From Sporolactobacillus sp. THM19-2 (GTDB taxonomy: Bacteria > Bacillota > Bacilli > Bacillales > Sporolactobacillaceae), in NCBI RefSeq assembly GCF_004153195.1, contig NZ_SEMC01000006.1, positions 62,001-126,000 on the forward strand: a stretch of DNA of 64,000 nucleotides, read 5' to 3'. Both the position numbers and the translations under genes were made by a program. Positions 1-64,000 of this stretch are shown here, piece by piece; the first letter of the stretch is position 1; the number at the start of each line of letters is the position of its first letter. Below the pieces are notes generated by a model. The model was given only the letters and a program-made list of their open reading frames with translations. It had not been told where the DNA came from and did not search any database.

Positions 1-2
1 CT

Positions 3-419
3 GCTGTTTTCTTGGGCTTACTGATCCTCGCCGTTTTTCTGGCGTCTTTTCAGGGGACGATGCCGTCGCTTTTACCTTCCCTGTATTTTACGTCGGTGAG
101 GTACGGTGCGTTGTCGATCACCTATAACGTGTCCACATCGCTGTTTGGCGGTACCACCCCGCTGGTTGTGGCTCAGCTCATTCAAGTCACTGGTAATAAG
201 CTGTTCCCTGCTTATTACATGATTCTCTCCTGTCTGATCGGGATCGTGTTTGTCACCTTTTTTGTGAAAGAAACGGCCGGTAAGCCGCTTCGAGGATCGG
301 CGCCTGCGGTTGAAACGAAACAGGAAGCACAGAACGTTCAATCCGCCGACAGACCTTTATGGTGGCATTCAGAGAGAAAAGCGATTGAGCACAGAATGGT
401 CGATCGGGCAGAGTCGTGA
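3..419 (+). CDS. C-terminal part of a ProP-like MFS osmolyte:H+ symporter (partial)
   Basis: The reading frame is open from the first bases of the window, so the gene starts upstream and only about 138 C-terminal residues are visible. They contain the last transmembrane helices of a major facilitator. The stretches 'RYGALSITYNVS', 'PAYYMI' and 'KETAGKPLRGSAPA' closely match what I recall of the end of E. coli ProP and other metabolite:H+ symporters, which import proline, betaine or related solutes. The long C-terminal coiled coil of E. coli ProP is absent; only a short charged tail follows 'ETKQEAQ'. The substrate cannot be read from this fragment. A hairpin follows the stop. Confidence 0.75.
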   Translation, partial: AVFLGLLILAVFLASFQGTMPSLLPSLYFTSVRYGALSITYNVSTSLFGGTTPLVVAQLIQVTGNKLFPAYYMILSCLIGIVFVTFFVKETAGKPLRGSAPAVETKQEAQNVQSADRPLWWHSERKAIEHRMVDRAES

Positions 420-421
420 TG

Positions 422-453
422 AGCAGCCGGCTGATGCACGCATCATCGGCTGC
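422..453 (+). terminator. Hairpin after the ProP-like gene
   Basis: GCAGCCG and CGGCTGC arms with an inner GATG/CATC pairing form a strong stem two bases after the stop codon. There is no T-tract directly behind it, so a classical intrinsic terminator is uncertain. Confidence 0.4.
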
Positions 454-1049
454 ATGGAGAAGCGTCTGGCGCGGCTTTTCAAAATTCAGGCAGGGTAAAA
501 CAAGTCAATCATAGTCAAGTAAAGAGTCGGGATGCTGATGAAATAAAAATCATCGGCATTTTTTTCTTACATACGGATTCATAGTAGAAAAATCCCTGAG
601 AAAATGGTCCGGACAAACGGGTGTGCTTACCTGACTGCCCGGGTATTGAAGGCAACGTCCTTCTCCATTGCTATCCGGACTGCCCGCGCGGGTCGATCGA
701 AAGGTTTTTGGTAATCTGATGCGTAAAGGAATAGAAAATCCTTTGATCAGAGGGGTCCGGATGTTCTCGGAGAGCAATGTTTGAAAAGGGTATTTTTTTA
801 GTGAATCTGTCTTCGATGAACGGAACTTTATAACTTCAGATATGAAAAATGTCTGCCTGAACACAGTTTGGGTCCGCAAATCAGCATTTTACCCTGCCCG
901 GCAAATGTGATAAGGGAAGTCATTAAGCAATGTAACAGTAAGGATAAGCAGCATCCGTTTACTTATCGATAGGTCTGCGTGAAACACAGTTTACCAATTC
1001 TGTTCGTGGGTGGCTTCCTATTGTGTTTTCGACCCGTCATATCTTCGGA
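454..1049. other. Non-coding stretch between convergent genes
   Basis: About 600 bases between the ProP-like gene (+) and the CapA-family gene (-). I see no convincing coding frame: a 109-residue minus-strand frame at 550-879 has no family resemblance or good start. There is no tRNA, IS end or recognisable riboswitch. Confidence 0.5.
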
Positions 1050-2237
1050 TTATCGGGCCCTCCGAACCGGGCTGAGGACATGGCTCATGATTTCCTGATA
1101 TTTGTTTTCGGCGCCGGGAAGTCCGTATGCTCCGGCCTCCTTCAGCGGGACGACTTTAAAGTCATGATTACGGGCAACGTAAGTGGGCAGAAATGACGGT
1201 TCTGACAGGGCAATGGATGAACGTCCATTCCGTGTTCTTTTCGTGACCTGAACGGTTGCTACCCCGCCGATCTGTCTTTTTTCACCGATCTGTCCGGAAA
1301 GAAAATTGCCGAGCGAATAGATAACCAGTGCGCGGTGCCCGTCCTCAGACGTTAGCCACTCCATTGGCTGAAGGACGTGAGGATGCGCTCCGAAGAGAAT
1401 ATCCGCCCCTTCATTGACGGCAAATTGTGCGATCGATTTCTGCTCTCCATTGGGAAGGAGCTGGTATTCCGTGCCCCAGTGGATGCTGACGACAACCAGA
1501 TCCGCTTCTTCCTTTGCCCGGCGGATATCCCGGCTCATCTTATCCCGGTCGATCAGGTTGACCAGATATCCTTTGTTCTCAGGGATCGGAACCCCGTTTG
1601 TTCCATAGGTATAGGACAACCAGGCAATACGGATGCCCCGGATAGTTGTGATTTCGGTTTTTGCCGCGTCCTCTGCATTCAGATAGGTTCCGGCATGTTT
1701 CATGCCGATTCGGTCCATATACGTTAATGCGGCAGTCTGTCCGGCTTCATGCCGGTCAAGGGAATGGTTATTTGCGGTCGAAACGATATCCACGCCGGCA
1801 TCCTTGACAGCCTCACCGATTTCCTGAGGACTGTTGAACATCGGATAGCCGGACAGGCCCAGCTTTTTTCCGCCCCAGAGCGATTCCTGGTTGGCAGTCA
1901 GAATGTCGGGCTGCTGTAAATAAGGTTTTACGGCTTCAAGCATCGGCCTGAAATTGTATCCGCTCACAGTTTGAGCGGACTGATAGACCGGGCTGTGGAT
2001 CAGAATGTCGCCGATGGCCCCGATGGTAAGAGTTCGGGCTGAGGGAGCTGTTCTTTCAGAGCGGATCGGATCCTCGACAGAAGCCGGCTGTTTTTCAGCT
2101 TTCGAGGGCGTCAGCTGCTCGGCGTCGGCTTTTTCCGGATCAGCCAGCTGTGTCAGCTGATCCACCTGTATCGAAGAAAATACGGCGATCAGAAAAAGAG
2201 GCAATAGAAGGAAAGTCAGTATTGTTTTTTTCATCAT
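1050..2237 (-). CDS. CapA-family (PGA_cap) metallophosphatase-like lipid-anchored or secreted protein
   Basis: About 395 residues. The N-terminus is a hydrophobic signal or anchor (MMKKTILTFLLLPLFL) followed by a low-complexity linker rich in Glu, Ala and Ser. From about residue 70 it has the bacterial CapA fold: 'IGAIGDILIHSPVY', 'LTANQESLWGG', 'VSTANNHSLDR', 'VVVSIHWGTEY' and 'ILFGAHPHVLQP', which carry the Asp, Asn and His residues of a calcineurin-like metal site. Family members are linked to poly-gamma-glutamate synthesis or anchoring, but no capBC genes are nearby, so that role is not supported here. The start at 2237 is chosen because GGAG lies 7 bases upstream; an in-frame extension to 2309 lacks a ribosome site. 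Confidence 0.8.
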   Translation of the reverse strand: MMKKTILTFLLLPLFLIAVFSSIQVDQLTQLADPEKADAEQLTPSKAEKQPASVEDPIRSERTAPSARTLTIGAIGDILIHSPVYQSAQTVSGYNFRPMLEAVKPYLQQPDILTANQESLWGGKKLGLSGYPMFNSPQEIGEAVKDAGVDIVSTANNHSLDRHEAGQTAALTYMDRIGMKHAGTYLNAEDAAKTEITTIRGIRIAWLSYTYGTNGVPIPENKGYLVNLIDRDKMSRDIRRAKEEADLVVVSIHWGTEYQLLPNGEQKSIAQFAVNEGADILFGAHPHVLQPMEWLTSEDGHRALVIYSLGNFLSGQIGEKRQIGGVATVQVTKRTRNGRSSIALSEPSFLPTYVARNHDFKVVPLKEAGAYGLPGAENKYQEIMSHVLSPVRRAR

Positions 2238-2390
2238 CCAAAACTCCGTTTCTATGATTCCGGTACATGCAGTTATATTCATAGTAAACGAGTTTGCGAG
2301 ACGCGTCACCCTTTTTCGACCGATCTGTTCTGATCATTTGTCATTTTCCGGAAAAAGATTTGTCGGATTGCACTGAATCCGGAAGTGGCA

Positions 2391-2399
2391 TGCTATACT
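2391..2399 (+). promoter_or_regulatory. Extended -10 promoter for lemA-htpX
   Basis: TGC followed by TATACT (2394-2399) makes an extended -10 element about 45 bases before the lemA start. The -35 region is weak, which is common with the TGn extension. Confidence 0.4.
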
Positions 2400-2442
2400 G
2401 TAGAATATGAAATGATGAACTGAAGAAGGGGTGTACTTTTCC

Positions 2443-2988
2443 ATGGCACTGATCATTGTTATTGCAGTCATTGTCCTTATCCTGCTGTTTGGCATCATCT
2501 CCTACAACAGTCTGATTAAATACCGGAACTGGGTGCAGGAGTCATTCAGTCAGATTGACGTACAGCTGAAGCGGCGCCATGACCTGATCCCGAATCTGGT
2601 CGAGACGGTGAAAGGGTATGCCAGACATGAAAAGGAGACACTGACACAGGTCATTGCGGCCCGTAATAAACTGGTCAGCGGGACCCCTCAGGAACGGATC
2701 GATGCGGATAATCAGCTTGAAGGGGCTTTGCGGTCGATTTTCGCCCTCGCCGAATCCTATCCGGATCTGAAGGCGAACCAGAATTTTCTCAGCCTTCAGG
2801 AAGAGCTGTCGACGACTGAAAATAAAGTAGCTTATTCACGCCAGCTGTACAACAAGACGGTAAAAGACTACAACATTAAGCGAGAGTCGTTTCCGACAAA
2901 TCTGATTGCGGGTCTGTTCGGTTTCAGACGTGAGGAACTCCTGACCATTCCGGAGACTGAACGCGAGGTACCGAAAGTCAGCTTCTAA
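2443..2988 (+). CDS. lemA: LemA family protein
   Basis: About 181 residues. A single N-terminal membrane helix (residues 2-22) is followed by 'YNSLIKYRNWVQESFSQIDV' and 'LKRRHDLIPNLVETVKGYA', the hallmark of LemA proteins, and then by a helical domain with 'LEGALRSIFALAESYPDLKA'. LemA proteins are membrane-anchored helical bundles exposed outside or at the membrane face; their biochemical role is unclear. The ATG at 2443 fits the AAGGGG site better than an upstream in-frame GTG at 2431, which overlaps that site. It lies 18 bases before htpX, the usual lemA-htpX pairing, pointing to a shared role in membrane protein quality control. Confidence 0.92.
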   Translation: MALIIVIAVIVLILLFGIISYNSLIKYRNWVQESFSQIDVQLKRRHDLIPNLVETVKGYARHEKETLTQVIAARNKLVSGTPQERIDADNQLEGALRSIFALAESYPDLKANQNFLSLQEELSTTENKVAYSRQLYNKTVKDYNIKRESFPTNLIAGLFGFRREELLTIPETEREVPKVSF

Positions 2989-3006
2989 TGGGGGACGGGG
3001 ACGAAG

Positions 3007-3894
3007 ATGCTTTATCAGCAGATTGAACAAAACAAACGGAAGACGGTCCTGCTGCTTGCTGTCTTCTGTCTGCTTGTCCTTGGAATCGGATGGGCGGTCG
3101 GTTATTTTACCGGTGGAGATTCCCTTTCAGGAGTTATCATTGCTGCGGTCATTTTGATCTTCTATGTGCCGATGACCTTTGCCAGTGCAAAGGCGCAGGT
3201 TCTGCGGATGGCGGGCGCGCGGGAGATACAGAAAAGCGACAATCCGATGGTCTTTAACGTGGTCGAGGAACTTTCGGTTGCCGCAGGTGTGCCCATGCCG
3301 AAAGTGTATCTTGTCGACGACCCGTCACCGAATGCTTTTGCGACGGGCATGAGTCCGAAAAAAAGCGTCATTGCTTTTACACGGGGACTGCTTGAACGTC
3401 TGAATCGTGAAGAGATAGCAGGCGTTGCGGCGCATGAGTTTTCCCATATTCGCAATTATGATATCAGACTGATGACTCTGTGTATTGCACTGGTCGGTGT
3501 TGTTGTCATGATCGCCGAGATGGGGCAGCGAATGTTCTTCTGGGGCGGTCGTGGTAACAAACGGAATCAGAAGGCGAATCCGCTGCTTTTAATCATTGCC
3601 CTCGTCTTGATTATTGCCGCACCGCTGGCGGCGCAGTTTGTCCAGCTTGCGGTTTCGCGAAACCGGGAGTATCTGGCCGATGCCTCGGCAGTAGAACTGA
3701 CACGTGATCCGGAGGGACTGATCAACGCCCTGATGAAGATCAGCAATGACCCTGAAGGACTGAAACACGCGCAGCAGGCCACTGCCTCTATGTATATCGC
3801 CAGCCCCTTCGGCAGAAAGAAGAAGAAAACTTCCGGCTGGTTTGCCACGCATCCGCCGATTGAAAGCCGGATTGAGCGGCTCCGCGCGATGTAA
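3007..3894 (+). CDS. htpX: HtpX-type M48 membrane zinc metalloprotease
   Basis: 295 residues. Two N-terminal membrane helices (about 15-55) precede the M48 catalytic domain. The zinc motif is visible as 'AAHEFSHIRNYD' (HExxH) and the third ligand lies in 'NREYLADASA'. A further hydrophobic pair sits between them (about 155-215). The end 'FATHPPIESRIERLRAM' is the conserved HtpX tail. HtpX degrades misfolded or damaged membrane proteins together with FtsH. It has a GGGGA ribosome site and follows lemA at 18 bases, so the two are probably one transcript. Confidence 0.95.
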   Translation: MLYQQIEQNKRKTVLLLAVFCLLVLGIGWAVGYFTGGDSLSGVIIAAVILIFYVPMTFASAKAQVLRMAGAREIQKSDNPMVFNVVEELSVAAGVPMPKVYLVDDPSPNAFATGMSPKKSVIAFTRGLLERLNREEIAGVAAHEFSHIRNYDIRLMTLCIALVGVVVMIAEMGQRMFFWGGRGNKRNQKANPLLLIIALVLIIAAPLAAQFVQLAVSRNREYLADASAVELTRDPEGLINALMKISNDPEGLKHAQQATASMYIASPFGRKKKKTSGWFATHPPIESRIERLRAM

Positions 3895-3911
3895 CTGGAA
3901 CAGGATTGATG

Positions 3912-5342
3912 CTACAGGTTCGGAGGCGACAGTTCGTCGTCCCGGACCTTTTTTCCGTTTTCCAGCCGGATCACGCGGGTACAGGCGATACTGATGAATT
4001 CCAGATCATGTGTAATCACGATAATGGTTTTCCCGGAGGAGGCCATCATTCTGAGCCTCCCGGCGATCAGTCGCATGTTTTGTCCGTCAAGCCCGCTGGT
4101 CGGTTCATCGAGAAGCAGAATCTCAGGATTGACAGCTTCTGCAACGGCAAGGGTCAGCCGCTGTTTCTGGCCACCTGAAAGGGTTGATGGATGCTTCTTG
4201 CTGAATGGCAGCAGATGATAAGCGCTGAGGAGCTCTTCTGCCTGTCGGCTATTCGCTGCGTTCAGATTCAGTTCATCAAGGACACTCTCGGAAAACAGCT
4301 GGCTGTCCGGATGCTGCATGACAAAGAAAGCTTTACGCTTTCGGGCTCTTCGCCGTTCGCGATGCCCATCAAACAAAACAGTTCCCGCTTTTTCTTTGAT
4401 CAGCCCGCATATGGCTTTGGCCAGTGTGGTCTTTCCGGCACCGTTCGGCCCGGTCACTGCGATGATGTCGCCGCGGCCGGCCGTCAGGTTTATGTGGCTG
4501 AGGACAGGCGTTTTTTTGAATGAAAAATTGAGATCGCGGATATCAAGGGCCGGGTGACCGCTCTTTTTCTCTTTATGGGGAGTCAGTCTGTATTTTATAT
4601 CCGGGAGGCGAAGAGAGCGCAGGCCGAGCCGGCGGATGTCCGACTGAGAGAAACCGCTTATTTCCGAAACCGACATCTGGCGGATCAGTTGTCCGTCCTC
4701 CATATAAAGAAATCTGTCTGCAAGACTCCGTAAATAATACAGACGGTGTTCTGCGATAAACAGTGTTTTTCCTTCCCGTTTCAGTTCCAGCATCAATTCT
4801 GCAAGGCGATCAATGGACCCGGTATCGAGATTTGCCGAGGGTTCATCGAATACATAAATATCCGGGTCAATCGCCCGGATGGAGGCGATAGCGACCCTTT
4901 GCTGCAAACCGCTGGAGAGTTGAAACAGGCTCTGATCCAGTAAATCATCTATCCCGGTTTTTTCAGCAGCTGCGGCGATGCGCTTGATCATTTCATTCCT
5001 TGGGAGGCCATAATTTTCACAGCCAAATGCCAGTTCATCCCGCACTTTTTCAGCGAAAAACTGACTGCTTGGATCCTGCAGAATCGATCCAGCCCGACGG
5101 CCAATCGCCCAGAAGGGGATGCGTGCCTGAAGTTCTCCATTAAGGCGCAATGTCCCGTAAAGGCGGCCTCCGTAAAAATGTGTCGCCAGGCCATTAATTA
5201 GCCGTGTCATGGTGGTTTTCCCGCATCCGCTTCTTCCGGTGACCACGATGCATTCCCCTTTTCGGACGTTGAGAGAGAGATTTGACAGGGAAGCCGTGTC
5301 ACTATTCGGATAAGTAAACTGCACGTGGTCAAAATAAATCAA
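3912..5342 (-). CDS. ECF transporter double ATP-binding protein (fused EcfA-EcfA')
   Basis: 476 residues holding two complete ABC ATPase domains. Domain 1 (about 1-240) has Walker A 'GRSGCGKTT', signature 'LSSGLQQRVA' and Walker B 'IYVFDEPSA'. Domain 2 (about 260-476) has 'GPNGAGKTT', '[12 protein letters not shown]' and 'ILLLDEPTSGLD'. The fused layout resembles YkoD-type energy-coupling-factor ATPases, which drive uptake of vitamins, metals or cofactor precursors. It is the last gene of a three-gene unit: its start overlaps the end of the T-component gene by four bases (ATGA), so translation is probably coupled. The substrate is set by the S component at 6025-6648. Confidence 0.93.
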   Translation of the reverse strand: MIYFDHVQFTYPNSDTASLSNLSLNVRKGECIVVTGRSGCGKTTMTRLINGLATHFYGGRLYGTLRLNGELQARIPFWAIGRRAGSILQDPSSQFFAEKVRDELAFGCENYGLPRNEMIKRIAAAAEKTGIDDLLDQSLFQLSSGLQQRVAIASIRAIDPDIYVFDEPSANLDTGSIDRLAELMLELKREGKTLFIAEHRLYYLRSLADRFLYMEDGQLIRQMSVSEISGFSQSDIRRLGLRSLRLPDIKYRLTPHKEKKSGHPALDIRDLNFSFKKTPVLSHINLTAGRGDIIAVTGPNGAGKTTLAKAICGLIKEKAGTVLFDGHRERRRARKRKAFFVMQHPDSQLFSESVLDELNLNAANSRQAEELLSAYHLLPFSKKHPSTLSGGQKQRLTLAVAEAVNPEILLLDEPTSGLDGQNMRLIAGRLRMMASSGKTIIVITHDLEFISIACTRVIRLENGKKVRDDELSPPNL

Positions 5343-6028
5343 TTCATCACCAGCTTATCGAGTGTCAGGCAAAGCAGTGTCACTACAAGCCCAAGGAGAG
5401 ACAGAATGACATCTGTCCGTCTCAGGCGGATCACGCGGAGGCATGTGTGTGGCCCCGGGTTCTCAATTCCCCTCAGCTCAGCAGACGCGGCGAGCCTGTC
5501 GGATACGTCTGAACTTCTGATCATCATGGGAATCAGAACATATTCAAATGTACGCAGAGGGTGCGACAGGGACAGAATGTGGCGAAGACGCATCGCAGCA
5601 AAAACGGCCCGAAATTCACTGTGGATCGTCGGAACGAATCGAAGCATGAAGGTGACCGGCAGACTGAGAACATGGGGGAAGTGCATGTTATAGAAAGCCG
5701 CGGACACCTCTCCCGGCGGCATCCGCACCATGGCATAAGCTGCCATGACCACCACCAGAATCCGCAGTGTGGCAAAGGTCATCACATCGGGAAGAAACAG
5801 CGTGAGTCCGCCTTCACCGGTTGCAAAACGGATCAAAGCAAAAATCACACCGGCACAAAACCCGATGATCCCGGCTCTGGCAAACCCCTGAACAACCAGA
5901 TAGATCAGAAGAAAAAACAGGGCAAGAATAATCGGAAGGTCATGTGTCATGGATGCAGACAAAATGAAGGCGAGACCGAAAAGAATCAGTTTCGCCCGAA
6001 AATCAACATGTATGCTGCGGTCGTTCAT
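5339..6028 (-). CDS. ECF transporter transmembrane (T) component
   Basis: 229 residues with several hydrophobic helices spread over residues 10-110 and one near the C-terminus. The cytoplasmic coupling region contains 'AAMRLRH' and 'ASAELRG', fitting the two Ala-rich, Arg-containing motifs by which EcfT subunits dock on the ATPases (family CbiQ/EcfT). It overlaps the S gene upstream and the ATPase gene downstream by four bases each, so the three genes are translationally coupled. It would couple ATP hydrolysis to toppling of the S component in the membrane. Confidence 0.9.
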   Translation of the reverse strand: MNDRSIHVDFRAKLILFGLAFILSASMTHDLPIILALFFLLIYLVVQGFARAGIIGFCAGVIFALIRFATGEGGLTLFLPDVMTFATLRILVVVMAAYAMVRMPPGEVSAAFYNMHFPHVLSLPVTFMLRFVPTIHSEFRAVFAAMRLRHILSLSHPLRTFEYVLIPMMIRSSDVSDRLAASAELRGIENPGPHTCLRVIRLRRTDVILSLLGLVVTLLCLTLDKLVMN

Positions 6029-6648
6029 TGGAGCAATCCGCTTTTCTGAAAATGTTTCTTCAGCATTTTAGCGCCGATCCAGCAGCCGGCAATGGCCCCG
6101 ACTGCAGCAATCAGCAGAATCAGCAGAACCCACGGGGCTGAGAAGTAAAAACGGGTGACCTGGTCGTAATGTTCCCGGCTGACCCCGGATGCCAGATACT
6201 GCTTTGAAAAGAACCAGAGATCAATCATGCCATTTGAAGCACGGAAAAGGGTGCAGATGATCCAGCTGATGGAAATCCGGAATAAATTCGTATAGGCGCC
6301 CCTGCCGGCCATGACGAATTCGCCGAGAAAGCCGGCAATCAAAAGCCAGGGTGCAAGATAAGGCGTCCCGCTGATCAGATAGATGAGGGCGAGAATAAAG
6401 CAGTAAAGGAAGACAGTTCCCCGCTTGTGCACCTTAAGCACCATAAACATATAAATGGGTGCGGTGATAAAAGCGATCAGCGGACTGCTGACAAACAGTG
6501 AAAAGTACAGCACCGGCGAGGCCGCGATCGCAATGACAATCGCGATGACCGTGATCAGGATGCTGAAAATCCCGATCGTTGCCAGATTGCGGACGCTGAG
6601 CCGGTTTGGATGTTCCGGATGGACCTGCTGTATATGCGATGATGCCAA
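6025..6648 (-). CDS. ECF transporter S component, MptD-like family
   Basis: 207 residues with about six membrane helices. By memory the overall pattern matches the MptD/'putative ECF transporter S component' family found beside YkoD-like ATPases; the substrate of that family is not established to my knowledge. The start is a TTG at 6648 with GAGGAG nine bases upstream, and an in-frame stop lies just before it. A sigma-A type promoter sits about 40 bases upstream and leaves no room for a riboswitch, unlike many vitamin ECF operons. It is the first gene of the S-T-ATPase operon. Confidence 0.8.
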   Translation of the reverse strand: MASSHIQQVHPEHPNRLSVRNLATIGIFSILITVIAIVIAIAASPVLYFSLFVSSPLIAFITAPIYMFMVLKVHKRGTVFLYCFILALIYLISGTPYLAPWLLIAGFLGEFVMAGRGAYTNLFRISISWIICTLFRASNGMIDLWFFSKQYLASGVSREHYDQVTRFYFSAPWVLLILLIAAVGAIAGCWIGAKMLKKHFQKSGLLQ

Positions 6649-6687
6649 TTCAATTCACTCCTCTAAACTAGATAACGTTTCCCATCT

Positions 6688-6716
6688 ATGTTAAGGCTCA
6701 TCCTGTAAAGCGTCAA
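6688..6716 (-). promoter_or_regulatory. Sigma-A promoter of the ECF operon
   Basis: Read on the minus strand: TTGACG (6711-6716), 17-base spacer, TAACAT (6688-6693). Predicted transcription starts near 6681, giving a leader of only about 33 bases before the TTG start. Confidence 0.7.
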
Positions 6717-6803
6717 CGACTTTATAGGGATGAATAAAACCTTGAGAAACCAGGTTACCGGCGCCAGCCGATCTATGCTGCGCTGACGCCATAATATATC
6801 AGT

Positions 6804-6828
6804 GAAAAAAAAGAGCCGCAGAAAGAGC
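6804..6828 (-). terminator. Intrinsic terminator after the M16 peptidase gene
   Basis: On the minus strand GCCGC and GCGGC arms form a hairpin followed by a run of T (the A-run at 6803-6811 on the plus strand). It ends transcription of the gene at 6919-9849 and insulates the ECF operon. Confidence 0.75.
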
Positions 6829-6918
6829 GGCATCCCAAAATTTTACTATTTTACCTAATCAAAGGCATGTCTTCATTCCGGTCATTGAATGATTGATGAG
6901 CTGGGACAGAAGAGCATG

Positions 6919-9849
6919 TCAGGATTCAAATGCGTCGAGGCAGGTATTGAACAGTTCTTTGTTTTCTTTAATCTTCGATGCCCCGCCGAACACACAGATA
7001 TGGTTCTCCTTTGTGACGGCTTTCAGGAGTCCGGCGCATTGCCGGATGTCTTCCGGTCTGGTTGAAAGGACTTCTTCACGGATCCGCTGCACATCTTCAT
7101 CACTGACGTGAGCGAAATAACGCTCATCGGACAGTTCTCCTTTTGTGCCCGGAGTGAGCGGCGAATCAAGACCGGAGATGGTGCCGATAATGTATTTCGT
7201 CATAGCGAAGGTGTCGGCACTGAAATGAGCGGCATACTCGGACGCTTTGTCATAAACATTCAGTGTTTCACGCAAATTGGGGTCGCGGTACGACCAGAAG
7301 ACCAGGTTGCCGGATGATTCGATCGATACACCGCATCCGTATGCTCCGCCCATCACGCGAATCTGGTTCCACAGATAATCGAGGGTGAGAATCCTTTTTA
7401 ATACAAGCAATTGTCCGGAGTAGTCAAATCCGAGTTTCCTGAAATTCGCCCCTTTGGCGGCATATTGTACTTTACTTGAGGACATCAGACCTTCGTTACG
7501 TGCGTCAGGAAGGGTAACAGACGGAGCAGCGTTCTGCCTGCTCCGGCCGCCTGTGAGCCCGAGACGGCCGACATGGCCCTTGACACGCTCCAGGATTGTG
7601 CGGCCGCAGGTGAGACCGATGACCAGCCCGTCTTTACTGATCAGCCGGCTCATCAGCGCGTGCAGCTTATCGGCAATTTCCTCAAAACGGCGGTCATAAT
7701 CTTTATCCAGATCACGGATAAAGTGATAAAAAGTCAGACCTCTGAGCCGCTCCTTATAGGCTGCTGATTTGGAAAAATAGGAGGAGGCGCGGCGGAGCGC
7801 GACGGACTGCCCGTTCTGATTAAATGCGATTTCCATGCGAGATTTTATTTCTTTAATCATTGAACGGAGCCGGTCCTTGTTATCAAACCTGCTGTTATAA
7901 AGAATCTCATGGATCAGATCAAAGGCTTCCGGCACTTTATCCTGAAGCATTTTCGCCCTGCCGGTGAATTTCGCCTGATAGACATCCTCCTGATCCTTAT
8001 CAGAAATGACGTTCGTTTCAAAATGAATATCCCCGGTCTGAATATTGACCTCGTTAACCAGTTCTTCATAGCTGTATTTTTCGGTGTCGATCTTGCCCGG
8101 CAGTTCTTTAAGCAGGGACAGCCAGGGAATTTCCTCTTCTGTAATGGCTGATGCGTCAAAATAGAGGCTGAGATAAGCAATCTTGTTGGTCGGCAGTTCA
8201 TGATACAGTGTTTTTATGCCGTCCAGGTCCAATTCGGAAAGTGGCAGGATTTCTGACTTTTTATCGATATCGTCCAGCGACAGAAGCGGAATCTTCTTTA
8301 AATCCTCCGGGCGATCTTTACTGGTCTGGCGCTCCTGGAGCTTCTTTGTGCTTTCAACGATTCGCCGGATGTCGCCGGCATCGAGACTTTGTTTGAATTG
8401 TGTCAGCTTTTCCTTCAGCGAAGCCTCTTCTTCTTCGGCGAGCGTCCGGGATGGACGAATGATGACCAGCGACTGATGGTTGCTATTGAGCAGATATTTT
8501 TCTATCAGAGATTCAAAATAGGTACCGGTAAGTGCCTGTTTCATTTTCTCCAGTGTTTTTTCAAATTTCAGGTGAGTCAGCGGATCGCCGTCATACAGCC
8601 AGCTGTCCATGGAGATGATGCTGTAGATCAGTCCCTTCGGCATGGACCCGTAATCCGCCTCGCGCAGCTGAAATTCTTTGACGTTGATCGCGGCTTCGAT
8701 CAGCTTTTTATCAATACCGTCTTGCACAAGGCGGGTCAGCGTCTCTCTGACCACTTTTTTAAAGGCTTCTTTCTGGCTCTCATTCGCATTTTTAACGTTT
8801 ACTGAGAAGTAAGGCTGAAGAATACTGTTGTCATACAATCCGAACACGTCATGCCCGATACCGGCATCCAGAATGGCCTTTTTCAGAGGCGCAGCCGGGC
8901 TGTCCAGAAGCAGGTAGTCGAGAATATCAAAAGCCAGATAGGTTTCCGGATCTGTGGCTTTTGCAATCGAATAATTCAGACTCAGGTAAGTCTTATCCTT
9001 ATCCTCTTCACCGGGCATAATCGGGTAAGTACGAGCCATTTCTGTATGTCCGACAGGCGACTGAACAGCAATTTCCGAATCGACATCGATCCGGTCATAG
9101 GCACTCAGATACGCCTGATCGAGATAAGCCAGTTTTTCATCGATGTCCATTTTGCCGTAAAGGTAGATATAACTGTTTGCCGGGCTGTAATATTTCTTAT
9201 GCGAATCGATGAAATGCTGATAGGTCAGATCGGGAATAGACTCCGGATCCCCGCCCGATTCATATTGATAGGTCGTATCGGGATAAAGGGAATTCTGATT
9301 GGCACGCATCAGAAGGCTTTCCGGTGATGAGAAAGCCCCTTTCATTTCATTGTAGACGACCCCTTTTAGATTCAGCTCGTCCTCAGCGTTATTGAGCTCG
9401 TAGTGCCAGCCTTCCTGCTGCAGAATTTCTTTATATTTGTATATATTCGGATGGAACACCGCATCGAGGTAGACATCCATCAGGTTCTGGAAATCTTTGT
9501 CGTTTGTACTGGCGAGCGGATACATCGTCTTATCACTGAAGGTAAAGGCGTTCAGAAAAGTGTTCACTGATCCCTTCAGCAGTTCGACAAACGGTTCTTT
9601 GACCGGATATTTATCTGAGCCGCACAGTACAGAATGTTCCAGAATATGAAAAACACCGGTACTGTCTTCAGGCGGCGTGCGAAAACTGATGGTAAAGACC
9701 TTATTTTCATCCTCATTCTGAAGGTACAGAAGTCTTGCGCCGCTCTTCACATGTTCAAACAGAAAAGCGGTTGAGTTAATTTCTGCCACCTTTTCTGTAT
9801 GTAAAAACCTGAATCCGTGATACATCTCATTTAACTGATAGGGCTTCAT
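6919..9849 (-). CDS. M16C family zinc metallopeptidase (presequence-protease/Cym1-like)
   Basis: 976 residues, the usual length for the fused two-half M16C peptidases. The inverted zinc motif HxxEH is seen as 'FHILEHSVLCGS' near residue 85, with the downstream 'VVYNEMKGAFSSPESLL' helix holding the third ligand region. The C-terminal half has no second metal site, as in the family. These clamshell enzymes degrade free peptides; in Bacillales the role is poorly defined. The start at 9849 has an excellent AAGGAGG site. It stands alone between a terminator and the ferrochelatase gene upstream, 87 bases away on the same strand. Confidence 0.93.
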   Translation of the reverse strand: MKPYQLNEMYHGFRFLHTEKVAEINSTAFLFEHVKSGARLLYLQNEDENKVFTISFRTPPEDSTGVFHILEHSVLCGSDKYPVKEPFVELLKGSVNTFLNAFTFSDKTMYPLASTNDKDFQNLMDVYLDAVFHPNIYKYKEILQQEGWHYELNNAEDELNLKGVVYNEMKGAFSSPESLLMRANQNSLYPDTTYQYESGGDPESIPDLTYQHFIDSHKKYYSPANSYIYLYGKMDIDEKLAYLDQAYLSAYDRIDVDSEIAVQSPVGHTEMARTYPIMPGEEDKDKTYLSLNYSIAKATDPETYLAFDILDYLLLDSPAAPLKKAILDAGIGHDVFGLYDNSILQPYFSVNVKNANESQKEAFKKVVRETLTRLVQDGIDKKLIEAAINVKEFQLREADYGSMPKGLIYSIISMDSWLYDGDPLTHLKFEKTLEKMKQALTGTYFESLIEKYLLNSNHQSLVIIRPSRTLAEEEEASLKEKLTQFKQSLDAGDIRRIVESTKKLQERQTSKDRPEDLKKIPLLSLDDIDKKSEILPLSELDLDGIKTLYHELPTNKIAYLSLYFDASAITEEEIPWLSLLKELPGKIDTEKYSYEELVNEVNIQTGDIHFETNVISDKDQEDVYQAKFTGRAKMLQDKVPEAFDLIHEILYNSRFDNKDRLRSMIKEIKSRMEIAFNQNGQSVALRRASSYFSKSAAYKERLRGLTFYHFIRDLDKDYDRRFEEIADKLHALMSRLISKDGLVIGLTCGRTILERVKGHVGRLGLTGGRSRQNAAPSVTLPDARNEGLMSSSKVQYAAKGANFRKLGFDYSGQLLVLKRILTLDYLWNQIRVMGGAYGCGVSIESSGNLVFWSYRDPNLRETLNVYDKASEYAAHFSADTFAMTKYIIGTISGLDSPLTPGTKGELSDERYFAHVSDEDVQRIREEVLSTRPEDIRQCAGLLKAVTKENHICVFGGASKIKENKELFNTCLDAFES

Positions 9850-9936
9850 CTAAATATCCTCCTTCGTGTGCCATGGTCTGACTCTTATTATACAGTATTG
9901 ATTAGAAAATCATTCCAGAGAGCTGTTCGAAAATAA

Positions 9937-10917
9937 TCAGCGGGCTTTCGGCTGATGAACAGGAAGGTGGTTACGGATCATGTTTTCAAGACAGTCGATG
10001 AACAAACTGCTGTCATTCGGAGCCGGAATATAATGAAACGTTTCCCCGCCGGACGCGCGGAAGAGTCCGGCATAATCCATTTTCAGTTCATGAAGGGTTT
10101 CCAGACAGTCTGAGGTAAATCCCGGGGCAATCACACAGACCCGGGTTTTCCCTGCGCGGGGAAGGCTTTTCAGTATATCTGCTGTGGCCGGGGTCAGCCA
10201 GGGCTCATTTCCGAACCGGGACTGATAGCCGGAGATGACGTCGAGACCCGGAAACCGTCTGATCAGTGCTTCCGTTGTTTTCATACATCGCGACGGATAG
10301 TCGTCACCTGAGCGGGCATAGCGGACAGGGATCCCATGATAGGAAACGACCAGTGTATCCGGGGTGCCGTGCTCTGAGAAACACTGCCGGATGCGGGCTT
10401 CCAATGCGTCGATCAGAAGCGGATGATCGGGATAATCTCTGATGAAAATCAATTCCGGTACGTCCCGCCATGGACTCATGGCGCGCCGGACGCTGTCCCA
10501 GACAGAAGCTGTTGTTGTCGATGAGTATTGTGGAAAAAGGGGCAGAATGATCAGTTTCCTGACGCCCCAGGCATGCAGCTTCGAAAGCTCACCGGCAATT
10601 GAAGGATTTCCGTAAGTCATGGCCAGAGAGATTCTGACGCCGTCACGGCGAAAACGGGTTTCAAGGGCTGCCTGCTGTTTCCTGCTGTAATAAAGCAGCG
10701 GGGAACCGTGCTCTGACCAGATCGCCTGATAGAGCCGGGCAGACTTTTTCGGCCGCACACGCAGAATCACTCCGTGAAGGATCGGCAGCCACTTCCAGCG
10801 CGGCAGATCGATCACGCGCGGGTCGCTGAGAAACTCGGCCAGATATTTGCGGACAGATGGTGCATCCGGCGCGTCCGGCGTTCCCAGATTGACAAGCAAT
10901 ACAGCAGTTTTTTCCAT
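9937..10917 (-). CDS. hemH: Ferrochelatase of the proteobacterial/lactic-acid-bacterial type
   Basis: 326 residues. 'LLVNLGTPDAP', 'YLAEFLSDPRVIDLP', 'GSPLLYYSRKQQ', 'VVSYHGIPVRYARSGDDYP' (metal-site His in SYHG), 'YQSRFGNEPWLTP' and 'APGFTSDCLETL' (active-site Glu) identify a ferrochelatase inserting Fe(II) into a porphyrin. These strings match E. coli HemH far better than the B. subtilis HemH/CpfC coproporphyrin enzyme, which starts with a 'MAYGTP' motif as I recall. No other heme gene is in the window, so it may be an orphan gene using imported porphyrin; that is inference. The ATG at 10917 is preceded by GGAAAGGAA. Confidence 0.93.
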   Translation of the reverse strand: MEKTAVLLVNLGTPDAPDAPSVRKYLAEFLSDPRVIDLPRWKWLPILHGVILRVRPKKSARLYQAIWSEHGSPLLYYSRKQQAALETRFRRDGVRISLAMTYGNPSIAGELSKLHAWGVRKLIILPLFPQYSSTTTASVWDSVRRAMSPWRDVPELIFIRDYPDHPLLIDALEARIRQCFSEHGTPDTLVVSYHGIPVRYARSGDDYPSRCMKTTEALIRRFPGLDVISGYQSRFGNEPWLTPATADILKSLPRAGKTRVCVIAPGFTSDCLETLHELKMDYAGLFRASGGETFHYIPAPNDSSLFIDCLENMIRNHLPVHQPKAR

Positions 10918-11170
10918 GGTTGTTTATTCCTTTCCTGAATGTGTCACCTTCATTCTAACAAACGCGGGATGAGCCGGAGGTGAAAAAAACCGTTAATAAA
11001 AGATTTGAAGGGGATGCTATACTTAAATCCATCCGGCTTCTCGCAGGCAAGAAATGAAATCGCGAGAGAGCACTGCCCATATGATGCCCTTTTTCAATGG
11101 CCTGTACTGGAAAAGGAATGGTTAACTGTAGTTTAATAGAAGAGACGGAGTAAAAACAGGAGGGCTGTCC

Positions 11171-11593
11171 GTGTACGAGCAAAAGACGAAAGAAAATGAT
11201 CGCAGTGTGACCGAGTTTATTGAACAGGTTGAAAATCCCGGACGACGTGAAGATGCCTGGAAACTGCTGAACATCTATACACAGACGACCGGCTACCCTG
11301 CAAAAATGTGGGGACCAAGTATTATCGGCTTCGGCTCTTACCATTATAAATATGCCTCCGGTCATGAGGGAGACGCGCCACTTGCCGGATTTTCACCGCG
11401 AAAGGCGAAGATCAGCCTGTATTTTGCAACGGGTGATGCTGAGCGTGCCCCGCTCCTTGAGAAACTTGGGAAGCATAAAGCGGGCAAAGCCTGTGTCTAC
11501 GTCAACAGGCTTTCGGACATAAATACGGATATACTGAAAAAACTGATTACCCAGTCCATGGCATTCCTGAAAAAAACATATCCGCCAGAATAA
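11171..11593 (+). CDS. DUF1801 domain protein
   Basis: 140 residues, soluble, no signal peptide. The central 'MWGPSIIGFGSYHYKYASG' and 'PLAGFSPRKAKISLYF' strings are typical of DUF1801 (YdhG-like) proteins, a small alpha/beta family of unknown biochemical role. The start is GTG at 11171 with GGAGGG eight bases upstream. It lies 96 bases before the HxlR regulator gene on the same strand; whether they share a transcript is not clear. Confidence 0.8.
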   Translation: MYEQKTKENDRSVTEFIEQVENPGRREDAWKLLNIYTQTTGYPAKMWGPSIIGFGSYHYKYASGHEGDAPLAGFSPRKAKISLYFATGDAERAPLLEKLGKHKAGKACVYVNRLSDINTDILKKLITQSMAFLKKTYPPE

Positions 11594-11689
11594 AAGGGTC
11601 ACCGCGGCGACGTGCCGGAAAAAACAATAAAGGCTTCCGGTGGGTATATTCTGAGGCTTATAGTACAATATAAGCAGGAGTGGTCGGAG

Positions 11690-12028
11690 ATGAAAAAGGA
11701 TTTTCTGGTTTGTCCGAAATTTGAACAGGCTTTCCAGATTATTGGAAAAAAATGGAACGGACTGATTATTGAAGTACTGTTGAGCGGCAGGCACCATTTC
11801 AGTGACATCTCAGGTGCGATTCCCGAGCTGAGTGACCGAATGTTGGCCGCGAGACTCAGGGAACTGGAGGAAATGGACATCGTCGTGCGCCACGTCGACA
11901 CAGGATATCCTGTTCAGGTCACTTATACTTTGACGGACAAGGGCAGGGAAATCCAGCCGATCCTGAATGAGGTCCACCACTGGGCGGATAAATGGTTTTC
12001 CGGTGAATCAAACCGCAGAACGAATTGA
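11690..12028 (+). CDS. HxlR (MarR/DUF24) family redox-sensing transcriptional regulator
   Basis: 112 residues. 'FLVCPKFEQAFQIIGKKWNG' followed by 'LSGRHHFSDISGAIPELSDR' and 'MLAARLRELEEMDIV' is the winged helix of the HxlR family. The conserved N-terminal Cys (residue 8) is the one that senses electrophiles or hypochlorite in B. subtilis YodB, CatR and HypR. The ATG at 11690 has AGGAG nine bases upstream; an in-frame extension to 11612 lacks one. The gene sits directly before a nitroreductase and an inverted repeat spans that gene's promoter, the same layout as hypR-hypO, so it probably controls its neighbour. Confidence 0.88.
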   Translation: MKKDFLVCPKFEQAFQIIGKKWNGLIIEVLLSGRHHFSDISGAIPELSDRMLAARLRELEEMDIVVRHVDTGYPVQVTYTLTDKGREIQPILNEVHHWADKWFSGESNRRTN

Positions 12029-12070
12029 TTTACTTTTTTCTTATCATCAACTATACTTGCGTAAGTAAAT
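12028..12070 (+). promoter_or_regulatory. Nitroreductase promoter overlapped by a palindromic operator
   Basis: A promoter TTTACT (12029-12034), 17-base spacer, TATACT (12052-12057) lies inside an inverted repeat with perfect 8-base arms ATTTACTT (12028-12035) and AAGTAAAT (12063-12070). A second small dyad ACTT-GCGT-AAGT is at 12055-12066. The arms cover the -35 and the initiation region, the position expected for a repressor such as the adjacent HxlR protein. Confidence 0.6.
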
Positions 12071-12099
12071 GAAAAATAATTAGTATAGGAGCGTGTTCT

Positions 12100-12738
12100 A
12101 TGACCAGCGATGTTTCAGCATTTATTAAATCAAACGAGTTTCTTGACGCCATCAGAAAGCGTCGTTCGATTTATACTCTTGACAAGGATGTTAAAGCAAG
12201 CAAAGAGGAGATCACCGCAACCATTCAGGAAGCGATCAAGCTTGCCCCGTCGGCCTTTAACTCTCAGTCCGCACGCGCAATCATTTTATTTGGTAAAGAG
12301 AGTGAAAAATTATGGGGAGAGGGCGGCATTGTTGAAAAAGCGATCCGCAAAGTCCTCCCGGAAGGCCAGTCGTTTGACTCGACAGCTAAGAAGCTGGCTT
12401 CATTTAATGCCGGTGTCGGTACTATATTGTTCTTTGAAGACAGATCAGTTGTTGAAGGACTTCAGAAACAGTTCCCGCTTTATGCGGATAACTTTCCGGT
12501 CTGGTCGGAACACAGCACGGGCATAGCCCAGTTTGCCGTATGGTCTGCACTGGCTGATATTAACGTCGGTGCTTCGCTGCAGCACTACAATCCGCTGATT
12601 GACGAAGACGTGCGGGATACCTTCGATGTACCGGCGTCCTGGAAACTGCGGGCACAGATGCCGTTTGGTAATATTGCTGAAGCTGCAGGGCCAAAAGAAT
12701 TCCAGCCGATCAGTGAACGGGTCAGGGTTCTAGGCTGA
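12100..12738 (+). CDS. Nitroreductase family protein (Frm2/Hbn1-like subgroup)
   Basis: 212 residues. 'AIRKRRSIYTLDKDV', 'APSAFNSQSARAIILFG' and the C-terminal 'LRAQMPFGNIAE' are the FMN-binding features of small nitroreductases; the subgroup resembles fungal Frm2-like proteins by its 'NSQSAR' and 'EHSTGIAQFAVW' strings. It would reduce quinones or nitro compounds with NAD(P)H. AGGAG precedes the ATG. A terminator follows immediately, so it is a single-gene unit under probable control of the HxlR regulator upstream. Confidence 0.88.
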   Translation: MTSDVSAFIKSNEFLDAIRKRRSIYTLDKDVKASKEEITATIQEAIKLAPSAFNSQSARAIILFGKESEKLWGEGGIVEKAIRKVLPEGQSFDSTAKKLASFNAGVGTILFFEDRSVVEGLQKQFPLYADNFPVWSEHSTGIAQFAVWSALADINVGASLQHYNPLIDEDVRDTFDVPASWKLRAQMPFGNIAEAAGPKEFQPISERVRVLG

Positions 12739-12761
12739 TAAATCCGGATGAAAGAAACCAG

Positions 12762-12793
12762 AACGGGGCAGGAGTCAGTGCCCCGTTTTTTTT
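12762..12793 (+). terminator. Intrinsic terminator after the nitroreductase
   Basis: CGGGGCA and TGCCCCG arms with an eight-base loop, followed by a run of eight T. Confidence 0.85.
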
Positions 12794-12838
12794 CTGGCGT
12801 TATAAAGTGGTAAATTGTGTGAAAATTCTACAACTATC

Positions 12839-12868
12839 TTGCAATGAAAGAAAAGATTAGAGTATAAT
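12839..12868 (+). promoter_or_regulatory. Promoter of the amino-acid ABC operon
   Basis: TTGCAA (12839-12844), 18-base spacer, TATAAT (12863-12868), 44 bases before the start codon of the binding-protein gene. Confidence 0.6.
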
Positions 12869-12912
12869 TATTGTAATTTAATGTAGAAAGATAAACAGGG
12901 GGACAACCTATA

Positions 12913-13728
12913 ATGAACAGGAAATTATCGATTTTTTCATTGCTTATGGCCTTTGTACTGATTCTCTCGGCCTGTGCTTCAGGTGGCAGCAGTTCCGGTG
13001 ACTCCGGGGAAAAACCGGCGAAAAAAACACTGAGAATTGTTAATGATGCACAGTATGCTCCATTCGAATACATGGATAAGGGCAAGATGGTTGGTTTTGA
13101 TGTTGATATTATGAAGGCACTGGCAAAAGAAGCCGGATATAAGTACAAGCTGGTCAATGTCGGCTGGGATCCGTTGTTCGTTGAGCTGAAAAATAAAACA
13201 GCCGATATGAGCATTTCGGCCATTACGATCAATGCTGATCGGAAGCAGTCCTACGATTTTTCAAACGCCTATTTTCTCTCAACAAACAAAATCCTGATTC
13301 CGAAAGACAGCGACATTAAGTCCGGAGCCGATCTGAAGGGTAAAACGATTGCTGTTCAGACAGCAACGACCGGTCAGGAAGCCGTTGAAAAAATTGTCGG
13401 CAAAAATAATCCGAAAGTGAAGAAGTATAAAAACATTAACCTGGCGATTATGGAACTGAATAACGGTGGTGCCGACGCAGTCGTTGCGGATAACACGGTG
13501 ATTGAACAGTATGCAAAGAACAACGCAGACAAAAATCTGAAGGTTGTTGAAGATGCAGATGCATTTGAACCGGAATTCTATGGCATGATGTATCCGAAGG
13601 ACAGTAAACTGAAGCCTGAATTTGACAAGGCGCTCAACGCCTTGTTTGATAACGGAACATATGCCAAAATATATAAGAAATGGTTCAAAGTTGAGCCGGA
13701 CATTGACCAGTTGAAAGCTCAGCAGTAA
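12913..13728 (+). CDS. Polar amino-acid ABC transporter substrate-binding lipoprotein
   Basis: 271 residues. A signal peptide ends in the lipobox 'ILSACASG', so the protein is lipid-anchored outside the membrane. The mature part is a type-II periplasmic-binding fold (SBP_bac_3): 'AQYAPFEYMDKGKMVGFDVD', 'WDPLFVELKNKTADMSISA', 'LKGKTIAVQTATTGQEA' and 'ADAVVADNTVIEQYA'. Family members bind Gln, Arg, His or cystine; the exact ligand cannot be called. It is first in an operon with a permease and an ATPase, separated from them by a hairpin that may lower their expression. Confidence 0.92.
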   Translation: MNRKLSIFSLLMAFVLILSACASGGSSSGDSGEKPAKKTLRIVNDAQYAPFEYMDKGKMVGFDVDIMKALAKEAGYKYKLVNVGWDPLFVELKNKTADMSISAITINADRKQSYDFSNAYFLSTNKILIPKDSDIKSGADLKGKTIAVQTATTGQEAVEKIVGKNNPKVKKYKNINLAIMELNNGGADAVVADNTVIEQYAKNNADKNLKVVEDADAFEPEFYGMMYPKDSKLKPEFDKALNALFDNGTYAKIYKKWFKVEPDIDQLKAQQ

Positions 13729-13751
13729 GGGGCTGACAGGTTCAGACTGTT

Positions 13752-13791
13752 AAAAATTGCGTAACGCGACTACGTGTTACGCAATTTTTAA
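13752..13791 (+). terminator. Intercistronic hairpin between binding protein and permease genes
   Basis: AAAAATTGCGTAAC and GTTACGCAATTTTT arms form a long near-perfect stem ending in a T-run. It probably stops a fraction of transcripts, leaving more message for the binding protein than for the membrane parts. Confidence 0.75.
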
Positions 13792-13810
13792 GTTAAAGGA
13801 GGAGTTTTGA

Positions 13811-14467
13811 TTGGATTTCCGTTTTGACCTGATTGGGGATTATGCCCCGTATTTCTGGAGCGGGACTTTGCTTACTATCGGGCTTTCTGTCGCCGGTATC
13901 CTTATTGGAACGGTGCTCGGCCTGATTATCTGTCTCGGGAAAATGATGAGAAATAAATGGCTGTCCTGGCCGTTTATCTGTTATGTGGCCTTCTTTCGCG
14001 GGACACCGCTTTTTGTGCAGATTCTGATTGTTCATTTTGGGGTGGTTCCCCTGTTTCTCGGGCAGTCCAACGGTGTTGTTGCTGGTGTTGTTGCCCTGTC
14101 ACTGAACGTTGCTGCTTATATCGCCGAGGTGTTCAGATCAGGGATCCAGTCAATTCACAGAGGGCAGACCGAAGCGGCCCGTTCACTCGGCATGACACAT
14201 TATCAGGCGATGCGCTACGTGATTCTGCCTCAGGCGGTACGCCGAATTCTGCCTCCGCTTGGCAATGAATTTATCGCACTGCTAAAGGATTCATCGCTGG
14301 TGTCGGTAGTCGCTGCGCCGGAGCTGACCTACTGGGCACAGCAGATGGGGGCTCAGTATTTCAGAGTCTGGGAACCGTACCTGACGATTTCACTGATCTA
14401 TCTGATCCTCACCCTTTCACTTAATGCGCTCGTCAGCAAACTGGAAAGGAAGATGTCGACAGAATGA
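13811..14467 (+). CDS. Polar amino-acid ABC transporter permease
   Basis: 218 residues, about five membrane helices, His/Glu/Gln permease family. The cytoplasmic coupling loop is seen as '[20 protein letters not shown]' followed by '[14 protein letters not shown]', the EAA motif. '[10 protein letters not shown]'-like sequence ('[13 protein letters not shown]') is also conserved. The start is TTG at 13811, set by AAAGGAGGAG six bases before it. The end overlaps the ATPase gene by four bases, so the two are coupled. Confidence 0.92.
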
Positions 14468-15189
14468 TGATCAAAGTAGAAAATCTGAAAAAAACATTTG
14501 GTCATAATCAGGTGTTAAAGAACATCAATGTAGAAATTAACAAACAGGAAGTCGTTGTTGTCATTGGTCCATCCGGTGCCGGAAAATCCACCTTTCTGAG
14601 GTGCATTAATCTGCTGGACAGTATCACGTCCGGACATATTTACATAGAAGGTGTCGATATTACCGATAAAAAAACGGATATTAACAAAATACGTGCTGAA
14701 GTCGGCATGGTCTTTCAGCAGTTCAATCTTTTCCCGCACATGACCGTGCTTCAAAATATTATGCTGGCCCCGCTTAAGGTTAAGAAGGTATCAAAAGAGG
14801 CGGCTCATGATAAAGCAATCGAATTATTGAAAAAAGTTGGCCTCGAAGACAAAGCCTCTGCCTATCCGGATTCACTTTCCGGCGGTCAGAAACAGCGGAT
14901 TGCGATTGCCCGTGCGCTGGCCATGGAACCGAAGATGATGCTGTTCGACGAGCCAACTTCGGCACTGGATCCGGAAATGGTCGGTGAAGTACTGGATGTC
15001 ATGAAGAAACTGGCCCGGGATGGGATGACGATGGTCGTCGTGACACATGAAATGGGGTTTGCCCGGGAAGTCGGCGACCGCGTCCTGTTTATGGACGGCG
15101 GTTATATTGTGGAGGAAAATGAGCCACATGAACTGTTCAGTCATCCAAAGGAAGAACGCACGAAAGCCTTTCTGAGTAAAATCCTGTAA
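14464..15189 (+). CDS. Polar amino-acid ABC transporter ATP-binding protein
   Basis: 241 residues with Walker A '[13 protein letters not shown]', Q-loop '[10 protein letters not shown]', signature '[12 protein letters not shown]', Walker B '[14 protein letters not shown]' and the H-switch '[10 protein letters not shown]'. It belongs to the GlnQ/ArtM/TcyC group and powers the permease just upstream, whose gene it overlaps by four bases. Confidence 0.94.
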
Positions 15190-15221
15190 TGATGATCTGA
15201 ACCTGAATCTTTTTTCTATTT

Positions 15222-15249
15222 TTCTGCCTCCACCGGGGGCAGTTTTTTT
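15222..15249 (+). terminator. Terminator of the amino-acid ABC operon
   Basis: CTGCCTCC and GGGGGCAG arms followed by a run of T. Confidence 0.75.
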
Positions 15250-15425
15250 CTGCCTGAATGAAGAAAAATGCGGTCGAAAATTAAGACTAAAGGAGCATTG
15301 CATAAAAAATATGCAGGACTTTATGACGGACTTTTGTCGAAAAAGAAGGAAAATATAGAGAAATGAAGAATACATACGGGTAAGCGGCTTTCAAAATTAT
15401 AGAAATATTATGGGGGGAATCATCT

Positions 15426-17798
15426 ATGAGGAGAAAGACATTCACGGCGGCCGCGATGGCGGCGGTTATCGGTCTGAGTTCCTTTACCCTGTGGGGCTTT
15501 TCAACAGCTCCGCCCGAGGATACATATGTACCGGAAAAAACAAGTTATGTATCCGATCGTCAGGGTTCATCATTCGATCTCGGGATCGCCAATGATGAAA
15601 AGATTATCGATATGCTGAAGAAAGAAGGGAAGATTCCGGAAAAGGCAAGCCGTGCGGATGCAGATAAAGCACTGCAGAAATATCTGAAGGCACGGGGTGA
15701 AGGCGCAAAGAAGGAGACAAAGGACAAGCTGCCGAAAGGGATCAGTTTTAAGGATGCAAATGAGACTGTAAAAGATAACGGGCTGACCTCGGGTAAGGGG
15801 AACAAGCTGGGTCAGGCAAAGAAAAATAAGGTTGATCCGATCTCTAAGGAAAATTATGATGGACCGGTACGTACCGATAAGGCCCTTGTTCTGGCCATTG
15901 ACTATCCGGATAACCCGAAGAGCACGATTGATCCGTCGGAAACCGATATGTATTATCCGGAATATCCTCTCGACCATTTCCAGAATATGATCTTCGGTAA
16001 AGACGGCTATACAGGACCGAACGGTGAAAAGCTGGTCTCGATGCGCCAGTTCTATGAACAGCAGTCGGGCGGAAGCTATTCGGTGAAAGGGACGGTAGCT
16101 GGCTGGTATACAGCCGATCATCCGGCGGCCTACTATGGTGGCAATGATCCGGCAACGGGCAGCGATGCACGTCCGCGCGAACTGATTTACGAGGCACTGA
16201 CTAAAGCGGCACAGGATCCAAACATTGACCTCAGTGATTATGATGTCTGGGATCGTGACGATTATGACGGTGATGGCGTGCACGCAGAACCGGATGGCAT
16301 TATTGACCATCTGATGGTCATTCACTCAGGCGTGGGTGAAGAAGCCGGCGGCGGAAAACTCGGTGCCGACGCGATCTGGTCGCATCGCTGGGTACTGGTC
16401 AATGACCAGGGCTACCTTCTGCCGATCCCCGGTGCACATTCGGACAGTGACCGGTTCGGCGGCTACCTGGTCGCCTATGACTATACCGTTGAGCCTGAAG
16501 ATGGTGCAGCCGGTGTATTCTCTCATGAATACGGCCACGATTTAGGCCTGCCTGATGAATATGATACGATCTACTCCGGAGCCGGCGAACCGATTGAATA
16601 CTGGTCGATCATGTCGGCAGGAAGCTGGGCCGGCAAAATCCCCGGTGCTGAGCCGACCGGATTCAGCCCGTATGCCAAACAGATGCTGCAAAACCTGCAC
16701 GGCGGCAACTGGCTGAGCGGGAAAACGGTTAATGCCAGTGATATCACAGACAAGGGAACGGCAATCCTTCTGGATGAGGCAGCGACTAAGGGGACGAATA
16801 GTGATGCCGTTCGGGTCGACCTGCCGGATAAAGAAACAATTGTCAATACTCCGGCGAGCGGCCAGTATGAATACTTCAGCGGCAGCGGAGACAATCTCAA
16901 TAACTCAATGACGAAGACCGTTGATCTGACAGGTGCAACAAGTGCGCAACTGACGTTCAAAACCTGGTATGATATTGAACCGGACTGGGATTACGCATCA
17001 GTTAAAGTAAACGGGAAATCGATACCGGGCAGCATCACAACGACCAGTGATCCCAATCAGCAGAATCCGGGGAACGGCATAACCGGGACCTCCGGCGGAT
17101 GGGTCGATGCGACCTTCGACCTTTCAGCCTACGCCGGTCAGAAAATTGAACTGAGCTTCAATTACTGGTCTGATGTCGCGGTTTCCTATCCCGGCTTCTA
17201 TGTGGATGATATTGCAGTGACTGCGGACGGCAGCCCGGTTGTGACCGACGGTGCGGAAGGAGAACCGGCTTTTGCCCTTGACGGATTCAAGAAGGATGAA
17301 GGTAAATTCTACTCGAATCAGTATTATCTGCTTGAATGGCGCACGCACAGTGGTGTCGATGCCGGACTGGGTCACATTCGCCGCGGGGCCAGCCTGATGA
17401 GCTATGATCCGGGTCTCTTGATCTGGTATGTCGATGATGCTTACAGCGAAAACTGGACCGGCGTTCATCCCGGTGAGGGCTATCTGGGCCTGGTTGATGC
17501 CGATCAGCGTGTAAACCGCTGGAGCGACGGCGCATTAGGCGGCACACGCTATCAGATGAATGACGCCGCGTTCAGCCTGGAAAAATCGAGTAAGATGTTC
17601 CTCGATTACACCGCAATTGACGGCTCGACGCTTAAGGATAACTTTACGAAACGCGATCCACTGTTCGACGATAGTGCCGACTTTACAGGTTCGGTTCTTC
17701 CGGACGCCGGGCGCAATATCCCGACTTTCGGACTGAAAGCACGCGTCATTGGACAGAGTAATGACGGAACGGTGGGTAAAATCCTGCTGTATAAATAA
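15426..17798 (+). CDS. ina: Secreted M6 metalloprotease, immune inhibitor A type
   Basis: 790 residues, matching the length of Bacillus immune inhibitor A. An N-terminal signal peptide (about 1-30) and a propeptide rich in Lys and Asp (about 30-130) precede the catalytic domain. The zinc motif is in 'FSHEYGHDLGLPDEYD' (HExxHxxGxxDEY). A beta-sandwich region follows with 'TWYDIEPDWDYASVKVNG' and 'YPGFYVDDIAVTADG' (MAM/VEG-like), and then a C-terminal domain. It is exported and likely degrades host or environmental proteins. A GGGGGG site precedes the ATG, and strong terminators on both sides make it a single-gene unit. Confidence 0.93.
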   Translation: MRRKTFTAAAMAAVIGLSSFTLWGFSTAPPEDTYVPEKTSYVSDRQGSSFDLGIANDEKIIDMLKKEGKIPEKASRADADKALQKYLKARGEGAKKETKDKLPKGISFKDANETVKDNGLTSGKGNKLGQAKKNKVDPISKENYDGPVRTDKALVLAIDYPDNPKSTIDPSETDMYYPEYPLDHFQNMIFGKDGYTGPNGEKLVSMRQFYEQQSGGSYSVKGTVAGWYTADHPAAYYGGNDPATGSDARPRELIYEALTKAAQDPNIDLSDYDVWDRDDYDGDGVHAEPDGIIDHLMVIHSGVGEEAGGGKLGADAIWSHRWVLVNDQGYLLPIPGAHSDSDRFGGYLVAYDYTVEPEDGAAGVFSHEYGHDLGLPDEYDTIYSGAGEPIEYWSIMSAGSWAGKIPGAEPTGFSPYAKQMLQNLHGGNWLSGKTVNASDITDKGTAILLDEAATKGTNSDAVRVDLPDKETIVNTPASGQYEYFSGSGDNLNNSMTKTVDLTGATSAQLTFKTWYDIEPDWDYASVKVNGKSIPGSITTTSDPNQQNPGNGITGTSGGWVDATFDLSAYAGQKIELSFNYWSDVAVSYPGFYVDDIAVTADGSPVVTDGAEGEPAFALDGFKKDEGKFYSNQYYLLEWRTHSGVDAGLGHIRRGASLMSYDPGLLIWYVDDAYSENWTGVHPGEGYLGLVDADQRVNRWSDGALGGTRYQMNDAAFSLEKSSKMFLDYTAIDGSTLKDNFTKRDPLFDDSADFTGSVLPDAGRNIPTFGLKARVIGQSNDGTVGKILLYK

Positions 17799-17817
17799 GG
17801 CTTATATGCAATGAAAA

Positions 17818-17856
17818 AGAGCGAAGAGACAGATCACCGTCTCTTCGCTTTTTATT
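17818..17856 (+). terminator. Terminator after the M6 protease gene
   Basis: AGCGAAGAGAC and GTCTCTTCGCT form an 11-base stem followed by TTTTTATTAT. Confidence 0.88.
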
Positions 17857-17903
17857 ATATTTTCATGAAGGAGAAATTTTTACGAAAAAAAGACGGAATC
17901 CGG

Positions 17904-18626
17904 TTAGCTATAGGCTGGTGCAGTCAAAATTCTTATCCGGTAACAATTCATCGCTGCTTTTCCAAGCTGGTCGAGCAGGTTGTTGTTGACGTAGGCTCCG
18001 ACAGCGGCACCGATACCGGGCACGAGCTGCATCATTTTGGCAAAGTCAATATAATCCCGGTATTCCATTTGAAATTCTGTCCAGTCCATATCATGAAATT
18101 CATTTTTACGGCTGTCCCATGTTTCAATGATTTTCATCGTTTCGCGGCGTACGTGATCGCTGGAAAAGGCCAGCCTGAAAATCTGCAGGAGGAAGATCCG
18201 TTCTTCATATTTACTGGTGTCAAACCCGTAAACGGCAGCTGCGTCAAAAAGGAATTTGATTTTAATCGACAAAAGGAGCGGGAAGTCAGCAAGACCCAAT
18301 AAGAGCCCCCCGGCGCCTGTTCCGGCACCTTCGATGATGGCCGTTTTCCGATAGGTTTCCATTTTTTCCTTCACGCGCTGGTCTTTTTCTTCAAGAGTCA
18401 GTCCGTACGACTGATTTTTCTTTGTCGTAAAGTGGGAACCGGTCAGAGTTGCCCGGACCATATTTTTAATGGCGACAGTGATCGCATTCTGGACTTTTTC
18501 CGGAATGTAACTGTTCATTTTTGTCTGCACTTTTTTCGACACCCGGCTGAGCAATCCGGATCGCTTTAAAATCTGTCGCTTCCAGTCCTCAATTTCCTTC
18601 CAGGCTTTTAATTCATACTCATTCAT
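17904..18626 (-). CDS. EcsC family protein
   Basis: About 240 residues. 'YELKAWKEIEDWKRQ' at the start, 'EGAGTGAGGLLLGLADFPLL' and the hydrophobic 'QLVPGIGAAVGAYVNN' near the end are typical of the EcsC family. B. subtilis EcsC is the third gene of the ecsABC exporter locus, but stand-alone paralogues like this one are common and of unknown role. The start at 18626 has AGGGGGG eight bases upstream; a longer in-frame extension to 18740 lacks a ribosome site. It is a single gene convergent with the protease gene. Confidence 0.83.
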   Translation of the reverse strand: MNEYELKAWKEIEDWKRQILKRSGLLSRVSKKVQTKMNSYIPEKVQNAITVAIKNMVRATLTGSHFTTKKNQSYGLTLEEKDQRVKEKMETYRKTAIIEGAGTGAGGLLLGLADFPLLLSIKIKFLFDAAAVYGFDTSKYEERIFLLQIFRLAFSSDHVRRETMKIIETWDSRKNEFHDMDWTEFQMEYRDYIDFAKMMQLVPGIGAAVGAYVNNNLLDQLGKAAMNCYRIRILTAPAYS

Positions 18627-18752
18627 CAACAGTCCCCCCTGGATTTTCCCCTGGTGATATAGATATACTACCATTATCTGTCTTTTCTGACTGTCGCATA
18701 CCCTATTCGTCATGCACTTTTTAGACGAAGCGGGGATCACTCTGACTGTGAA

Positions 18753-18780
18753 AAAAACTTGCCAGTCGGCAAGTTTTTCT
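18753..18780. terminator. Bidirectional hairpin between the EcsC and PhoX-like genes
   Basis: AAAAACTTGCC and GGCAAGTTTTT with a four-base loop: T-runs on both strands. On the minus strand it would end the PhoX-like transcript. Confidence 0.75.
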
Positions 18781-18827
18781 GAGATCTCATGGGTTCCGGT
18801 CCGGTTCAGAGAATGACAGTTATCTGT

Positions 18828-20570
18828 TTATCGACCGGTAAGCTGTGGCAGCTGCAGATATCCGACGTGCCCCGGATTCTGTGAGCTGACCATGAGATAC
18901 GTATATCCATGAAGATTCTGCTGAAGCTGCAGACCGGTTGCTTCTCCTCCGCCGGGGACAGAGACGATTCGAGACAATTTCTTCGTATCGATGTTGTAAG
19001 CCCAGGCGAAGTTGTTGCTGTGCATCGAACTGTCTTCAGCGATGAAAAGGGTGCGCATGCTGCCCGAATAAACGATATTGTCCGGATTGGCAATTTTATC
19101 AACGTTTGCTGTATTACCGTTTTCATCAGCAGCCGCAAGATCTTCTCCCATAACCAGTCCATCGATCGATCCGGCAACGTAATTGCTGTCGATTTGATGG
19201 CTTTCGCTGTCCTTCTGCCCTTTTGTCAAACTGAGTTCATAAACACCTCCGGCGGAAATTTTATCTACATGGATATCGTCAACCGGATCGGTGTTACCCT
19301 GAAGCATTCCTTTTTCGATATAAGACATCGCCATATAGACTTTGTTGTCTGTCTTGTTATATTCAACAGCTTCCATTTTATTAAATTCTGAAGTTGCCCC
19401 TTTGATCGCGCCGTATCTTCTGGATTCAAGAAAAGCGGCGGCTTTTTCCATGCCTGGTCTGACTTTCAGATATTCGGTTTTACCGCCGCTGCTGCTTGTG
19501 CGTACGGGGGTGAATCCATCGGCGGGAACACTGCTCGTTTCAAAAATGTCGCTGAATGTAAGGCTCTGAGCGAGTTCTTTGATTTCTTTATCAGCAGCAT
19601 GTCCCAGCTTAATCCATTTTAAGTTTGCTGCGCCGCCATCCTTTGCATCGGTCTGGATCCATTTTGCAGCATAAAGCGTACCGGCGGAGAGATCTTTGGC
19701 CTGATCAGCAATGTACATGAACATCATCGTGTAGCCACCGTCATCACCGATGTAAACGGTGCGGTTGTCCGGCATTACTGTGGTCCGCTCGAACGACAGC
19801 CGCCCCATGCTGTAGTGCTTGATTGCTGTCGCTTCGCCCTTTGCATTCACGGTAATTTCAGGAAGATGGCCGTAGAGATAAGGATTCCCGATTTTTTGCG
19901 GATCATTGTAATAGTTGCGGGCAAATTGTGTAACCGCTGAGTTGTCCGGATTCCGTTCATGAGCCCGGGCATCCGGTTCATATTCTTCCGCACCGAGGTG
20001 GGTATTCCACGGAGACAGAATGCCGGCACAGGGGGTCCAGATACCACCATCGGCTGAAAAGTCAACCGGCGTGATATCGGTAACGGTCAATTTCCCGGTT
20101 TTTTTGTCCTGTTCCACCCGGTTCAGATAGACAGCGTTGGGCAGACGTCCTATTTCCCTGTTACTGGGAATACTTTCAAAGTGGTTGATCAGGTAAAGCT
20201 TACCGGCGACTTTCATCAGTGAGTTGCTGTCAGGCGCTGTGGAGATGAAGGGCCTGCCTGAGTCGTCTGTGATGACGTGTCCCTCGGTATCCACCGTTGT
20301 TCCGGTTATCTTTCCATTAATCACATCTCCGGGTTTGAACAGAAGATTGTACGATAAGTCAACCGTACGCTGATGGCCGTTCGGATCAGTCACCCTGATT
20401 GAGGCATCGGAGTACATCAGGTCATTACGTTCCGCATCTGTCTGTGGCGCGGCCATTCCGACAAATTCGACATCCTTTACTTTTTTGTGATATCCGGGCT
20501 GTGCATAGACACTGCCCGCAGCAGGAATCAACAGAGCCAGACTGAGTACTGAGGCGACAAGTTTTTTCAT
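18828..20570 (-). CDS. Secreted PhoX-like phosphatase (DUF839)
   Basis: 580 residues. A cleavable signal peptide ends near 'AGSVYAQPG'. The body is a beta-propeller of the PhoX/DUF839 family: 'WTPCAGILSPWNTHLGAEEY' holds conserved Cys and Glu residues, and later 'NPDNIVYSGSMRTLFIAED' and 'GGEATGLQLQQNLHGYTYL' fit the C-terminal blades. PhoX enzymes are Ca/Fe-dependent phosphomonoesterases that release phosphate outside the cell. A substrate is not proven for this distant member. It is a single gene preceded by a promoter at about 20600-20627 (minus). Confidence 0.8.
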   Translation of the reverse strand: MKKLVASVLSLALLIPAAGSVYAQPGYHKKVKDVEFVGMAAPQTDAERNDLMYSDASIRVTDPNGHQRTVDLSYNLLFKPGDVINGKITGTTVDTEGHVITDDSGRPFISTAPDSNSLMKVAGKLYLINHFESIPSNREIGRLPNAVYLNRVEQDKKTGKLTVTDITPVDFSADGGIWTPCAGILSPWNTHLGAEEYEPDARAHERNPDNSAVTQFARNYYNDPQKIGNPYLYGHLPEITVNAKGEATAIKHYSMGRLSFERTTVMPDNRTVYIGDDGGYTMMFMYIADQAKDLSAGTLYAAKWIQTDAKDGGAANLKWIKLGHAADKEIKELAQSLTFSDIFETSSVPADGFTPVRTSSSGGKTEYLKVRPGMEKAAAFLESRRYGAIKGATSEFNKMEAVEYNKTDNKVYMAMSYIEKGMLQGNTDPVDDIHVDKISAGGVYELSLTKGQKDSESHQIDSNYVAGSIDGLVMGEDLAAADENGNTANVDKIANPDNIVYSGSMRTLFIAEDSSMHSNNFAWAYNIDTKKLSRIVSVPGGGEATGLQLQQNLHGYTYLMVSSQNPGHVGYLQLPQLTGR

Positions 20571-20594
20571 GGTTTACCCCATTTCTATGATTTA

Positions 20595-20627
20595 TGCTAC
20601 ATAAAAAAGTATAAGATTGATATTTTT
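20595..20627 (-). promoter_or_regulatory. Probable promoter of the PhoX-like gene
   Basis: On the minus strand TTGTTC, a 16-base AT-rich spacer and TATACT lie a short distance upstream of the start at 20570. No clear PhoP direct-repeat box could be identified by eye. Confidence 0.4.
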
Positions 20628-20806
20628 ATGAACAATGAATCTATTGTAAAAGTTTTCATATATTTATCTCGAAATCTGACAAAAGAAGCAGGTCAATGGG
20701 CCTCTTACATCTGCGTGACCCGGGGAATGTGAAGCGGCCGGCTTAATCAAGTGAACGATCCATCATGTTTATCAGATCACAGCTCATCCGCACAGGCGGA
20801 TGCCCA

Positions 20807-20834
20807 ACCAGATGAAAACCTGCAGCATAGACTA
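20807..20834 (+). promoter_or_regulatory. Possible sigma-K type promoter
   Basis: AC (20807-20808), 17 bases, then CATAGACTA (20826-20834) fits the late mother-cell consensus AC-N16/17-CATAnnnTA. The -35 is only two bases, so a chance match is possible. Confidence 0.3.
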
Positions 20835-20867
20835 TTATAAAATAGTTGGGCAGGTGTTTATAAAAAG

Positions 20868-21290
20868 ATGAATGCATTTCCGCAACAGCATCACACAGGA
20901 GAAGAAATTCCGGTATGGCCGATTGAAGGGGAAGTTGCACGTGAACAGCCGCAGGTTTTTCTTGTGCCGCCGGAAGCCATTCAAAATGAAATAAGAAGAG
21001 GGCGACGGGGTCATTTTTATCGCACGAGACTGGAAAGCTATGGACGCATGATGACGATTCAGCTGCTGTCCGTTAATCCATCGACTGGTATGGTTCAAAT
21101 GAATGTTTTTCTGCCGGGACAGCGTCGCTGGGTTTCTCATCAGGAACACTACACGGATATGTCCGGTCTCACTTATCTCGGTCCGACTCCTCCGCCCGGC
21201 GTTCCGTGGCCCGGCCGTCCCCCGCGTCCGCCGGGACCGCCACGTCCCTGGTGGTGCCCGCAGTTCCCGTGGCATCCGGCATGCAGATAA
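20868..21290 (+). CDS. Proline-rich protein, possible spore-surface protein
   Basis: 140 residues, no signal peptide, family not recognised. The first 100 residues are a compact polar domain with 'QVFLVPPEAIQNEIRRG' and 'QRRWVSHQEHYTDMSGL'. The last 40 are almost all Pro, Gly, Trp and Arg, ending 'WWCPQFPWHPACR' with two Cys. This composition is common among spore coat and exosporium proteins, and a sigma-K-like promoter lies 34 bases upstream, but this is inference. There is no strong ribosome site (AAAAAG only). A strong terminator follows. Confidence 0.6.
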   Translation: MNAFPQQHHTGEEIPVWPIEGEVAREQPQVFLVPPEAIQNEIRRGRRGHFYRTRLESYGRMMTIQLLSVNPSTGMVQMNVFLPGQRRWVSHQEHYTDMSGLTYLGPTPPPGVPWPGRPPRPPGPPRPWWCPQFPWHPACR

Positions 21291-21330
21291 AGAATAACAC
21301 GATGTTCCATAGAATTTTTAGTGTGTAAAA

Positions 21331-21364
21331 AACTGCCTCCCGGTATATTCGGGAGGCAGCTTTT
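21331..21364. terminator. Bidirectional terminator
   Basis: CTGCCTCCCG and CGGGAGGCAG give a perfect 10-base stem with T-runs on both strands (six T on the minus strand). It serves the proline-rich gene and the convergent ParB-fold gene. Confidence 0.85.
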
Positions 21365-21398
21365 CTGATTACGGGAATGTGCAACATGTGACAGACAT

Positions 21399-21770
21399 TC
21401 AGATTTCTTTATAAATATCGATTTTTTCAATCTCAGAAATCATGCTGTATGCGGTTAAACGGTGCTGACCGTCATAGAGCCCGAGCTCCTTATTGACAAT
21501 AAGCGGCGGAAGATGACCGCCTTCACGGATGTATTCAACCATTTGTTTTACATTATCCGTGTGATATCCATCATAATTTTCCGGGTGCTTTTTCCATTCC
21601 TCGTACGTCATCAGATTTTTTCCATTACTGCTAAAAGAGCATGGGGCATCATACAGATCTTTCTTATCTACTCTGGTCAGGGCAAACTGATGATCTTCCG
21701 TTCCAAATGAATCGTTTTCAATATCACTGTACTTACTGCAGATTTCTTTCCCGTTCAGGATCTCTGTCAT
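21399..21770 (-). CDS. Small ParB/sulfiredoxin-fold protein
   Basis: About 123 residues. 'MVEYIREGGHLPPLIVNKEL' followed by 'LYDGQHRLTAYSM' matches the ParB N-terminal fold with its GxxR-type motif (here DGQHR), also used in sulfiredoxins and some nucleases or NTPases. There is no helix-turn-helix domain, so it is not a chromosome-partition ParB. The ATG at 21770 is chosen because AAGGGG lies six bases upstream. It is flanked by unrelated genes. The function is unknown; stand-alone proteins of this fold are often accessory or phage-derived. Confidence 0.65.
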   Translation of the reverse strand: MTEILNGKEICSKYSDIENDSFGTEDHQFALTRVDKKDLYDAPCSFSSNGKNLMTYEEWKKHPENYDGYHTDNVKQMVEYIREGGHLPPLIVNKELGLYDGQHRLTAYSMISEIEKIDIYKEI

Positions 21771-21984
21771 ATGCAACCCCTTCTTTTAAAATTCACCACG
21801 TCGCGGATTCGGAGGCGTCTATTCCTGTCTATTGTAACTTTAATTTAATATAGATTGAGCCATATTGCAAAGGAAAGAAGGATCAGGGCGTAAAAGTAAT
21901 TGCATCTATTAGCGGGCTTATCGTTGACATGATGGACTCTTTTGGTAAACTGAATGATAAACATGACGAAAAGAAGGGATCTCT

Positions 21985-22479
21985 GTGTCATTAGAAGATG
22001 TTAAAGCCTATTTCCGACCATTCAACCGTGATAAGGATATTATAGAACTCCAGCTCTCCAGTGCAACCGTTGACCTTGCTGCCGAACATCTGCATGTCGA
22101 GCCGGAACGCATTGCGAAGACACTGGCCTTTCGTGGTGAAAATAAGGAAGGCGCCATGCTGGTCGTAACGGCAGGTGATGCGCGGATTGATAATAAAAAA
22201 TTCCGTAAAACTTTTGGCTTTAAAGCGCACATGCTTTCTGCGGATGAAACGCTGGATCTTGTCGGACATGCCATTGGCGGTGTCTGCCCGTTTGCTGTAA
22301 AACATGACTGGCCGGTCTATATGGATGAGTCGCTCAAAAGGTTTAAAACCGTTTTTCCGGCATGCGGAAGTAGTAATTCTGCTATTGAACTGACTATAGA
22401 TGAGCTTTATTCATATGGAAAGGGGAAAGCCTGGGTTGACGTCTGCAAGGACTGGCCGGAAGTGGAGAAAGAAGGATGA
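21985..22479 (+). CDS. YbaK/ProX-type aminoacyl-tRNA deacylase
   Basis: 164 residues. 'RIAKTLAFR', 'VVTAGDARIDNKKFRKTFG', 'AIGGVCPFAV' and 'VFPACGSSNSAIEL' are the conserved parts of the YbaK/EbsC editing fold. The invariant Lys lies in 'AKTLAF'. Members hydrolyse mischarged Cys- or Ala-tRNA(Pro) in trans. The start is GTG at 21985 with AGAAGGGA upstream. It stands alone. Confidence 0.9.
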   Translation: MSLEDVKAYFRPFNRDKDIIELQLSSATVDLAAEHLHVEPERIAKTLAFRGENKEGAMLVVTAGDARIDNKKFRKTFGFKAHMLSADETLDLVGHAIGGVCPFAVKHDWPVYMDESLKRFKTVFPACGSSNSAIELTIDELYSYGKGKAWVDVCKDWPEVEKEG

Positions 22480-22587
22480 TCCCGGTTGTTACACGAAAAA
22501 ATGACCCGCTTTGTGTTTTTGCCCGTCCGGTTGCGGACGTTGCGTAGAAAACAGGCCCGGCATCGCTGCCCGGTGGCTCAATAAATG

Positions 22588-22776
22588 AGTAGACGGAGGA
22601 ATTCCGGTTAACTTAGTAAAAAGGATATAAGCGAGTTTCAATAGACGGAGAAATTCCGCCTATTGACTCAAGAAACATGAAAATGAGAGATTATTCATTG
22701 TCTAATCGGAAAAATTCCGCTTATGATACGCTGAAACCCGTTTGATTCTGCATTTAAGCGATAAATCTCCGCTTAT
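22588..22776. repeat. Four-hairpin intergenic array, copy 1
   Basis: Four short palindromic units built on AATAGACGGA-GAAA-TTCCGCCTATT-like sequence lie at about 22588-22610, 22639-22664, 22701-22724 and 22752-22776. Each can fold as a hairpin with CGGA/TCCG core arms. Unit spacing is about 51, 62 and 51 bases. The same four-unit layout recurs at 53012-53201. It does not code for protein. Confidence 0.8.
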
Positions 22777-22925
22777 TAAGCAGAAAATAAAGATCCTGTC
22801 GATTGTCTGGTTCGTGCGGCTGGTGTGATCCATCCTGATCTAAATGTTACCCATGATGGACAGGATCAGCCCTTTAATTCAGACTATGGAAGGCACGAGA
22901 TTTCTGCCGGAAATTTCCATTAAAT

Positions 22926-22967
22926 CGCGAAGAACCGCCTGCAGATGCAGACGGCTTTTTATTACTC
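22926..22967 (+). terminator. Terminator-like hairpin
   Basis: CCGCCTGCA and TGCAGACGG arms followed by CTTTTTATTA. There is no gene immediately upstream, so it may belong to the non-coding transcript or to a lost gene. Confidence 0.45.
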
Positions 22968-23003
22968 TGAAAAAAAATTGCCGCAGCGCATTTGAAAAAT
23001 GAT

Positions 23004-23147
23004 AAAAGAAACTTCGATCAGTGGGGCTTTCGGGCGCACAGGACGCCCTCGTTTTTATCCGTTGTCATCTCCCGTCAGTTTGAGCCCCACCCGGTCCTGC
23101 TTGTATCCCCGCATGACCCTGAGGGGATACGGCCCGTTCATGCAGGA
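23004..23147 (+). repeat. Structured intergenic repeat family, copy A
   Basis: Begins GAAACTTCGATCAG and ends CCCGTTCATGCAGGA. Internal perfect stems: GGGCG/CGCCC (23032-23036/23043-23047), GTGGGGCT/AGCCCCAC (23021-23028/23083-23090), GTATCCCC/GGGGATAC (23103-23110/23123-23130) and TCCTGC/GCAGGA (23095-23100/23142-23147). Related copies are at 25832, 33013 and 43219. This looks like a folded RNA rather than a gene. Confidence 0.75.
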
Positions 23148-23211
23148 AAAATCTTTCAGCCCAACAAATTTCGTGTTATGATGTTATGATGTATATCAGG
23201 TCACAGGCACG

Positions 23212-23223
23212 AACGTGTACGTT
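23212..23223. promoter_or_regulatory. Palindrome before the first DHA2 exporter
   Basis: AACGT-GT-ACGTT lies 31 bases before the start codon, downstream of TATGAT-like -10 candidates (23175-23188). It could be an operator for the nearby Rrf2 or another repressor; there is no direct support. Confidence 0.3.
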
Positions 23224-23254
23224 GATGATTAAGAAATAAGAGAAGAGTGAAATA

Positions 23255-24673
23255 ATGGATTCAACTGTAAATAAAAATGTGGGTTCCGGTACTGAATATC
23301 GAATCGCACCGATTATTCTTGTTCTTGCTTCCGGAGCATTCATTACCATTTTAAATCAAACTTTGCTTGTGACGGCACTGCCAAGCATTATGCGTGAAAT
23401 GAATCTGACACCGAATCTTGTGCAATGGCTTCAGACTGTTTTTCTGCTCGTGAACGGGATCATGATTCCGATCTCCGCGTTTCTTGAAGAGCGATTTACG
23501 ACGCGTATGTTGTTTCTTGGCGCGATGACGGCTTTTGCGGCGGGGACGCTGGTGTGTGCTGTGGCACCGGGATTTATCCCGCTGGTTATCGGGCGGATTA
23601 TCCAGGCGGCAGGGGCCGGCGTCATGATGCCACTGATGATGACCGTTATGTTTATTCTTTTTCCGGTTAATCGGCGCGGCACAGCGATGGGCATTTTCGG
23701 CCTTGTCATCGGCTTTGCCCCGGCTATTGGACCGACATTGTCCGGCTGGCTGGTGAATCATTACCCCTGGCGGGTGCTTTTCTATGTTGTACTGCCCGTC
23801 GCACTGATCGATCTGATTTTAGCCTATTTTGTGCTGAAGAATGTAACGAAACTGAGCTATCCGAAAATGGATGTGCTCTCCATTGTCCTGTCGACAATTG
23901 GTTTCGGGGGACTGCTTTATGGCTCAAGCGTAGCCGGCAGTATGGGCTGGACACATCCGCAAGTCCTGCTGACCCTGCTAAGCGGCACGGTTGCACTGAT
24001 CGTGTTTATCCGGCGACAGTTCCGGCTGAAACAACCGATACTTGAATTCCGCGTATTTAAATATTCCGTTTTCACCCTGACGACGGCGATCGGGATGCTG
24101 AGCTTTGCGGTATTCATTTCAGGAACGACTATTTTACCCATCTTTATGCAGACGATGCTTGGCTTTTCGCCATTAAAATCAGGATTGATGCTGCTCCCCG
24201 GTGCACTGGTCATGGGCATCATGTCACCGGTCACCGGCCGTATTTTTGATAAAATCGGTGCGCGCGGACTGACCATCACCGGTCTTTGTATTCTTCTGGT
24301 CATGACCCTGCTGATGAGCAGGATGGACCAGCATACGACGTTTACGTATCTGGCCGTAATCAATGCGATCCGGATGTTTGCTCTCTCCATGGTTCTGATG
24401 CCCACCACCACGGCGGGACTGAATCAGCTGCCTGCCAGACTGATCCCGCATGGTACAGCGATGAATAATACGATGCGTCAGGTTGCCGGTTCCATTGGGA
24501 CAGCCGTCTTATTTACTGTTATGGCGGCGGCAACGCTCAATCCGGCCAGGTTCGGGGTTGCCGGTATGATACACGGCGTGGATATTGCATTTCTTACAGC
24601 TTCTGTTTTTTGCCTGGCTGCGCTGATCCTGTCCTTTTTTGTACGGAGACCGGATTCCGGTGTATCCGGGTAA
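23255..24673 (+). CDS. DHA2-family (14-TM, EmrB/LmrB-like) drug:H+ antiporter
   Basis: 472 residues with about 14 membrane helices. 'LNQTLLVTALPSIMREM' in helix 1, 'WLQTVFLLVNGIMIPISAFL' in helix 2 and 'GRIIQAAGAGVMMPLMM' in helix 4 (motif B) identify the EmrB/QacA exporter family. 'APAIGPTLSGWLVNHYPWR' is motif C of drug:proton antiporters. It is close in sequence to the second exporter at 26092-27534, sharing 'LPxxxxxHGTAxxNTxxQVAGxIGTA'. It probably exports a lipophilic toxin. A terminator follows, and an Rrf2 regulator gene comes next. Confidence 0.9.
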   Translation: MDSTVNKNVGSGTEYRIAPIILVLASGAFITILNQTLLVTALPSIMREMNLTPNLVQWLQTVFLLVNGIMIPISAFLEERFTTRMLFLGAMTAFAAGTLVCAVAPGFIPLVIGRIIQAAGAGVMMPLMMTVMFILFPVNRRGTAMGIFGLVIGFAPAIGPTLSGWLVNHYPWRVLFYVVLPVALIDLILAYFVLKNVTKLSYPKMDVLSIVLSTIGFGGLLYGSSVAGSMGWTHPQVLLTLLSGTVALIVFIRRQFRLKQPILEFRVFKYSVFTLTTAIGMLSFAVFISGTTILPIFMQTMLGFSPLKSGLMLLPGALVMGIMSPVTGRIFDKIGARGLTITGLCILLVMTLLMSRMDQHTTFTYLAVINAIRMFALSMVLMPTTTAGLNQLPARLIPHGTAMNNTMRQVAGSIGTAVLFTVMAAATLNPARFGVAGMIHGVDIAFLTASVFCLAALILSFFVRRPDSGVSG

Positions 24674-24694
24674 AAATCCGATGTTTGAGTCGCC

Positions 24695-24722
24695 TGTCCC
24701 GAAAAGCGGGATGGGATTTTTT
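24695..24722 (+). terminator. Terminator after the first DHA2 exporter
   Basis: TCCCG-AAAAG-CGGGA hairpin followed by a T-run six bases later. Confidence 0.6.
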
Positions 24723-24738
24723 GTTCAATCAATTTCCA

Positions 24739-24767
24739 TTGATTTTTTAAACTGTATCTATTATAAT
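24739..24767 (+). promoter_or_regulatory. Promoter of the Rrf2 gene
   Basis: TTGATT (24739-24744), 17-base spacer, TATAAT (24762-24767), a good sigma-A match 33 bases before the start codon. Confidence 0.65.
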
Positions 24768-24799
24768 TACACTAATCTTCTAAAAGAGGAATCCAGAAC

Positions 24800-25312
24800 A
24801 TGAATAGTGAGTTTACCATTGCGGTTCATTGTCTGATTCTGCTGGCAAGTGCGCCTGATCATCTCTGGAACAGTGAATCATTGTCTCGGAAAGTGCACAC
24901 ACATCCGGCCAGAATTCGAAAGATTATGAGTATCCTGCGTAAAAGAAGACTCGTATCAACCAAGGAAGGTCTGGGCGGGGGTTATCGGCTGGACTGTGAT
25001 CCTGGTACGTGTACGCTTGCGCGGATTTACAGATCAACCTCATGCGCCGCACTCAAACTCAGCTGGTGTTCATCCGGTTGTATGGATGACCCGGATACGT
25101 CCGGCATTCAGCAGGTGATGAATCAGGCCTTTTCCGGGGCGGAGCAGATTCTGGAAAACTATCTGGAGCAATGGACGCTGGAAAATCTGTTAGAACAAGT
25201 GAGAAAGATACGGAACGGTTCCTCTGATCGATCCGGGCAGGAATTTGTTCCTTCCGGATCAGTACAGGTGAATCCGATCATTCAAAAAAACAAGATCGGT
25301 GGTGAAGTATGA
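24800..25312 (+). CDS. Rrf2 family transcriptional regulator with a Cys cluster
   Basis: 170 residues. The winged helix is seen in 'FTIAVHCLILLASAP', 'HPARIRKIMSILRKRRLVS' and the wing 'KEGLGGGYRLD', as in Rrf2/YwnA-type repressors. Cysteines occur at 'DCDPGTC', 'STSCAALKLSWCSSGC', more than usual for the YwnA group and suggestive of redox or Fe-S sensing; no spacing diagnostic of IscR or NsrR can be claimed. The last 45 residues are a polar tail. It has its own promoter and overlaps the next gene by four bases. It lies between two paralogous exporters and is a likely regulator of one or both. Confidence 0.83.
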   Translation: MNSEFTIAVHCLILLASAPDHLWNSESLSRKVHTHPARIRKIMSILRKRRLVSTKEGLGGGYRLDCDPGTCTLARIYRSTSCAALKLSWCSSGCMDDPDTSGIQQVMNQAFSGAEQILENYLEQWTLENLLEQVRKIRNGSSDRSGQEFVPSGSVQVNPIIQKNKIGGEV

Positions 25313-25677
25313 TGCAGCAGAAAGCAGCATGGAAAAAAGGCGACTGGGTGAAGGGAAGAACTGTGAATGGTGAATTAATGCATGGCTATGTCGTTGACTT
25401 TGACAATCATGAAGGCACAGTGAAGGTTCATGTCGTTGCATGCGATCGTGAATCTACTGTGGGTCGGGTTGTTGAGACGCTGAACTACCTGGTCAGACCT
25501 TTTCCGGTTTTACCATTTAACAGTCAGCAGATCCGTAGTATGGCCGATATTGCTCTGATCACTTCCGACCGTGATTGGTTCATGGATCTCTCATCACAGC
25601 TGGTCCGATTGAAAGATGATACACGTGACGGACATCGGTCGCATTCGGACTCCTGGTACTGGTCAGCACAGAGGTAG
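25309..25677 (+). CDS. IDEAL-domain-like small protein
   Basis: 122 residues. The N-terminal half 'GDWVKGRTVNGELMHGYVVD' looks like a small beta-barrel (SH3-like), and 'IRSMADIALITSDRDWFMDL' resembles the IDEAL helix motif of YpiB-type Firmicutes proteins. The match is from memory and weak in the first residues. It overlaps the Rrf2 gene by four bases (ATGA), so both are made together, suggesting a partner or co-regulated product. The function is unknown. Confidence 0.6.
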   Translation: MMQQKAAWKKGDWVKGRTVNGELMHGYVVDFDNHEGTVKVHVVACDRESTVGRVVETLNYLVRPFPVLPFNSQQIRSMADIALITSDRDWFMDLSSQLVRLKDDTRDGHRSHSDSWYWSAQR

Positions 25678-25702
25678 TCTTCCCTTTTATATAATGTCAT
25701 GT

Positions 25703-25738
25703 ACGAAAACGCGCAGGCTATTTCGTCTGCGCTTTTCA
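25703..25738 (+). terminator. Terminator after the Rrf2/IDEAL operon
   Basis: GCGCAG and CTGCGC arms flanked by AAAAC and TTTTC. Confidence 0.6.
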
Positions 25739-25831
25739 TATGATTGGAAAACGAAACGAATACGATAATGAGTAAAATTCTTTTCATCACAGAAAATAAA
25801 TGAGAGAATATTTGATGTGGAAAAACTGACC

Positions 25832-26010
25832 AAGTGAAACTTCAATCAGCAGGTTTTTTCGGGCGCACAGGATGCGCTCGTTTTTAGCCTGCCTCACTTC
25901 CCCGCTGATTGTTCGTTGAACCCATCGGGCTGCTGCGGGCAGTACCCGGGGCCTGTTCGTTTCCCCCTCATGACTTTGAGGTGGGGGTCTTACTGCCCGT
26001 TCATGCGGGA
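25832..26010 (+). repeat. Structured intergenic repeat family, copy B (longest)
   Basis: Begins AGTGAAACTTCAATCAG and ends CCCGTTCATGCGGGA. Perfect stems: AATCAGC/GCTGATT (25844-25850/25904-25910), GCGCA/TGCGC (25863-25867/25873-25877) and GGGCAGTA/TACTGCCC (25937-25944/25991-25998). The last encloses a CCCCCTCA/TGAGGTGGGGG hairpin (25963-25986). A terminal CCCG/CGGG loop closes the element. It lies 80 bases before the second exporter gene. Confidence 0.8.
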
Positions 26011-26091
26011 ATAAAGAAAACCCTGCGAAACGCTGTTGCGCTTCGCTGCTTTTTTCTGTCTGAAAAATAGGAAGAGGAGCTTTTGATACTT

Positions 26092-27534
26092 ATGATGCAA
26101 ACCACCCAAGCGAAAGAGAATCAGGACATAAAAAGAGGACCCATTACGTTTGCCCTGATTATTGGCGCCTTTGTCGCCATTTTAAATGAAACTTTTTTAA
26201 ATATTGCGCTTGCAGATCTGATGGATAGCTTTCAGGTTTCTGAAACTACGATTCAGTGGCTGGCAACTGCCTACATGCTGGTTATCGGTATTCTGATGCC
26301 CGTTTCAGCGCTGCTTACCGGGTGGTTTACCACCCGTCAGATGTTCCTCGGTGCGATGGGATTGTTCCTGTCCGGGACAGTGATCTGTGCCGTTGCTCCT
26401 GGATTCGGTATACTGCTTCTGGGACGGGTCATCCAGGCTGCCGGTGCAGGACTTTTAATGCCGACGATGATGAACACCATTCTTTACATCTATCCGCCTG
26501 ATAGAAGAGGCGCGGCGATGGGACTGATCGGTCTTGTGATTATGTTCGCCCCCGCACTGGGTCCGACCCTGTCCGGACTGATTATTTCTGTTCTCTCATG
26601 GCGCTGGCTCTTTATTCTCGTCATTCCGCTCGCTCTTTTTTCGATTATTTTTGCCTGCTTTTATCTCAGGAATGTTTCTAAAGTGACAAAACCAAAGGTC
26701 GAAGTCATTTCTATTGTGCTTTCAACGGTAGGGGTCGGCGGCCTGGTTTATGGTATGGGCTCCGGTGCAGAGGGCGGATGGATCGGCCTCGCCCTGCTCG
26801 TTGCAGGTGTCATCTCGCTGGGGCTCTTTATCTGGAGACAACTGGTCATTGATGACCCGGTCCTTAATCTGCGGGTGTTTAAATACCCTATGTATGCCCT
26901 CTCTATGATTGTTCTGATTCTGCTATTGATGACCCTGTTTGCGACGATGATCCTGCTTCCTCTGTATATGCAGAAAGTGCTGCTTCTGACTTCGCTCAGC
27001 GCCGGACTGACTCTGCTCCCTGGCGGCTTGATTAATGGACTTTTGTCACCTGTCATGGGGCGCTTATTTGACAAACTGGGTCCGAGATGGCTGGTTATTC
27101 CAGGCCTTCTTTTGATGAATGTCATTGTTCTGCTGTTCACCAGACTGACGACGTCCGTCAGCCAGATTTATCTCATCGTTTTATATGGTTTGCTGATGAT
27201 CAGTATGGCCATGGTCATGATGCCGATATCAACCACCGGGCTCAATCAGCTGCCGAAAAAGTTATACTCGCACGGGACGGCAATCATGAATACTCTGCAG
27301 CAGGTTGCCGGAGGAATTGGTACGGCCCTGTTTGTCGGGATCATGGTTTCCGGTCAGAAGGATTATCTGAGTCATGCTCCCAATGCCGGTGCACCGGGGC
27401 AGCTGCTCCGGGCGATGGTGTTCGGGATGAACCGTGCCTTCCTGATTGCCCTGATTTTTGCCGTCGTTTCCCTGATTCTGAGTCTCTTTCTGAAACGATC
27501 ATATGCCGAGAAGGAGCCGCTGCAGGAACAATAA
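26092..27534 (+). CDS. Second DHA2-family (EmrB/LmrB-like) drug:H+ antiporter
   Basis: 480 residues with about 14 membrane helices. 'LNETFLNIALADLMDSFQV', 'WLATAYMLVIGILMPVSALL', 'GRVIQAAGAGLLMPTMMN' and 'APALGPTLSGLI' are the same family motifs as the exporter at 23255. The charged residue in helix 1 differs (Glu here, Gln there: LNET against LNQT), which may change coupling or substrate. The start is uncertain: ATG at 26092 lies 12 bases after GAGGAG, and a TTG at 26083 is closer but too near. It is preceded by repeat copy B. Confidence 0.88.
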   Translation: MMQTTQAKENQDIKRGPITFALIIGAFVAILNETFLNIALADLMDSFQVSETTIQWLATAYMLVIGILMPVSALLTGWFTTRQMFLGAMGLFLSGTVICAVAPGFGILLLGRVIQAAGAGLLMPTMMNTILYIYPPDRRGAAMGLIGLVIMFAPALGPTLSGLIISVLSWRWLFILVIPLALFSIIFACFYLRNVSKVTKPKVEVISIVLSTVGVGGLVYGMGSGAEGGWIGLALLVAGVISLGLFIWRQLVIDDPVLNLRVFKYPMYALSMIVLILLLMTLFATMILLPLYMQKVLLLTSLSAGLTLLPGGLINGLLSPVMGRLFDKLGPRWLVIPGLLLMNVIVLLFTRLTTSVSQIYLIVLYGLLMISMAMVMMPISTTGLNQLPKKLYSHGTAIMNTLQQVAGGIGTALFVGIMVSGQKDYLSHAPNAGAPGQLLRAMVFGMNRAFLIALIFAVVSLILSLFLKRSYAEKEPLQEQ

Positions 27535-27611
27535 GTTAATTTAATAGGGATGCATGAGCTGTTTCTCCGATGGGCAGACTGTGTTCATGAGTGTGATCGG
27601 AGTGTGGACTC

Positions 27612-28352
27612 ATGGGTCAGTATCTGAATCCTGTAGAGGAAAAACAATCATTCAACCTTTTTTCAGTTGAACATGTGACGACACTTGGAATTGCGGGCTT
27701 GCTCATCATTAGCCTGTGTCTTTTGACGCTGCGGATCAGGAAGTCTCAGGGAAGTTCTGCGGTGAGAATCGTTCTTGCCGCGATCCTTCTACTGACTGAA
27801 ATAAGCTTTCAGATCTGGACCCTCTCATTCGGAAAATGGTCGCTTCAATCGTCTCTTCCCATAGAGTTAAGTGATCTGGCGGTCATCCTTGCTGCTGTGA
27901 TGCTGATCAGCGGGAGCCGCCGGCTGTTTTACTTTCTCTATTTCGCAGGCATCGGCAGTTCGCTGCAGGCACTGCTGACTCCGGATCTGGGGGCATATAC
28001 TTTCCCTCATTTCCGTTATATTGAATTTTTTACGGCGCATGCGGGAATGATTGCGGCCTGCCTGCTGTTGATTCTGATAAAAGGCTATCGCCCGGTTTAT
28101 CGATGGATCTGGATAACCTTCTTTCTGGTTAACGTATACGGCATAATCATTTTCTTTTTTAACCGGATGACAGGTGCCAATTATCTGTATCTGATGCATA
28201 AGCCGTCCGCTTCTCTTCTGGATTTTCTCGGGCCGTGGCCATGGTATCTGCTGTCGATGGAAGGCGTGATGCTGCTGGTTTTTCACATCCTCTATATCCC
28301 CTTCCTGATCCTGAAACTTAAAAAAATCAGGAATAAAAAAGTCTCCCGGTGA
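27612..28352 (+). CDS. YwaF/TIGR02206 family membrane protein
   Basis: 246 residues with about six membrane helices. 'LFSVEHVTTLGIAGLLI' near the start, 'LPIELSDLAVILAAVML', 'FPHFRYIEFFTAHAGMIAA' and 'NYLYLMHKPSASLLDFLGPW' are strongly conserved in YwaF-type proteins (TIGR02206), whose function is not known. The conserved His and Glu inside helices suggest a membrane enzyme or ion-binding site; that is inference. It is a single gene ending at a hairpin shared with the convergent niacin permease gene. Confidence 0.85.
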   Translation: MGQYLNPVEEKQSFNLFSVEHVTTLGIAGLLIISLCLLTLRIRKSQGSSAVRIVLAAILLLTEISFQIWTLSFGKWSLQSSLPIELSDLAVILAAVMLISGSRRLFYFLYFAGIGSSLQALLTPDLGAYTFPHFRYIEFFTAHAGMIAACLLLILIKGYRPVYRWIWITFFLVNVYGIIIFFFNRMTGANYLYLMHKPSASLLDFLGPWPWYLLSMEGVMLLVFHILYIPFLILKLKKIRNKKVSR

Positions 28353-28364
28353 CGGGAGACTTGA
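28338..28364. terminator. Bidirectional hairpin between ywaF-like gene and niaP
   Basis: AAGTCTCCCG-GTGA-CGGGAGACTT stem. It overlaps the last codons of the ywaF-like gene and lies behind the niaP stop on the minus strand, where an A/T-rich run follows. Confidence 0.6.
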
Positions 28365-28385
28365 CTTTTGTCCGATGTAATGGGA

Positions 28386-29618
28386 TCAGGCCAGTTCTTT
28401 ATTCTTTGTTTCTTTTCCGAGAAACAGTACCGCCAGAATCCCAACGACGATGGAGGCACAGAAAATCGTAAAGATGACGCCAATGGATACCTGACGGACG
28501 AGAAGATATCCGACCATTAACGGACCGAAAATACCGCCGATTCGCCCGAAAGCGGCAGCCATACCGGTACCGGTACCGCGGATGAGGGTCGGATATTGTT
28601 CCGGAGAATAGGCATAAAGAGCTCCCCAGGCCCCCAGGTTAAAGAAGGACAGCAGAATGCCGGAAACCATAATCATTGGAAGGGATTCTGCAATACCGAG
28701 GAAATAAGCAAAAACAGCTGTGCCAAGCAGATAAACGATCAGAACAGCTTTTCTGCCCCATTTTTCGATCAGCCAGGCCGCTGTAAAATAACCGGGCAGC
28801 TGTGCGATCGTCATCACGAGGACATACAGGAAACTTCTGACCATACTGAATCCCTTCGCTTCAACAACACTCGGCAGCCAGAGAAACATCCCGTAATAGG
28901 AGAATACCACGCTGAACCAGAGAATCCATAGCATAACCGTCCGTCTGGCATAAGGCTTTGACCAGATTTCAGCAATATTTCTGAACGGGTTCTGTTTCTC
29001 ATTCTTTTTTGCTGCAAATTTTGTGGAATCATGGATATTCCACCTCAGATAAATGGCATAAAATGCGGGAATCGCACCGATAATGAGGGCAACCCGCCAG
29101 CCGTAATCCGGGATGATGAAATAGGAAACAAGCGCAGCGGCAATCCAGCCGACAGCCCAAAAACTTTCGAGCAGCACGACAGTGCGTCCGCGTTTTTCGG
29201 TCGGTACACTTTCCGAGACAAGTGTTGAAGCAACAGGAAGCTCACCGCCCAGCCCTGTACCGATGAAGAAACGGAGAATCAGGAAGATGCCGATCCCCGT
29301 GGCGAGAGCGGACAGTCCCGCTCCAACGGAAAACAGAAGCAGGGTCAGGATCAGTACATTTTTTCTTCCAATCCGATCAGCCAGCATACCGAAGATGAAG
29401 GCCCCGACAGCCATACCGATGGATCCGACAGACCCGATCCAGCCCAGCTGTGAGGCGTCAAGGCTCCAGTCTTTTCCAATCGCAACCATAATAAATGAAA
29501 TCATTCCTACATCCATGGCATCGAACAGCCAGGCCAGCCCGGCCACGCCAAGTAGCTTTCTTTCCGATTGCCGGTTCACGGATCCCGTAAAAACGTCGTT
29601 ATGTGTAGTTGCTGACAT
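28386..29618 (-). CDS. niaP: Niacin permease, NiaP/YceI-like MFS transporter
   Basis: 410 residues with 12 membrane helices. 'RKLLGVAGLAWLFDAMDVGM', 'FGMLADRIGRKNVLI', 'GLGGELPVASTLVSE', 'RGRTVVLLESFWAVGW' and 'FSYYGMFLWLPSV' match what I recall of B. subtilis YceI (NiaP), the nicotinate/nicotinamide importer, almost throughout. The MFS motif A (GxLADRxGRK) is intact. It would supply the NAD salvage pathway. It is a single gene; a NiaR operator was not identified upstream. Confidence 0.88.
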   Translation of the reverse strand: MSATTHNDVFTGSVNRQSERKLLGVAGLAWLFDAMDVGMISFIMVAIGKDWSLDASQLGWIGSVGSIGMAVGAFIFGMLADRIGRKNVLILTLLLFSVGAGLSALATGIGIFLILRFFIGTGLGGELPVASTLVSESVPTEKRGRTVVLLESFWAVGWIAAALVSYFIIPDYGWRVALIIGAIPAFYAIYLRWNIHDSTKFAAKKNEKQNPFRNIAEIWSKPYARRTVMLWILWFSVVFSYYGMFLWLPSVVEAKGFSMVRSFLYVLVMTIAQLPGYFTAAWLIEKWGRKAVLIVYLLGTAVFAYFLGIAESLPMIMVSGILLSFFNLGAWGALYAYSPEQYPTLIRGTGTGMAAAFGRIGGIFGPLMVGYLLVRQVSIGVIFTIFCASIVVGILAVLFLGKETKNKELA

Positions 29619-29765
29619 ATTATCCCCCTGGATTCTATAATTGCGTTATCCGGAAATATCCGGGCGCTTTTCTTATCATGTGAACTTAACCTTGACCCTA
29701 TTATAAATAGAAAAATATCAGGTGTAAAGACACATGAAAGATGCTGCTGTAACCACCGGGTAGTT

Positions 29766-29801
29766 TTGAACACTTTTTGCTAATTAATATTGAACACTTT
29801 T
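29766..29801. mobile_element. IS21-like terminal repeats (remnant)
   Basis: TTGAACACTTTT occurs twice (29766-29777 and 29790-29801), 24 bases apart. Paired TTGAACACTTTT-like sites are typical of the multiple terminal repeats of IS21-family ends. No istA or istB gene is present here, so only an end is left. Confidence 0.4.
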
Positions 29802-29869
29802 CTCTTTGAAAATTGTGCTTCGGTGTTTCATTCTATAGCTCTGTATCTATTTAGACCGCTATGCTCCTA

Positions 29870-30096
29870 ACGTGGCACCAGCCTGAAGGATAAAAATGGG
29901 TGCGTGTCGAAGTATTAGAGTGGCTGGCGAAGGGAGGTCGGTTACTCTATGGTGTTTCGAGCCCGAGATTTAAACAGACCCCAACGACTCGGTGCACCAC
30001 CGAATGTTGCTCCTTTATGGAAGCACGCAGGATAGATTACTCAAAAGGATTGTTGCACCAGCCCTTCATACATACAGCCAGAGAGGGAGAAAACGA
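29870..30096 (+). mobile_element. IS110-type 5' non-coding end, possible bridge-RNA region (remnant)
   Basis: About 230 bases in front of the IS110 transposase fragment, GC-rich compared with what follows and with no open frame of its own that makes sense. The sequence GCACCAGCC occurs at 29875-29883 and again at 30055-30063. In IS110 elements this interval encodes the bridge RNA that pairs with target and donor. I infer the role only from position; loops were not modelled. Confidence 0.4.
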
Positions 30097-30264
30097 ATGG
30101 ACGTTGTCCAATCACACTGCTGCGGTTTGGATGTGCATTAGAAGAATGTGGTCGCCTGTGTCCTTACGCCTGAAGGGAAAGAGGTGCGGACATTTCTCAC
30201 TCTGACAGATGATCTTCTGAGTCTCTTGGATTGGCTGAAACCTCCTTGTATGTTATTGGTATAG
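30097..30264 (+). pseudogene. IS110-family transposase, N-terminal fragment with nonsense mutation
   Basis: From the ATG at 30097 the frame reads MDVVQSHCCGLDVH, a TAG stop (30139-30141), then KNVVACVLTPEGKEVRTF and a 'TLTDDLLSLLDWL' helix. This is the start of the RuvC-like DEDD domain of IS110 transposases; the first catalytic Asp is in 'GLDVH', and the stop replaces the Lys normal in 'DVHKK'. Similarity ends near 30250, so about 85 per cent of a typical transposase is missing. It is inactive and marks the left edge of the acquired island. Confidence 0.8.
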
Positions 30265-30390
30265 ACCCCTATTATCATACAAAGGAATGGTTCCTTTTTC
30301 ATTAACTTTTTTCACCTAATGGGTGAAAATAAGAAAATTGTCTGTCCCTTGTTGGGCAAGGTTCTAGCTCGTGGATAGATTAGTTCGTGA

Positions 30391-31321
30391 ATAATTCAGG
30401 ATAAACAATTTCTAATGCAAATAAATGCTTTAAAAAAAAAGGCCTGATATTGCGCTTACAGGGGGGTAACCATTTTTATCGAAATACTTATATGAAATTG
30501 TTAAAGAGACAATAAAAGATAAACACAAATTCTCAGTTAATACTAATGGGACGATTATAAATCGAAAAATAATTGAACTATGTGAAGAAAGCATTTATTT
30601 TAAACATTTTATAATATCCATTGATAGTTATAATGAAAAAACACATAATTTAATTAGAGGGCCTAAGTCTTTTCAAAGAACAATGAATTTCATTTCTTAC
30701 TTAAAGAAAAATAACATTAATTTCTGCATAAACATGACAGTAAACGAAATTAATTATAAAGATGTCGATAGAACTATAAAGTTAGCCCATTATTTAGGTG
30801 CTGAGGATATTTCCGTAGCTACTGTTAAGCCAAATGGACGTGGAAAAGCAACTTTAAGTTATAACGCCTTAAGAAAAATTTGGAAACAAGTGATAGACAA
30901 TAAAAATCTTATAAGTAAAAAGTTTAAAATATGGGGCAGTGAAGTTACTTTATTTTTATATGATTTCAATACGTATAAAGAATCAATAGAAAGAAATGAA
31001 AATGGAAGTTGCACTTTTGGATCTGTGGCAATGCATGTAAAATCTAATGGTGATATTTTAGGCTGTACTGCATGTGATGATGTTGTTTTGGGGAATATTT
31101 TTAATTCTAAAAAAAGCGATGTGTTAAGAAATACTTGGGGTAATAATATGATTTTGAATAAGATAAGATCCAAAAAATATCTTATTGGTGAATGTAAAAC
31201 TTGCAAATACTTAAACTTTTGCGGCGGTTGTAGATGCAGAGCATTTGGCGTTTATGGAAATCTATACGGTCCTGATCCATATTGTCCTATAGTCATGAAA
31301 AAGAAGATGGTAACAAAATGA
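30391..31321 (+). pseudogene. Radical SAM/SPASM protein, broken at the N-terminus
   Basis: The intact part (from ATG 30683, 212 residues) covers the end of the TIM barrel and a SPASM domain with Cys in 'GSCTFGS', 'GDILGCTACDDVVLGNI', 'GECKTCKYLNFCGGCRCRA' and 'DPYC', enough for auxiliary Fe-S clusters. Upstream the same protein continues in frame ('FSVNTNGTIIN', 'FIISIDSYNEKTHNLIRG') back to a TAA at 30467 exactly where TGGEP is expected (TGG-stop-PF). A frameshift near the A9 run at 30432-30440 joins 'QFLMQINALKKKG'. The CxxxCxxC cluster motif is not found. It overlaps the MATE gene by four bases (ATGA), so the pair once formed an operon. Confidence 0.85.
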
Positions 31322-32529
31322 AAGAAAGTATGCATTTTATCATCCCTATCTGGATAGGAATGATGGTAAATTCACTTCTTTCAATTGTGGATTTTTTATA
31401 TTTAACCCCTTATTCTAATTTCTACTTATCAGCAATAGGCATTGGATATATTCCTTTTTCAATAATTAGCACACTCGTTATAGGTTTAAGTATTGAAACC
31501 AATCGGACACTGGCTAAAAATGAAAATCTGAATTTTAAAAACATATCAACATTTTGTCTTGCTTTTTCCTTTGTTCTGATGATCCTATCTTTATTAATTG
31601 GTGATAGGGCTTTCTTTTTTATACATAATATTAGTTTAAAAAGAGCATGTATCGACTATTTTACGTCTATCTCCATATCAATTATACCAACGTCCTTCAT
31701 CTACCTATTTACTGGAATATTAAGAGGGAAGGGAAAACCTGAAAAATCAATAATTTTTAGTGCTTTAGCCGTACTTTTTAATATAGTGCTCGATGGTATT
31801 TTACTCAAGAGTAAACTTTTTGAAAGCCCGGTTATTGCCTGCGGCTTAGCTTCAACTTTATCAGACGCACTGACTGCCATCTTTTATTTCAGTTATTTGA
31901 TGAGCCACAAATATTTATCAAATAAAGCTATGAATATTCGTAAGTTCATAAAAAATGCTTCTTTGAATTCACTGGAAAAGTTATTTTCTTCATCAACATT
32001 AGAGATAATCATTAGTTTATTTATGGCATTTTTAAGTATAAAATCTTCATCGGTATATTTTTCTCTACAAAGATATTATCAACCTTTAGCATTATTTCCA
32101 TATTGCTTTTTTGAATGGATTATATATTCAAGTTCCAAGAATATCAGAACAAATAAAATGATATATCCATTATACTTTGCCATTCTTTTTTTCTATAATT
32201 TAATTTTAATTTATTTTCTTGATTTAAAAGGCGATAATTTATTCTTTTCAATTATTTATATGATATATTTATTTATTTTCCTATTTGAACGTCAAATGGT
32301 AGCTTATTTCTTTAGTTTAGAGAAGGGGAGTTTTGTCAATATAATTGTTTTTTTTAGGGATTTAGCTTTGTTTCTAATCCTTGGCTCGTTAATATTAATA
32401 AGGTCCTTTACGCTTTTAACGTTTGGAATTAGTAATTTATTGGTTTTCCTTGCAGAGTACTGTATATTTATTAAAAGTTTCAAAGGGAAACGTCAGCAAG
32501 TTTCGACGGTTTGTCATCGGAATCGTTGA
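31318..32529 (+). CDS. MATE-family exporter coupled to the radical SAM gene
   Basis: 403 residues, about 11-12 hydrophobic helices, AT-rich coding unlike the flanks. 'LSIVDFLYLTPY', 'AIGIGYIPFSIISTLVIGL', 'FIYLFTGILRGKGKPEKSI' and 'NIVLDGILL' follow the MATE pattern (the usual 'GxxRGxGxxxxxxxxxxxxxxxNxxLDxxLI'). It is somewhat short for the family. The start at 31318 overlaps the radical SAM stop. The last residues (after about 'FIKSFKGK') sit where base composition changes, so the natural end may have been replaced. It may export the product of the radical SAM enzyme; that is inference. Confidence 0.75.
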   Translation: MKESMHFIIPIWIGMMVNSLLSIVDFLYLTPYSNFYLSAIGIGYIPFSIISTLVIGLSIETNRTLAKNENLNFKNISTFCLAFSFVLMILSLLIGDRAFFFIHNISLKRACIDYFTSISISIIPTSFIYLFTGILRGKGKPEKSIIFSALAVLFNIVLDGILLKSKLFESPVIACGLASTLSDALTAIFYFSYLMSHKYLSNKAMNIRKFIKNASLNSLEKLFSSSTLEIIISLFMAFLSIKSSSVYFSLQRYYQPLALFPYCFFEWIIYSSSKNIRTNKMIYPLYFAILFFYNLILIYFLDLKGDNLFFSIIYMIYLFIFLFERQMVAYFFSLEKGSFVNIIVFFRDLALFLILGSLILIRSFTLLTFGISNLLVFLAEYCIFIKSFKGKRQQVSTVCHRNR

Positions 32530-32665
32530 TAACAAATCTATTTAGCAGAATCTGTTGCTTTTAGTTTAGCAGTTACAGCTGCTTCTTTCATATATAAATA
32601 GCTTCGGGGTTTTTCACGTGTTAAACTATAAGAAAGTCGATAGGGTCGTACAGGAGGCATCATGT

Positions 32666-33010
32666 GTGGATTTACGTGATGTGCAGGAATGGGAAAAGAA
32701 GTTTTACAGCAGACAGGGATGGCGCGATCTGCCGCCCTATATCAGAGTTGGTTTTCTGATGGAAGAGGTTGGTGAAGTCTCACGTGCTGTCCGTACTTGT
32801 GAAATTGGCAGGGATCATCATCCGGAAGAGGCGCGAAAATCAAAGGAAGAGATCAGGCAGAATTTGGCTGAAGAGATGGGCGATGTGCTGAGCAATCTGG
32901 TCATCCTTGCCAATCTGTATGACCTGAGCCTTGAAGATCTGGTCCGTGCGCACCGGGAAAAACTGTATCAGCGTTTTCACTGCAGCGAGCAAGATGTTTT
33001 TCAGTCATAA
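32666..33010 (+). CDS. MazG-like nucleotide pyrophosphohydrolase
   Basis: About 114 residues. 'FLMEEVGEVSRAVRT' and 'LAEEMGDVLSNLVILANLY' provide the ExxE and ExxD metal-binding helices of the all-alpha NTP pyrophosphohydrolase fold. These enzymes remove non-canonical or excess NTPs. The start is GTG at 32666 with a perfect AGGAGG eight bases upstream; an in-frame GTG at 32618 lacks a site. Base composition is back to that of the genome core, so it lies outside the acquired island. Repeat copy C follows directly. Confidence 0.85.
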   Translation: MDLRDVQEWEKKFYSRQGWRDLPPYIRVGFLMEEVGEVSRAVRTCEIGRDHHPEEARKSKEEIRQNLAEEMGDVLSNLVILANLYDLSLEDLVRAHREKLYQRFHCSEQDVFQS

Positions 33011-33012
33011 TA

Positions 33013-33073
33013 AAGTGAAACTTCAATCAATTGGGGCCTTTCGGGTGCACAGGACATATCCGTTCATGTGGGA
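33013..33073 (+). repeat. Structured intergenic repeat family, copy C (internally deleted)
   Basis: Starts AAGTGAAACTTCAATCA, keeps the CGGGTGCACAGGA block, then jumps to the end block CCGTTCATGTGGGATAAA. The central hairpins of copies A and B are absent. Confidence 0.7.
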
Positions 33074-33116
33074 TAAATCGCAGCATGCTGTTACGGAAAA
33101 AAGGAGGAACCATACT

Positions 33117-33500
33117 ATGGAGAAGGTTCAGGATCGTCAGTCAGATAAACAGGTGACCGGGTCTTTTACCGACAGGCTTCTGAATACCGTTAAAGGAGAA
33201 AACGTCACTGCGGTTTTTGGTGAACCCGTCCAGCTGGATGATAAAAAGGTCATTCCCGTGGCACGCGTGCGGGTGACCGGCGGAGGAGGCGGCGGGCTGT
33301 ACGGTGAACAGGATACGGCTCCTGATCGGGCCAGTGGTGGCGGGGGAGGTGGCTATCTCTCTGTTCGCCCGTTTGGCGTATATGAAATTTCCGGGCAGGG
33401 TACCCGTTTCAAACCGGCGTATACCCTTAATGCTCTCGTTCTGATCTTTTCTGTTTTCACTTTGGGTATGGTGTTTTTACTGAGAAAATTTCTGAAATAA
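33117..33500 (+). CDS. gerW: GerW (YtfJ-like) family sporulation protein
   Basis: 127 residues. 'GENVTAVFGEPVQLDDKKVI' and 'PVARVRVTGGGGGGLYGE' with a second Gly-rich run 'ASGGGGGGYLSVRPFGVYEI' are the hallmark of the GerW/YtfJ family, followed by a C-terminal membrane helix (about 103-123). In B. subtilis GerW is made in the forespore and is needed for normal germination through the GerA receptor. AGGAGG lies nine bases before the ATG. The presence of this gene is the best evidence in the window that the organism sporulates. Confidence 0.88.
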   Translation: MEKVQDRQSDKQVTGSFTDRLLNTVKGENVTAVFGEPVQLDDKKVIPVARVRVTGGGGGGLYGEQDTAPDRASGGGGGGYLSVRPFGVYEISGQGTRFKPAYTLNALVLIFSVFTLGMVFLLRKFLK

Positions 33501-33507
33501 GACGGGA

Positions 33508-33547
33508 AACACCGCATTCGGAAAAGGTTCTGCCGGATGCGGTGTGT
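33508..33547. terminator. Hairpin between gerW and the convergent Lin0512 gene
   Basis: ACACCGCAT and ATGCGGTGT arms with an inner CGG/CCG. The stem is strong, but T-runs are short on both sides. Confidence 0.55.
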
Positions 33548-33570
33548 TAATGGTAAATATCGGAAACGGG

Positions 33571-33930
33571 TCAATAACCGACTTCTACCGAGGCATTAAC
33601 GATATACATCAGATCATTCTTATCGTTCTTTTCTTTCAGAAAAATGCCGCTCGGCGCAGCCATACCCCCGTCCATGACCGTGACAGTGACTGTTCCGTAG
33701 GGGATTTCCGCCTTCACTTTTTCCAGATCGAGCTTGTCCTTGTCAAGCGGGACAGCCAGCCGGATATGGACTTTCATATTGTTCAGATCATTTTCCGGGA
33801 GAAGAGCAGTAATTCCCGGCAGTGAATTTCTGTGAATGGCATCAATAACGGCACGGACTGAGGCAGTTGTCACACTCTGACCATGGACATCAATCCCGAC
33901 ACCTGTCTCAATAAACAGCAAATGTTCCAT
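33571..33930 (-). CDS. Lin0512 family conserved protein
   Basis: 119 residues, soluble. 'LFIETGVGIDVHGQSVTTAS' at the start, 'VRAVIDAIHRNSLPG' and 'YGTVTVTVMDGGMAAPSG' match the Lin0512 family (a small alpha/beta, YjgF/MoaB-sized protein found across bacteria and plants) as I recall it. The biochemical role is unknown to me. It is a single gene convergent with gerW. Confidence 0.75.
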   Translation of the reverse strand: MEHLLFIETGVGIDVHGQSVTTASVRAVIDAIHRNSLPGITALLPENDLNNMKVHIRLAVPLDKDKLDLEKVKAEIPYGTVTVTVMDGGMAAPSGIFLKEKNDKNDLMYIVNASVEVGY

Positions 33931-33992
33931 GATTTATCCCTCGCTCTTGTTTTTTCTTTCTATTATACTATTAAATCAGAGATGTATAAGAG

Positions 33993-34063
33993 AACCCGGT
34001 TTTCTTCTGTTCTTATTCTGCAGGGAAGAGGGCAGCCTTGTAAGCCATTACAAGATCCGGGTT
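33993..34063 (+). promoter_or_regulatory. Structured region upstream of the nucleoside ABC operon
   Basis: Outer arms AACCCGG (33993-33999) and CCGGGTT (34057-34063) enclose a perfect hairpin CTTGTAA-GCCA-TTACAAG (34036-34053). It lies about 90 bases before the likely promoter, so it may be an operator region or part of a longer leader. It does not match any riboswitch I know. Confidence 0.3.
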
Positions 34064-34126
34064 ATTGAAAAGACGAACATTATTTTGTATTTTTTGTTTA
34101 ATTTACGTTTTTACATATTTTTTATG

Positions 34127-34155
34127 TTTATTTTTTCATTTGGATAGGCTATAGT
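34127..34155 (+). promoter_or_regulatory. Probable promoter of the nucleoside ABC operon
   Basis: TTTATT (34127-34132), 17-base spacer, TATAGT (34150-34155), 42 bases before the GTG start. Confidence 0.45.
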
Positions 34156-34197
34156 TAAATTTGTGGATCGTGATAAAACATAACAGGGGGTTTTTTT

Positions 34198-35286
34198 GTG
34201 TTGAAACAGAGAATGGCAATTGTTATTGCCTGCATCGTCGTTCTCGCGACTGTCCTCGCCGGATGCGGAAATAACGCCGGCACGAGTAGTTCCGGATCTT
34301 CAGATAAAGCAAACTTCAAGGTCGGAATGGTTACGGATACGGGCGGAGTAGACGACAAGTCCTTCAACCAGACTTCATGGGAAGGTCTGCAGAGATTCGG
34401 CAAGGACAATGATCTGAAGGTTGGAACAGATATTAAATATCTGCAATCCAGCCAGCCATCTGATTATTCACCAAATCTGAATCAGATGGTACACCAGAAC
34501 TTCAATGTTGTGTACGGGATCGGATTCCTGATGCAGAATGATATTCAGAAAATTGCTGCGCAGAATCCGAAAGCACAGCTCGGTCTCATTGATGCTGTTG
34601 CTGTAGATAAGAACAACAAGCCTCTGAAAAATGTAGCAAGCATTACATTCCAGGAACAGCAGGGGTCCTTCCTTGTTGGTGTTGTCGCAGGTCTGACGAC
34701 AAAAACAAATAAAGTCGGCTTTATCGGTGGAATTAATTCCGAACTGATCAAGAAATTTGAAAATGGCTTCAAGGCCGGCGTAAAATCGGTAAATCCTGAG
34801 GCGGAAGTTTACGCTCAGTATGCCGGAGCCTTTAATGCACCGGACAAAGGCCGTGCTATTGCCCAGACACTCTATACCAAGGGTGCGGACATTATCTATG
34901 CTTCTGCCGGTGACACAGGTAACGGGGTCTTCACGGAAGCAAAGAACCTGAAAAAAGAAGGTAAAAAGGTTTGGGTCATTGGTGTCGACAAGGATCAGCA
35001 TGATCAGGGTATGCCTGAAAATGTCACGCTGACTTCCATGGTTAAACGTGTCGACAAGGCGATTTATGACGTATCAGCCAAAGCACTTAAAGGCAACTTC
35101 CCGGGCGGCGAAGTTCTTGCATACGGCCTGAAGGAAGATGGTGTGGGTATTGCCCCAACAACGGACAATGTCTCTGAAAAAGCACTGAATGCCGTAAAAG
35201 ACTACAAAAAGAAAATTATCAATGGAGATATTAAAGTTCCCGCCACTGATGCTGAATACAAGACCTTTGAATCCGGTCTGAAGTAA
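34198..35286 (+). CDS. nupN: BMP-family nucleoside-binding lipoprotein (NupN-like)
   Basis: 362 residues. The signal peptide ends in the lipobox 'VLAGCGNN'. The mature part has the Bmp/PnrA fold: 'GMVTDTGGVDDKSFNQTSWE', 'YGIGFLMQNDIQKIA', 'GVVAGLTTKTNKVGFIGG', 'DIIYASAGDTGNGVF' and 'WVIGVDKDQHDQ'. Relatives (B. subtilis NupN, Treponema PnrA) bind purine nucleosides outside the cell. The start is GTG with AGGGGG upstream. It heads a four-gene ABC operon and is separated from the ATPase gene by an 11-base-pair hairpin. Confidence 0.92.
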   Translation: MLKQRMAIVIACIVVLATVLAGCGNNAGTSSSGSSDKANFKVGMVTDTGGVDDKSFNQTSWEGLQRFGKDNDLKVGTDIKYLQSSQPSDYSPNLNQMVHQNFNVVYGIGFLMQNDIQKIAAQNPKAQLGLIDAVAVDKNNKPLKNVASITFQEQQGSFLVGVVAGLTTKTNKVGFIGGINSELIKKFENGFKAGVKSVNPEAEVYAQYAGAFNAPDKGRAIAQTLYTKGADIIYASAGDTGNGVFTEAKNLKKEGKKVWVIGVDKDQHDQGMPENVTLTSMVKRVDKAIYDVSAKALKGNFPGGEVLAYGLKEDGVGIAPTTDNVSEKALNAVKDYKKKIINGDIKVPATDAEYKTFESGLK

Positions 35287-35300
35287 GAAAGGCAGTCTTT

Positions 35301-35335
35301 GATGGATGGGGCGGGTGGTTTACCCCATCCATCAT
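35301..35335 (+). terminator. Intercistronic hairpin behind the BMP lipoprotein gene
   Basis: GATGGATGGGG (35301-35311) and CCCCATCCATC (35323-35333) form an 11-base perfect stem followed by ATTTATA. It is probably a partial terminator. Confidence 0.65.
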
Positions 35336-35491
35336 TTATAATGATGGGTAAAAAAAAACAGTGAAAATAGCAGCTGGTTTCTGCTGTTGTTCGCTGCTTT
35401 TTTGCAAATGGGATGCCCTGCCTGAAAACAGTTTGAAACGATGACGGACGCATGCGTGCATCATGTACATAATCTGAGAGGGGGGACAAGG

Positions 35492-37015
35492 ATGCCCTGC
35501 GCGATTGAAATGAAACATATCCGAAAAGTTTTTCCGGGGATTGTGGCCAATGACGACGTCACCCTCCAGGTCAAAGAAGGAGAGATCCACGCTCTGTTCG
35601 GCGAAAATGGGGCGGGAAAATCCACGCTGATGAATATCCTGTTTGGGCTTAATCAGCCGGACGAAGGCGAGATTTATGTCCACGGAAAGAAAGTAAAAAT
35701 AAGCGATCCGAATGATGCGAACCGTCTTGGTATCGGTATGGTTCACCAGCACTTTATGCTGATTGAAAAGTTTACGGTTGCTGAAAATATCATTCTCGGA
35801 AAGGAACCCAAAAAACACGGACGGCTTGACCTTGCTAAAGCAGTTAAAATTGTCCGCGCATTATCGGAAAAGTACGGGCTTGACGTCGACCCGTTGAAAA
35901 AGGTCGAAGATATCACAGTCGGTATGCAGCAACGCGTCGAAATTCTGAAGACCCTGTATCGCGGATCGGACATCCTGATCTTTGATGAACCGACAGCCGT
36001 TCTGACTCCGATTGAAATTGAAGAACTGATTGCGATCATGAAACGGCTCGTTCGGGAAGGGAAATCAATTATTCTGATTACCCACAAGCTGAAAGAAATT
36101 TTTGAAGCCTGTGACCGCTGCACGGTCATCCGCCGGGGGAAAGTCATCGACACGGTCAATATGGATGAGACCAACCCGAGTGATCTGGCGAATATGATGG
36201 TTGGGCGCAAAGTGAATGTTCAGCTTAATGATTCCCCATACGAGCCAAAAGAAAAGGTGCTGGAGATTCATCACCTGAACGTTCTGGATTCAAGAAAAGT
36301 CAAAGCAGTGAACGACCTCAACCTGACTGTTCATGGCGGTGAAATTCTGGGCATTGCCGGTGTTGACGGGAACGGACAGGAGGAGCTGGTTGAAGCCATC
36401 GCCGGCCTGAGAAAAACGCACGGCGGCACGATCCGTATCAACGGACAGGATGTCACAAATCAGAAGACACGCCGGATTATTGAGGCAGGGCTTGGTTTTA
36501 TCCCGGAGGACAGGCAGAAACACGGTCTTGTCCTGGACTTCACGGTCAGAGAGAATCTTGCCTTGCAGACTTATTACAAAGAGCCTTACGCGAAAAGGGG
36601 CATTCTGAAAAATAAAGTGATTTCAAAGAAAGCCAGGCAATTAATTAAAGAATACGATATCCGGACGCCTGATGCTAAAACGCTTGCCCGTTCGCTTTCC
36701 GGCGGGAATCAGCAGAAGGTCATTGTGGCACGTGAAGTGGACCGAAGCCCGCAACTGCTGATTGCTGCGCAGCCGACCCGTGGGCTCGATATCGGCGCGA
36801 TTGAGTTTATTCATGGTAAATTGCTCGAAGAGAGGAAAAAAGGAAAGGCAGTTTTACTGGTTTCATTTGAACTGGATGAGATTCTTCATTTGAGTGACCG
36901 TATTGCCGTCATTTATGAAGGCCGTATTATTGATATCGTCAATCCTGAAGAAACAGATGAAAAACAGCTGGGCCTTCTGATGGCCGGACGTAAGAGTGAG
37001 GTGGGCAGGTCATGA
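35492..37015 (+). CDS. nupO: Nucleoside ABC transporter double ATPase (NupO-like)
   Basis: 507 residues with two ABC domains. The first has 'GENGAGKSTLMNILFG', 'ITVGMQQRVEIL' and 'ILIFDEPTAVLTP'. The second has 'GVDGNGQEELVEAI', 'LSGGNQQKVIVAREV' and 'LLIAAQPTRGLDIGA', whose Walker A is degenerate as is normal in the sugar/nucleoside (RbsA, NupO) type. The start at 35492 follows GAGGGGGG; an upstream in-frame ATG at 35441 lacks a site. It overlaps the permease gene by four bases. Confidence 0.92.
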   Translation: MPCAIEMKHIRKVFPGIVANDDVTLQVKEGEIHALFGENGAGKSTLMNILFGLNQPDEGEIYVHGKKVKISDPNDANRLGIGMVHQHFMLIEKFTVAENIILGKEPKKHGRLDLAKAVKIVRALSEKYGLDVDPLKKVEDITVGMQQRVEILKTLYRGSDILIFDEPTAVLTPIEIEELIAIMKRLVREGKSIILITHKLKEIFEACDRCTVIRRGKVIDTVNMDETNPSDLANMMVGRKVNVQLNDSPYEPKEKVLEIHHLNVLDSRKVKAVNDLNLTVHGGEILGIAGVDGNGQEELVEAIAGLRKTHGGTIRINGQDVTNQKTRRIIEAGLGFIPEDRQKHGLVLDFTVRENLALQTYYKEPYAKRGILKNKVISKKARQLIKEYDIRTPDAKTLARSLSGGNQQKVIVAREVDRSPQLLIAAQPTRGLDIGAIEFIHGKLLEERKKGKAVLLVSFELDEILHLSDRIAVIYEGRIIDIVNPEETDEKQLGLLMAGRKSEVGRS

Positions 37016-38076
37016 ACAGATGGCTGAGGAAAATAAACTGGATGACGGTGATGATTCCGATTTTATCCGTTATACTTGGCCTGATCTGCGGTGCAGTCAT
37101 TATGCTGATAGCCGGCTACGATCCGATTCTTGCCTATCAGTCCATCATTGAATCGATTTTTCTCCAGCCATACTATAGCGGTGAAACCATAAGGGCAATG
37201 ATTCCGCTTGTTCTGGCCGGTATTGCCGTAGCCTTCGCTTTCCGGACCGGTTTGTTTAATATCGGTGTTGAGGGGCAGCTGATGGCCGGCTGGCTGGCTT
37301 CTGTTGCCTGCGCGATCCTTCTTGATGGTCTGCCGAAATTCATTCTGCTGCCGCTGAGCATTATTGCCGGCGGAGTTGCCGGAGGTTTCTGGGGGTTTAT
37401 CCCCGGACTTTTGAAGGCCCGGTTCAAGGTCCATGAAGTCATCTCGACGATCATGATGAATTACATTGCCTTATATACAACGGCTTATATCATCAAGAAT
37501 TTCCTGTATACAGAAGGTGAACGGACACCGACGATTCCCGAAACAGCTTCACTGGCCTCACCGATGCTGGCTAACCTGACACAGGGTTCACGGCTGCACT
37601 GGGGATTTATCGTTGTGATACTTGCCGTCTTCGCCATGTGGTTCATCCTGTGGAAGACGACTAAAGGGTATGAACTGCGATCGGTCGGCTTTAGCCAGGA
37701 TGCATCAAAATATGCCGGGATGAACGTGGGCAGAAATATCATTCTGTCTCTGACGCTGTCCGGATTATTTGCCGGGCTTGGCGGAGCCATGGAAGGCCTT
37801 GGTACTTATCAATATATGACGATAAATTCGGCATTTACCGGCATTGGTTTTAATGGCATTGCCGTTGCGCTTCTCGGTTTAAACACACCGGTCGGCGTTG
37901 TCCTGTCCGGTGCACTGTTTGCCGGCCTGCAGACCGGAGGCATGACGATGCAGTCTGTTGCCGGTGTTCCTATTGAACTCATTCAAATCATTATTGCTCT
38001 GATCATCTTCTTTGTCGGTTCCAGTTATGTCATAAAGTGGATCTGGCTGCGGTTTGCAGAAAGGGGGAATAAATAA
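37012..38076 (+). CDS. nupP: Nucleoside ABC transporter permease (NupP-like)
   Basis: 354 residues with about ten membrane helices, BPD_transp_2 family. 'FRTGLFNIGVEGQLMAGWLA' is the conserved motif of RbsC/NupP permeases, followed by 'KARFKVHEVISTIMMNYIA' and 'RSVGFSQDASKYAGMN'. It forms a heterodimer with the product of the next gene. It overlaps nupO by four bases and nupQ by one. Confidence 0.9.
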   Translation: MNRWLRKINWMTVMIPILSVILGLICGAVIMLIAGYDPILAYQSIIESIFLQPYYSGETIRAMIPLVLAGIAVAFAFRTGLFNIGVEGQLMAGWLASVACAILLDGLPKFILLPLSIIAGGVAGGFWGFIPGLLKARFKVHEVISTIMMNYIALYTTAYIIKNFLYTEGERTPTIPETASLASPMLANLTQGSRLHWGFIVVILAVFAMWFILWKTTKGYELRSVGFSQDASKYAGMNVGRNIILSLTLSGLFAGLGGAMEGLGTYQYMTINSAFTGIGFNGIAVALLGLNTPVGVVLSGALFAGLQTGGMTMQSVAGVPIELIQIIIALIIFFVGSSYVIKWIWLRFAERGNK

Positions 38077-39041
38077 TGAGTTTCTTTGAAGTGTTGACGA
38101 TTATCATTCCTTCCACTTTACTGACAGCAGCCCCTCTGATTTTTACTGCGCTCGGAGGTGTTTTTTCAGAGCGGTCAGGTGTCGTTAATATTGGTCTGGA
38201 AGGCCTGATGGCCATTGGTGCTTTTACGGCAGCTGTCTGCACGCTTGGTCTTGAGCAGGCGGGAGCAGGGGCTGCATCTCCCTGGCTCGCCATTCTTATT
38301 GCCGGCATCGCCGGCGGGCTGTTCTCCCTGATTCATGCGGTGGCCTCGATCAGCTTTCGGGCAGATCAGACGGTCAGTGGTGTGGCACTGAACTTTCTGG
38401 CAGCCGGATTGACCATTTTTCTTGTTAAGATGATCTTCAGCGGGAAGGGACAGACACCGTATATTGAAAACAACATTGATAAAATCAGTATCCCCGTGCT
38501 GAAGGATATTCCCTTCATCGGTCCGATTTTCTTCCAGCAAGTGACCTATACGTCCTATCTGGCCATACTGGCTGCGTTTGTGGTCTGGTATATCATCTAT
38601 AAAACGGCGTTTGGGCTCAGACTGCGTTCAGTAGGTGAACACCCGGCTGCTGCCGATACGCTGGGGATTAATGTCACGAAGATGCGGTATATGGGTGTGA
38701 TGTTAAGTGGTCTATTCGGCGGGATCGGCGGTGCGGTTTACCTGGTCACTATTACCTCCAACTATAATGTGTCGACGATTGCCGGTCAGGGCTTCCTGGC
38801 ACTGGCTGCGATGGTTTTCGGGAAATGGCATCCGATAGGGGCAATGGGCGCTTCTCTGTTCTTCGGATTTGCACAGGCGCTGAGCATCACCAGCCAGCAG
38901 ATTCCATATCTTGATCAGCTGCCGTCGGTGATCATGCTGACCGCGCCTTATGTGCTGACTCTGATCGTTCTGACCGGATTTGTCGGCCGGGCGGAAGCAC
39001 CGAAGGCGGACGGGGTACCTTATATTAAGGGACAAAGATAG
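38076..39041 (+). CDS. nupQ: Nucleoside ABC transporter permease (NupQ-like)
   Basis: 321 residues with about nine membrane helices. 'FSERSGVVNIGLEGLMAIGA' is the same motif as in the neighbouring permease; 'LRSVGEHPAAADTLGINV' and 'GGAVYLVTITSNYN' are also typical. It is the last gene of the operon, sharing one base with the stop of nupP (TAATG), and is followed by a terminator. Confidence 0.9.
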   Translation: MSFFEVLTIIIPSTLLTAAPLIFTALGGVFSERSGVVNIGLEGLMAIGAFTAAVCTLGLEQAGAGAASPWLAILIAGIAGGLFSLIHAVASISFRADQTVSGVALNFLAAGLTIFLVKMIFSGKGQTPYIENNIDKISIPVLKDIPFIGPIFFQQVTYTSYLAILAAFVVWYIIYKTAFGLRLRSVGEHPAAADTLGINVTKMRYMGVMLSGLFGGIGGAVYLVTITSNYNVSTIAGQGFLALAAMVFGKWHPIGAMGASLFFGFAQALSITSQQIPYLDQLPSVIMLTAPYVLTLIVLTGFVGRAEAPKADGVPYIKGQR

Positions 39042-39105
39042 AAAGCCTGACTGAGTCAGCCAGGCTGCTGATCCGGAGCTGCTCTTATCCTGTCATTCAA
39101 AAATA

Positions 39106-39143
39106 TCGCCGGTCCCTTTATTGTGGGTGACCGGCTTTTTTAT
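39106..39143 (+). terminator. Terminator of the nucleoside ABC operon
   Basis: GCCGGTC and GACCGGC arms followed by TTTTTTAT. A smaller dyad AGCCTG/CAGGCT lies just upstream (39045-39067). Confidence 0.8.
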
Positions 39144-39221
39144 ATCAAAATTTTTCGCAGGAAAAGGATCAGAACAAATGAACACTGGCGCCGCTCGATT
39201 CGCCAGTTGGCAGACGCTTTT

Positions 39222-39770
39222 TCACCATGTGGATTTTTGCGCGTCTTTTTTCGGGAACAGGGTATAACTGAAACTGATAATAAAATCGGCAGCGAGGATA
39301 ATCAGCCACAGACGGGCGGTTTTAAAAAGCACTTCATTCTGATCGGGATGCCCGGACAGGAAATAAACGACGAGCATCAGTCCTGACCCAATGAACCAGG
39401 CCAGCAAATGACGGTACCAGCCCTGTCTTTCCCATCTGGCATGTGCTTTTCCGAACTTCGGTTTCTTTGCCGGCGCGGGCCCACCGGCAAAGTGATGGGC
39501 AAAACGGACATCAGCCCACTTGACCATCTGCGAACCAAAGGCGATACTGACACCAATATATATGGCTGCCAGAGCGTGAGCGAAACTGGCAGGATGACCG
39601 CTTCTGAGATCGAAAAAAGTCAGTATCAGAAGAAGAAGATCCAGAAAGGGCGTGGAAATAAAAAAGAAAAGGCTGAGTTTTTCTTTCTTCATAATGTATC
39701 GGGTGATTAATCCAAGTAAAATGAATAACCAGAAACTGATCTCATCCGCGATGATAAACCAATAAATCAT
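39222..39770 (-). CDS. Conserved membrane protein (YmcC-like)
   Basis: 182 residues with about five membrane helices and a basic loop 'AGGPAPAKKPKFGKAHARW' in the middle. 'IIADEISFWLFILLGLITRY' at the start resembles B. subtilis YmcC-type proteins from memory; the function is unknown. GGGGAG lies about ten bases before the ATG. It is divergent from a TetR gene, and the space between holds a strong palindrome, so it is probably the TetR target. Confidence 0.6.
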   Translation of the reverse strand: MIYWFIIADEISFWLFILLGLITRYIMKKEKLSLFFFISTPFLDLLLLILTFFDLRSGHPASFAHALAAIYIGVSIAFGSQMVKWADVRFAHHFAGGPAPAKKPKFGKAHARWERQGWYRHLLAWFIGSGLMLVVYFLSGHPDQNEVLFKTARLWLIILAADFIISFSYTLFPKKDAQKSTW

Positions 39771-39795
39771 ATACCATTTTCTCCCCGCTGTTTAA

Positions 39796-39828
39796 TTTAA
39801 CACAAATGTGTTAAAACATTTTAACACA
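39796..39828. promoter_or_regulatory. Palindromic TetR operator in the divergent region
   Basis: TTTAACACA-AA-TGTGTTAAA (39796-39815) is a perfect 9-base dyad, and a third half-site TTTTAACACA lies at 39819-39828. It sits between the divergent membrane-protein and TetR genes and would cover both promoters. Confidence 0.7.
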
Positions 39829-39865
39829 ACTGTATGATTTAAATCAACCATGTTATACTTTGGAT

Positions 39866-40465
39866 ATGCCAAAAAAAGTAGATCATGATCAAAGAAAACA
39901 AAAAGTAGCAGAAGCCTGCTGGCGTACAATCAGAAATGAGGGTATATCAGGCGCAACGGTCCGAAAAGTTTCTCATGAAGCCGGCTTATCTGCGGGAGCG
40001 ATGCGCCACTATTTCAACAGCCAGGAAGATCTGCTGTTATTTTCCATGAAGCTGGTCATAGACAGGATTGAAGGACGTTTTCAGAAGCTTACCTTTTCCG
40101 GTACACCGGTAGAACGATCCGTCCAGCTTTTAAGTCAGTTTTTACCCCTTAATAAGGAACAACGGCTGGAAATGGAGGTGTGGTATGCGTTTACGGCCGG
40201 AGTGATCCATCGTCCGGTTTTCAGATCTTTATGTGATGAAATGGATGATAAACTGCGTTTAGCCTGTTCGATAGTCATCGACCGGCTTTCCGGCTCCGGG
40301 CTGATCAGCCGGGCTATCAACCGCCGGCTGGAAACTGAAAGACTGTATGCCCTTCTGGATGGTCTGGCGGTACATGGCTTATTGCGCCCGGACCGGCTCA
40401 CTCCGGAAACGATGGTGTCGCTGCTTCGCTATCATATCGCGCAGCTTTGTGGATCAGCAGGCTGA
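39866..40465 (+). CDS. TetR/AcrR family regulator (BetI-like)
   Basis: About 199 residues. The helix-turn-helix is seen in 'EACWRTIRNEGISGATVRKV' and 'HEAGLSAGAMRHYFNSQEDL'. The ligand domain resembles the BetI_C-type group ('YAFTAGVIHRPVF'). The ATG at 39866 is only a few bases after a TATACT -10 element (39854-39859) and has no ribosome site, so the message may be leaderless. A TTG at 39860 is the alternative. It probably represses itself and the divergent membrane protein through the palindrome at 39796. Confidence 0.83.
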   Translation: MPKKVDHDQRKQKVAEACWRTIRNEGISGATVRKVSHEAGLSAGAMRHYFNSQEDLLLFSMKLVIDRIEGRFQKLTFSGTPVERSVQLLSQFLPLNKEQRLEMEVWYAFTAGVIHRPVFRSLCDEMDDKLRLACSIVIDRLSGSGLISRAINRRLETERLYALLDGLAVHGLLRPDRLTPETMVSLLRYHIAQLCGSAG

Positions 40466-40583
40466 CCTGCGGGACGAATCTCTGATCAATAAAAAAAGTT
40501 TCTTTTTGTATGAAACACGGACGGTATATTTTCGTTATAATGTTTTTAACGGGTCAAAAAATCAAAAAATATCTGTAGCACAG

Positions 40584-40609
40584 GCTCAGAAAACAGAGGC
40601 TTTCTGAGC
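40584..40609 (+). other. Hairpin ahead of the histidine phosphatase gene
   Basis: GCTCAGAAA-ACAGAGGC-TTTCTGAGC, a perfect 9-base stem 35 bases before the start codon. It could end the TetR transcript or be a leader structure; there is no T-run. Confidence 0.35.
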
Positions 40610-40643
40610 TGTGTTCAGGTAACAGACAGATGGAGGATGAACG

Positions 40644-41240
40644 ATGACGGCAATATGCCTCGTAAGGCATGGCGAAACAGACTGGAACGCGATGGGAAAA
40701 CTGCAGGGACGGGAGGATATCCCACTGAATGAGAGGGGCGAGCAGCAGGCGATGATCGTCGGCAGGTACCTGAGGGGTTCGACATTTTCGGCCGTATATT
40801 CCAGCCCGCTGTTAAGGGCAAAAGAAACGGCGTTGATTTGTAACCACTATGTCGGCCATTTACCACTGTTTGTCAACAGTAATTTTATTGAGAAGGATTA
40901 TGGACGGGCATCTGGAATGACAGTAAATGAAAGAGATAGCCATTTTCCCGATGGACATATCCCGGGCATGGAGCCATTCAGCTCAATTCAGAAACGTGTG
41001 ATGGCCGGTCTGGATCAGATTCGCGGCAGGTATCAGGATGAATCTGTTCTCCTGGTTGCTCATGGCGGACTGATTAATGTAATCCTTGCCACGCTTTCAA
41101 GCGGAGAGATAGGCACAGGAAAAACCAAATTGTTTAATACGTGCATCAGCCATATTCGCTCACAGGGTGATTCATGGGACATTGTTGACTATAACCGGAT
41201 TGATCACCTGAAATCGTTCGGTAAGGTCACGAGCATCTGA
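40644..41240 (+). CDS. Histidine phosphatase family protein
   Basis: 198 residues. 'CLVRHGETDWNAMGKLQGRE' contains the catalytic RHG motif; 'SSPLLRAKETA', 'FIEKDYGRASGM' and 'VLLVAHGGLINV' supply the second Arg, the Glu and the second His. It is of the PhoE/GpmB size and fold, acting on a phosphate monoester that cannot be named. The ATG has GGAGGA upstream. It is a single gene. Confidence 0.88.
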   Translation: MTAICLVRHGETDWNAMGKLQGREDIPLNERGEQQAMIVGRYLRGSTFSAVYSSPLLRAKETALICNHYVGHLPLFVNSNFIEKDYGRASGMTVNERDSHFPDGHIPGMEPFSSIQKRVMAGLDQIRGRYQDESVLLVAHGGLINVILATLSSGEIGTGKTKLFNTCISHIRSQGDSWDIVDYNRIDHLKSFGKVTSI

Positions 41241-41265
41241 ACGGAAGCGAAAAAAGGGAAAATGA

Positions 41266-41292
41266 AAGGGAACGGACAGATCTCCGTTCCCT
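41266..41292 (-). terminator. Terminator behind tRNA-Gly
   Basis: On the minus strand GGGAACGGA and TCCGTTCCC form a stem followed by a T-rich tract. It ends the single-tRNA transcript and overlaps the region behind the phosphatase gene. Confidence 0.7.
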
Positions 41293-41301
41293 GGTAAGTG
41301 A

Positions 41302-41372
41302 AGCGGGTGATGGGAATCGAACCCACGACGAGAGCTTGGGAAGCTCTAATTTTACCATTAAACTACACCCGC
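41302..41372 (-). tRNA. tRNA-Gly (anticodon CCC)
   Basis: 71 bases on the minus strand. Acceptor GCGGGTG pairs with CACCCGC; the anticodon arm is AGAGC-TTCCCAA-GCTCT, so positions 34-36 read CCC. The T arm has GTGGG-TTCGATT-CCCAT (one mismatch-free five-base stem). The D arm contains TAGTTTAATGG. The 3' CCA is not encoded. It is a stand-alone gene with its own terminator. Confidence 0.93.
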
Positions 41373-41486
41373 ATATTCTGATTTTCGTTTAAAAGACAGT
41401 TATAATCTTATATAAATAAAGCGTTTTTGTCAATGCTCAGTCGCCGGGTTCAGGCAGATAAAAAGATCAGACAGGGAGTGTCGAAG

Positions 41487-41756
41487 GTGAAAGCAATTTT
41501 AACGGTTATCGGTAAGGATAAGGTGGGAATTATAGCCGGAGTCAGTGGTAAACTGGCCGACTTACATGTGAATATACTTGACGTGTCGCAGACGATTATG
41601 AACGGCTATTTCACGATGATGATGATTCTTGACCTGACAGAGGCCGGAGAACATTTTGGTGATATCAAAAAGGCGATGACAGAAAAGGGTACTGAATTAA
41701 ACGTTCAGATTAAGGTCCAGCGGGAAGAAATTTTTACATCAATGCACAGCTTATAA
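41487..41756 (+). CDS. ACT domain protein (UPF0237)
   Basis: 89 residues, a single ACT domain: 'ILTVIGKDKVGIIAGVSGKL' followed by 'VNILDVSQTIMNGYFTMMMI'. The start is GTG at 41487 with GGGAG eight bases upstream; the in-frame extension to 41427 is not supported. The gene sits 24 bases before a PFL-family gene, the fixed partnership of UPF0237 with UPF0210/DUF711, so the ACT domain probably senses an amino acid for its partner. The ligand is unknown. Confidence 0.9.
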   Translation: MKAILTVIGKDKVGIIAGVSGKLADLHVNILDVSQTIMNGYFTMMMILDLTEAGEHFGDIKKAMTEKGTELNVQIKVQREEIFTSMHSL

Positions 41757-41780
41757 TGCATACGGAGGTTTTCAGAGAAA

Positions 41781-43136
41781 ATGGAAACAAAACAGATATT
41801 AGAGACCATCCGGATGATCGAGGAAGAACAGCTTGATATCCGGACGATTACGATGGGCATCTCATTACTGGACTGTATAGACAGTGATGGAAAACGGGCA
41901 CGGGATAAGATCTACGACAAGATTACCCGCCTGGCTGAAAACCTGGTGCGTACAGGTGAGGATATTGAAAATGAGTTTGGCATCCCGATCATTCATAAAC
42001 GGATTTCAGTGACCCCGGTGTCCATCGTTGCCGGTGCATCGCAGGATCAGGATTATACAGCTTTTGCGAAAACGCTGGATGCAGCAGCTGAAACAACAGG
42101 TGTTAATTTTATCGGCGGATTCAGTGCACTGGTGCAGAAGGGCTGTACTTCAGGGGATCGTAAGCTGATTGCCTCCATTCCTGAAGCCCTGGCTGAAACC
42201 GGGCGGGTCTGCTCTTCAGTTAACGTGGGTTCGACAAAAGCCGGTATTAATATGGATGCGGTCGCTGAAATGGGACGGGTTGTGAAAAAGACGGCTGAAC
42301 GAACAGCGGATGATCAGGGTCTGGGCTGTGCAAAACTGGTCATATTTGCCAATGCTGTCGAGGATAATCCTTTTATGGCCGGTGCCTTTCATGGTGTCGG
42401 CGAAGCAGAATGCATCCTGAATGTCGGCGTCAGCGGACCAGGTGTTGTGAAACGGGCACTTGAGAAGGTTAAAGGAAAGCCATTTGATGTCGTTTCCGAG
42501 ACGGTGAAGAAAATTGCCTTCAAAATTACAAGGATGGGGCAGCTTGTCGGGCATGAGGCCTCGCAGCGGCTGGGCGTTCCAGCCGGTATTGTTGATCTGT
42601 CGCTTGCACCGACTCCGGCTGTTGGTGATTCTGTTGCCCGTATTCTTGAAGAGATGGGACTTGAATCTGCCGGCACACATGGTACGACGGCGGCTCTTGC
42701 CTTATTAAATGATGCGGTGAAAAAGGGCGGCGTGATGGCCTGCAGTCATGTCGGCGGGCTCAGTGGGGCCTTCATACCTGTTTCGGAAGACGCCGGCATG
42801 ATTGAGGCGGTGGAGAAGGGATCGCTGAGTCTGTCCAAACTTGAAGCGATGACGGCGGTCTGCTCAGTCGGTCTGGATATGATCGCGATTCCCGGTGATA
42901 CGCCGTCTGAGACCATTTCAGCGATGATAGCGGATGAAGCGGCAATCGGTGTGATCAATAATAAGACGACGGCCGTACGTGTCATTCCCGCCCCGGGAAA
43001 GAAAGTCGGGGATCAGGTGGTGTTCGGCGGTCTGCTCGGTCATGCACCGGTTATGGCCGTCAGCCCATATTCCTCATCAGATTTCATTGCACGGGGCGGG
43101 CGTATTCCATCGCCGATCCATTCGTTCAAAAATTGA
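41781..43136 (+). CDS. PFL family protein (UPF0210/DUF711)
   Basis: 451 residues. '[20 protein letters not shown]', '[11 protein letters not shown]'-like sequence ('[13 protein letters not shown]'), '[20 protein letters not shown]' and '[17 protein letters not shown]' are the UPF0210 signature. The fold is related to pyruvate formate lyase but no glycyl-radical motif is visible, and the biochemical role is not established. It is co-transcribed with the ACT-domain gene (24 bases apart, GGAGG site). Confidence 0.92.
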
Positions 43137-43218
43137 GAAGCAGATCATGCCGATCGATGTTCCATTTCTGCTATACTTAAGTCAGGTTTACCAGGTTTCC
43201 ATGGGTTTGCATCCTGAA

Positions 43219-43315
43219 TAAAGTGAAACGTCAGACAGTGGGATTTTCTTCATCCCCCACGGATTGTCAGTTGAACCCGTACCCTGAGGTGGGCGTCTTA
43301 CTGTTAATGCGGGAT
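43219..43315 (+). repeat. Structured intergenic repeat family, copy D
   Basis: Starts AAGTGAAACGTCAGACAGTGGGA, keeps the block 'CATCCCCCACGGATTGTC', 'GTTGAACCCGTACCC', 'TGAGGTGGGCGTCTTACTG' and ends AATGCGGGATAAAA. The CAGTGGGA/TCCCCCAC pairing is retained although changed in sequence. Confidence 0.7.
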
Positions 43316-43354
43316 AAAAAAGGATCCGCGGAGCATGCCGCAGATCCTTTTTCT
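43315..43354. terminator. Bidirectional terminator
   Basis: AAAAAAGGATC-GCGG and CCGC-GATCCTTTTT arms give a stem with A/T runs on both sides. It serves the small minus-strand gene and any transcript from repeat D. Confidence 0.75.
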
Positions 43355-43358
43355 TAAA

Positions 43359-43538
43359 TTATTTCTTTTCGCTGTGCTCTTTTTTGGAATCAGAGCCATA
43401 TTCGTCGCCGGTACGCTGCGCGCGTTCCCGCTCTTCGACAGAATGTTCATCCATGGGCTGAGCAAATTCTTCGCTGAATGCACGGGATGCAAGACCGTTG
43501 GAGTTGTGCTTTTCTTCTGAATGTTTTTTTTCCGCCAA
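43359..43538 (-). CDS. Small hydrophilic protein, 59 residues
   Basis: A short frame on the minus strand from TTG 43538: MAEKKHSEEKHNSNGLASRA, then 'FSEEFAQPMDEHSVEERERA' and a charged end. It is rich in Glu, Lys, Ser and His, with no hydrophobic segment. The composition resembles small Bacillales stress or spore-related proteins. The start lacks a clear Shine-Dalgarno sequence, and an in-frame stop lies three codons upstream. It ends just before a strong terminator, which supports it being real. No function can be assigned. Confidence 0.5.
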   Translation of the reverse strand: MAEKKHSEEKHNSNGLASRAFSEEFAQPMDEHSVEERERAQRTGDEYGSDSKKEHSEKK

Positions 43539-43698
43539 GGTGATTCACAGCTTTCTGTTATAGTTTGGACGGACGAACCGTCGTGATTAGTGTGGCCTTC
43601 AGAAGATGAAATATGCCTGTGGCAACAGAATCCGGATTTATTCATAATCTGACTGTGAACCGCCTGATGAGGCAGGGTTGAATGGAGGCAGAAAATTA

Positions 43699-44250
43699 AT
43701 GGATAAAATGGTCATGATCTCGGGAAGCCCGGCATCCGACTCCCGATCCGATGCGGTCCTTGAGTATATAGGAAAACAGTTTGAAAAACGGGGCGTCAAG
43801 GTCAGCACCTTTTCGGTACGTGATCTTCCCCCGGAGCAGTTTTTTCAGCCGGATTATCGCGGGGAGCCACTTCGCGCGATGCTGGAAGCGCTGTCTGAGG
43901 CGGACGGCTATGTTATTGCTTCTCCCGTGTACAATCTTTTTATGACGGGCATATTAAAAGCATTGCTTGATCTATTGCCCAGAGATGTATTCGGAAGAAA
44001 GCCGGTTCTTCCGCTGATGATCGGGGGGACGGAGAAACATTTCATGGCACTGGACTTTGCCCTGAAACCGGTCCTCGCATTTATGAAGGGGAAAACGCTC
44101 TCCGGCGTCTATCTTTTAGACAGGAAAGTGGATAAACGGGCTGAAAATCCTCTGGCTGATCCGGACATACAGCGGAGGATTGAGCGTCAGATGGATGAAA
44201 TGCTTCAAATGATAAAGGATAAACGATGTAAAGAAATGAAAAGGAGTTGA
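43699..44250 (+). CDS. NADPH-dependent FMN reductase family protein
   Basis: 183 residues, flavodoxin-like. 'MVMISGSPASDSRSDAVLEY' holds the phosphate-binding loop and 'ADGYVIASPVYNLFMTGILK' the FMN-contacting segment; 'PLMIGGTEKHFMALDFAL' is typical of SsuE/YwqN-like reductases. It would reduce free FMN or azo/quinone compounds. The start at 43699 follows GGAGG. It is three bases from the PPK2 gene, so the two are probably one transcript. Confidence 0.86.
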   Translation: MDKMVMISGSPASDSRSDAVLEYIGKQFEKRGVKVSTFSVRDLPPEQFFQPDYRGEPLRAMLEALSEADGYVIASPVYNLFMTGILKALLDLLPRDVFGRKPVLPLMIGGTEKHFMALDFALKPVLAFMKGKTLSGVYLLDRKVDKRAENPLADPDIQRRIERQMDEMLQMIKDKRCKEMKRS

Positions 44251-44253
44251 AAA

Positions 44254-45105
44254 ATGGTGAAGGAAACCCGTCTGGATCATGTTGATCTGACAAAAACAAT
44301 GAAGAATAAAAAGAAATATGAAAAGAAACTCAGGAAGTATCAGCTGAGACTGCTGACGCTGCAGCATGTCCTTGTCGCGCGTGGCATAGCAGTCATTTTT
44401 GTATTTGAAGGATGGGATGCCGCGGGCAAAGGCGGAGCCATTAAACGGGCCGTTGCCAATCTTGATCCCAGAGGGGTGCGGGTGTCTTCCATTGCTGCTC
44501 CGGCACCCCATGAGAAAAGATATCATTATCTGCAGCGATTCTGGCGAAAAATTCCTCAATACGGGCAAATCGCCATCTTTGACCGCTCCTGGTACGGACG
44601 GGTGCTCGTTGAACGTGTTGAAGGATTTGCAAAGGAAGAGGAATGGCAGCGGGCCTATGATGAAATCAACTGTTTTGAAAAACTGCTGACCGATGATCAC
44701 TATATTATTGAAAAGTTCTGGCTCCATATCAGTAATGATGAACAGCTGAAGCGTTTCCGGGAAAGACAGGCGAATCCATTAAAGCGCTGGAAGATCACTG
44801 AAGAGGACTGGCGTAACCGGGCGAAGTGGAAGGATTACCAAATTGCGGCGGAAGAGATGTTTGCGAAAACAGACAACAGCTTCGCCCCCTGGCATATCAT
44901 TCCTGCCAACAGCAAATGGTATGCGCGGGTGGCCGTGATCAGACAGATGGTTCGTGCGATTGAAAATGAGCTGACAAAACGCGAGGTCGCGCTTCCTCTT
45001 TATCCCGATAAAATGAAAAAAACACAGACGACAAAAGGAAAGGATGATCAGGCTGACGCATCTGCCGGGAAGCAGGAAGAAACTTCTGCCGAACGTTCGC
45101 ATTAA
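44254..45105 (+). CDS. ppk2: Polyphosphate kinase 2 family protein
   Basis: 283 residues. Walker A 'FEGWDAAGKGGAIKR', the lid and Walker B region 'IAIFDRSWYGRVLVERV' and 'NPLKRWKITEEDW' with 'WHIIPANSKWYARVAVI' identify a single-domain PPK2. Such enzymes transfer phosphate between polyphosphate and nucleoside mono- or diphosphates; class cannot be set from sequence by eye. The last 35 residues are a Lys/Glu/Ser-rich tail outside the fold. The ATG has AAGGAG upstream. It is followed after 74 bases by an exopolyphosphatase-like gene. Confidence 0.92.
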   Translation: MVKETRLDHVDLTKTMKNKKKYEKKLRKYQLRLLTLQHVLVARGIAVIFVFEGWDAAGKGGAIKRAVANLDPRGVRVSSIAAPAPHEKRYHYLQRFWRKIPQYGQIAIFDRSWYGRVLVERVEGFAKEEEWQRAYDEINCFEKLLTDDHYIIEKFWLHISNDEQLKRFRERQANPLKRWKITEEDWRNRAKWKDYQIAAEEMFAKTDNSFAPWHIIPANSKWYARVAVIRQMVRAIENELTKREVALPLYPDKMKKTQTTKGKDDQADASAGKQEETSAERSH

Positions 45106-45179
45106 TCCTTCATCCATTGTGAGCGGCACAAAACTTCCGAATGCGCTATACTTTTAAGGGAGTGAAAAGGAGGGAGTTT

Positions 45180-46715
45180 ATGGAGATCGTACAGAAACAT
45201 GTCATGATTGACATTGGTTCGAACTCCATCCGGCTGGTAGTCATCGGCATAGATAAGCATTATTTTTTTGAAGAGCTGCTGAATTTTAAAGCAGTAGCCA
45301 GACTGAGCAACTACATAGATGCACATGATCAATTAAGTGAAACCGGTATTTCCATTCTGTTAACGGTTCTTCAACGGTTTCGATCCATCATTTCCAGAGA
45401 GAAAAACATAACAGCTATTGATGCAGTGGCAACTGCCGCCATGCGAAAGGCGAAGAATCGGGATCAGGTATTTGCCCGGGTTAAAGAGCGCACAGGTCTC
45501 ACGATCCGCCTGCTTTCCGGATTGAAAGAGGCTTATTACGGGTATTATGCCGTTATTAATTCAACGTATATCGAAAACGGGATTTCAATCGATATTGGCG
45601 GCGGCAGTACGGAAGTGACTGTCTTTCGCAACCGGGAGATGATCCATGCCCATTCATTCGCCTTTGGGGCAGTTACCCTTTATAAGACTTATTACGCTGG
45701 AGGGGATCCGAAAGCGCGGGATAAGCTGGAAGATTTTCTGAAGAAGACGTTCTCCGCTTATGAATGGCTGATCAATCAGGATCTTCCGGTTATTGGTATC
45801 GGCGGAACCGCCCGCAATCTGGCGCGGATCGATCAGATGCAGCAGCATTATCCGATGGTGGGCCTGCACCAGTACACCCTTCCGCGGGCCCGGCTGAACC
45901 ACCTGACTCACGAACTCGCATCGATGTCCCTGAGCGAGCGGGAATCGATGGACGGGCTTTCCAAAGACAGAGCGGACATCATTCTTCCGGCCTCTGCAGT
46001 CATTAATATGCTGGTGAAACTGAACCGGGGGGGTCAGTTCATTCTGAGCGGTGAAGGGCTCAGGGAAGGCGTCTTCTATGAGTGGATGCTCAGGCAGCGG
46101 GGGATGGACCGGATTCCTTATGTCCTTAATGAAAGTATTCGCCATTTAAGACGGAACTTTAATCTGGATTATCATCATACAAACTATGTCAAAAAACTGG
46201 CCTTTCAGATCTTTGACGGCGTCCTTCCATTTATCAACCGGTCATTTCCGGAGAAACGGTCGGCCTGGCTGCTCTCGCACAGCGCCGATCTGGCCTATTT
46301 AGGCGAATATGTAAATAATGAGTCCAGCAGCGCCCATACATTCTATCTGCTTACCAATATTAATATTAACGGCATCAGTCACCCCGACAGACTGGCTGTT
46401 GCCCTGATTGCTTCTTTCAAGAATCGTTCAAAACTGCTTGACTTTGCCGCGCCCTTTGCGAAAATAGTGAGTAAAAATGAGTTGAAAATGTATGAAACGC
46501 TGGGAGCGGTTCTGCGGCTTGCTCACGATTTTGACCGGACAAGACAACACGTCGTTGATGAAGTCACCGTGCAGCAGACAGCGAAGAAAAAGCTCCATTT
46601 TTCGGCGTTTTACCATGATGATGCCTACTTTGAAGAACAGGCTGCGCAAAAGCACAAGAAACACGTTGAACGGGCCCTTCAGTCATCGATTAATCTGCAA
46701 TTTATCAAACGATAA
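45180..46715 (+). CDS. ppx: Exopolyphosphatase/guanosine pentaphosphatase (Ppx/GppA) family
   Basis: 511 residues. The ASKHA fold is visible in 'MIDIGSNSIRLVVIG', 'AVATAAMRKAKNRDQV', 'GISIDIGGGSTEVTVF' and 'VIGIGGTARNLARID'. The C-terminal 190 residues form a helical HD-like domain with 'WLLSHSADLAYLGEYV'. It may remove terminal phosphate from polyphosphate or pppGpp. The start at 45180 follows GGAGGG. Pairing with ppk2 suggests a polyphosphate turnover unit. Confidence 0.9.
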   Translation: MEIVQKHVMIDIGSNSIRLVVIGIDKHYFFEELLNFKAVARLSNYIDAHDQLSETGISILLTVLQRFRSIISREKNITAIDAVATAAMRKAKNRDQVFARVKERTGLTIRLLSGLKEAYYGYYAVINSTYIENGISIDIGGGSTEVTVFRNREMIHAHSFAFGAVTLYKTYYAGGDPKARDKLEDFLKKTFSAYEWLINQDLPVIGIGGTARNLARIDQMQQHYPMVGLHQYTLPRARLNHLTHELASMSLSERESMDGLSKDRADIILPASAVINMLVKLNRGGQFILSGEGLREGVFYEWMLRQRGMDRIPYVLNESIRHLRRNFNLDYHHTNYVKKLAFQIFDGVLPFINRSFPEKRSAWLLSHSADLAYLGEYVNNESSSAHTFYLLTNININGISHPDRLAVALIASFKNRSKLLDFAAPFAKIVSKNELKMYETLGAVLRLAHDFDRTRQHVVDEVTVQQTAKKKLHFSAFYHDDAYFEEQAAQKHKKHVERALQSSINLQFIKR

Positions 46716-46808
46716 CTTTCTTATTTTTTCTGACATTTTTTACACAAAATATAAGATGGACTTGAAGTATAATAAAGAAGGTTTTGTACATACGGGAGGT
46801 ATCAGTTC

Positions 46809-47813
46809 ATGTCGATTTTAGTATTAGGCGGTGCCGGTTATATCGGATCACACGCGGTTCATCAGCTGATTGATGCAGGAGAAGATGTGGTTGTTGTCGA
46901 CAATCTGCAGACCGGGCACAGGGAAGCACTGCACCCGCAGGCAAAATTCTATGAGGGTGATATCCGCGACAAGGCATTCCTCGATTCCGTGTTCAAAAGG
47001 GAGTCCATTCAGGGCGTGATCCACTTTGCTGCCAATTCACTCGTTGGTGAGTCCGTGGAAAAGCCGCTGAAATATTTTAATAACAATGTATACGGCATGC
47101 AGATTCTGCTTGAAGTGATGCATGAAAATCATGTAAAGTACATTGTGTTCTCTTCAACAGCAGCGACTTACGGGGAGCCGAAAAAGGTACCGATTACCGA
47201 GGATATGCCGACGCAGCCGACGAACCCGTACGGTGAAACGAAGCTGACCATGGAAAAGATGATGAAGTGGTGTGACCGCGCGTACGGCATGCGCTATGTC
47301 GCTTTACGCTACTTTAATGTCGCCGGCGCCGCCAAATCAGGGAACATCGGAGAGGATCACCACCCGGAAACGCATCTGATCCCGATCGTGCTTCAGGTAG
47401 CTGCCGGTAAGCGGGGAAAAATCCTGATTTTCGGTGATGATTACCCGACAAAAGATGGAACCTGTCTTCGTGACTACGTTCACATTGAAGATCTGATTGC
47501 TGCCCACCGGCTTGCACTCAGTTATCTGATCCATGGCGGAAAGAGTGATGTTTTCAATCTGGGTTCAAACGAAGGCTTCTCAGTAAAAGACATCATTCGG
47601 GCGGCACGGGACGTTACCGGGAAGCCGATTCCTGCAGAAGTGGCTCCGCGCCGCGCGGGTGATCCGAGTACACTCATTGCTTCATCAGATAAGGCAAAGA
47701 AAACCCTCGGCTGGAAACCGGAACATACAAATATTCTGGAGATTCTGGCAGATGCCTGGGCCTGGCACAGCAGTCACCCTGAGGGCTATGCGACACCATC
47801 GACTGACAAATGA
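46809..47813 (+). CDS. galE: UDP-glucose 4-epimerase
   Basis: 334 residues. The N-terminal Rossmann motif '[17 protein letters not shown]' (GxxGxxG), '[14 protein letters not shown]', the catalytic Ser in '[12 protein letters not shown]' and YxxxK in '[13 protein letters not shown]' define an extended short-chain dehydrogenase; '[20 protein letters not shown]' is specific for GalE. It interconverts UDP-glucose and UDP-galactose. GGGAGG precedes the ATG and a terminator follows. It is a single gene, not part of a gal operon. Confidence 0.94.
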
Positions 47814-47825
47814 ACAGAATAATCA

Positions 47826-47857
47826 CGGAAAAGCTTCTGATCAGGAAGCTTTTTTTA
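47826..47857 (+). terminator. Terminator after galE
   Basis: AAAAGCTTC and GAAGCTTTT arms followed by TTTTTT. Confidence 0.8.
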
Positions 47858-47903
47858 TGCGCGGATATCTAAAAATAAACATTAATAAAATAACAAAACA
47901 CAG

Positions 47904-47932
47904 TCGAAACGTAAGAATGATTAGTATATAAT
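47904..47932 (+). promoter_or_regulatory. Promoter of phnDCEE
   Basis: TCGAAA (47904-47909), 17-base spacer, TATAAT (47927-47932), 50 bases before the GTG start. Confidence 0.55.
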
Positions 47933-47982
47933 GAAAAAGAAGCTTGTCAAAATTAACACATATTCCTTGGGGGGAAGATGAA

Positions 47983-48897
47983 GTGAAGAAAATACTGGCA
48001 GTCATGATGGCGTGTGCCCTTGTTTTTCTGCTTGCGGCCTGCGGCAATAACGATTCAGCGTCAGGGGACTCAGGATCAAACGGAAACAAAAAAGAAATCA
48101 AAGAATTGACTATGGGGTTTGTTCCATCACAGGAAGCTGACCAGATTGCCGACACGGTTAAGCCGCTTTCGGATTATCTGTCGAAAAAACTGGGCGTGCC
48201 GGTTAAAGCACAGGTCATGACCGATTTCTCCGGCCTTGTTGAAGGTATGAGAAGTGGCACCATCGATATCGGCTTTACGAATCCTTTCGGTTATGTTCAG
48301 GCGGCCGACCGTGCCAATGCAGAAGTTCTTGTCAAAGCGATTCGTCTGGGATCGGATACTTATCGTGCACAGTTTGTTGTCCCTGCCAATTCTAAACTCA
48401 AATCCGTTGATGATATTGCAAAAACCAAAGGCCTGAAATGGGCATATCCGGATCCACTGTCAACATCCGGTTATCTGTTCCCGGGTTCACTTTTGATGGA
48501 CAAGGGTGTTAAAAATCTGGAAACCTTCTATACTCAGCAGGCGGCCGGCGGACACGACAGCGCAGTTCTTGCCGTTTACAATGGTCAGGCTGATTTTGCA
48601 ACCACTTTTGAAGATGCAAGAACCGTTGTCAAAAAAGATGCTCCGGATGTTATGGACAAGCTCAAAGTCATTGGCTATACAGATAAAATTCCTAATGATG
48701 GTGTTTCTGTAAGTAAAGATATGCCTGAAGAATGGAAAACGAAAATTAAGAACGCATTTATGTCAATCAATGACGATAAAGAGGCTTTGAAAGTGATGAA
48801 CGATGTCTATTCCTGGGACGGCGTTGCGGAAGCAACCGATAAAGATTACGATATTGTTCGCACAGTATATGAGCGATTCAAAGACAAGCTCGAATAA
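47983..48897 (+). CDS. phnD: Phosphate/phosphite/phosphonate-binding lipoprotein PhnD
   Basis: 304 residues. The lipobox is 'FLLAACGN'. 'TMGFVPSQEADQIADTVKPL', 'GMRSGTIDIGFTNPFGYVQA' and 'AYPDPLSTSGYLFPGSLLM' are the conserved ligand-pocket segments of PhnD-type binding proteins. Members bind phosphonates, phosphite or hypophosphite; the ligand is not clear. The start is GTG at 47983 following GGGGGA. It is separated from phnC by a strong terminator-like hairpin. Confidence 0.9.
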   Translation: MKKILAVMMACALVFLLAACGNNDSASGDSGSNGNKKEIKELTMGFVPSQEADQIADTVKPLSDYLSKKLGVPVKAQVMTDFSGLVEGMRSGTIDIGFTNPFGYVQAADRANAEVLVKAIRLGSDTYRAQFVVPANSKLKSVDDIAKTKGLKWAYPDPLSTSGYLFPGSLLMDKGVKNLETFYTQQAAGGHDSAVLAVYNGQADFATTFEDARTVVKKDAPDVMDKLKVIGYTDKIPNDGVSVSKDMPEEWKTKIKNAFMSINDDKEALKVMNDVYSWDGVAEATDKDYDIVRTVYERFKDKLE

Positions 48898-48913
48898 TCA
48901 GCAGGGCTTCAGA

Positions 48914-48948
48914 AAAAAGAGGGGAGTCGGTGCTCCCCTCTTTTTTCA
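48914..48948 (+). terminator. Intercistronic terminator between phnD and phnC
   Basis: AAAAAAGAGGGGAG and CTCCCCTCTTTTTT form a 14-base stem ending in a T-run. Confidence 0.85.
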
Positions 48949-49058
48949 ATATAATCAGTACATAAAGAGAGATGGCCAGGGATCAGGAAGGATGAAGGTA
49001 CACCTTTGCCAATGTATGGGCAGAACGGTAATCAGCAAGATAAAAAAGGGGAATGTAC

Positions 49059-49832
49059 ATGATTGAATTTCGCAATATTTCGCTGACCTATCCAAACGGA
49101 CACAGAGGATTGAATCATGTCAATCTGAAAATTGATTCCGGTGAATTTGTGGTTGTTGTCGGCTTATCCGGAGCAGGAAAATCAACCCTGGTGCGCTGCA
49201 TTAATCAGCTTGTGAAACCAACGGAAGGCGAACTGCTCATTAATGGGAAAAATACACTCAGGTACAGGGAACATGAACTGAAGCATCTGAGAAAAAATAT
49301 CGGCATGATTTTTCAGAACTACAATCTGGTCAATCGGATGTCGGTTTTGCGAAACGTACTGACCGGACGCCTGGGTTACACCGGAACGATACGCAGTATG
49401 TTCGGGCTGTTTTCACAGAAAGACAGGGAGCTGGCGTTTAACAGTCTGAAGCGAATTGGTATCGCTGAGAAGGCCTACTCACGGGCGGATGAACTGAGCG
49501 GGGGCCAGCAGCAGCGGGTGAGCATTGCCCGTGCATTGACACAGCAGGCGAATATCATCCTTGCAGATGAGCCGGTCGCAAGTCTTGACCCGCCGACCTC
49601 CCATGTGGTCATGCGCGATTTGAAGCGTATTAATCAGGAAGACGGGATTACGACCATTGTTAATCTTCACTTTATTGATATGGCGATGGAGTATGCAGAC
49701 CGGATCGTCGGCATGAGAAACGGTGAAATTGTTTTTGACGGATCGGTCGACACGGTTTCTGAAACCACATTCGAAGAAATTTATGGTCGTAAGATAAAGG
49801 ATAACGACATGCGTCGCGGGAGTGTGAATTAA
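49059..49832 (+). CDS. phnC: Phosphonate-type ABC transporter ATPase PhnC
   Basis: 257 residues with Walker A 'GLSGAGKSTLVRCIN', signature 'LSGGQQQRVSIARAL', Walker B 'IILADEPVASLDPP' and the family's 'VLTGRLGYTGTIRSMFGLF' insertion typical of PhnC. It starts at ATG 49059, eight bases after GGGG; ATG 49053 is too close to that site. It ends exactly where the first permease gene starts. Confidence 0.93.
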   Translation: MIEFRNISLTYPNGHRGLNHVNLKIDSGEFVVVVGLSGAGKSTLVRCINQLVKPTEGELLINGKNTLRYREHELKHLRKNIGMIFQNYNLVNRMSVLRNVLTGRLGYTGTIRSMFGLFSQKDRELAFNSLKRIGIAEKAYSRADELSGGQQQRVSIARALTQQANIILADEPVASLDPPTSHVVMRDLKRINQEDGITTIVNLHFIDMAMEYADRIVGMRNGEIVFDGSVDTVSETTFEEIYGRKIKDNDMRRGSVN

Positions 49833-50642
49833 ATGCCGCAGAACTCTCAACAAAAGTCAGTAAAAATTCCACTTATGCCGGCGAGAGGAAAATGGATACT
49901 GACGGCCATTGTTGTCATTGTCATTGCACTGTATGCCTTGTCCGCCCGTGTATCCGGATCCTCACCGGTTAAGTTTTTCTCGGGACTTCCTTATGTGATT
50001 CAGTTTATCAGTCACGATCTGATTCCGCCGGACTGGGGCTATACTTCCCGGGCTATTGAACGCCTGATCGAAACATGGAACATGGCCCTGCTGGCGACAA
50101 CATTTTCAGCACTTGTTGTTCTTCCGTTCAGTTTTCTGGCCTCCCGAAATATTAATCGGAACAAATGGCTGTATCAGATCACACGTTTTTTTCTGAATAT
50201 TATTCGAACAATTCCGGATTTGATTCTGGCGGTATTGTTTGTCGCTTTGATCGGACTCGGTCCCCTTTCCGGCATCGGTGCATTATGTGTGTTCTCATTC
50301 GGAATTCTGGCAAAAATGATCAGCGAGACGATAGAAGCGATAAACCCGGATCCGCTTGAAGCCATTCGGGCGACGGGAGGCAATATCATTCAGGTGATCT
50401 GGTATGGGGCCATGCCTCAGATTCTGCCACTGTTCACCTCATATACCCTGTATGTGCTGGAGCTGAATGTCCGTGCATCTGTTGTTCTCGGATTCGTTGG
50501 CGCCGGAGGGGTTGGCCTGATTCTGAAGCAGCAGCTCTCACTGTTTAATTATGCGAATGTCTCCACCATCATTATTTATACATTCTTTGCCGTAGCTATT
50601 ATCGACTTGATCAGTAACCAATTGAGGAGGCGACTGGTCTGA
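49833..50642 (+). CDS. phnE: Phosphonate-type ABC transporter permease PhnE (first)
   Basis: 269 residues with about six membrane helices. 'PPDWGYTSRAIERLIETWNM' and the coupling loop 'DPLEAIRATGGNIIQVIWYG' are PhnE features. The ATG follows directly on the phnC stop. Shares one base with the second permease gene. The two permeases would form the channel as a heterodimer. Confidence 0.92.
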   Translation: MPQNSQQKSVKIPLMPARGKWILTAIVVIVIALYALSARVSGSSPVKFFSGLPYVIQFISHDLIPPDWGYTSRAIERLIETWNMALLATTFSALVVLPFSFLASRNINRNKWLYQITRFFLNIIRTIPDLILAVLFVALIGLGPLSGIGALCVFSFGILAKMISETIEAINPDPLEAIRATGGNIIQVIWYGAMPQILPLFTSYTLYVLELNVRASVVLGFVGAGGVGLILKQQLSLFNYANVSTIIIYTFFAVAIIDLISNQLRRRLV

Positions 50643-51442
50643 TGGATGAGAATTATGTTGACGTGCAGAAACCGAAACATCTCAAACGCAGAATCACATT
50701 CGGTATTGTTGCCCTTGTGCTGATTGTACTTTATATCATCGCCTTCTCGATGACCGATCTGACCTATCACGGTTCTTCGATCAGTTCTTCCGGTATTCTG
50801 AAACGGCTGTTCTGGGGTACGTTCTTCGATCCGGTGACGCAGGGGCGCATTGGCGAGTTTACCTTGCTGATGTTTCAGACGCTGGCCATTGCCTATGCCG
50901 GGACGGCGATTGCTGCCGTAGTCGCGATTCCCTTTGCTTTTCTCGCAGCTAATAATATGCTGAAAAGATTCTCCTATTTCGGCAAATTGTTTCTGGACGC
51001 TATCCGGGCCTTCCCGGAACTTGTTCTGGCGATTATCTTTGTCGGTTCATTCGGTATCGGTCCCTATGCCGGGGTGCTTGCCATAGGCGTACACTCCATT
51101 GGCATGCTCGGAAAACTGTACTCCGAAGTCATCGAATCGATTGACATGACGGTCATCGAAGCACTGAAAGCAAACGGAGCCAATAAAATACAGATCATGT
51201 GGTTCGGTGTTCTGCCGCAGGTGATTCCGGAATTTTCGTCCTTCGCCATTTATCGATATGAAATAGACGTCCGGGCATCGACGATTCTCGGTGTTGTCGG
51301 TGCCGGGGGGATCGGTACGCCCCTGATTCTGGCTTCCATGCAGAGAAACTGGGAACAGGTCGGCATGATGCTGATTCTGATCATTATCTTTGTGTCGATC
51401 ATTGATTTTATCAGTGCACAGATCAGAAAAAGACTGGTCTGA
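50642..51442 (+). CDS. phnE: Phosphonate-type ABC transporter permease PhnE (second)
   Basis: 266 residues with about six membrane helices. 'LFWGTFFDPVTQGRIGEF' and the coupling loop 'TVIEALKANGANKIQIMWFG' mirror the first PhnE. It is the last gene of the operon; a long bidirectional terminator follows. No C-P lyase, phnX or ptxD gene is present nearby, so the imported compound must be processed elsewhere. Confidence 0.92.
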   Translation: MDENYVDVQKPKHLKRRITFGIVALVLIVLYIIAFSMTDLTYHGSSISSSGILKRLFWGTFFDPVTQGRIGEFTLLMFQTLAIAYAGTAIAAVVAIPFAFLAANNMLKRFSYFGKLFLDAIRAFPELVLAIIFVGSFGIGPYAGVLAIGVHSIGMLGKLYSEVIESIDMTVIEALKANGANKIQIMWFGVLPQVIPEFSSFAIYRYEIDVRASTILGVVGAGGIGTPLILASMQRNWEQVGMMLILIIIFVSIIDFISAQIRKRLV

Positions 51443-51472
51443 ATCATTTTTTCGGCAAAACGGAATACGCCA

Positions 51473-51506
51473 AAAGAGGACAGCCATGTTGTGGCTGTCC
51501 TCTTTT
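51473..51506. terminator. Bidirectional terminator between phnE and gldA
   Basis: AAAGAGGACAGCCA and TGGCTGTCCTCTTT form a 14-base stem with T-runs on both strands. Confidence 0.9.
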
Positions 51507-51534
51507 CTTCGCTGGTAAAAGGGTGACCTTTCAC

Positions 51535-52662
51535 TCAGTCATGATAGGACTGAGCAATGGCATCGGCAGTGACAATGGCGTTAAAGACATCATCAGGCGT
51601 CACAGCAAATGGCATGTTACACATGGTATCTCCCTTGGCACAGGCCATCTCGGCCACTTTTCTCCATTCATCGTCATTGAATTTATCAACGCCGAGATCT
51701 TTCAATGTCAGAGGAAGGCCAACCGCTTTGATGATTTTTATAATTTCTTCCATCTCTTCAATTGGTGCGTTTTCAAGAACAAGTTGAGTCAGCAGACCGA
51801 AAGTCACCTTTTCGCCATGCTGCGCCCGATGAAGGGCGGGTACGGCGGTCATTCCGTTATGAACGGCGTGGGCTGCGGCAAGTCCTCCTGATTCTGCTCC
51901 GACACCACTGAGGTAAATGCTTGCTTCAATGACCGCTTCAACAGCTGTTGTTGATAATCTTTTTTCGACTGCACGGACGGCAGGAACGGCATTACGGCGG
52001 ATGGTATCGTAACAGAGTTTTGAAAGGCCGACACCGATCAGAGACGGTTTAAGGGCAGCCAGATTGATCCCGTCTGCTCTGTAGCAGGCCCGGGATTCAA
52101 AGTATGTGGTGAGTCCGTCGCCGATCCCGGCAATGAAGAAACGTGCCGGAGCGGCGGAAAGGATTTCAGTATCGGCGATCACCATATCCGGATTACTGGG
52201 AAGATCCAGATAGTGATCAAACTGTCCTTCCGGTGTATAGATAACGGCCAGAGACGTACATGGCGCATCGGTTGAGGCGATGGTCGGATAAATGACAACG
52301 GGTAATTTTTCAAAGTAGGCAGTCGCTTTAGCAGTGTCAAGCGTTTTTCCGCCGCCAATACCGACGATTACATTGGCGCCGCAGGCCTGGGCGAGTTTCC
52401 TGTTCCGGGTAATTTCTGCGTCAGAACACTCGTAATTAAACTTTTCAAATGTTGCCTTCGCGCCGTTTTTAAATGAAGCGCCCCCCTCTTCCTCAGCACG
52501 TTCATAAATAAATTCATCACATATAAAGTAAGCGTTATCACCGAGGGGCGCTATATAATTACTGATATTTTTTAAAATGCCTTTTCCAACAATGAACTTC
52601 TTGGGAGAAGTTACTGATTTTGCCAGTTTTTCATGTTTTTCTACTGCTATTGTTTCTGTCAT
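51535..52662 (-). CDS. gldA: Glycerol dehydrogenase (iron/zinc alcohol dehydrogenase family)
   Basis: 375 residues. 'VGIGGGKTLDTAKA' binds NAD, and metal ligands are seen in 'FIAGIGDGLTTYFESRA' (Asp), 'GGLAAAHAVHNGM' and 'ALHRAQHGEKVTFG' (His). 'YPTIASTDAPCTSLAVIYT' is typical of GldA. It oxidises glycerol to dihydroxyacetone. The first 10 residues are an extra short leader compared with common GldA. It is a single gene and convergent with the phn operon. Confidence 0.92.
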   Translation of the reverse strand: MTETIAVEKHEKLAKSVTSPKKFIVGKGILKNISNYIAPLGDNAYFICDEFIYERAEEEGGASFKNGAKATFEKFNYECSDAEITRNRKLAQACGANVIVGIGGGKTLDTAKATAYFEKLPVVIYPTIASTDAPCTSLAVIYTPEGQFDHYLDLPSNPDMVIADTEILSAAPARFFIAGIGDGLTTYFESRACYRADGINLAALKPSLIGVGLSKLCYDTIRRNAVPAVRAVEKRLSTTAVEAVIEASIYLSGVGAESGGLAAAHAVHNGMTAVPALHRAQHGEKVTFGLLTQLVLENAPIEEMEEIIKIIKAVGLPLTLKDLGVDKFNDDEWRKVAEMACAKGDTMCNMPFAVTPDDVFNAIVTADAIAQSYHD

Positions 52663-53011
52663 ATGTGTCCATCACCCTTCACTTTGTTAGCTACATTATA
52701 AATCTGTCAACCGGTCAATTCTAGTGAAAACGCTTAAAAATGTTAAATATTTATGAAATATGACGGATAAAGGCTGATTTACGGATCATAATGAGATATG
52801 AATCATTGACATATAAAGATTGACGGAAATAAAAAGATACAAGCTCATGGCGATTGGGGGGCGCCTTGCGTAAAAATTATTTTCCCCAAAACAGGGGGCA
52901 TGTATGGTCAAAAATCAGGGACAATTTACACCCATATGAAAAGTGCAGAGGAAGGTTTCCCGGAATCCGCCCTTATCGGTTGGGGGGATCCGATTAAGCG
53001 CCTGCTCAGAT
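52663..53011. other. Non-coding stretch upstream of gldA
   Basis: About 350 AT-rich bases. TTGACA at 52807-52812 (plus strand) and other promoter-like hexamers occur, but no coding frame, RNA gene or clear operator was found. It leads into hairpin array copy 2. Confidence 0.4.
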
Positions 53012-53201
53012 GAATAGACGGAAAAATTCCGCTTACTGAGTCATTTAATTTAAGAATAGCTAGAATAGACGGAGAGATTCCGCCTATTGACTGGAGAAAC
53101 GGGGAAATGGAGCTTTTTGCCCGGCTTAATCGGAAAATCTCCGCTTATGTACTCCCCGAAAAGCGCGCCGTTATGCCCCTGACCGGAAAATATCCGCTTA
53201 T
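53012..53201. repeat. Four-hairpin intergenic array, copy 2
   Basis: Units at about 53012-53035, 53063-53088, 53126-53147 and 53182-53201, each with CGGA...TCCG arms and CTTAT/CCTATT ends. The second unit (AATAGACGGAGAGATTCC, then GCCTATTGACT) matches the second unit of copy 1 nearly base for base. Spacing is about 51, 63 and 56 bases. Confidence 0.8.
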
Positions 53202-53409
53202 TTTACTTTTCGCTCTCAGGACAAGACATCTTATTTAGAAGAAAGTGATATGAAACCCCTCGCAAGATAGGAGATAGCCTGTGGCGGCTTTGAAAGGGAT
53301 CGCAAAACGCAGAAGAAGAAGATTTGCCTGGTCAAACGGTATAGCTCTGCTGAATATGTTGGCGTGATGAAAAAAATCAGCATCGCAAAAAGCCCAGTAC
53401 AAAATTATT
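53202..53409. other. Non-coding stretch before the met operon promoter
   Basis: About 200 bases with no convincing frame or RNA. It may be old insertion-sequence debris, but no family could be recognised. Confidence 0.3.
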
Positions 53410-53438
53410 TTGACACAATTTTTATTTCATAGTAAAAT
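53410..53438 (+). promoter_or_regulatory. Promoter of the met operon
   Basis: TTGACA (53410-53415), 17-base spacer, TAAAAT (53433-53438). A perfect -35 just upstream of the SAM riboswitch. Confidence 0.75.
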
Positions 53439-53463
53439 GAGTCCATCGGTTAATTAAATATTT

Positions 53464-53622
53464 CTTATCCAGAGTGGTGGAGGGACAGGCCCTATGAAAC
53501 CCGGCAACCTCATGATCTATCAATGAAGGTGCTAATTCCTGCAGAAGGCGCTGCGGCAAATTCTGAGAGATAAGAGAAATTCGGAAACGAACAGCCTCTC
53601 TTATCGGAGAAGCTTTTTTTTT
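53464..53622 (+). promoter_or_regulatory. SAM-I (S-box) riboswitch with transcription terminator
   Basis: The conserved core 'CTTATCCAGAG', 'GGAGGGACAGGCCC', 'ATGAAACCCGGCAACC' and 'AGGTGCTAATTCC' is intact. P1 pairs CTTATC (53464-53469) with GATAAG (53569-53574). GATAAGAG (53569-53576) can instead pair with CTCTTATC (53598-53605) as antiterminator; otherwise AGCCTCTC and GAGAAGCT form a terminator before a run of T (53613-53622). High S-adenosylmethionine should switch metQNI off. Confidence 0.95.
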
Positions 53623-53691
53623 ACCCTTTTTATTCTGGATAAGGGATATATGTACCGGGAAAAAACAAACAGATGCACCAGGGGGAAGAAA

Positions 53692-54519
53692 ATGAGACAC
53701 TTGCGTAAGGTTCTATCAGCAGCTTTTATCTTTATACTGGTTTTTGTACTGTCGGCCTGTGGAAACGGAAGCGGGTCATCATCAGGCGAGCTGAGCACGA
53801 AAGAGGTGACTGTCGGGGTGACCAGCGGGCCGCACCAGCAGGTTATGGAGCAGGTTGTAAAACTGGCTAAAAAGGACGGGCTGACGATCCATCTCAAGTC
53901 TTTTAATGATTACAACCAGCCGAATATCGCTTTGAATGACGGCAGTCTGGACGCCAACAGTTACCAGACGATGCCTTTCCTGAAGGATCAGATCAAGAAT
54001 AAGAATTATAAAATTACCGATGCCTTTGCTACTGTTGCCTATCCGCTGGGGATTTATTCGAAGGCCATTAAAGATCTGGATCAATTGAAAAAGGGCGATA
54101 AAATTGCAGTGCCCAACGATCCGGCAAATGAGCTGCGCGGACTGCAGCTGTTTGAAAAAGCAGGTGTGATAAAATTGAAAAAAGGTTCCGGCGTCACAGC
54201 GACAAAGCGGGATGTCGTTGAGAATCCGAAAAATCTCGAAATTATTGAGATGGACGCCGCCCAGTTGCCGAAACAGCTGGATGAAGTGGCGGCTGCAGCG
54301 ATTAATACCAACTTTGCTATGGGAGCCGGTCTGACCGTTCTTAAGGATGCCATCTTCCATGAGCCTCTGAAGAATAATCCTTATCCGAACTATTTTGTTG
54401 TCCGGACGGAAAATAAAGATGATGAAGTGATTGGCAAAATCAAAAAATACTACCAGTCTCAGGAAGTTAAAGATTATATTCAGAAACAGTTCGGTGGTTC
54501 CGTTGTGCCGGCCTGGTAA
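53692..54519 (+). CDS. metQ: Methionine-binding lipoprotein MetQ
   Basis: 275 residues. The lipobox is 'FVLSACGN'. 'VTVGVTSGPHQQVMEQVV', 'LKSFNDYNQPNIALNDGSLD', 'NSYQTMPFLKD' and 'AAAINTNFAMGAGL' are the conserved NlpA/MetQ segments forming the methionine pocket. The start at 53692 follows GGGGGAAG; the in-frame ATG at 53650 overlaps the riboswitch outlet. It is the first gene of metQNI, 12 bases before metN. Confidence 0.93.
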   Translation: MRHLRKVLSAAFIFILVFVLSACGNGSGSSSGELSTKEVTVGVTSGPHQQVMEQVVKLAKKDGLTIHLKSFNDYNQPNIALNDGSLDANSYQTMPFLKDQIKNKNYKITDAFATVAYPLGIYSKAIKDLDQLKKGDKIAVPNDPANELRGLQLFEKAGVIKLKKGSGVTATKRDVVENPKNLEIIEMDAAQLPKQLDEVAAAAINTNFAMGAGLTVLKDAIFHEPLKNNPYPNYFVVRTENKDDEVIGKIKKYYQSQEVKDYIQKQFGGSVVPAW

Positions 54520-54531
54520 GGAGTCCCTTCA

Positions 54532-55545
54532 ATGATTGCTATCCATCATGTTTCCAAAACATTTGTAACAGGAAAGACGAAAATTCAGGCGCTCGATGAT
54601 GTGACGCTCACCATTAATAAAGGCGAGGTTTTCGGGGTCATCGGTTACAGTGGGGCAGGAAAGAGTACGTTAATTCGCTGTATTAACCTGCTTGAACGCC
54701 CGACGAGCGGTTCCATCTTCGTTGATGGAACAGATCTTCTCAAACTGAAACATAAAAAGTTGCGTCAGATGCGCCGGAAAATCGGAATGATTTTTCAGGG
54801 ATATAATTTGCTTGAGACCGCAAATGTCTATGATAATATTGCGATCCCGCTTAAGCTTGAAGGTGTACCGAAACAGGTCATCAGGACACGTGCGGAAAAG
54901 TATCTTGAAGTCGTTGGCCTGCAGGATCGCATGCATGCGTTTCCCGGCCAGCTGTCCGGTGGTCAGAAGCAGCGTGTGGCGATAGCACGGGCACTTGCCC
55001 ATGAACCGGAAGTGCTGCTGAGTGATGAAGCAACAAGTGCCCTTGATCCGAACACAACAGAGTCGATCCTCGAACTGCTGCTCAAGGTTAATAAAGAACT
55101 GGGGATCACCGTCTTTCTGATTACCCATGAAATGAATGTCATTCAACGCATCTGTGACCGCGTGGCCGTGATGGAAAAAGGGCGGATCGTGGAGCAGGGC
55201 CCGGTATTAGACATTTTTGCCCGGCCTGAAAAGGCACTGACGAGACAATTTGTCCGCAATGAATCCCGATTCAGAATTCCCGCGCCGCTGCTTCAGGAAT
55301 TGAAAAGCACAGGGAAACTGGTTCATCTGACCTTTATCGGGGAATCAGCAAAAGATCCGGCACTAGCGACACTGGCCCGCCGCTTTGATGTGCTGCCCAG
55401 TATCATCGCCGGCGGCATCGATCAGTTAAAACAGGAGTCGATCGGCAACCTGCTTGTCCATCTCAAAGGAAATCCTGATCAGATTCGTGAGGCGACAAAT
55501 TATTTGAAGGCCGAACAGATTATCGTTGAGGAGGTCGCTGACTGA
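54532..55545 (+). CDS. metN: Methionine ABC transporter ATPase MetN
   Basis: 337 residues. The ABC domain has 'GYSGAGKSTLIRCINLL', '[15 protein letters not shown]' and 'VLLSDEATSALDPN'. The C-terminal 80 residues ('LVHLTFIGESAKDPALATL', 'QLKQESIGNLLVHLKG') are the NIL domain, which binds methionine and shuts the transporter down when the cell is full. AGGAG precedes the ATG. Confidence 0.95.
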   Translation: MIAIHHVSKTFVTGKTKIQALDDVTLTINKGEVFGVIGYSGAGKSTLIRCINLLERPTSGSIFVDGTDLLKLKHKKLRQMRRKIGMIFQGYNLLETANVYDNIAIPLKLEGVPKQVIRTRAEKYLEVVGLQDRMHAFPGQLSGGQKQRVAIARALAHEPEVLLSDEATSALDPNTTESILELLLKVNKELGITVFLITHEMNVIQRICDRVAVMEKGRIVEQGPVLDIFARPEKALTRQFVRNESRFRIPAPLLQELKSTGKLVHLTFIGESAKDPALATLARRFDVLPSIIAGGIDQLKQESIGNLLVHLKGNPDQIREATNYLKAEQIIVEEVAD

Positions 55546-55546
55546 C

Positions 55547-56209
55547 ATGACTGATTTTTTTAATCAATGGGGTGAAGCGATCTGGACAGCTTTTCTCCAG
55601 ACGCTGCAAATGACTTTTATTGCTCTCGGTTTTTCAGTATTAATTGGTATTCCTCTCGGCGTTTTGCTTATTTTGACGCGCAAAGGCGGCCAGGTCGAAA
55701 ATTCGACGGTCTATACCTTTTTGAATACACTGATTAATGTCATTCGCTCGATTCCTTTCATTATCATGCTTTTCCTGCTTCTTCCGGTGACCAGATTGCT
55801 TGTGGGGACAACCATTGGTGTTAAGGGTGTCATTTTCCCGCTGGTTGTTTCCTGTTCGCCTTACATTGCCCGCCTCATGGAGTCGGCGATGCTTGAAGTG
55901 AATCGCGGTGTGATTGAGGCCTATCAGTCGATGGGGATTTCCACTCCGAAGATTGTCTGGTCGGTCATTATCCGCGAGACCCGTGCGCCGATCGTGCTCG
56001 GGCTGACAATCGCCACAATTGGCCTGATCGGCGAGACAGCGATGGCAGGGCTTGTCGGGGCCGGCGGTCTTGGTGATCTTGCCTATCAGTTTGGCTATAC
56101 GCGTTTCCAGCCGGATGTCATGTATGCAGTAATTATTGTTCTGATTATCCTTGTTCAGTGTATCCAGTCGATTGGGAATGCCTTTGCCCGAAGCCTGAAG
56201 AAAAAATAA
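55547..56209 (+). CDS. metI: Methionine ABC transporter permease MetI
   Basis: 220 residues with five membrane helices. 'AIWTAFLQTLQMTFIALGFS', 'NVIRSIPFIIMLFLL' and the coupling loop 'EAYQSMGISTPKIVWSVI' are typical of MetI. It starts one base after the metN stop. GAGGAGG, 12 bases upstream inside the metN end, serves as ribosome site. Confidence 0.94.
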   Translation: MTDFFNQWGEAIWTAFLQTLQMTFIALGFSVLIGIPLGVLLILTRKGGQVENSTVYTFLNTLINVIRSIPFIIMLFLLLPVTRLLVGTTIGVKGVIFPLVVSCSPYIARLMESAMLEVNRGVIEAYQSMGISTPKIVWSVIIRETRAPIVLGLTIATIGLIGETAMAGLVGAGGLGDLAYQFGYTRFQPDVMYAVIIVLIILVQCIQSIGNAFARSLKKK

Positions 56210-56237
56210 GAGATAAATTGACTGCTTGCTTAACAGA

Positions 56238-56272
56238 GCCTGTCCATGAATCCGGACAGGCTGTTTATTTAT
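56238..56272 (+). terminator. Terminator of metQNI
   Basis: AGCCTGTCC and GGACAGGCT arms followed by GTTTATTTAT. Confidence 0.8.
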
Positions 56273-56480
56273 GCTTAAGAAAGGACGAAAATTTTTTCGG
56301 GAAAAGGGCCGGGGAGAACGGAGCCGCTGGCGGGAAACAGTGGAACAAACTCATATATAATGTAAAGGAATATCGGAGAGGGAAAAAAATCAAAGGGCGA
56401 TCAGCAGGATTGACAGACAGGTATATGTTAATTATACTTAACATAATGTTTAACTGTTTTTCCATCACTGAGGTGATTTC

Positions 56481-56699
56481 TTGAGCTGCTTACGAAATCG
56501 TGTAAAAGAATTGAGGGCGAGGTATAACTGGACCCAATCCGATCTGGGCAAAAGGGTCGGTGTGACGCGGCAGACGATTGCATCTATTGAAAAAGGGGAC
56601 TATGTTCCGTCACTGCTCCTTGGGCTGGAGATCTGCCATGTGTTTGATTTAAAAATGGAGGAAGTTTTTCAACTGGAAAAAGGAGATGATCGGAAATGA
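56481..56699 (+). CDS. Small XRE-family (Cro/C1-type) regulator
   Basis: 72 residues, one helix-turn-helix domain: 'RVKELRARYNWTQSDLGKRV' and 'VTRQTIASIEKGDYVPSLLL', then 'FDLKMEEVFQLEK'. This is the YgzD/YozG-like group of short regulators. The start is TTG at 56481 with GAGGTG upstream. It overlaps the next membrane-protein gene by four bases (ATGA), a common pairing of small XRE protein with a membrane protein. Confidence 0.85.
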   Translation: MSCLRNRVKELRARYNWTQSDLGKRVGVTRQTIASIEKGDYVPSLLLGLEICHVFDLKMEEVFQLEKGDDRK

Positions 56700-57187
56700 A
56701 ACGGCTCACTGTATCTTATATCCTGTGCCTGACAGGAATTGTCCTCTTTGCCCTTGCGCTTGTTCCACTGGTTTCGGCAAATGAGCAGTTTGCCAGAATC
56801 ATTGAGAGCGCAGCGTCCGAATGGACGATATCGATTAATATGCTGTTCTGGATTCCCCTTCTGATTTATTCTGTGGTCGTCACTTGTCTCCTGTTTAAAA
56901 ATAAGAAGAAGGAAAGGCTATCATTCTGGCTGTATCCGCTGATTCTGCCGTCTGCAGATGAAAGAGAAACGGCGATCAACGCTGCGGCCTGCCGGCGCGC
57001 TTTTGCCGTTCTGTGGCTGATTGCACCTGTCTGCGCGGGTCTGATGTGTTTTTACCCGCTTTTTGATGATTATTTTCCGGCCTATCCGATTCTCATTATT
57101 ATGCTGATCCCTCTCGTTCAGATCAGTGTCTATTTTTCTGTCCTGCGAAAAATTTACCAGAACGATGAATCCCGGGATCTCCAGTAA
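56696..57187 (+). CDS. Four-helix membrane protein coupled to the XRE gene
   Basis: 163 residues with four membrane helices in two pairs (about 5-28, 43-68, 100-120, 125-150), with a charged loop 'FKNKKKERLSFW' between. It resembles DUF2178/DUF3796-type proteins that accompany small XRE regulators, but no motif is decisive. GGAGATG precedes the ATG inside the XRE gene. The role is unknown; it may respond to membrane stress. Confidence 0.65.
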   Translation: MKRLTVSYILCLTGIVLFALALVPLVSANEQFARIIESAASEWTISINMLFWIPLLIYSVVVTCLLFKNKKKERLSFWLYPLILPSADERETAINAAACRRAFAVLWLIAPVCAGLMCFYPLFDDYFPAYPILIIMLIPLVQISVYFSVLRKIYQNDESRDLQ

Positions 57188-57205
57188 CAGAAAGGATGAC
57201 TTAAT

Positions 57206-57751
57206 ATGGAAAAAATTTATCTTGTCAGGCACTGCGAAGCGAACGGGCAGGATCCGGATGCGCAGATGACAACTCGAGATAGCGAGCAGGCTGAGTCGCT
57301 CGCCAGGTTCTTCAGTTGGATTGAGGTGGATACCATTGTATCCAGCCCCTGGCGGAGGGCGATCGATTCCATCACTCCGACGGCTGAAGTCAGGGGAATG
57401 AAAGTCCTTACAGACGGTCGTCTGGCTGAACGAAGGCTCAGCAGGAAGCCGGTTCAAAATTGGCTGGAAAAACTGAATCAATCTTTTCATGATCCAGATT
57501 TTTCTCTTCCAGGCGGGGAATCAGGCAGAGAAGCCCGGGAAAGGGGCCTGGCAGTGATTCGGGATCTGCAGCAAAAGCAGGAGCGCAGTACGATTGTGGT
57601 CACGCATGGAAATCTCCTTGTTCTGCTGCTGCAGTCTTTTGACAGCGGCTATGGCTTCGAGGACTGGGCGCAGCTGTCAAATCCGGATGTTTTTGAGATT
57701 GATTTGAAGAAATTAACGGTACGGAGAGTCTGGCACGCTCTCGGCTATTGA
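57206..57751 (+). CDS. Histidine phosphatase family protein
   Basis: 181 residues. 'IYLVRHCEANGQDPDAQMT' carries RHC where the family usually has RHG; 'SSPWRRAIDSITPTAE', 'LAERRLSRKPVQNW' and 'TIVVTHGNLLVLLL' give the remaining Arg, Glu and His residues. The Gly-to-Cys exchange is common in this subgroup. The substrate is unknown. It is 18 bases after the membrane-protein gene and may share its transcript. Confidence 0.85.
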   Translation: MEKIYLVRHCEANGQDPDAQMTTRDSEQAESLARFFSWIEVDTIVSSPWRRAIDSITPTAEVRGMKVLTDGRLAERRLSRKPVQNWLEKLNQSFHDPDFSLPGGESGREARERGLAVIRDLQQKQERSTIVVTHGNLLVLLLQSFDSGYGFEDWAQLSNPDVFEIDLKKLTVRRVWHALGY

Positions 57752-57780
57752 AACTCTCCAACACATAAGGTATGGTTTTA
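57751..57780 (+). promoter_or_regulatory. Possible promoter of ppaC
   Basis: TTGAAA overlapping the stop codon of the phosphatase gene, 17-base spacer, TATGGT. About 70 bases before ppaC. Confidence 0.4.
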
Positions 57781-57843
57781 TTTAGAGACTATAAACGGAT
57801 TTTCTGTGAGTAGCCAATAATACGTGATTAAGGGGTAGAAAAA

Positions 57844-58773
57844 ATGGGAAAAGTGCTTGTTTTCGGGCATAAGAGCCCTGACACAGATGCCATCTGTTCG
57901 GCGATTGCCTTTGCCGATCTGAAGAACAAACTGGGTGAGAATGTTGAAGCCGTACGTCTTGGCGAACTGAACGGCGAAACAGAATATGTTCTGAATCATT
58001 TTCATGTCGCCGTGCCGCGACTGGTTAAAACCGTGGCAAATGAAGTCCCTGCCGTTTATCTGGTCGACCATAACGAACCGAAACAGAGCGTCGACGATAT
58101 CCGTGATGTAGAGGTGCTCTCCGTTGTCGATCATCATCGAATTGCCGATTTTGAAACGAAGGCGCCTCTGTACTATCGGGCGGAACCGGTTGGCTGCACC
58201 GCCACAATTTTAGTTAAGATTTTCAAAGAAAACGGCGTCGAAATCTCGAAAACGATTGCCGGACTGATGCTGTCCGCAATTATTTCGGACACCCTGCTGT
58301 TCAAATCGCCGACGTGCACCGAAGAGGACGTCAAAGCGGCGAAGGAACTGGAACAACTCTCCGGAGTCAGCGCAGAGTCTTATGGTCTCACGATGCTGAA
58401 AGCCGGTACCAATATCGGCGATAAATCGGCAGATGAGCTGATCACGCTCGATATGAAGCCTTTTAAAATGGGTAAATTCAGTGTTGAAATCGGACAGGTT
58501 AACGTGGTTGACTTTGATGACGCACTGTCCAGAAAGGCAGAACTTGAGGCGGCGATCCAGAAGGAAATTGATAACAAAAATCTGGACCTGTTCGTACTCG
58601 CTGTAACGAATATTCTGACCAGTGATTCCAAAGCGCTGGTTCTGGGTAAAGCAGCTTCTGCCGCTGAGAATGCCTTCCATGTCACGCTTGATCATAATCA
58701 GGCTACTCTGAAAGGCGTGATGTCCAGAAAGAAGCAGATCGTGCCGCCGCTGACTGAAGAACTGACGAAATAA
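57844..58773 (+). CDS. ppaC: Manganese-dependent inorganic pyrophosphatase
   Basis: 309 residues, DHH family type II pyrophosphatase. '[20 protein letters not shown]' binds metal through His and Asp, '[10 protein letters not shown]' and '[13 protein letters not shown]' hold the DHN and DHH motifs, and '[12 protein letters not shown]' near the C-terminus supplies the Arg and Lys that hold pyrophosphate. It pulls biosynthetic reactions forward by splitting pyrophosphate. A strong AAGGGG site and a terminator downstream make it a single-gene unit. Confidence 0.96.
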
Positions 58774-58789
58774 TTGATACTTATGGATG

Positions 58790-58823
58790 AAGCAGCGGGG
58801 GCCTCCTCCCGCTGTTTCTTTTA
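58790..58823 (+). terminator. Terminator after ppaC
   Basis: GCAGCGGG and CCCGCTG arms followed by TTTCTTTTA. Confidence 0.75.
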
Positions 58824-58928
58824 CTTTGGAGTCATTCTGGAAACCCTATGTCGGAACGCCATTCATGCAGCCGGCGCGCGGGAAAAGTATAATAGAGAAG
58901 AACATATGCTGGAAGGAGAAGGTTATTC

Positions 58929-59678
58929 ATGCAGGCGAATCCTGTGATTGAAACACTGTTAAATCATCGATCCATCCGTAAGTTTAAAAATAAACCGCTG
59001 ACTGAAGATCAGATCAATCTGCTTGTAAGAAGTGCACAGGCGGCATCGACCTCCAGTTTTACCCAGTCCTATTCAATCATTGGTGTGGACGATCCTGAAA
59101 TCAAAAAACAGTTAAGGATCATAGCAGACAACAACCAGATGTACGTCGAAGAAAACGGCTGCTTTTTTGTCTTTGTCGCTGATCAGTATCGGAATAAACG
59201 GATTGGCGAAAAGCAGGGTGCGGACACATCCATTCTGGATACAACTCAGCGTCTGATTGTTGCGCTCGGTGACGCTTCGTTTGCGGCCCAGAATATGGCC
59301 GTGGCTGCGGAATCCATGGGCCTCGGGATCTGTTTTATCGGCAGTATTCAGAATGATATAGATAAAACGGCAGCTTTACTTGGACTGCCGGAAGGGACGT
59401 TTCCGTTTTTCGGACTCGCAGTGGGCTATCCGGATCAGCAGCCGGAACAAAAGCCGCGCCTGCCCCTTGAAGTAATCTTCCATAAGAACACGTACAATAA
59501 GGATATTCCGGAAAAAATGATGGATACCTATGATCAGAAGGTCAGGACGTATTATAAAACGCGGACGGACAACCGGCGGGACGATACGTGGACAGCAGAA
59601 ATTGCACGCGGTCTATCCGCTCCCGCCCGAATGAGACTGAAACCCTTCCTCGAAAAACAGCAGCTTGGACGTCGCTGA
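58929..59678 (+). CDS. nfrA: NfrA/NfsA-type NADPH-dependent nitro/flavin reductase
   Basis: 249 residues. 'LLNHRSIRKFKNKPLTEDQI', 'QAASTSSFTQSYSIIGV', 'GDASFAAQNMAVAAESMGLG' and 'FFGLAVGYPDQQPEQKPRLP' are the FMN-binding and oxygen-insensitive nitroreductase features of B. subtilis NfrA1. It reduces FMN, nitro compounds or disulfides with NADPH. AGGAGAAGG precedes the ATG and TATAAT lies at 58886-58891. It is three bases from the membrane HExxH gene. Confidence 0.93.
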   Translation: MQANPVIETLLNHRSIRKFKNKPLTEDQINLLVRSAQAASTSSFTQSYSIIGVDDPEIKKQLRIIADNNQMYVEENGCFFVFVADQYRNKRIGEKQGADTSILDTTQRLIVALGDASFAAQNMAVAAESMGLGICFIGSIQNDIDKTAALLGLPEGTFPFFGLAVGYPDQQPEQKPRLPLEVIFHKNTYNKDIPEKMMDTYDQKVRTYYKTRTDNRRDDTWTAEIARGLSAPARMRLKPFLEKQQLGRR

Positions 59679-59681
59679 TTC

Positions 59682-60542
59682 ATGTTCATCTCCGGTTTTA
59701 TCGCTCTTGCTCTGTCGATTCTCTGGGAGAGTCTGGTGGCCTTTATCTCCCTGACAGGCGGACTGGTGTGTGGTGGATTCATTCTCGGCTATCTGGAACG
59801 CTGGTCTAATACGCTGATGATCCACTCACTCGGGATGAAGGGGATATACATGACCGCCTGGCTGGGTACGCCGATCCATGAAATCAGCCATGCTGCTCTC
59901 TGCCTGCTTTTTGGTCATAAAGTGACTGCCGTCAGGCTGCTGCAGCCGGCAAGTCCGGATGGGACCATTGGTTATGTGCATCATGCGTACAACCCCGACA
60001 GTCTGTACCAGCGGATGGGAAATCTGTTTATCGGACTGGCCCCTCTTTTCGGAGGAGGCCTGGCGATTCTGCTGTTTATCCGTGTTTTGGTCCCGGACAG
60101 TTTTGAGCAGATCTTTCGATTGATCACAATGGATCACTCGGTATTTCTGGTTGCGGAAAAAGAAAGCTGGCTGAGGCTGGGACAAGCCGTTCTGGCTGTG
60201 ATTCGCGGACTGTTTTCAATGGAACATCTGACGAATCCCGGATTCTGGATCTTTGTGATCCTTGCCCTGTGCATCGCATCACATATGTCGCTCAGCCGCG
60301 AGGATATTCGCGGAGCAGCAGGCGGCGCGGGTGCTTTGCTTCTGCTTTTTGTCGTCGCCAATACGTTAAGCGTTATCCTTGATCCACTGCTGCATGACCG
60401 GATGATGGACGGGATCGGCCGATTTAATTTCTGTTATCTGATTTTGATGAGTCTGGCCGTGCTCTTCTCATTCGTTAAATGCTTCATCAGTTTGTGTATT
60501 TACAGAATTTCGTCTGGAAAACAGAGGGAGGGGATTTTATGA
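59682..60542 (+). CDS. Integral membrane protein with HExxH motif (putative site-2-protease-like)
   Basis: 286 residues with about seven membrane helices. 'LGTPIHEISHAALCLLFGHK' carries an HExxH zinc motif inside a hydrophobic helix, and 'LFIGLAPLFGGGLAILLFI' resembles the N-x-x-x-AP-x-x-GG element of membrane-embedded M50 proteases, although the Asp of the classic LDG motif is not seen. No family name can be given with confidence. It begins three bases after nfrA and overlaps the lactonase gene by four bases, so the three are co-translated. Confidence 0.7.
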   Translation: MFISGFIALALSILWESLVAFISLTGGLVCGGFILGYLERWSNTLMIHSLGMKGIYMTAWLGTPIHEISHAALCLLFGHKVTAVRLLQPASPDGTIGYVHHAYNPDSLYQRMGNLFIGLAPLFGGGLAILLFIRVLVPDSFEQIFRLITMDHSVFLVAEKESWLRLGQAVLAVIRGLFSMEHLTNPGFWIFVILALCIASHMSLSREDIRGAAGGAGALLLLFVVANTLSVILDPLLHDRMMDGIGRFNFCYLILMSLAVLFSFVKCFISLCIYRISSGKQREGIL

Positions 60543-61585
60543 GCACCATCAGAGGATTTGTCGGTACCTATACCCGAGAGGAAAGTAAGGGCATTTATAC
60601 ATTTAAACTGGACACGGAAAAAAAGACGCTGTCTCAGCCCGAAATAGCCGCGGAGGCGGGCAATCCGACATATCTCGCCGTCAGCAGGGATAATCGGCAC
60701 TTATATTCGGTGATCCAGAAAGGCCATGCCGGCGGCGTCGCTGCCTGGCGTATTGACGACGGCAGGCTGAAAAAAAGTGGTCAGCAGCTTTCTGAGGGAG
60801 CTGCTCCCTGCTATGTCGCTGTTGATCCGGACAATCGATATGTTCTTTCAGGCAACTATCACCGGGGAACGGTAGACCTTTATTCGGTTGATTCAGGGAC
60901 CGGTATTGCCTCGCCCGTTGATACGGATTATCATCAGGGTTCAAGTGCCAATCCGGACAGACAGGAAGGACCGCACGTCCATTTTGCCGATTTTACGCCC
61001 GGTCAACCGTATATTGTTACCATTGATCTCGGAACGGACCAGCTGACGACTTATCAGATCGATGGTCAGCGGCTGAAGGTGCTTAGCCTGCTTGACTTTC
61101 CTGCAGGAACCGGTCCACGCCATATTGCTTTTCACCCGGCAGTACCGGTTGCCTATGTTGTTTCCGAGCTGAGTAATGAGTTATTTACCCTGGATTTCCG
61201 TGCTGCAACAGGAGAATTTTCCATATCCCAGGCTGTCGGCACGCTGCCTGCAGATTATGGCGGACAAAGCAGCGGGGCAGCCGTAAAAATAAGTCCGGAC
61301 GGACGGTTCGTTTATGTTTCGAATCGCGGACATAACAGCATCGCCGTTTTTCAGACTGAAGCAGATTCGGGAAAAGTAACGCCTGCCGGGTATGTATCGG
61401 CAGGCGGTAGCTGGCCACGTGATATTGAAATCGATCCATCAGGACATTTTCTGATTGCGGCAAACCAGTACTCCGGAAATGTCGTGCTCTTTGAGCGGGA
61501 CGTTGCAAGTGGCAGGCTGACAGAAACCGGATCGGTGATTCAGGTTCCCGAGGCGGTCTGTGTGAAATTTTTATATGAATCATAA
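60539..61585 (+). CDS. pgl: 6-phosphogluconolactonase, YbhE/Pgl-type beta propeller
   Basis: 348 residues, soluble. 'FVGTYTREESKGIYTFKLDT' at the start, 'NPTYLAVSRDNRHLYSV', 'APCYVAVDPDNRYVLSGNYH', 'GPRHIAFHPAVPVAYVVSEL' and 'YVSNRGHNSIAVF' are the repeating blades of the lactonase family, which hydrolyses 6-phosphogluconolactone in the pentose phosphate pathway. The start at 60539 follows GGGAGGGG; it overlaps the upstream gene by four bases. Confidence 0.9.
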   Translation: MSTIRGFVGTYTREESKGIYTFKLDTEKKTLSQPEIAAEAGNPTYLAVSRDNRHLYSVIQKGHAGGVAAWRIDDGRLKKSGQQLSEGAAPCYVAVDPDNRYVLSGNYHRGTVDLYSVDSGTGIASPVDTDYHQGSSANPDRQEGPHVHFADFTPGQPYIVTIDLGTDQLTTYQIDGQRLKVLSLLDFPAGTGPRHIAFHPAVPVAYVVSELSNELFTLDFRAATGEFSISQAVGTLPADYGGQSSGAAVKISPDGRFVYVSNRGHNSIAVFQTEADSGKVTPAGYVSAGGSWPRDIEIDPSGHFLIAANQYSGNVVLFERDVASGRLTETGSVIQVPEAVCVKFLYES

Positions 61586-61619
61586 AAGGCCTTTCCGATC
61601 CGTCGGAAGGCCTTTTTTA
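61584..61619. terminator. Bidirectional terminator between pgl and yuzB
   Basis: AAAGGCCTTCCG-like arms (AAAAGGCCTTTCCG and CGGAAGGCCTTTTTT) form a stem with T-runs on both strands. Confidence 0.85.
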
Positions 61620-61623
61620 GCGC

Positions 61624-61875
61624 TTATGTCAGTTTCGCCAGTTCTTCATTTACTTTCTTCTGGATTTTGTCCAGACATTCATCCACTGTTTTTCCGAAGA
61701 TGCGCTGCCCGTTGACGATGGCGAAAGGTCGCAGACTGCACATGCCGCAGACATTCAGACAGTCATAATGCATGACGGCCACTTCCGGGTGCGCGGCAAT
61801 TTTTTTCAGGTGTTGCGTCGTTAACAGATTATAGTCGCAACATTCTATCAGGATCAGACCCAGTCCTTCGGTCAT
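61624..61875 (-). CDS. yuzB: YuzB family protein (DUF1450)
   Basis: 83 residues. 'LILIECCDYNLLTTQHLKKI' and 'MHYDCLNVCGMCSLRPFAIV' contain the five conserved Cys of DUF1450, arranged like a thioredoxin-like [2Fe-2S] ferredoxin. The function is unknown. The start at 61875 follows AGGAAG eight bases upstream; the in-frame ATG at 61908 lacks a site. It is next to sodA, on the same strand. Confidence 0.9.
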   Translation of the reverse strand: MTEGLGLILIECCDYNLLTTQHLKKIAAHPEVAVMHYDCLNVCGMCSLRPFAIVNGQRIFGKTVDECLDKIQKKVNEELAKLT

Positions 61876-61975
61876 TTCATTCACTTCCTTAATACTATGA
61901 TACTTCACGCGGAAGGGTCAGGGGAAGTATTATAGCATGAAAGGCCGGGAGGCGCCGGGCCACCTCTTGTCGCTG

Positions 61976-62599
61976 TTATCCTTTATTCAGGATTTTTTCG
62001 TAGGCGTCAGTGACAAAGTCCCAGTTAATCAGCTGGAAAAAATTTTTAATATATTCGGGACGCCGGTTCTGGTAGTTGAGATAGTATGCGTGTTCCCAGA
62101 CATCGATCCCAAGAATCGGCTTCTCCTGTTTCATTAGCGGGCTGTCCTGGTTCGGTGTGCCGGTAATCTGCAGCAGATTTCGCTCGTCCAGCGTCAGCCA
62201 GGCCCATCCGGAACCGAATTGTCCCGCAGCGGCTGCGGAAAAACGCGATTTGAACGTGTCAAATCCGCCGAGCTGGCTCTCAATGGCTTCTTTCAGTTTT
62301 CCGGTGGGTTCATGGGCCCCTCCCGGAATCAGGATCTTCCAGAATAGGCTGTGGTTATAGTGCCCGCCACCATTATTTCGCACGGCGGTCCGGATATCTT
62401 CCGGGATTTTTTCAACATGGGCAATCAGGTCAGTCAGCGAATGATCTTTCAGTTCAGGATGTTGATCAAGAGCGGCATTCAGGTTGGTGACATAGGTTCG
62501 ATGGTGTTTATCGTGGTGCAGGATCATCGTCTCTTTATCGATGTACGGTTCAAGGGCGTCGGGGGAAAATTCGAGTTCAGGCAATTCATACTGGCTCAT
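61976..62599 (-). CDS. sodA: Manganese/iron superoxide dismutase
   Basis: 207 residues. '[18 protein letters not shown]', '[17 protein letters not shown]', '[11 protein letters not shown]' and '[20 protein letters not shown]' supply the three His and one Asp metal ligands. Converts superoxide to peroxide in the cytoplasm. Gly/Gln pattern ('[12 protein letters not shown]') fits the Mn type. AGGAGG precedes the ATG. Confidence 0.96.
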
Positions 62600-62765
62600 T
62601 GAAATTCCTCCTTATTTGGGAAAAAATGATCAGAAAAGCGAAGCATCTGTCGCAGTGTACCCTTCTATTAAATCAGGTATTGAAAAGCCTTTCAATTATT
62701 CTGCCCGGGGTGGTGTATTCTATCCGCCGGACGGCAAACCACCGTACTCTGACGTTCCCCGGTTT

Positions 62766-64000
62766 TTATACGCGCAACCCGGTCCGTTTCATGAGTCGGC
62801 GGATCGCCTTTTCAGCACTTTTCAGGACCAGGTCCGGATCCATGGTCTTCATCTGCCGTTTTTCCATAACGATTTTTCCATTAATGATCGTGGTTTCCAC
62901 GTCCGTACTGATGGCTGAGTAAACAATGCGGGAGATGGGGTCAGTCCCGAATGACGGACTGCTGTGAAACTGATTGAGATTGAGAATGGCCAGATCGGCT
63001 TTCTTTCCCGGCTCAAGACTGCCGATCTGGTCGGCCATGCCGACAGCACGCGCGCCGTCAATTGTTGCCATGCGGAAGACCTGGCGGGCATTCATTGCCG
63101 TCGGTCCGTTTGCCGGCTTATGAATCAGGGCGGCAAGACGCATTTCCTGGAACATATCCAGGTTGTTGTTGCACGGTGCGCCATCTGCACCAAGACCGGG
63201 ATGGATCCCCATCGCGATCATCTGCGGGACTGACGCGATACCGGAAGCGAGCTTCAGGTTCGATCCCGGACAATGGCTGACGTGAACCCCGCGTTTTTGA
63301 ATGATCTGGCGTTCTTCTTCGGACAACCAGATGCAATGAGCAAGAATCAGCCGCTTTCCGGCCAACCCAAGATGATCTAGATAAATGATATTGCGCATGC
63401 CTGTTTCCCGTTCAACGATGGCAATTTCTCCGCGGTTCTCTGATGCGTGCGTGTGGACGTACACGCCATAGTGATCCGCCAGATCCCGAACCTGAAGGAG
63501 CAGATCTTCCGTACAGGAGATCACAAAACGCGGGGCGAAGGCATAACGGATCCGACCGTTGTCATGCCCGTTCCATTTCTCCAGCAGGTCGACACTTTCC
63601 TGAATCGAGTCCGCAGTTTTTTCCTTCAGCCCGGCCGGGACCTCATCCCCCTTATCCATCATGACTTTACCTGAGAGTGCGCGTATGCCGCTTTTGGCGA
63701 TGGCTTCAAAGGCTTCGCTGGTATGATGTACCGTTTCCATGTCGACAATGGTGGTTGACCCTCCTGCCATCAGTTCACCAATCCCGAGCAGGGCCGATGT
63801 GTAGATCGATTCGGCGTCATGCGCGGCTTCGAGCGGCCAGATCCGCTCTCTCAGCCAGTCCATGAGTTCCAGATCATCGGCTTTTCCGCGAAACAGGGTC
63901 TGGCACAGATGGATATGCGTCTGAATAAAGCCCGGAATCACTGTCCGTCCGGATGCGTCGATAACCCGGTCAGCCGTCTCTTCCGGAACAACCGGACCCA
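62766..64000 (-). CDS. Amidohydrolase, 5'-deoxyadenosine/S-adenosylhomocysteine deaminase type (N-terminus outside window)
   Basis: The frame runs off the right edge, so about 411 C-terminal residues are visible. 'VIPGFIQTHIHLCQTLFRGK' has the HxH zinc pair, 'VYVHTHASENRGE' and 'LILAHCIWLSEEE' the other His ligands, and 'GLGADGAPCNNNLDMFQEM' the catalytic Asp. 'ADDLELMDWLRERIWPLEAA' is characteristic of the MtaD/DadD deaminases that convert 5'-deoxyadenosine, methylthioadenosine or S-adenosylhomocysteine to inosine analogues; Atz/SsnA-like enzymes are the alternative. It would recycle products of S-adenosylmethionine use. Confidence 0.85.
   Translation of the reverse strand, partial: GPVVPEETADRVIDASGRTVIPGFIQTHIHLCQTLFRGKADDLELMDWLRERIWPLEAAHDAESIYTSALLGIGELMAGGSTTIVDMETVHHTSEAFEAIAKSGIRALSGKVMMDKGDEVPAGLKEKTADSIQESVDLLEKWNGHDNGRIRYAFAPRFVISCTEDLLLQVRDLADHYGVYVHTHASENRGEIAIVERETGMRNIIYLDHLGLAGKRLILAHCIWLSEEERQIIQKRGVHVSHCPGSNLKLASGIASVPQMIAMGIHPGLGADGAPCNNNLDMFQEMRLAALIHKPANGPTAMNARQVFRMATIDGARAVGMADQIGSLEPGKKADLAILNLNQFHSSPSFGTDPISRIVYSAISTDVETTIINGKIVMEKRQMKTMDPDLVLKSAEKAIRRLMKRTGLRV

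Follow-up and report, generated by a model that had tools for sequence, protein, structure and literature searches.

The ends of IS200/IS605 elements are processed by a Y1 transposase, which cleaves one strand at a time at motifs that it recognises by guide bases next to hairpins. In size, copy number, structure and its TTTAT motif, the nearest described counterpart of the element presented here is bcr1, a likeness by description only, drawn from portions of four papers (PMC6542083, PMC3446304, PMC2267715, PMC3733652). These portions give bcr1 a length of 147 or 167 bp and a conserved structure (PMC2267715) and a mean of 39 copies per strain, tie its TTTAT motif to mobility and describe it as limited to the B. 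cereus group (PMC6542083), and call it MITE-like and intergenic (PMC3446304). The section of PMC4333381 drawn on here proposes the Bacillaceae-1 RNA (RF01690) as a CsrA-binding sRNA, with two matches to the CsrA-binding motif on its reverse complement.

The element that we describe in Sporolactobacillus sp. THM19-2 is real, widespread and gene-less, and behaves as mobile DNA; Bacillaceae-1 RNA corresponds to only part of it. Its size and motif agree with those of bcr1, since in one clean case a 155-bp insertion takes TTTAT from one copy to two. Unlike bcr1, with its B. cereus restriction, it occurs in Lysinibacillus, Siminovitchia, Virgibacillus, Terrilactibacillus and other genera. As in IS200/IS605-derived elements, hairpins lie at a fixed 10-nt distance from the end motifs and inverted repeats are lacking. 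We take it to be like the IS200/IS605-derived PATEs in its subterminal hairpins, its lack of inverted terminal repeats, its cleavage-site-like end motif and the guide-like bases at the hairpin feet; unlike them, it was found with no Y1 transposase bearing matching ends, and its left and right motifs are identical.

The outer element had no Rfam 15 match at the thresholds used (gathering scores for the window, relaxed E-values for sets of 7, 20 and 20 loci). Six typical strings of it were absent from the literature searched, which omits most subscription journals and sequence databases. The original prediction had likened a hairpin and the end of the copies to IS200/IS605 or IscB guide-RNA-like ends, and had called for a comparison with HEARO and the TnpB/IscB guide RNAs; hairpins close to a conserved end are reminiscent of such elements. 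Neither HEARO nor any guide-RNA family appeared among the Rfam matches, and the scanned sequences carry no gene between the two ends; that the repeat derives from HEARO or from a TnpB/IscB guide-RNA element is very improbable.

Four related stretches, A to D, had been predicted in the window, that is, the whole 64-kb stretch of DNA analysed, and all four are present at those places. They were recovered with a covariance model of 55 sequences, none of them from the window, which had been aligned using a first model that included A, B and D; the window was searched with filters off. The features are as follows, P2 and P4 being the two hairpins of the element; arm sequences are given for the plus strand.

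23001..23151, minus strand: copy A, in decay and retaining part of the RF01690-like module (20.1 bits, E 0.018)
25828..26014, minus strand: copy B (100.8 bits, E 2e-20)
25843..25850, no strand assigned: P4 arm of copy B, CAATCAGC, pairing with 25904-25911 in the model alignment only; minimum-energy folds use these bases otherwise
25851..25899, minus strand: P4-loop module of copy B resembling a degenerate Bacillaceae-1 (RF01690), limits approximate and set by eye
25904..25911, no strand assigned: second P4 arm of copy B, GCTGATTG, from the model alignment; minimum-energy folds use these bases otherwise
25936..25943, no strand assigned: outer P2 arm of copy B, CGGGCAGT, pairing with 25992-25999 in the model alignment and in both minimum-energy folds
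25992..25999, no strand assigned: second outer P2 arm of copy B, ACTGCCCG, pairing with 25936-25943
33009..33077, minus strand: copy C (33.1 bits, E 2e-5)
43217..43318, minus strand: copy D, short form (53.0 bits, E 1e-9)

Copies B and D are clearly recovered, C as a remnant and A barely (E 0.018); the next score in the window is 11.6 bits. Copy B, a long form, is the best preserved, with its left motif ATAAA at 26011-26015 and its right motif decayed to ACCAA (both on the plus strand). In the model alignment, copy A is without P4 and much of P2. Copy C is a 69-nt deletion remnant that retains both ends and has lost most of P2 and P4; the stop codon of a gene with a MazG domain (32618-33010) overlaps the ATAAA of this copy (33010-33014). 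Copy D has TTTAT at both ends, no RF01690 module and a deleted P2, and is also found in G118, the second genome of the species.

The sequence blocks by which the copies had been recognised differ in their excess over chance in the window. Block CGTTCATGCGGGATAAA occurs 4 times at ≤3 mismatches (0.28 expected; 0/100 shuffles) and CGGGCGCACAGGA 5 times at ≤2 mismatches, 3 of them in the copies (1.13 expected; 0/100 shuffles). The corresponding figures are 10 against 7.9 (≤3 mismatches; 26/100 shuffles) for GTGAAACTTCNATCA and 25 against 15.6 (≤2 mismatches; 4/100 shuffles) for CTGTTGAACCC. Two details of the original prediction fell away on alignment. The change of stem bases between A (GTGGGGCT/AGCCCCAC) and B (AATCAGC/GCTGATT) is not shown to be compensatory since, in our reading, the pair in A joins a P4 arm to a P2 arm and is not homologous to the P4 stem of B. 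The CCCGTTCATGCGGG hairpin is not conserved: its CGGG pairs in P2, and the CCCGC end stays where CGGG has changed (e.g. L083, L166). The common orientation of the copies holds within the window; genome-wide, both orientations occur. Among ten window ORFs compared with Pfam, 8 match other families and 2 match none. The window also contains a SAM riboswitch at 53462-53576 (RF00162, 88 bits).

Read on the minus strand, the element spans about 155 bp and runs TTTAT, 10 nt, hairpin P2, linker, hairpin P4, 10 nt, TTTAT, its ends and linker being TTTAT / CCCGCATTAA / P2 / GCCCGATTGGTTCAACTAAC / P4 / GAAGTTTCAC / TTTAT. P2 is built of the outer arms CGGGCAGT/ACTGCCCG and the inner arms CCCCCACC/GGTGGGGG; the linker ends in TTCAACTAAC, and the arms of P4 are AATCAGTGGGGG/CCCCCACTGATT. 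Three alignments were used: A1, with 40 copies from the own genome; A2, with 111 less selected matches that include some wrong-strand hits; and A3, with 55 copies that match at E ≤1e-13 in 51 chosen loci, long forms having been left out save one. In A3, TTTAT is present on the left in 41/55 copies and on the right in 45/55, and lies exactly 10 nt from P2 in 36 of those 41 and 10 nt from P4 in 43 of those 45. TAA stands before P2 in 48/55, and TAAC before P4 in 53/55. Both TTTATs are intact in 51/111 members of A2 and in 13/40 of A1.

No terminal inverted repeats were found in the element, and no genes inside it in the sequences scanned; in keeping with the prediction, no nuclease gene was seen in it. 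Judged by ORFs of at least 90 aa, taken without a gene caller, a single one of the 33 own copies examined falls within an ORF. In 8 of the 29 own copies with an ORF there, the ORF ends ≤9 nt from the right end of the element, i.e. in ATAAA, as expected if insertion at that place is tolerated where TAA stays in place. The left and right guide bases seem coupled in the own copies (20 of 44 read), which looks like two subfamilies.

The own genome has 49 places matching copy B by blastn. With the covariance model, matches number 73 in the own genome and 80 in G118, a complete genome of the same species, counts that include fragments and some opposite-strand echoes. With the own genome included, the element is present in 34/118 genomes: none of the 13 from other species of the genus carries it, and four genomes from three other genera of the family do. 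A phylum-wide search found a match in 29/398 genomes, again counting our own. By pattern search, the named genomes hold at least 120 stretches; the 80 listed come from genera including Lysinibacillus, Cytobacillus, Siminovitchia, Virgibacillus, Oceanobacillus, Peribacillus, Sporosarcina, Psychrobacillus, Domibacillus and Terrilactibacillus. Altogether, it is a high-copy structured element found across many Bacillales and beyond. Among 20 stretches taken from 18 of the phylum-wide genomes, 18 retain by eye both hairpin regions in quite different sequence; in L455 and L457 the right half alone remains, and the end motif is altered in some (e.g. L441, L446, L456). One divergent copy lies about 20 nt from the start of an OLE RNA (RF01071; L442:1-101).

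When four family sequences were compared by blastn with 72,556 plasmids, matches came from Pseudalkalibacillus, Peribacillus and Klebsiella only. The last is a shortened copy of the Bacillales element on Klebsiella grimontii plasmid CP079755.1, at 221560-221631 (L135:4973-5065). Phages gave 0 matches in 50,697 records, and no relative was confirmed in the viral contigs with a neighbouring gene that were searched.

Evidence of mobility comes from a genome of another genus, G102, whose copy at C1:2004915 is missing from G120, with flanks 92 and 94% identical. The filled site reads ...GATTTA-ATAAA-[GTGAAAC ... GCGGG]-ATAAA-AAAAGCC... and the empty one ...AATTTA-ATAAA-AAAAGCC..., with one ATAAA. 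In this single clean case the two genomes differ by a 155-bp insertion, TTTAT being present once when empty and twice when filled. A second G102 copy, absent from G063, leaves a less clean empty site with a diverged immediate flank; the remaining members of 22 full or partial matches in two 400-kb stretches gave no further clean one. Four of five genomes of G102's genus have 41-49 match rows each, the best being 92-98% identical to the query copy. Beyond TTTAT, flanks are unlike one another (among 85 of 111 rows listed), and head-to-tail tandem copies have one TTTAT in common. We conclude that the element is very probably a non-autonomous, MITE-like piece of mobile DNA.

Within the species, the picture is older. 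Comparison of the own genome with G118 gave no clean empty site. Starting from G118, 53 of 60 loci could be paired directly with one in the own genome and two more (L298, L309) afterwards; L277 and L315 found their match at the ends of own contigs, L313 and L322 found none, and in L328 the flank matches without the element and does not end at TTTAT. From the own side, 5 of 59 loci were unpaired at first. L037 and L350 were paired afterwards; L346, which adjoins a rearranged stretch, has only one flank matched in G118, and L351 is partly deleted there. At L352, compared with L354/L364, a copy sits at the edge of a difference of about 5.7 kb between the two genomes, its flanks lying apart in G118. 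Tandem copy number differs as 3 vs 1 once and 2 vs 1 twice, which fits recombination between units. Since most compared copies are common to both genomes and decaying, the element appears to be old in this Sporolactobacillus species. In the 13 congeners, no element was seen by eye at the site of copy D, where the intergenic sequence has diverged too far for the site to be located.

The findings as a whole are probably best explained by a gene-less element of about 155 bp that would be moved in trans, as single-stranded DNA, by way of its hairpins and TTTAT. The moving enzyme would read the hairpins and cut at TTTAT. The likeliest candidate for it would be a Y1 (HUH) tyrosine transposase like those of IS200/IS605, to which TTTAT could be presented via TAA guides; this suggestion draws on the lack of inverted repeats, the equal spacing from hairpin to TTTAT and the TAA(C) feet, all of which resemble IS200/IS605 ends. 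That a Y1 enzyme moves the element is nonetheless a tentative view, as the search for a partner failed to yield one. Covariance model R1 was run over 30 Y1 loci, drawn from 13 genomes; in none of its 3 hits do the two ends of the element flank a Y1 gene, and the sole Y1 gene found in the own genome (L104) is without such ends. Y1 genes occur in 102/118 genomes, in 30/34 element-positive vs 72/84 element-negative ones, and thus show no association with the element. Element matches occur without any Y1 gene in G078 (20), G067 (11), G104 (2) and G105 (2). Among the loci and genomes compared, with neither common ends nor association, no Y1 gene qualified as the partner.

In one locus (L121:1006-1869 and flanks), repeats of the GGTTCCTGTCCC type border a Y1 gene that we presume to be RAYT-like, and the element occurs about 0.4 kb from that gene. 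This nearness is judged to be chance, because the genome has many copies and the gene adjoins other repeats. No gene-bearing version of the element was found either. There were 87 left and 167 right hits to the end motifs; 76 left ends have a right end within 400 nt, and 9 have none after them. A single pair of ends 2.9 kb apart (L242) was considered as a gene-bearing element and set aside, since the stretch includes a decayed end as well as a long ORF that looks ClpB-like by eye.

One TTTAT before insertion and two after fit equally well the duplication of a target by another class of enzyme. A mobile element that duplicates its target, moved by a DDE transposase or a site-specific recombinase at TTTAT as suggested for bcr, is accordingly an alternative that we regard as unlikely though deserving weight. 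The same variant motif stands on both sides of L028 (TTTGAT) and L147 (TTTAC), as a duplicated target would leave it. Against it, terminal inverted repeats are lacking and intact and altered TTTATs on the two sides look independent, both motifs being altered in 16/111 members of A2 vs about 13 expected and in 3/55 of A3 vs about 2.5. Movement as single-stranded DNA remains our preferred reading.

The original prediction had also proposed a repeat family with conserved secondary structure, selected as RNA. Its first half was upheld: the covariation is real once many genera are compared. In A2 (111 sequences), double changes occur in 33/33 pairs, with 425 cells vs 115 in shuffled alignments (0/500) and 46-76 in slid controls. 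In A3 they occur in 28/33 pairs, with 162 cells vs 34 shuffled; both alignments were fitted to the model and lean towards it. RNAalifold on A3 recovers P2 and P4 with 27 pairs, 24 of them with double changes, and outer P2 is 97.5% paired. The own copies alone give a weak signal: 11/33 pairs with double changes vs 7.7 in shuffles, 52/500 of which reach that number, 18 cells vs 9.6, and no structure from RNAalifold on a MAFFT alignment of 40 own copies.

The level at which this structure is kept can be approached with a simple test, the frequency of G·U relative to A·C, which could tell RNA-level from DNA-level covariation. RNA helices tolerate G·U, and a one-strand RNA under selection should tolerate G·U more than A·C; this expectation rests on established knowledge, as a tRNA control proved invalid, ARAGORN printing only the pairs that it accepts. 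The counts of G·U vs A·C are 34 vs 29 in P2 and 16 vs 27 in P4 for A1, 66 vs 61 and 23 vs 23 for A2, and 29 vs 31 and 4 vs 10 for A3. G·U is not clearly commoner in any of the three, an indication that the hairpins are preserved at the DNA level and not as a one-strand RNA. The second half of the prediction, RNA as the level of selection, is weakened by this result.

A structured non-coding RNA, either an sRNA or a UTR element, that is at the same time a spreading repeat and whose covariation reflects selection on the RNA seems improbable to us on this account. In addition, no clear orientation relative to neighbouring genes was found in 33 own and 15 other copies. The strong covariation across genera speaks in its favour, as do the folding energies, which lie below those of shuffles on both strands of copy B and L005 (z -2.4 to -3.7), the plus strand of B folding 10 kcal/mol lower than the minus strand. 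In the minimum-energy folds, copy B forms P2 and not P4 on either strand, and L005 has both kinds of helix. Two published observations also fit an RNA: the CsrA-binding motif matches on the reverse complement of RF01690, from the consulted section of PMC4333381, and the occurrence of about half of the bcr repeats in mRNAs, from that of PMC3446304.

About equal G·U and A·C would also follow if template switching during replication copied one arm onto the other, the apparent covariation then being mutational and not selected. We judge this, too, to be improbable. It finds support in a hairpin-sized deletion in L348 and in one copy (L030:1423-1580; L315 in G118) whose inner P2 runs the opposite way from that of the other copies read and so forms an almost perfect palindrome, as template switching or an inversion inside the hairpin would produce; the opposite strand gives a match at the same place in the own genome and in G118. 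On the other hand, pairing is kept across genera with the TTTAT spacing and TAA(C) feet fixed, and it decays in the own copies, where 62/378 P4 cells of A1 are not Watson-Crick vs 25/548 in A3.

Block CGGGCGCACAGGA belongs to an insert in the P4 loop that matches RF01690 on the minus strand. Own copies L019 and L032 score 42.8 and 41.9 bits against a gathering cut-off of 35; other copies stay below it, those of the window included, and the own genome has 7 matches at E ≤0.001. Counting our own, 68/118 genomes contain RF01690, at up to 41 matches apiece where no more than 39 candidates were scored. Of 30 RF01690 loci fetched, four lie inside the outer element (L045, L047, L050, L056) and 26 have no element detected at E ≤0.1. 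In loci of G096, G029, G094 and G102, the RF01690 stretch sits between P2 and P4 and not in the P4 loop, in the same orientation in three and in the opposite one in G102. Within the element the RF01690 stretch forms a module of its own, which, from these differing places and orientations, seems to have entered more than once. Its pairs include 3 G·U and 6 A·C (22/30 loci with a full-length match). A mobile DNA element thus houses a named RNA family, Bacillaceae-1, a finding relevant to the idea that this family is a CsrA-binding sRNA.

A broader reading, which we offer as speculation of low probability, would see one phylum-wide gene-less family of a single plan, spread as single-stranded DNA by a possibly housekeeping enzyme and not by a resident IS transposase, with exchangeable hairpin modules; the Bacillaceae-1 module may itself be mobile DNA.

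RF01690 was also met in other surroundings. In L046 and L057, around 1501-1567, it lies, by eye, in another repeated-looking sequence (GCGCCTTGGCGTATTTGCGCCCAGATTTT ... GGCATCCGCCGGAGGCTTTAACTTTATTCAGC), which has a TTTAT too. In L059 (1501-1567) it stands, again by eye, directly before the start of an apparent 16S rRNA gene and after apparent tRNA genes.
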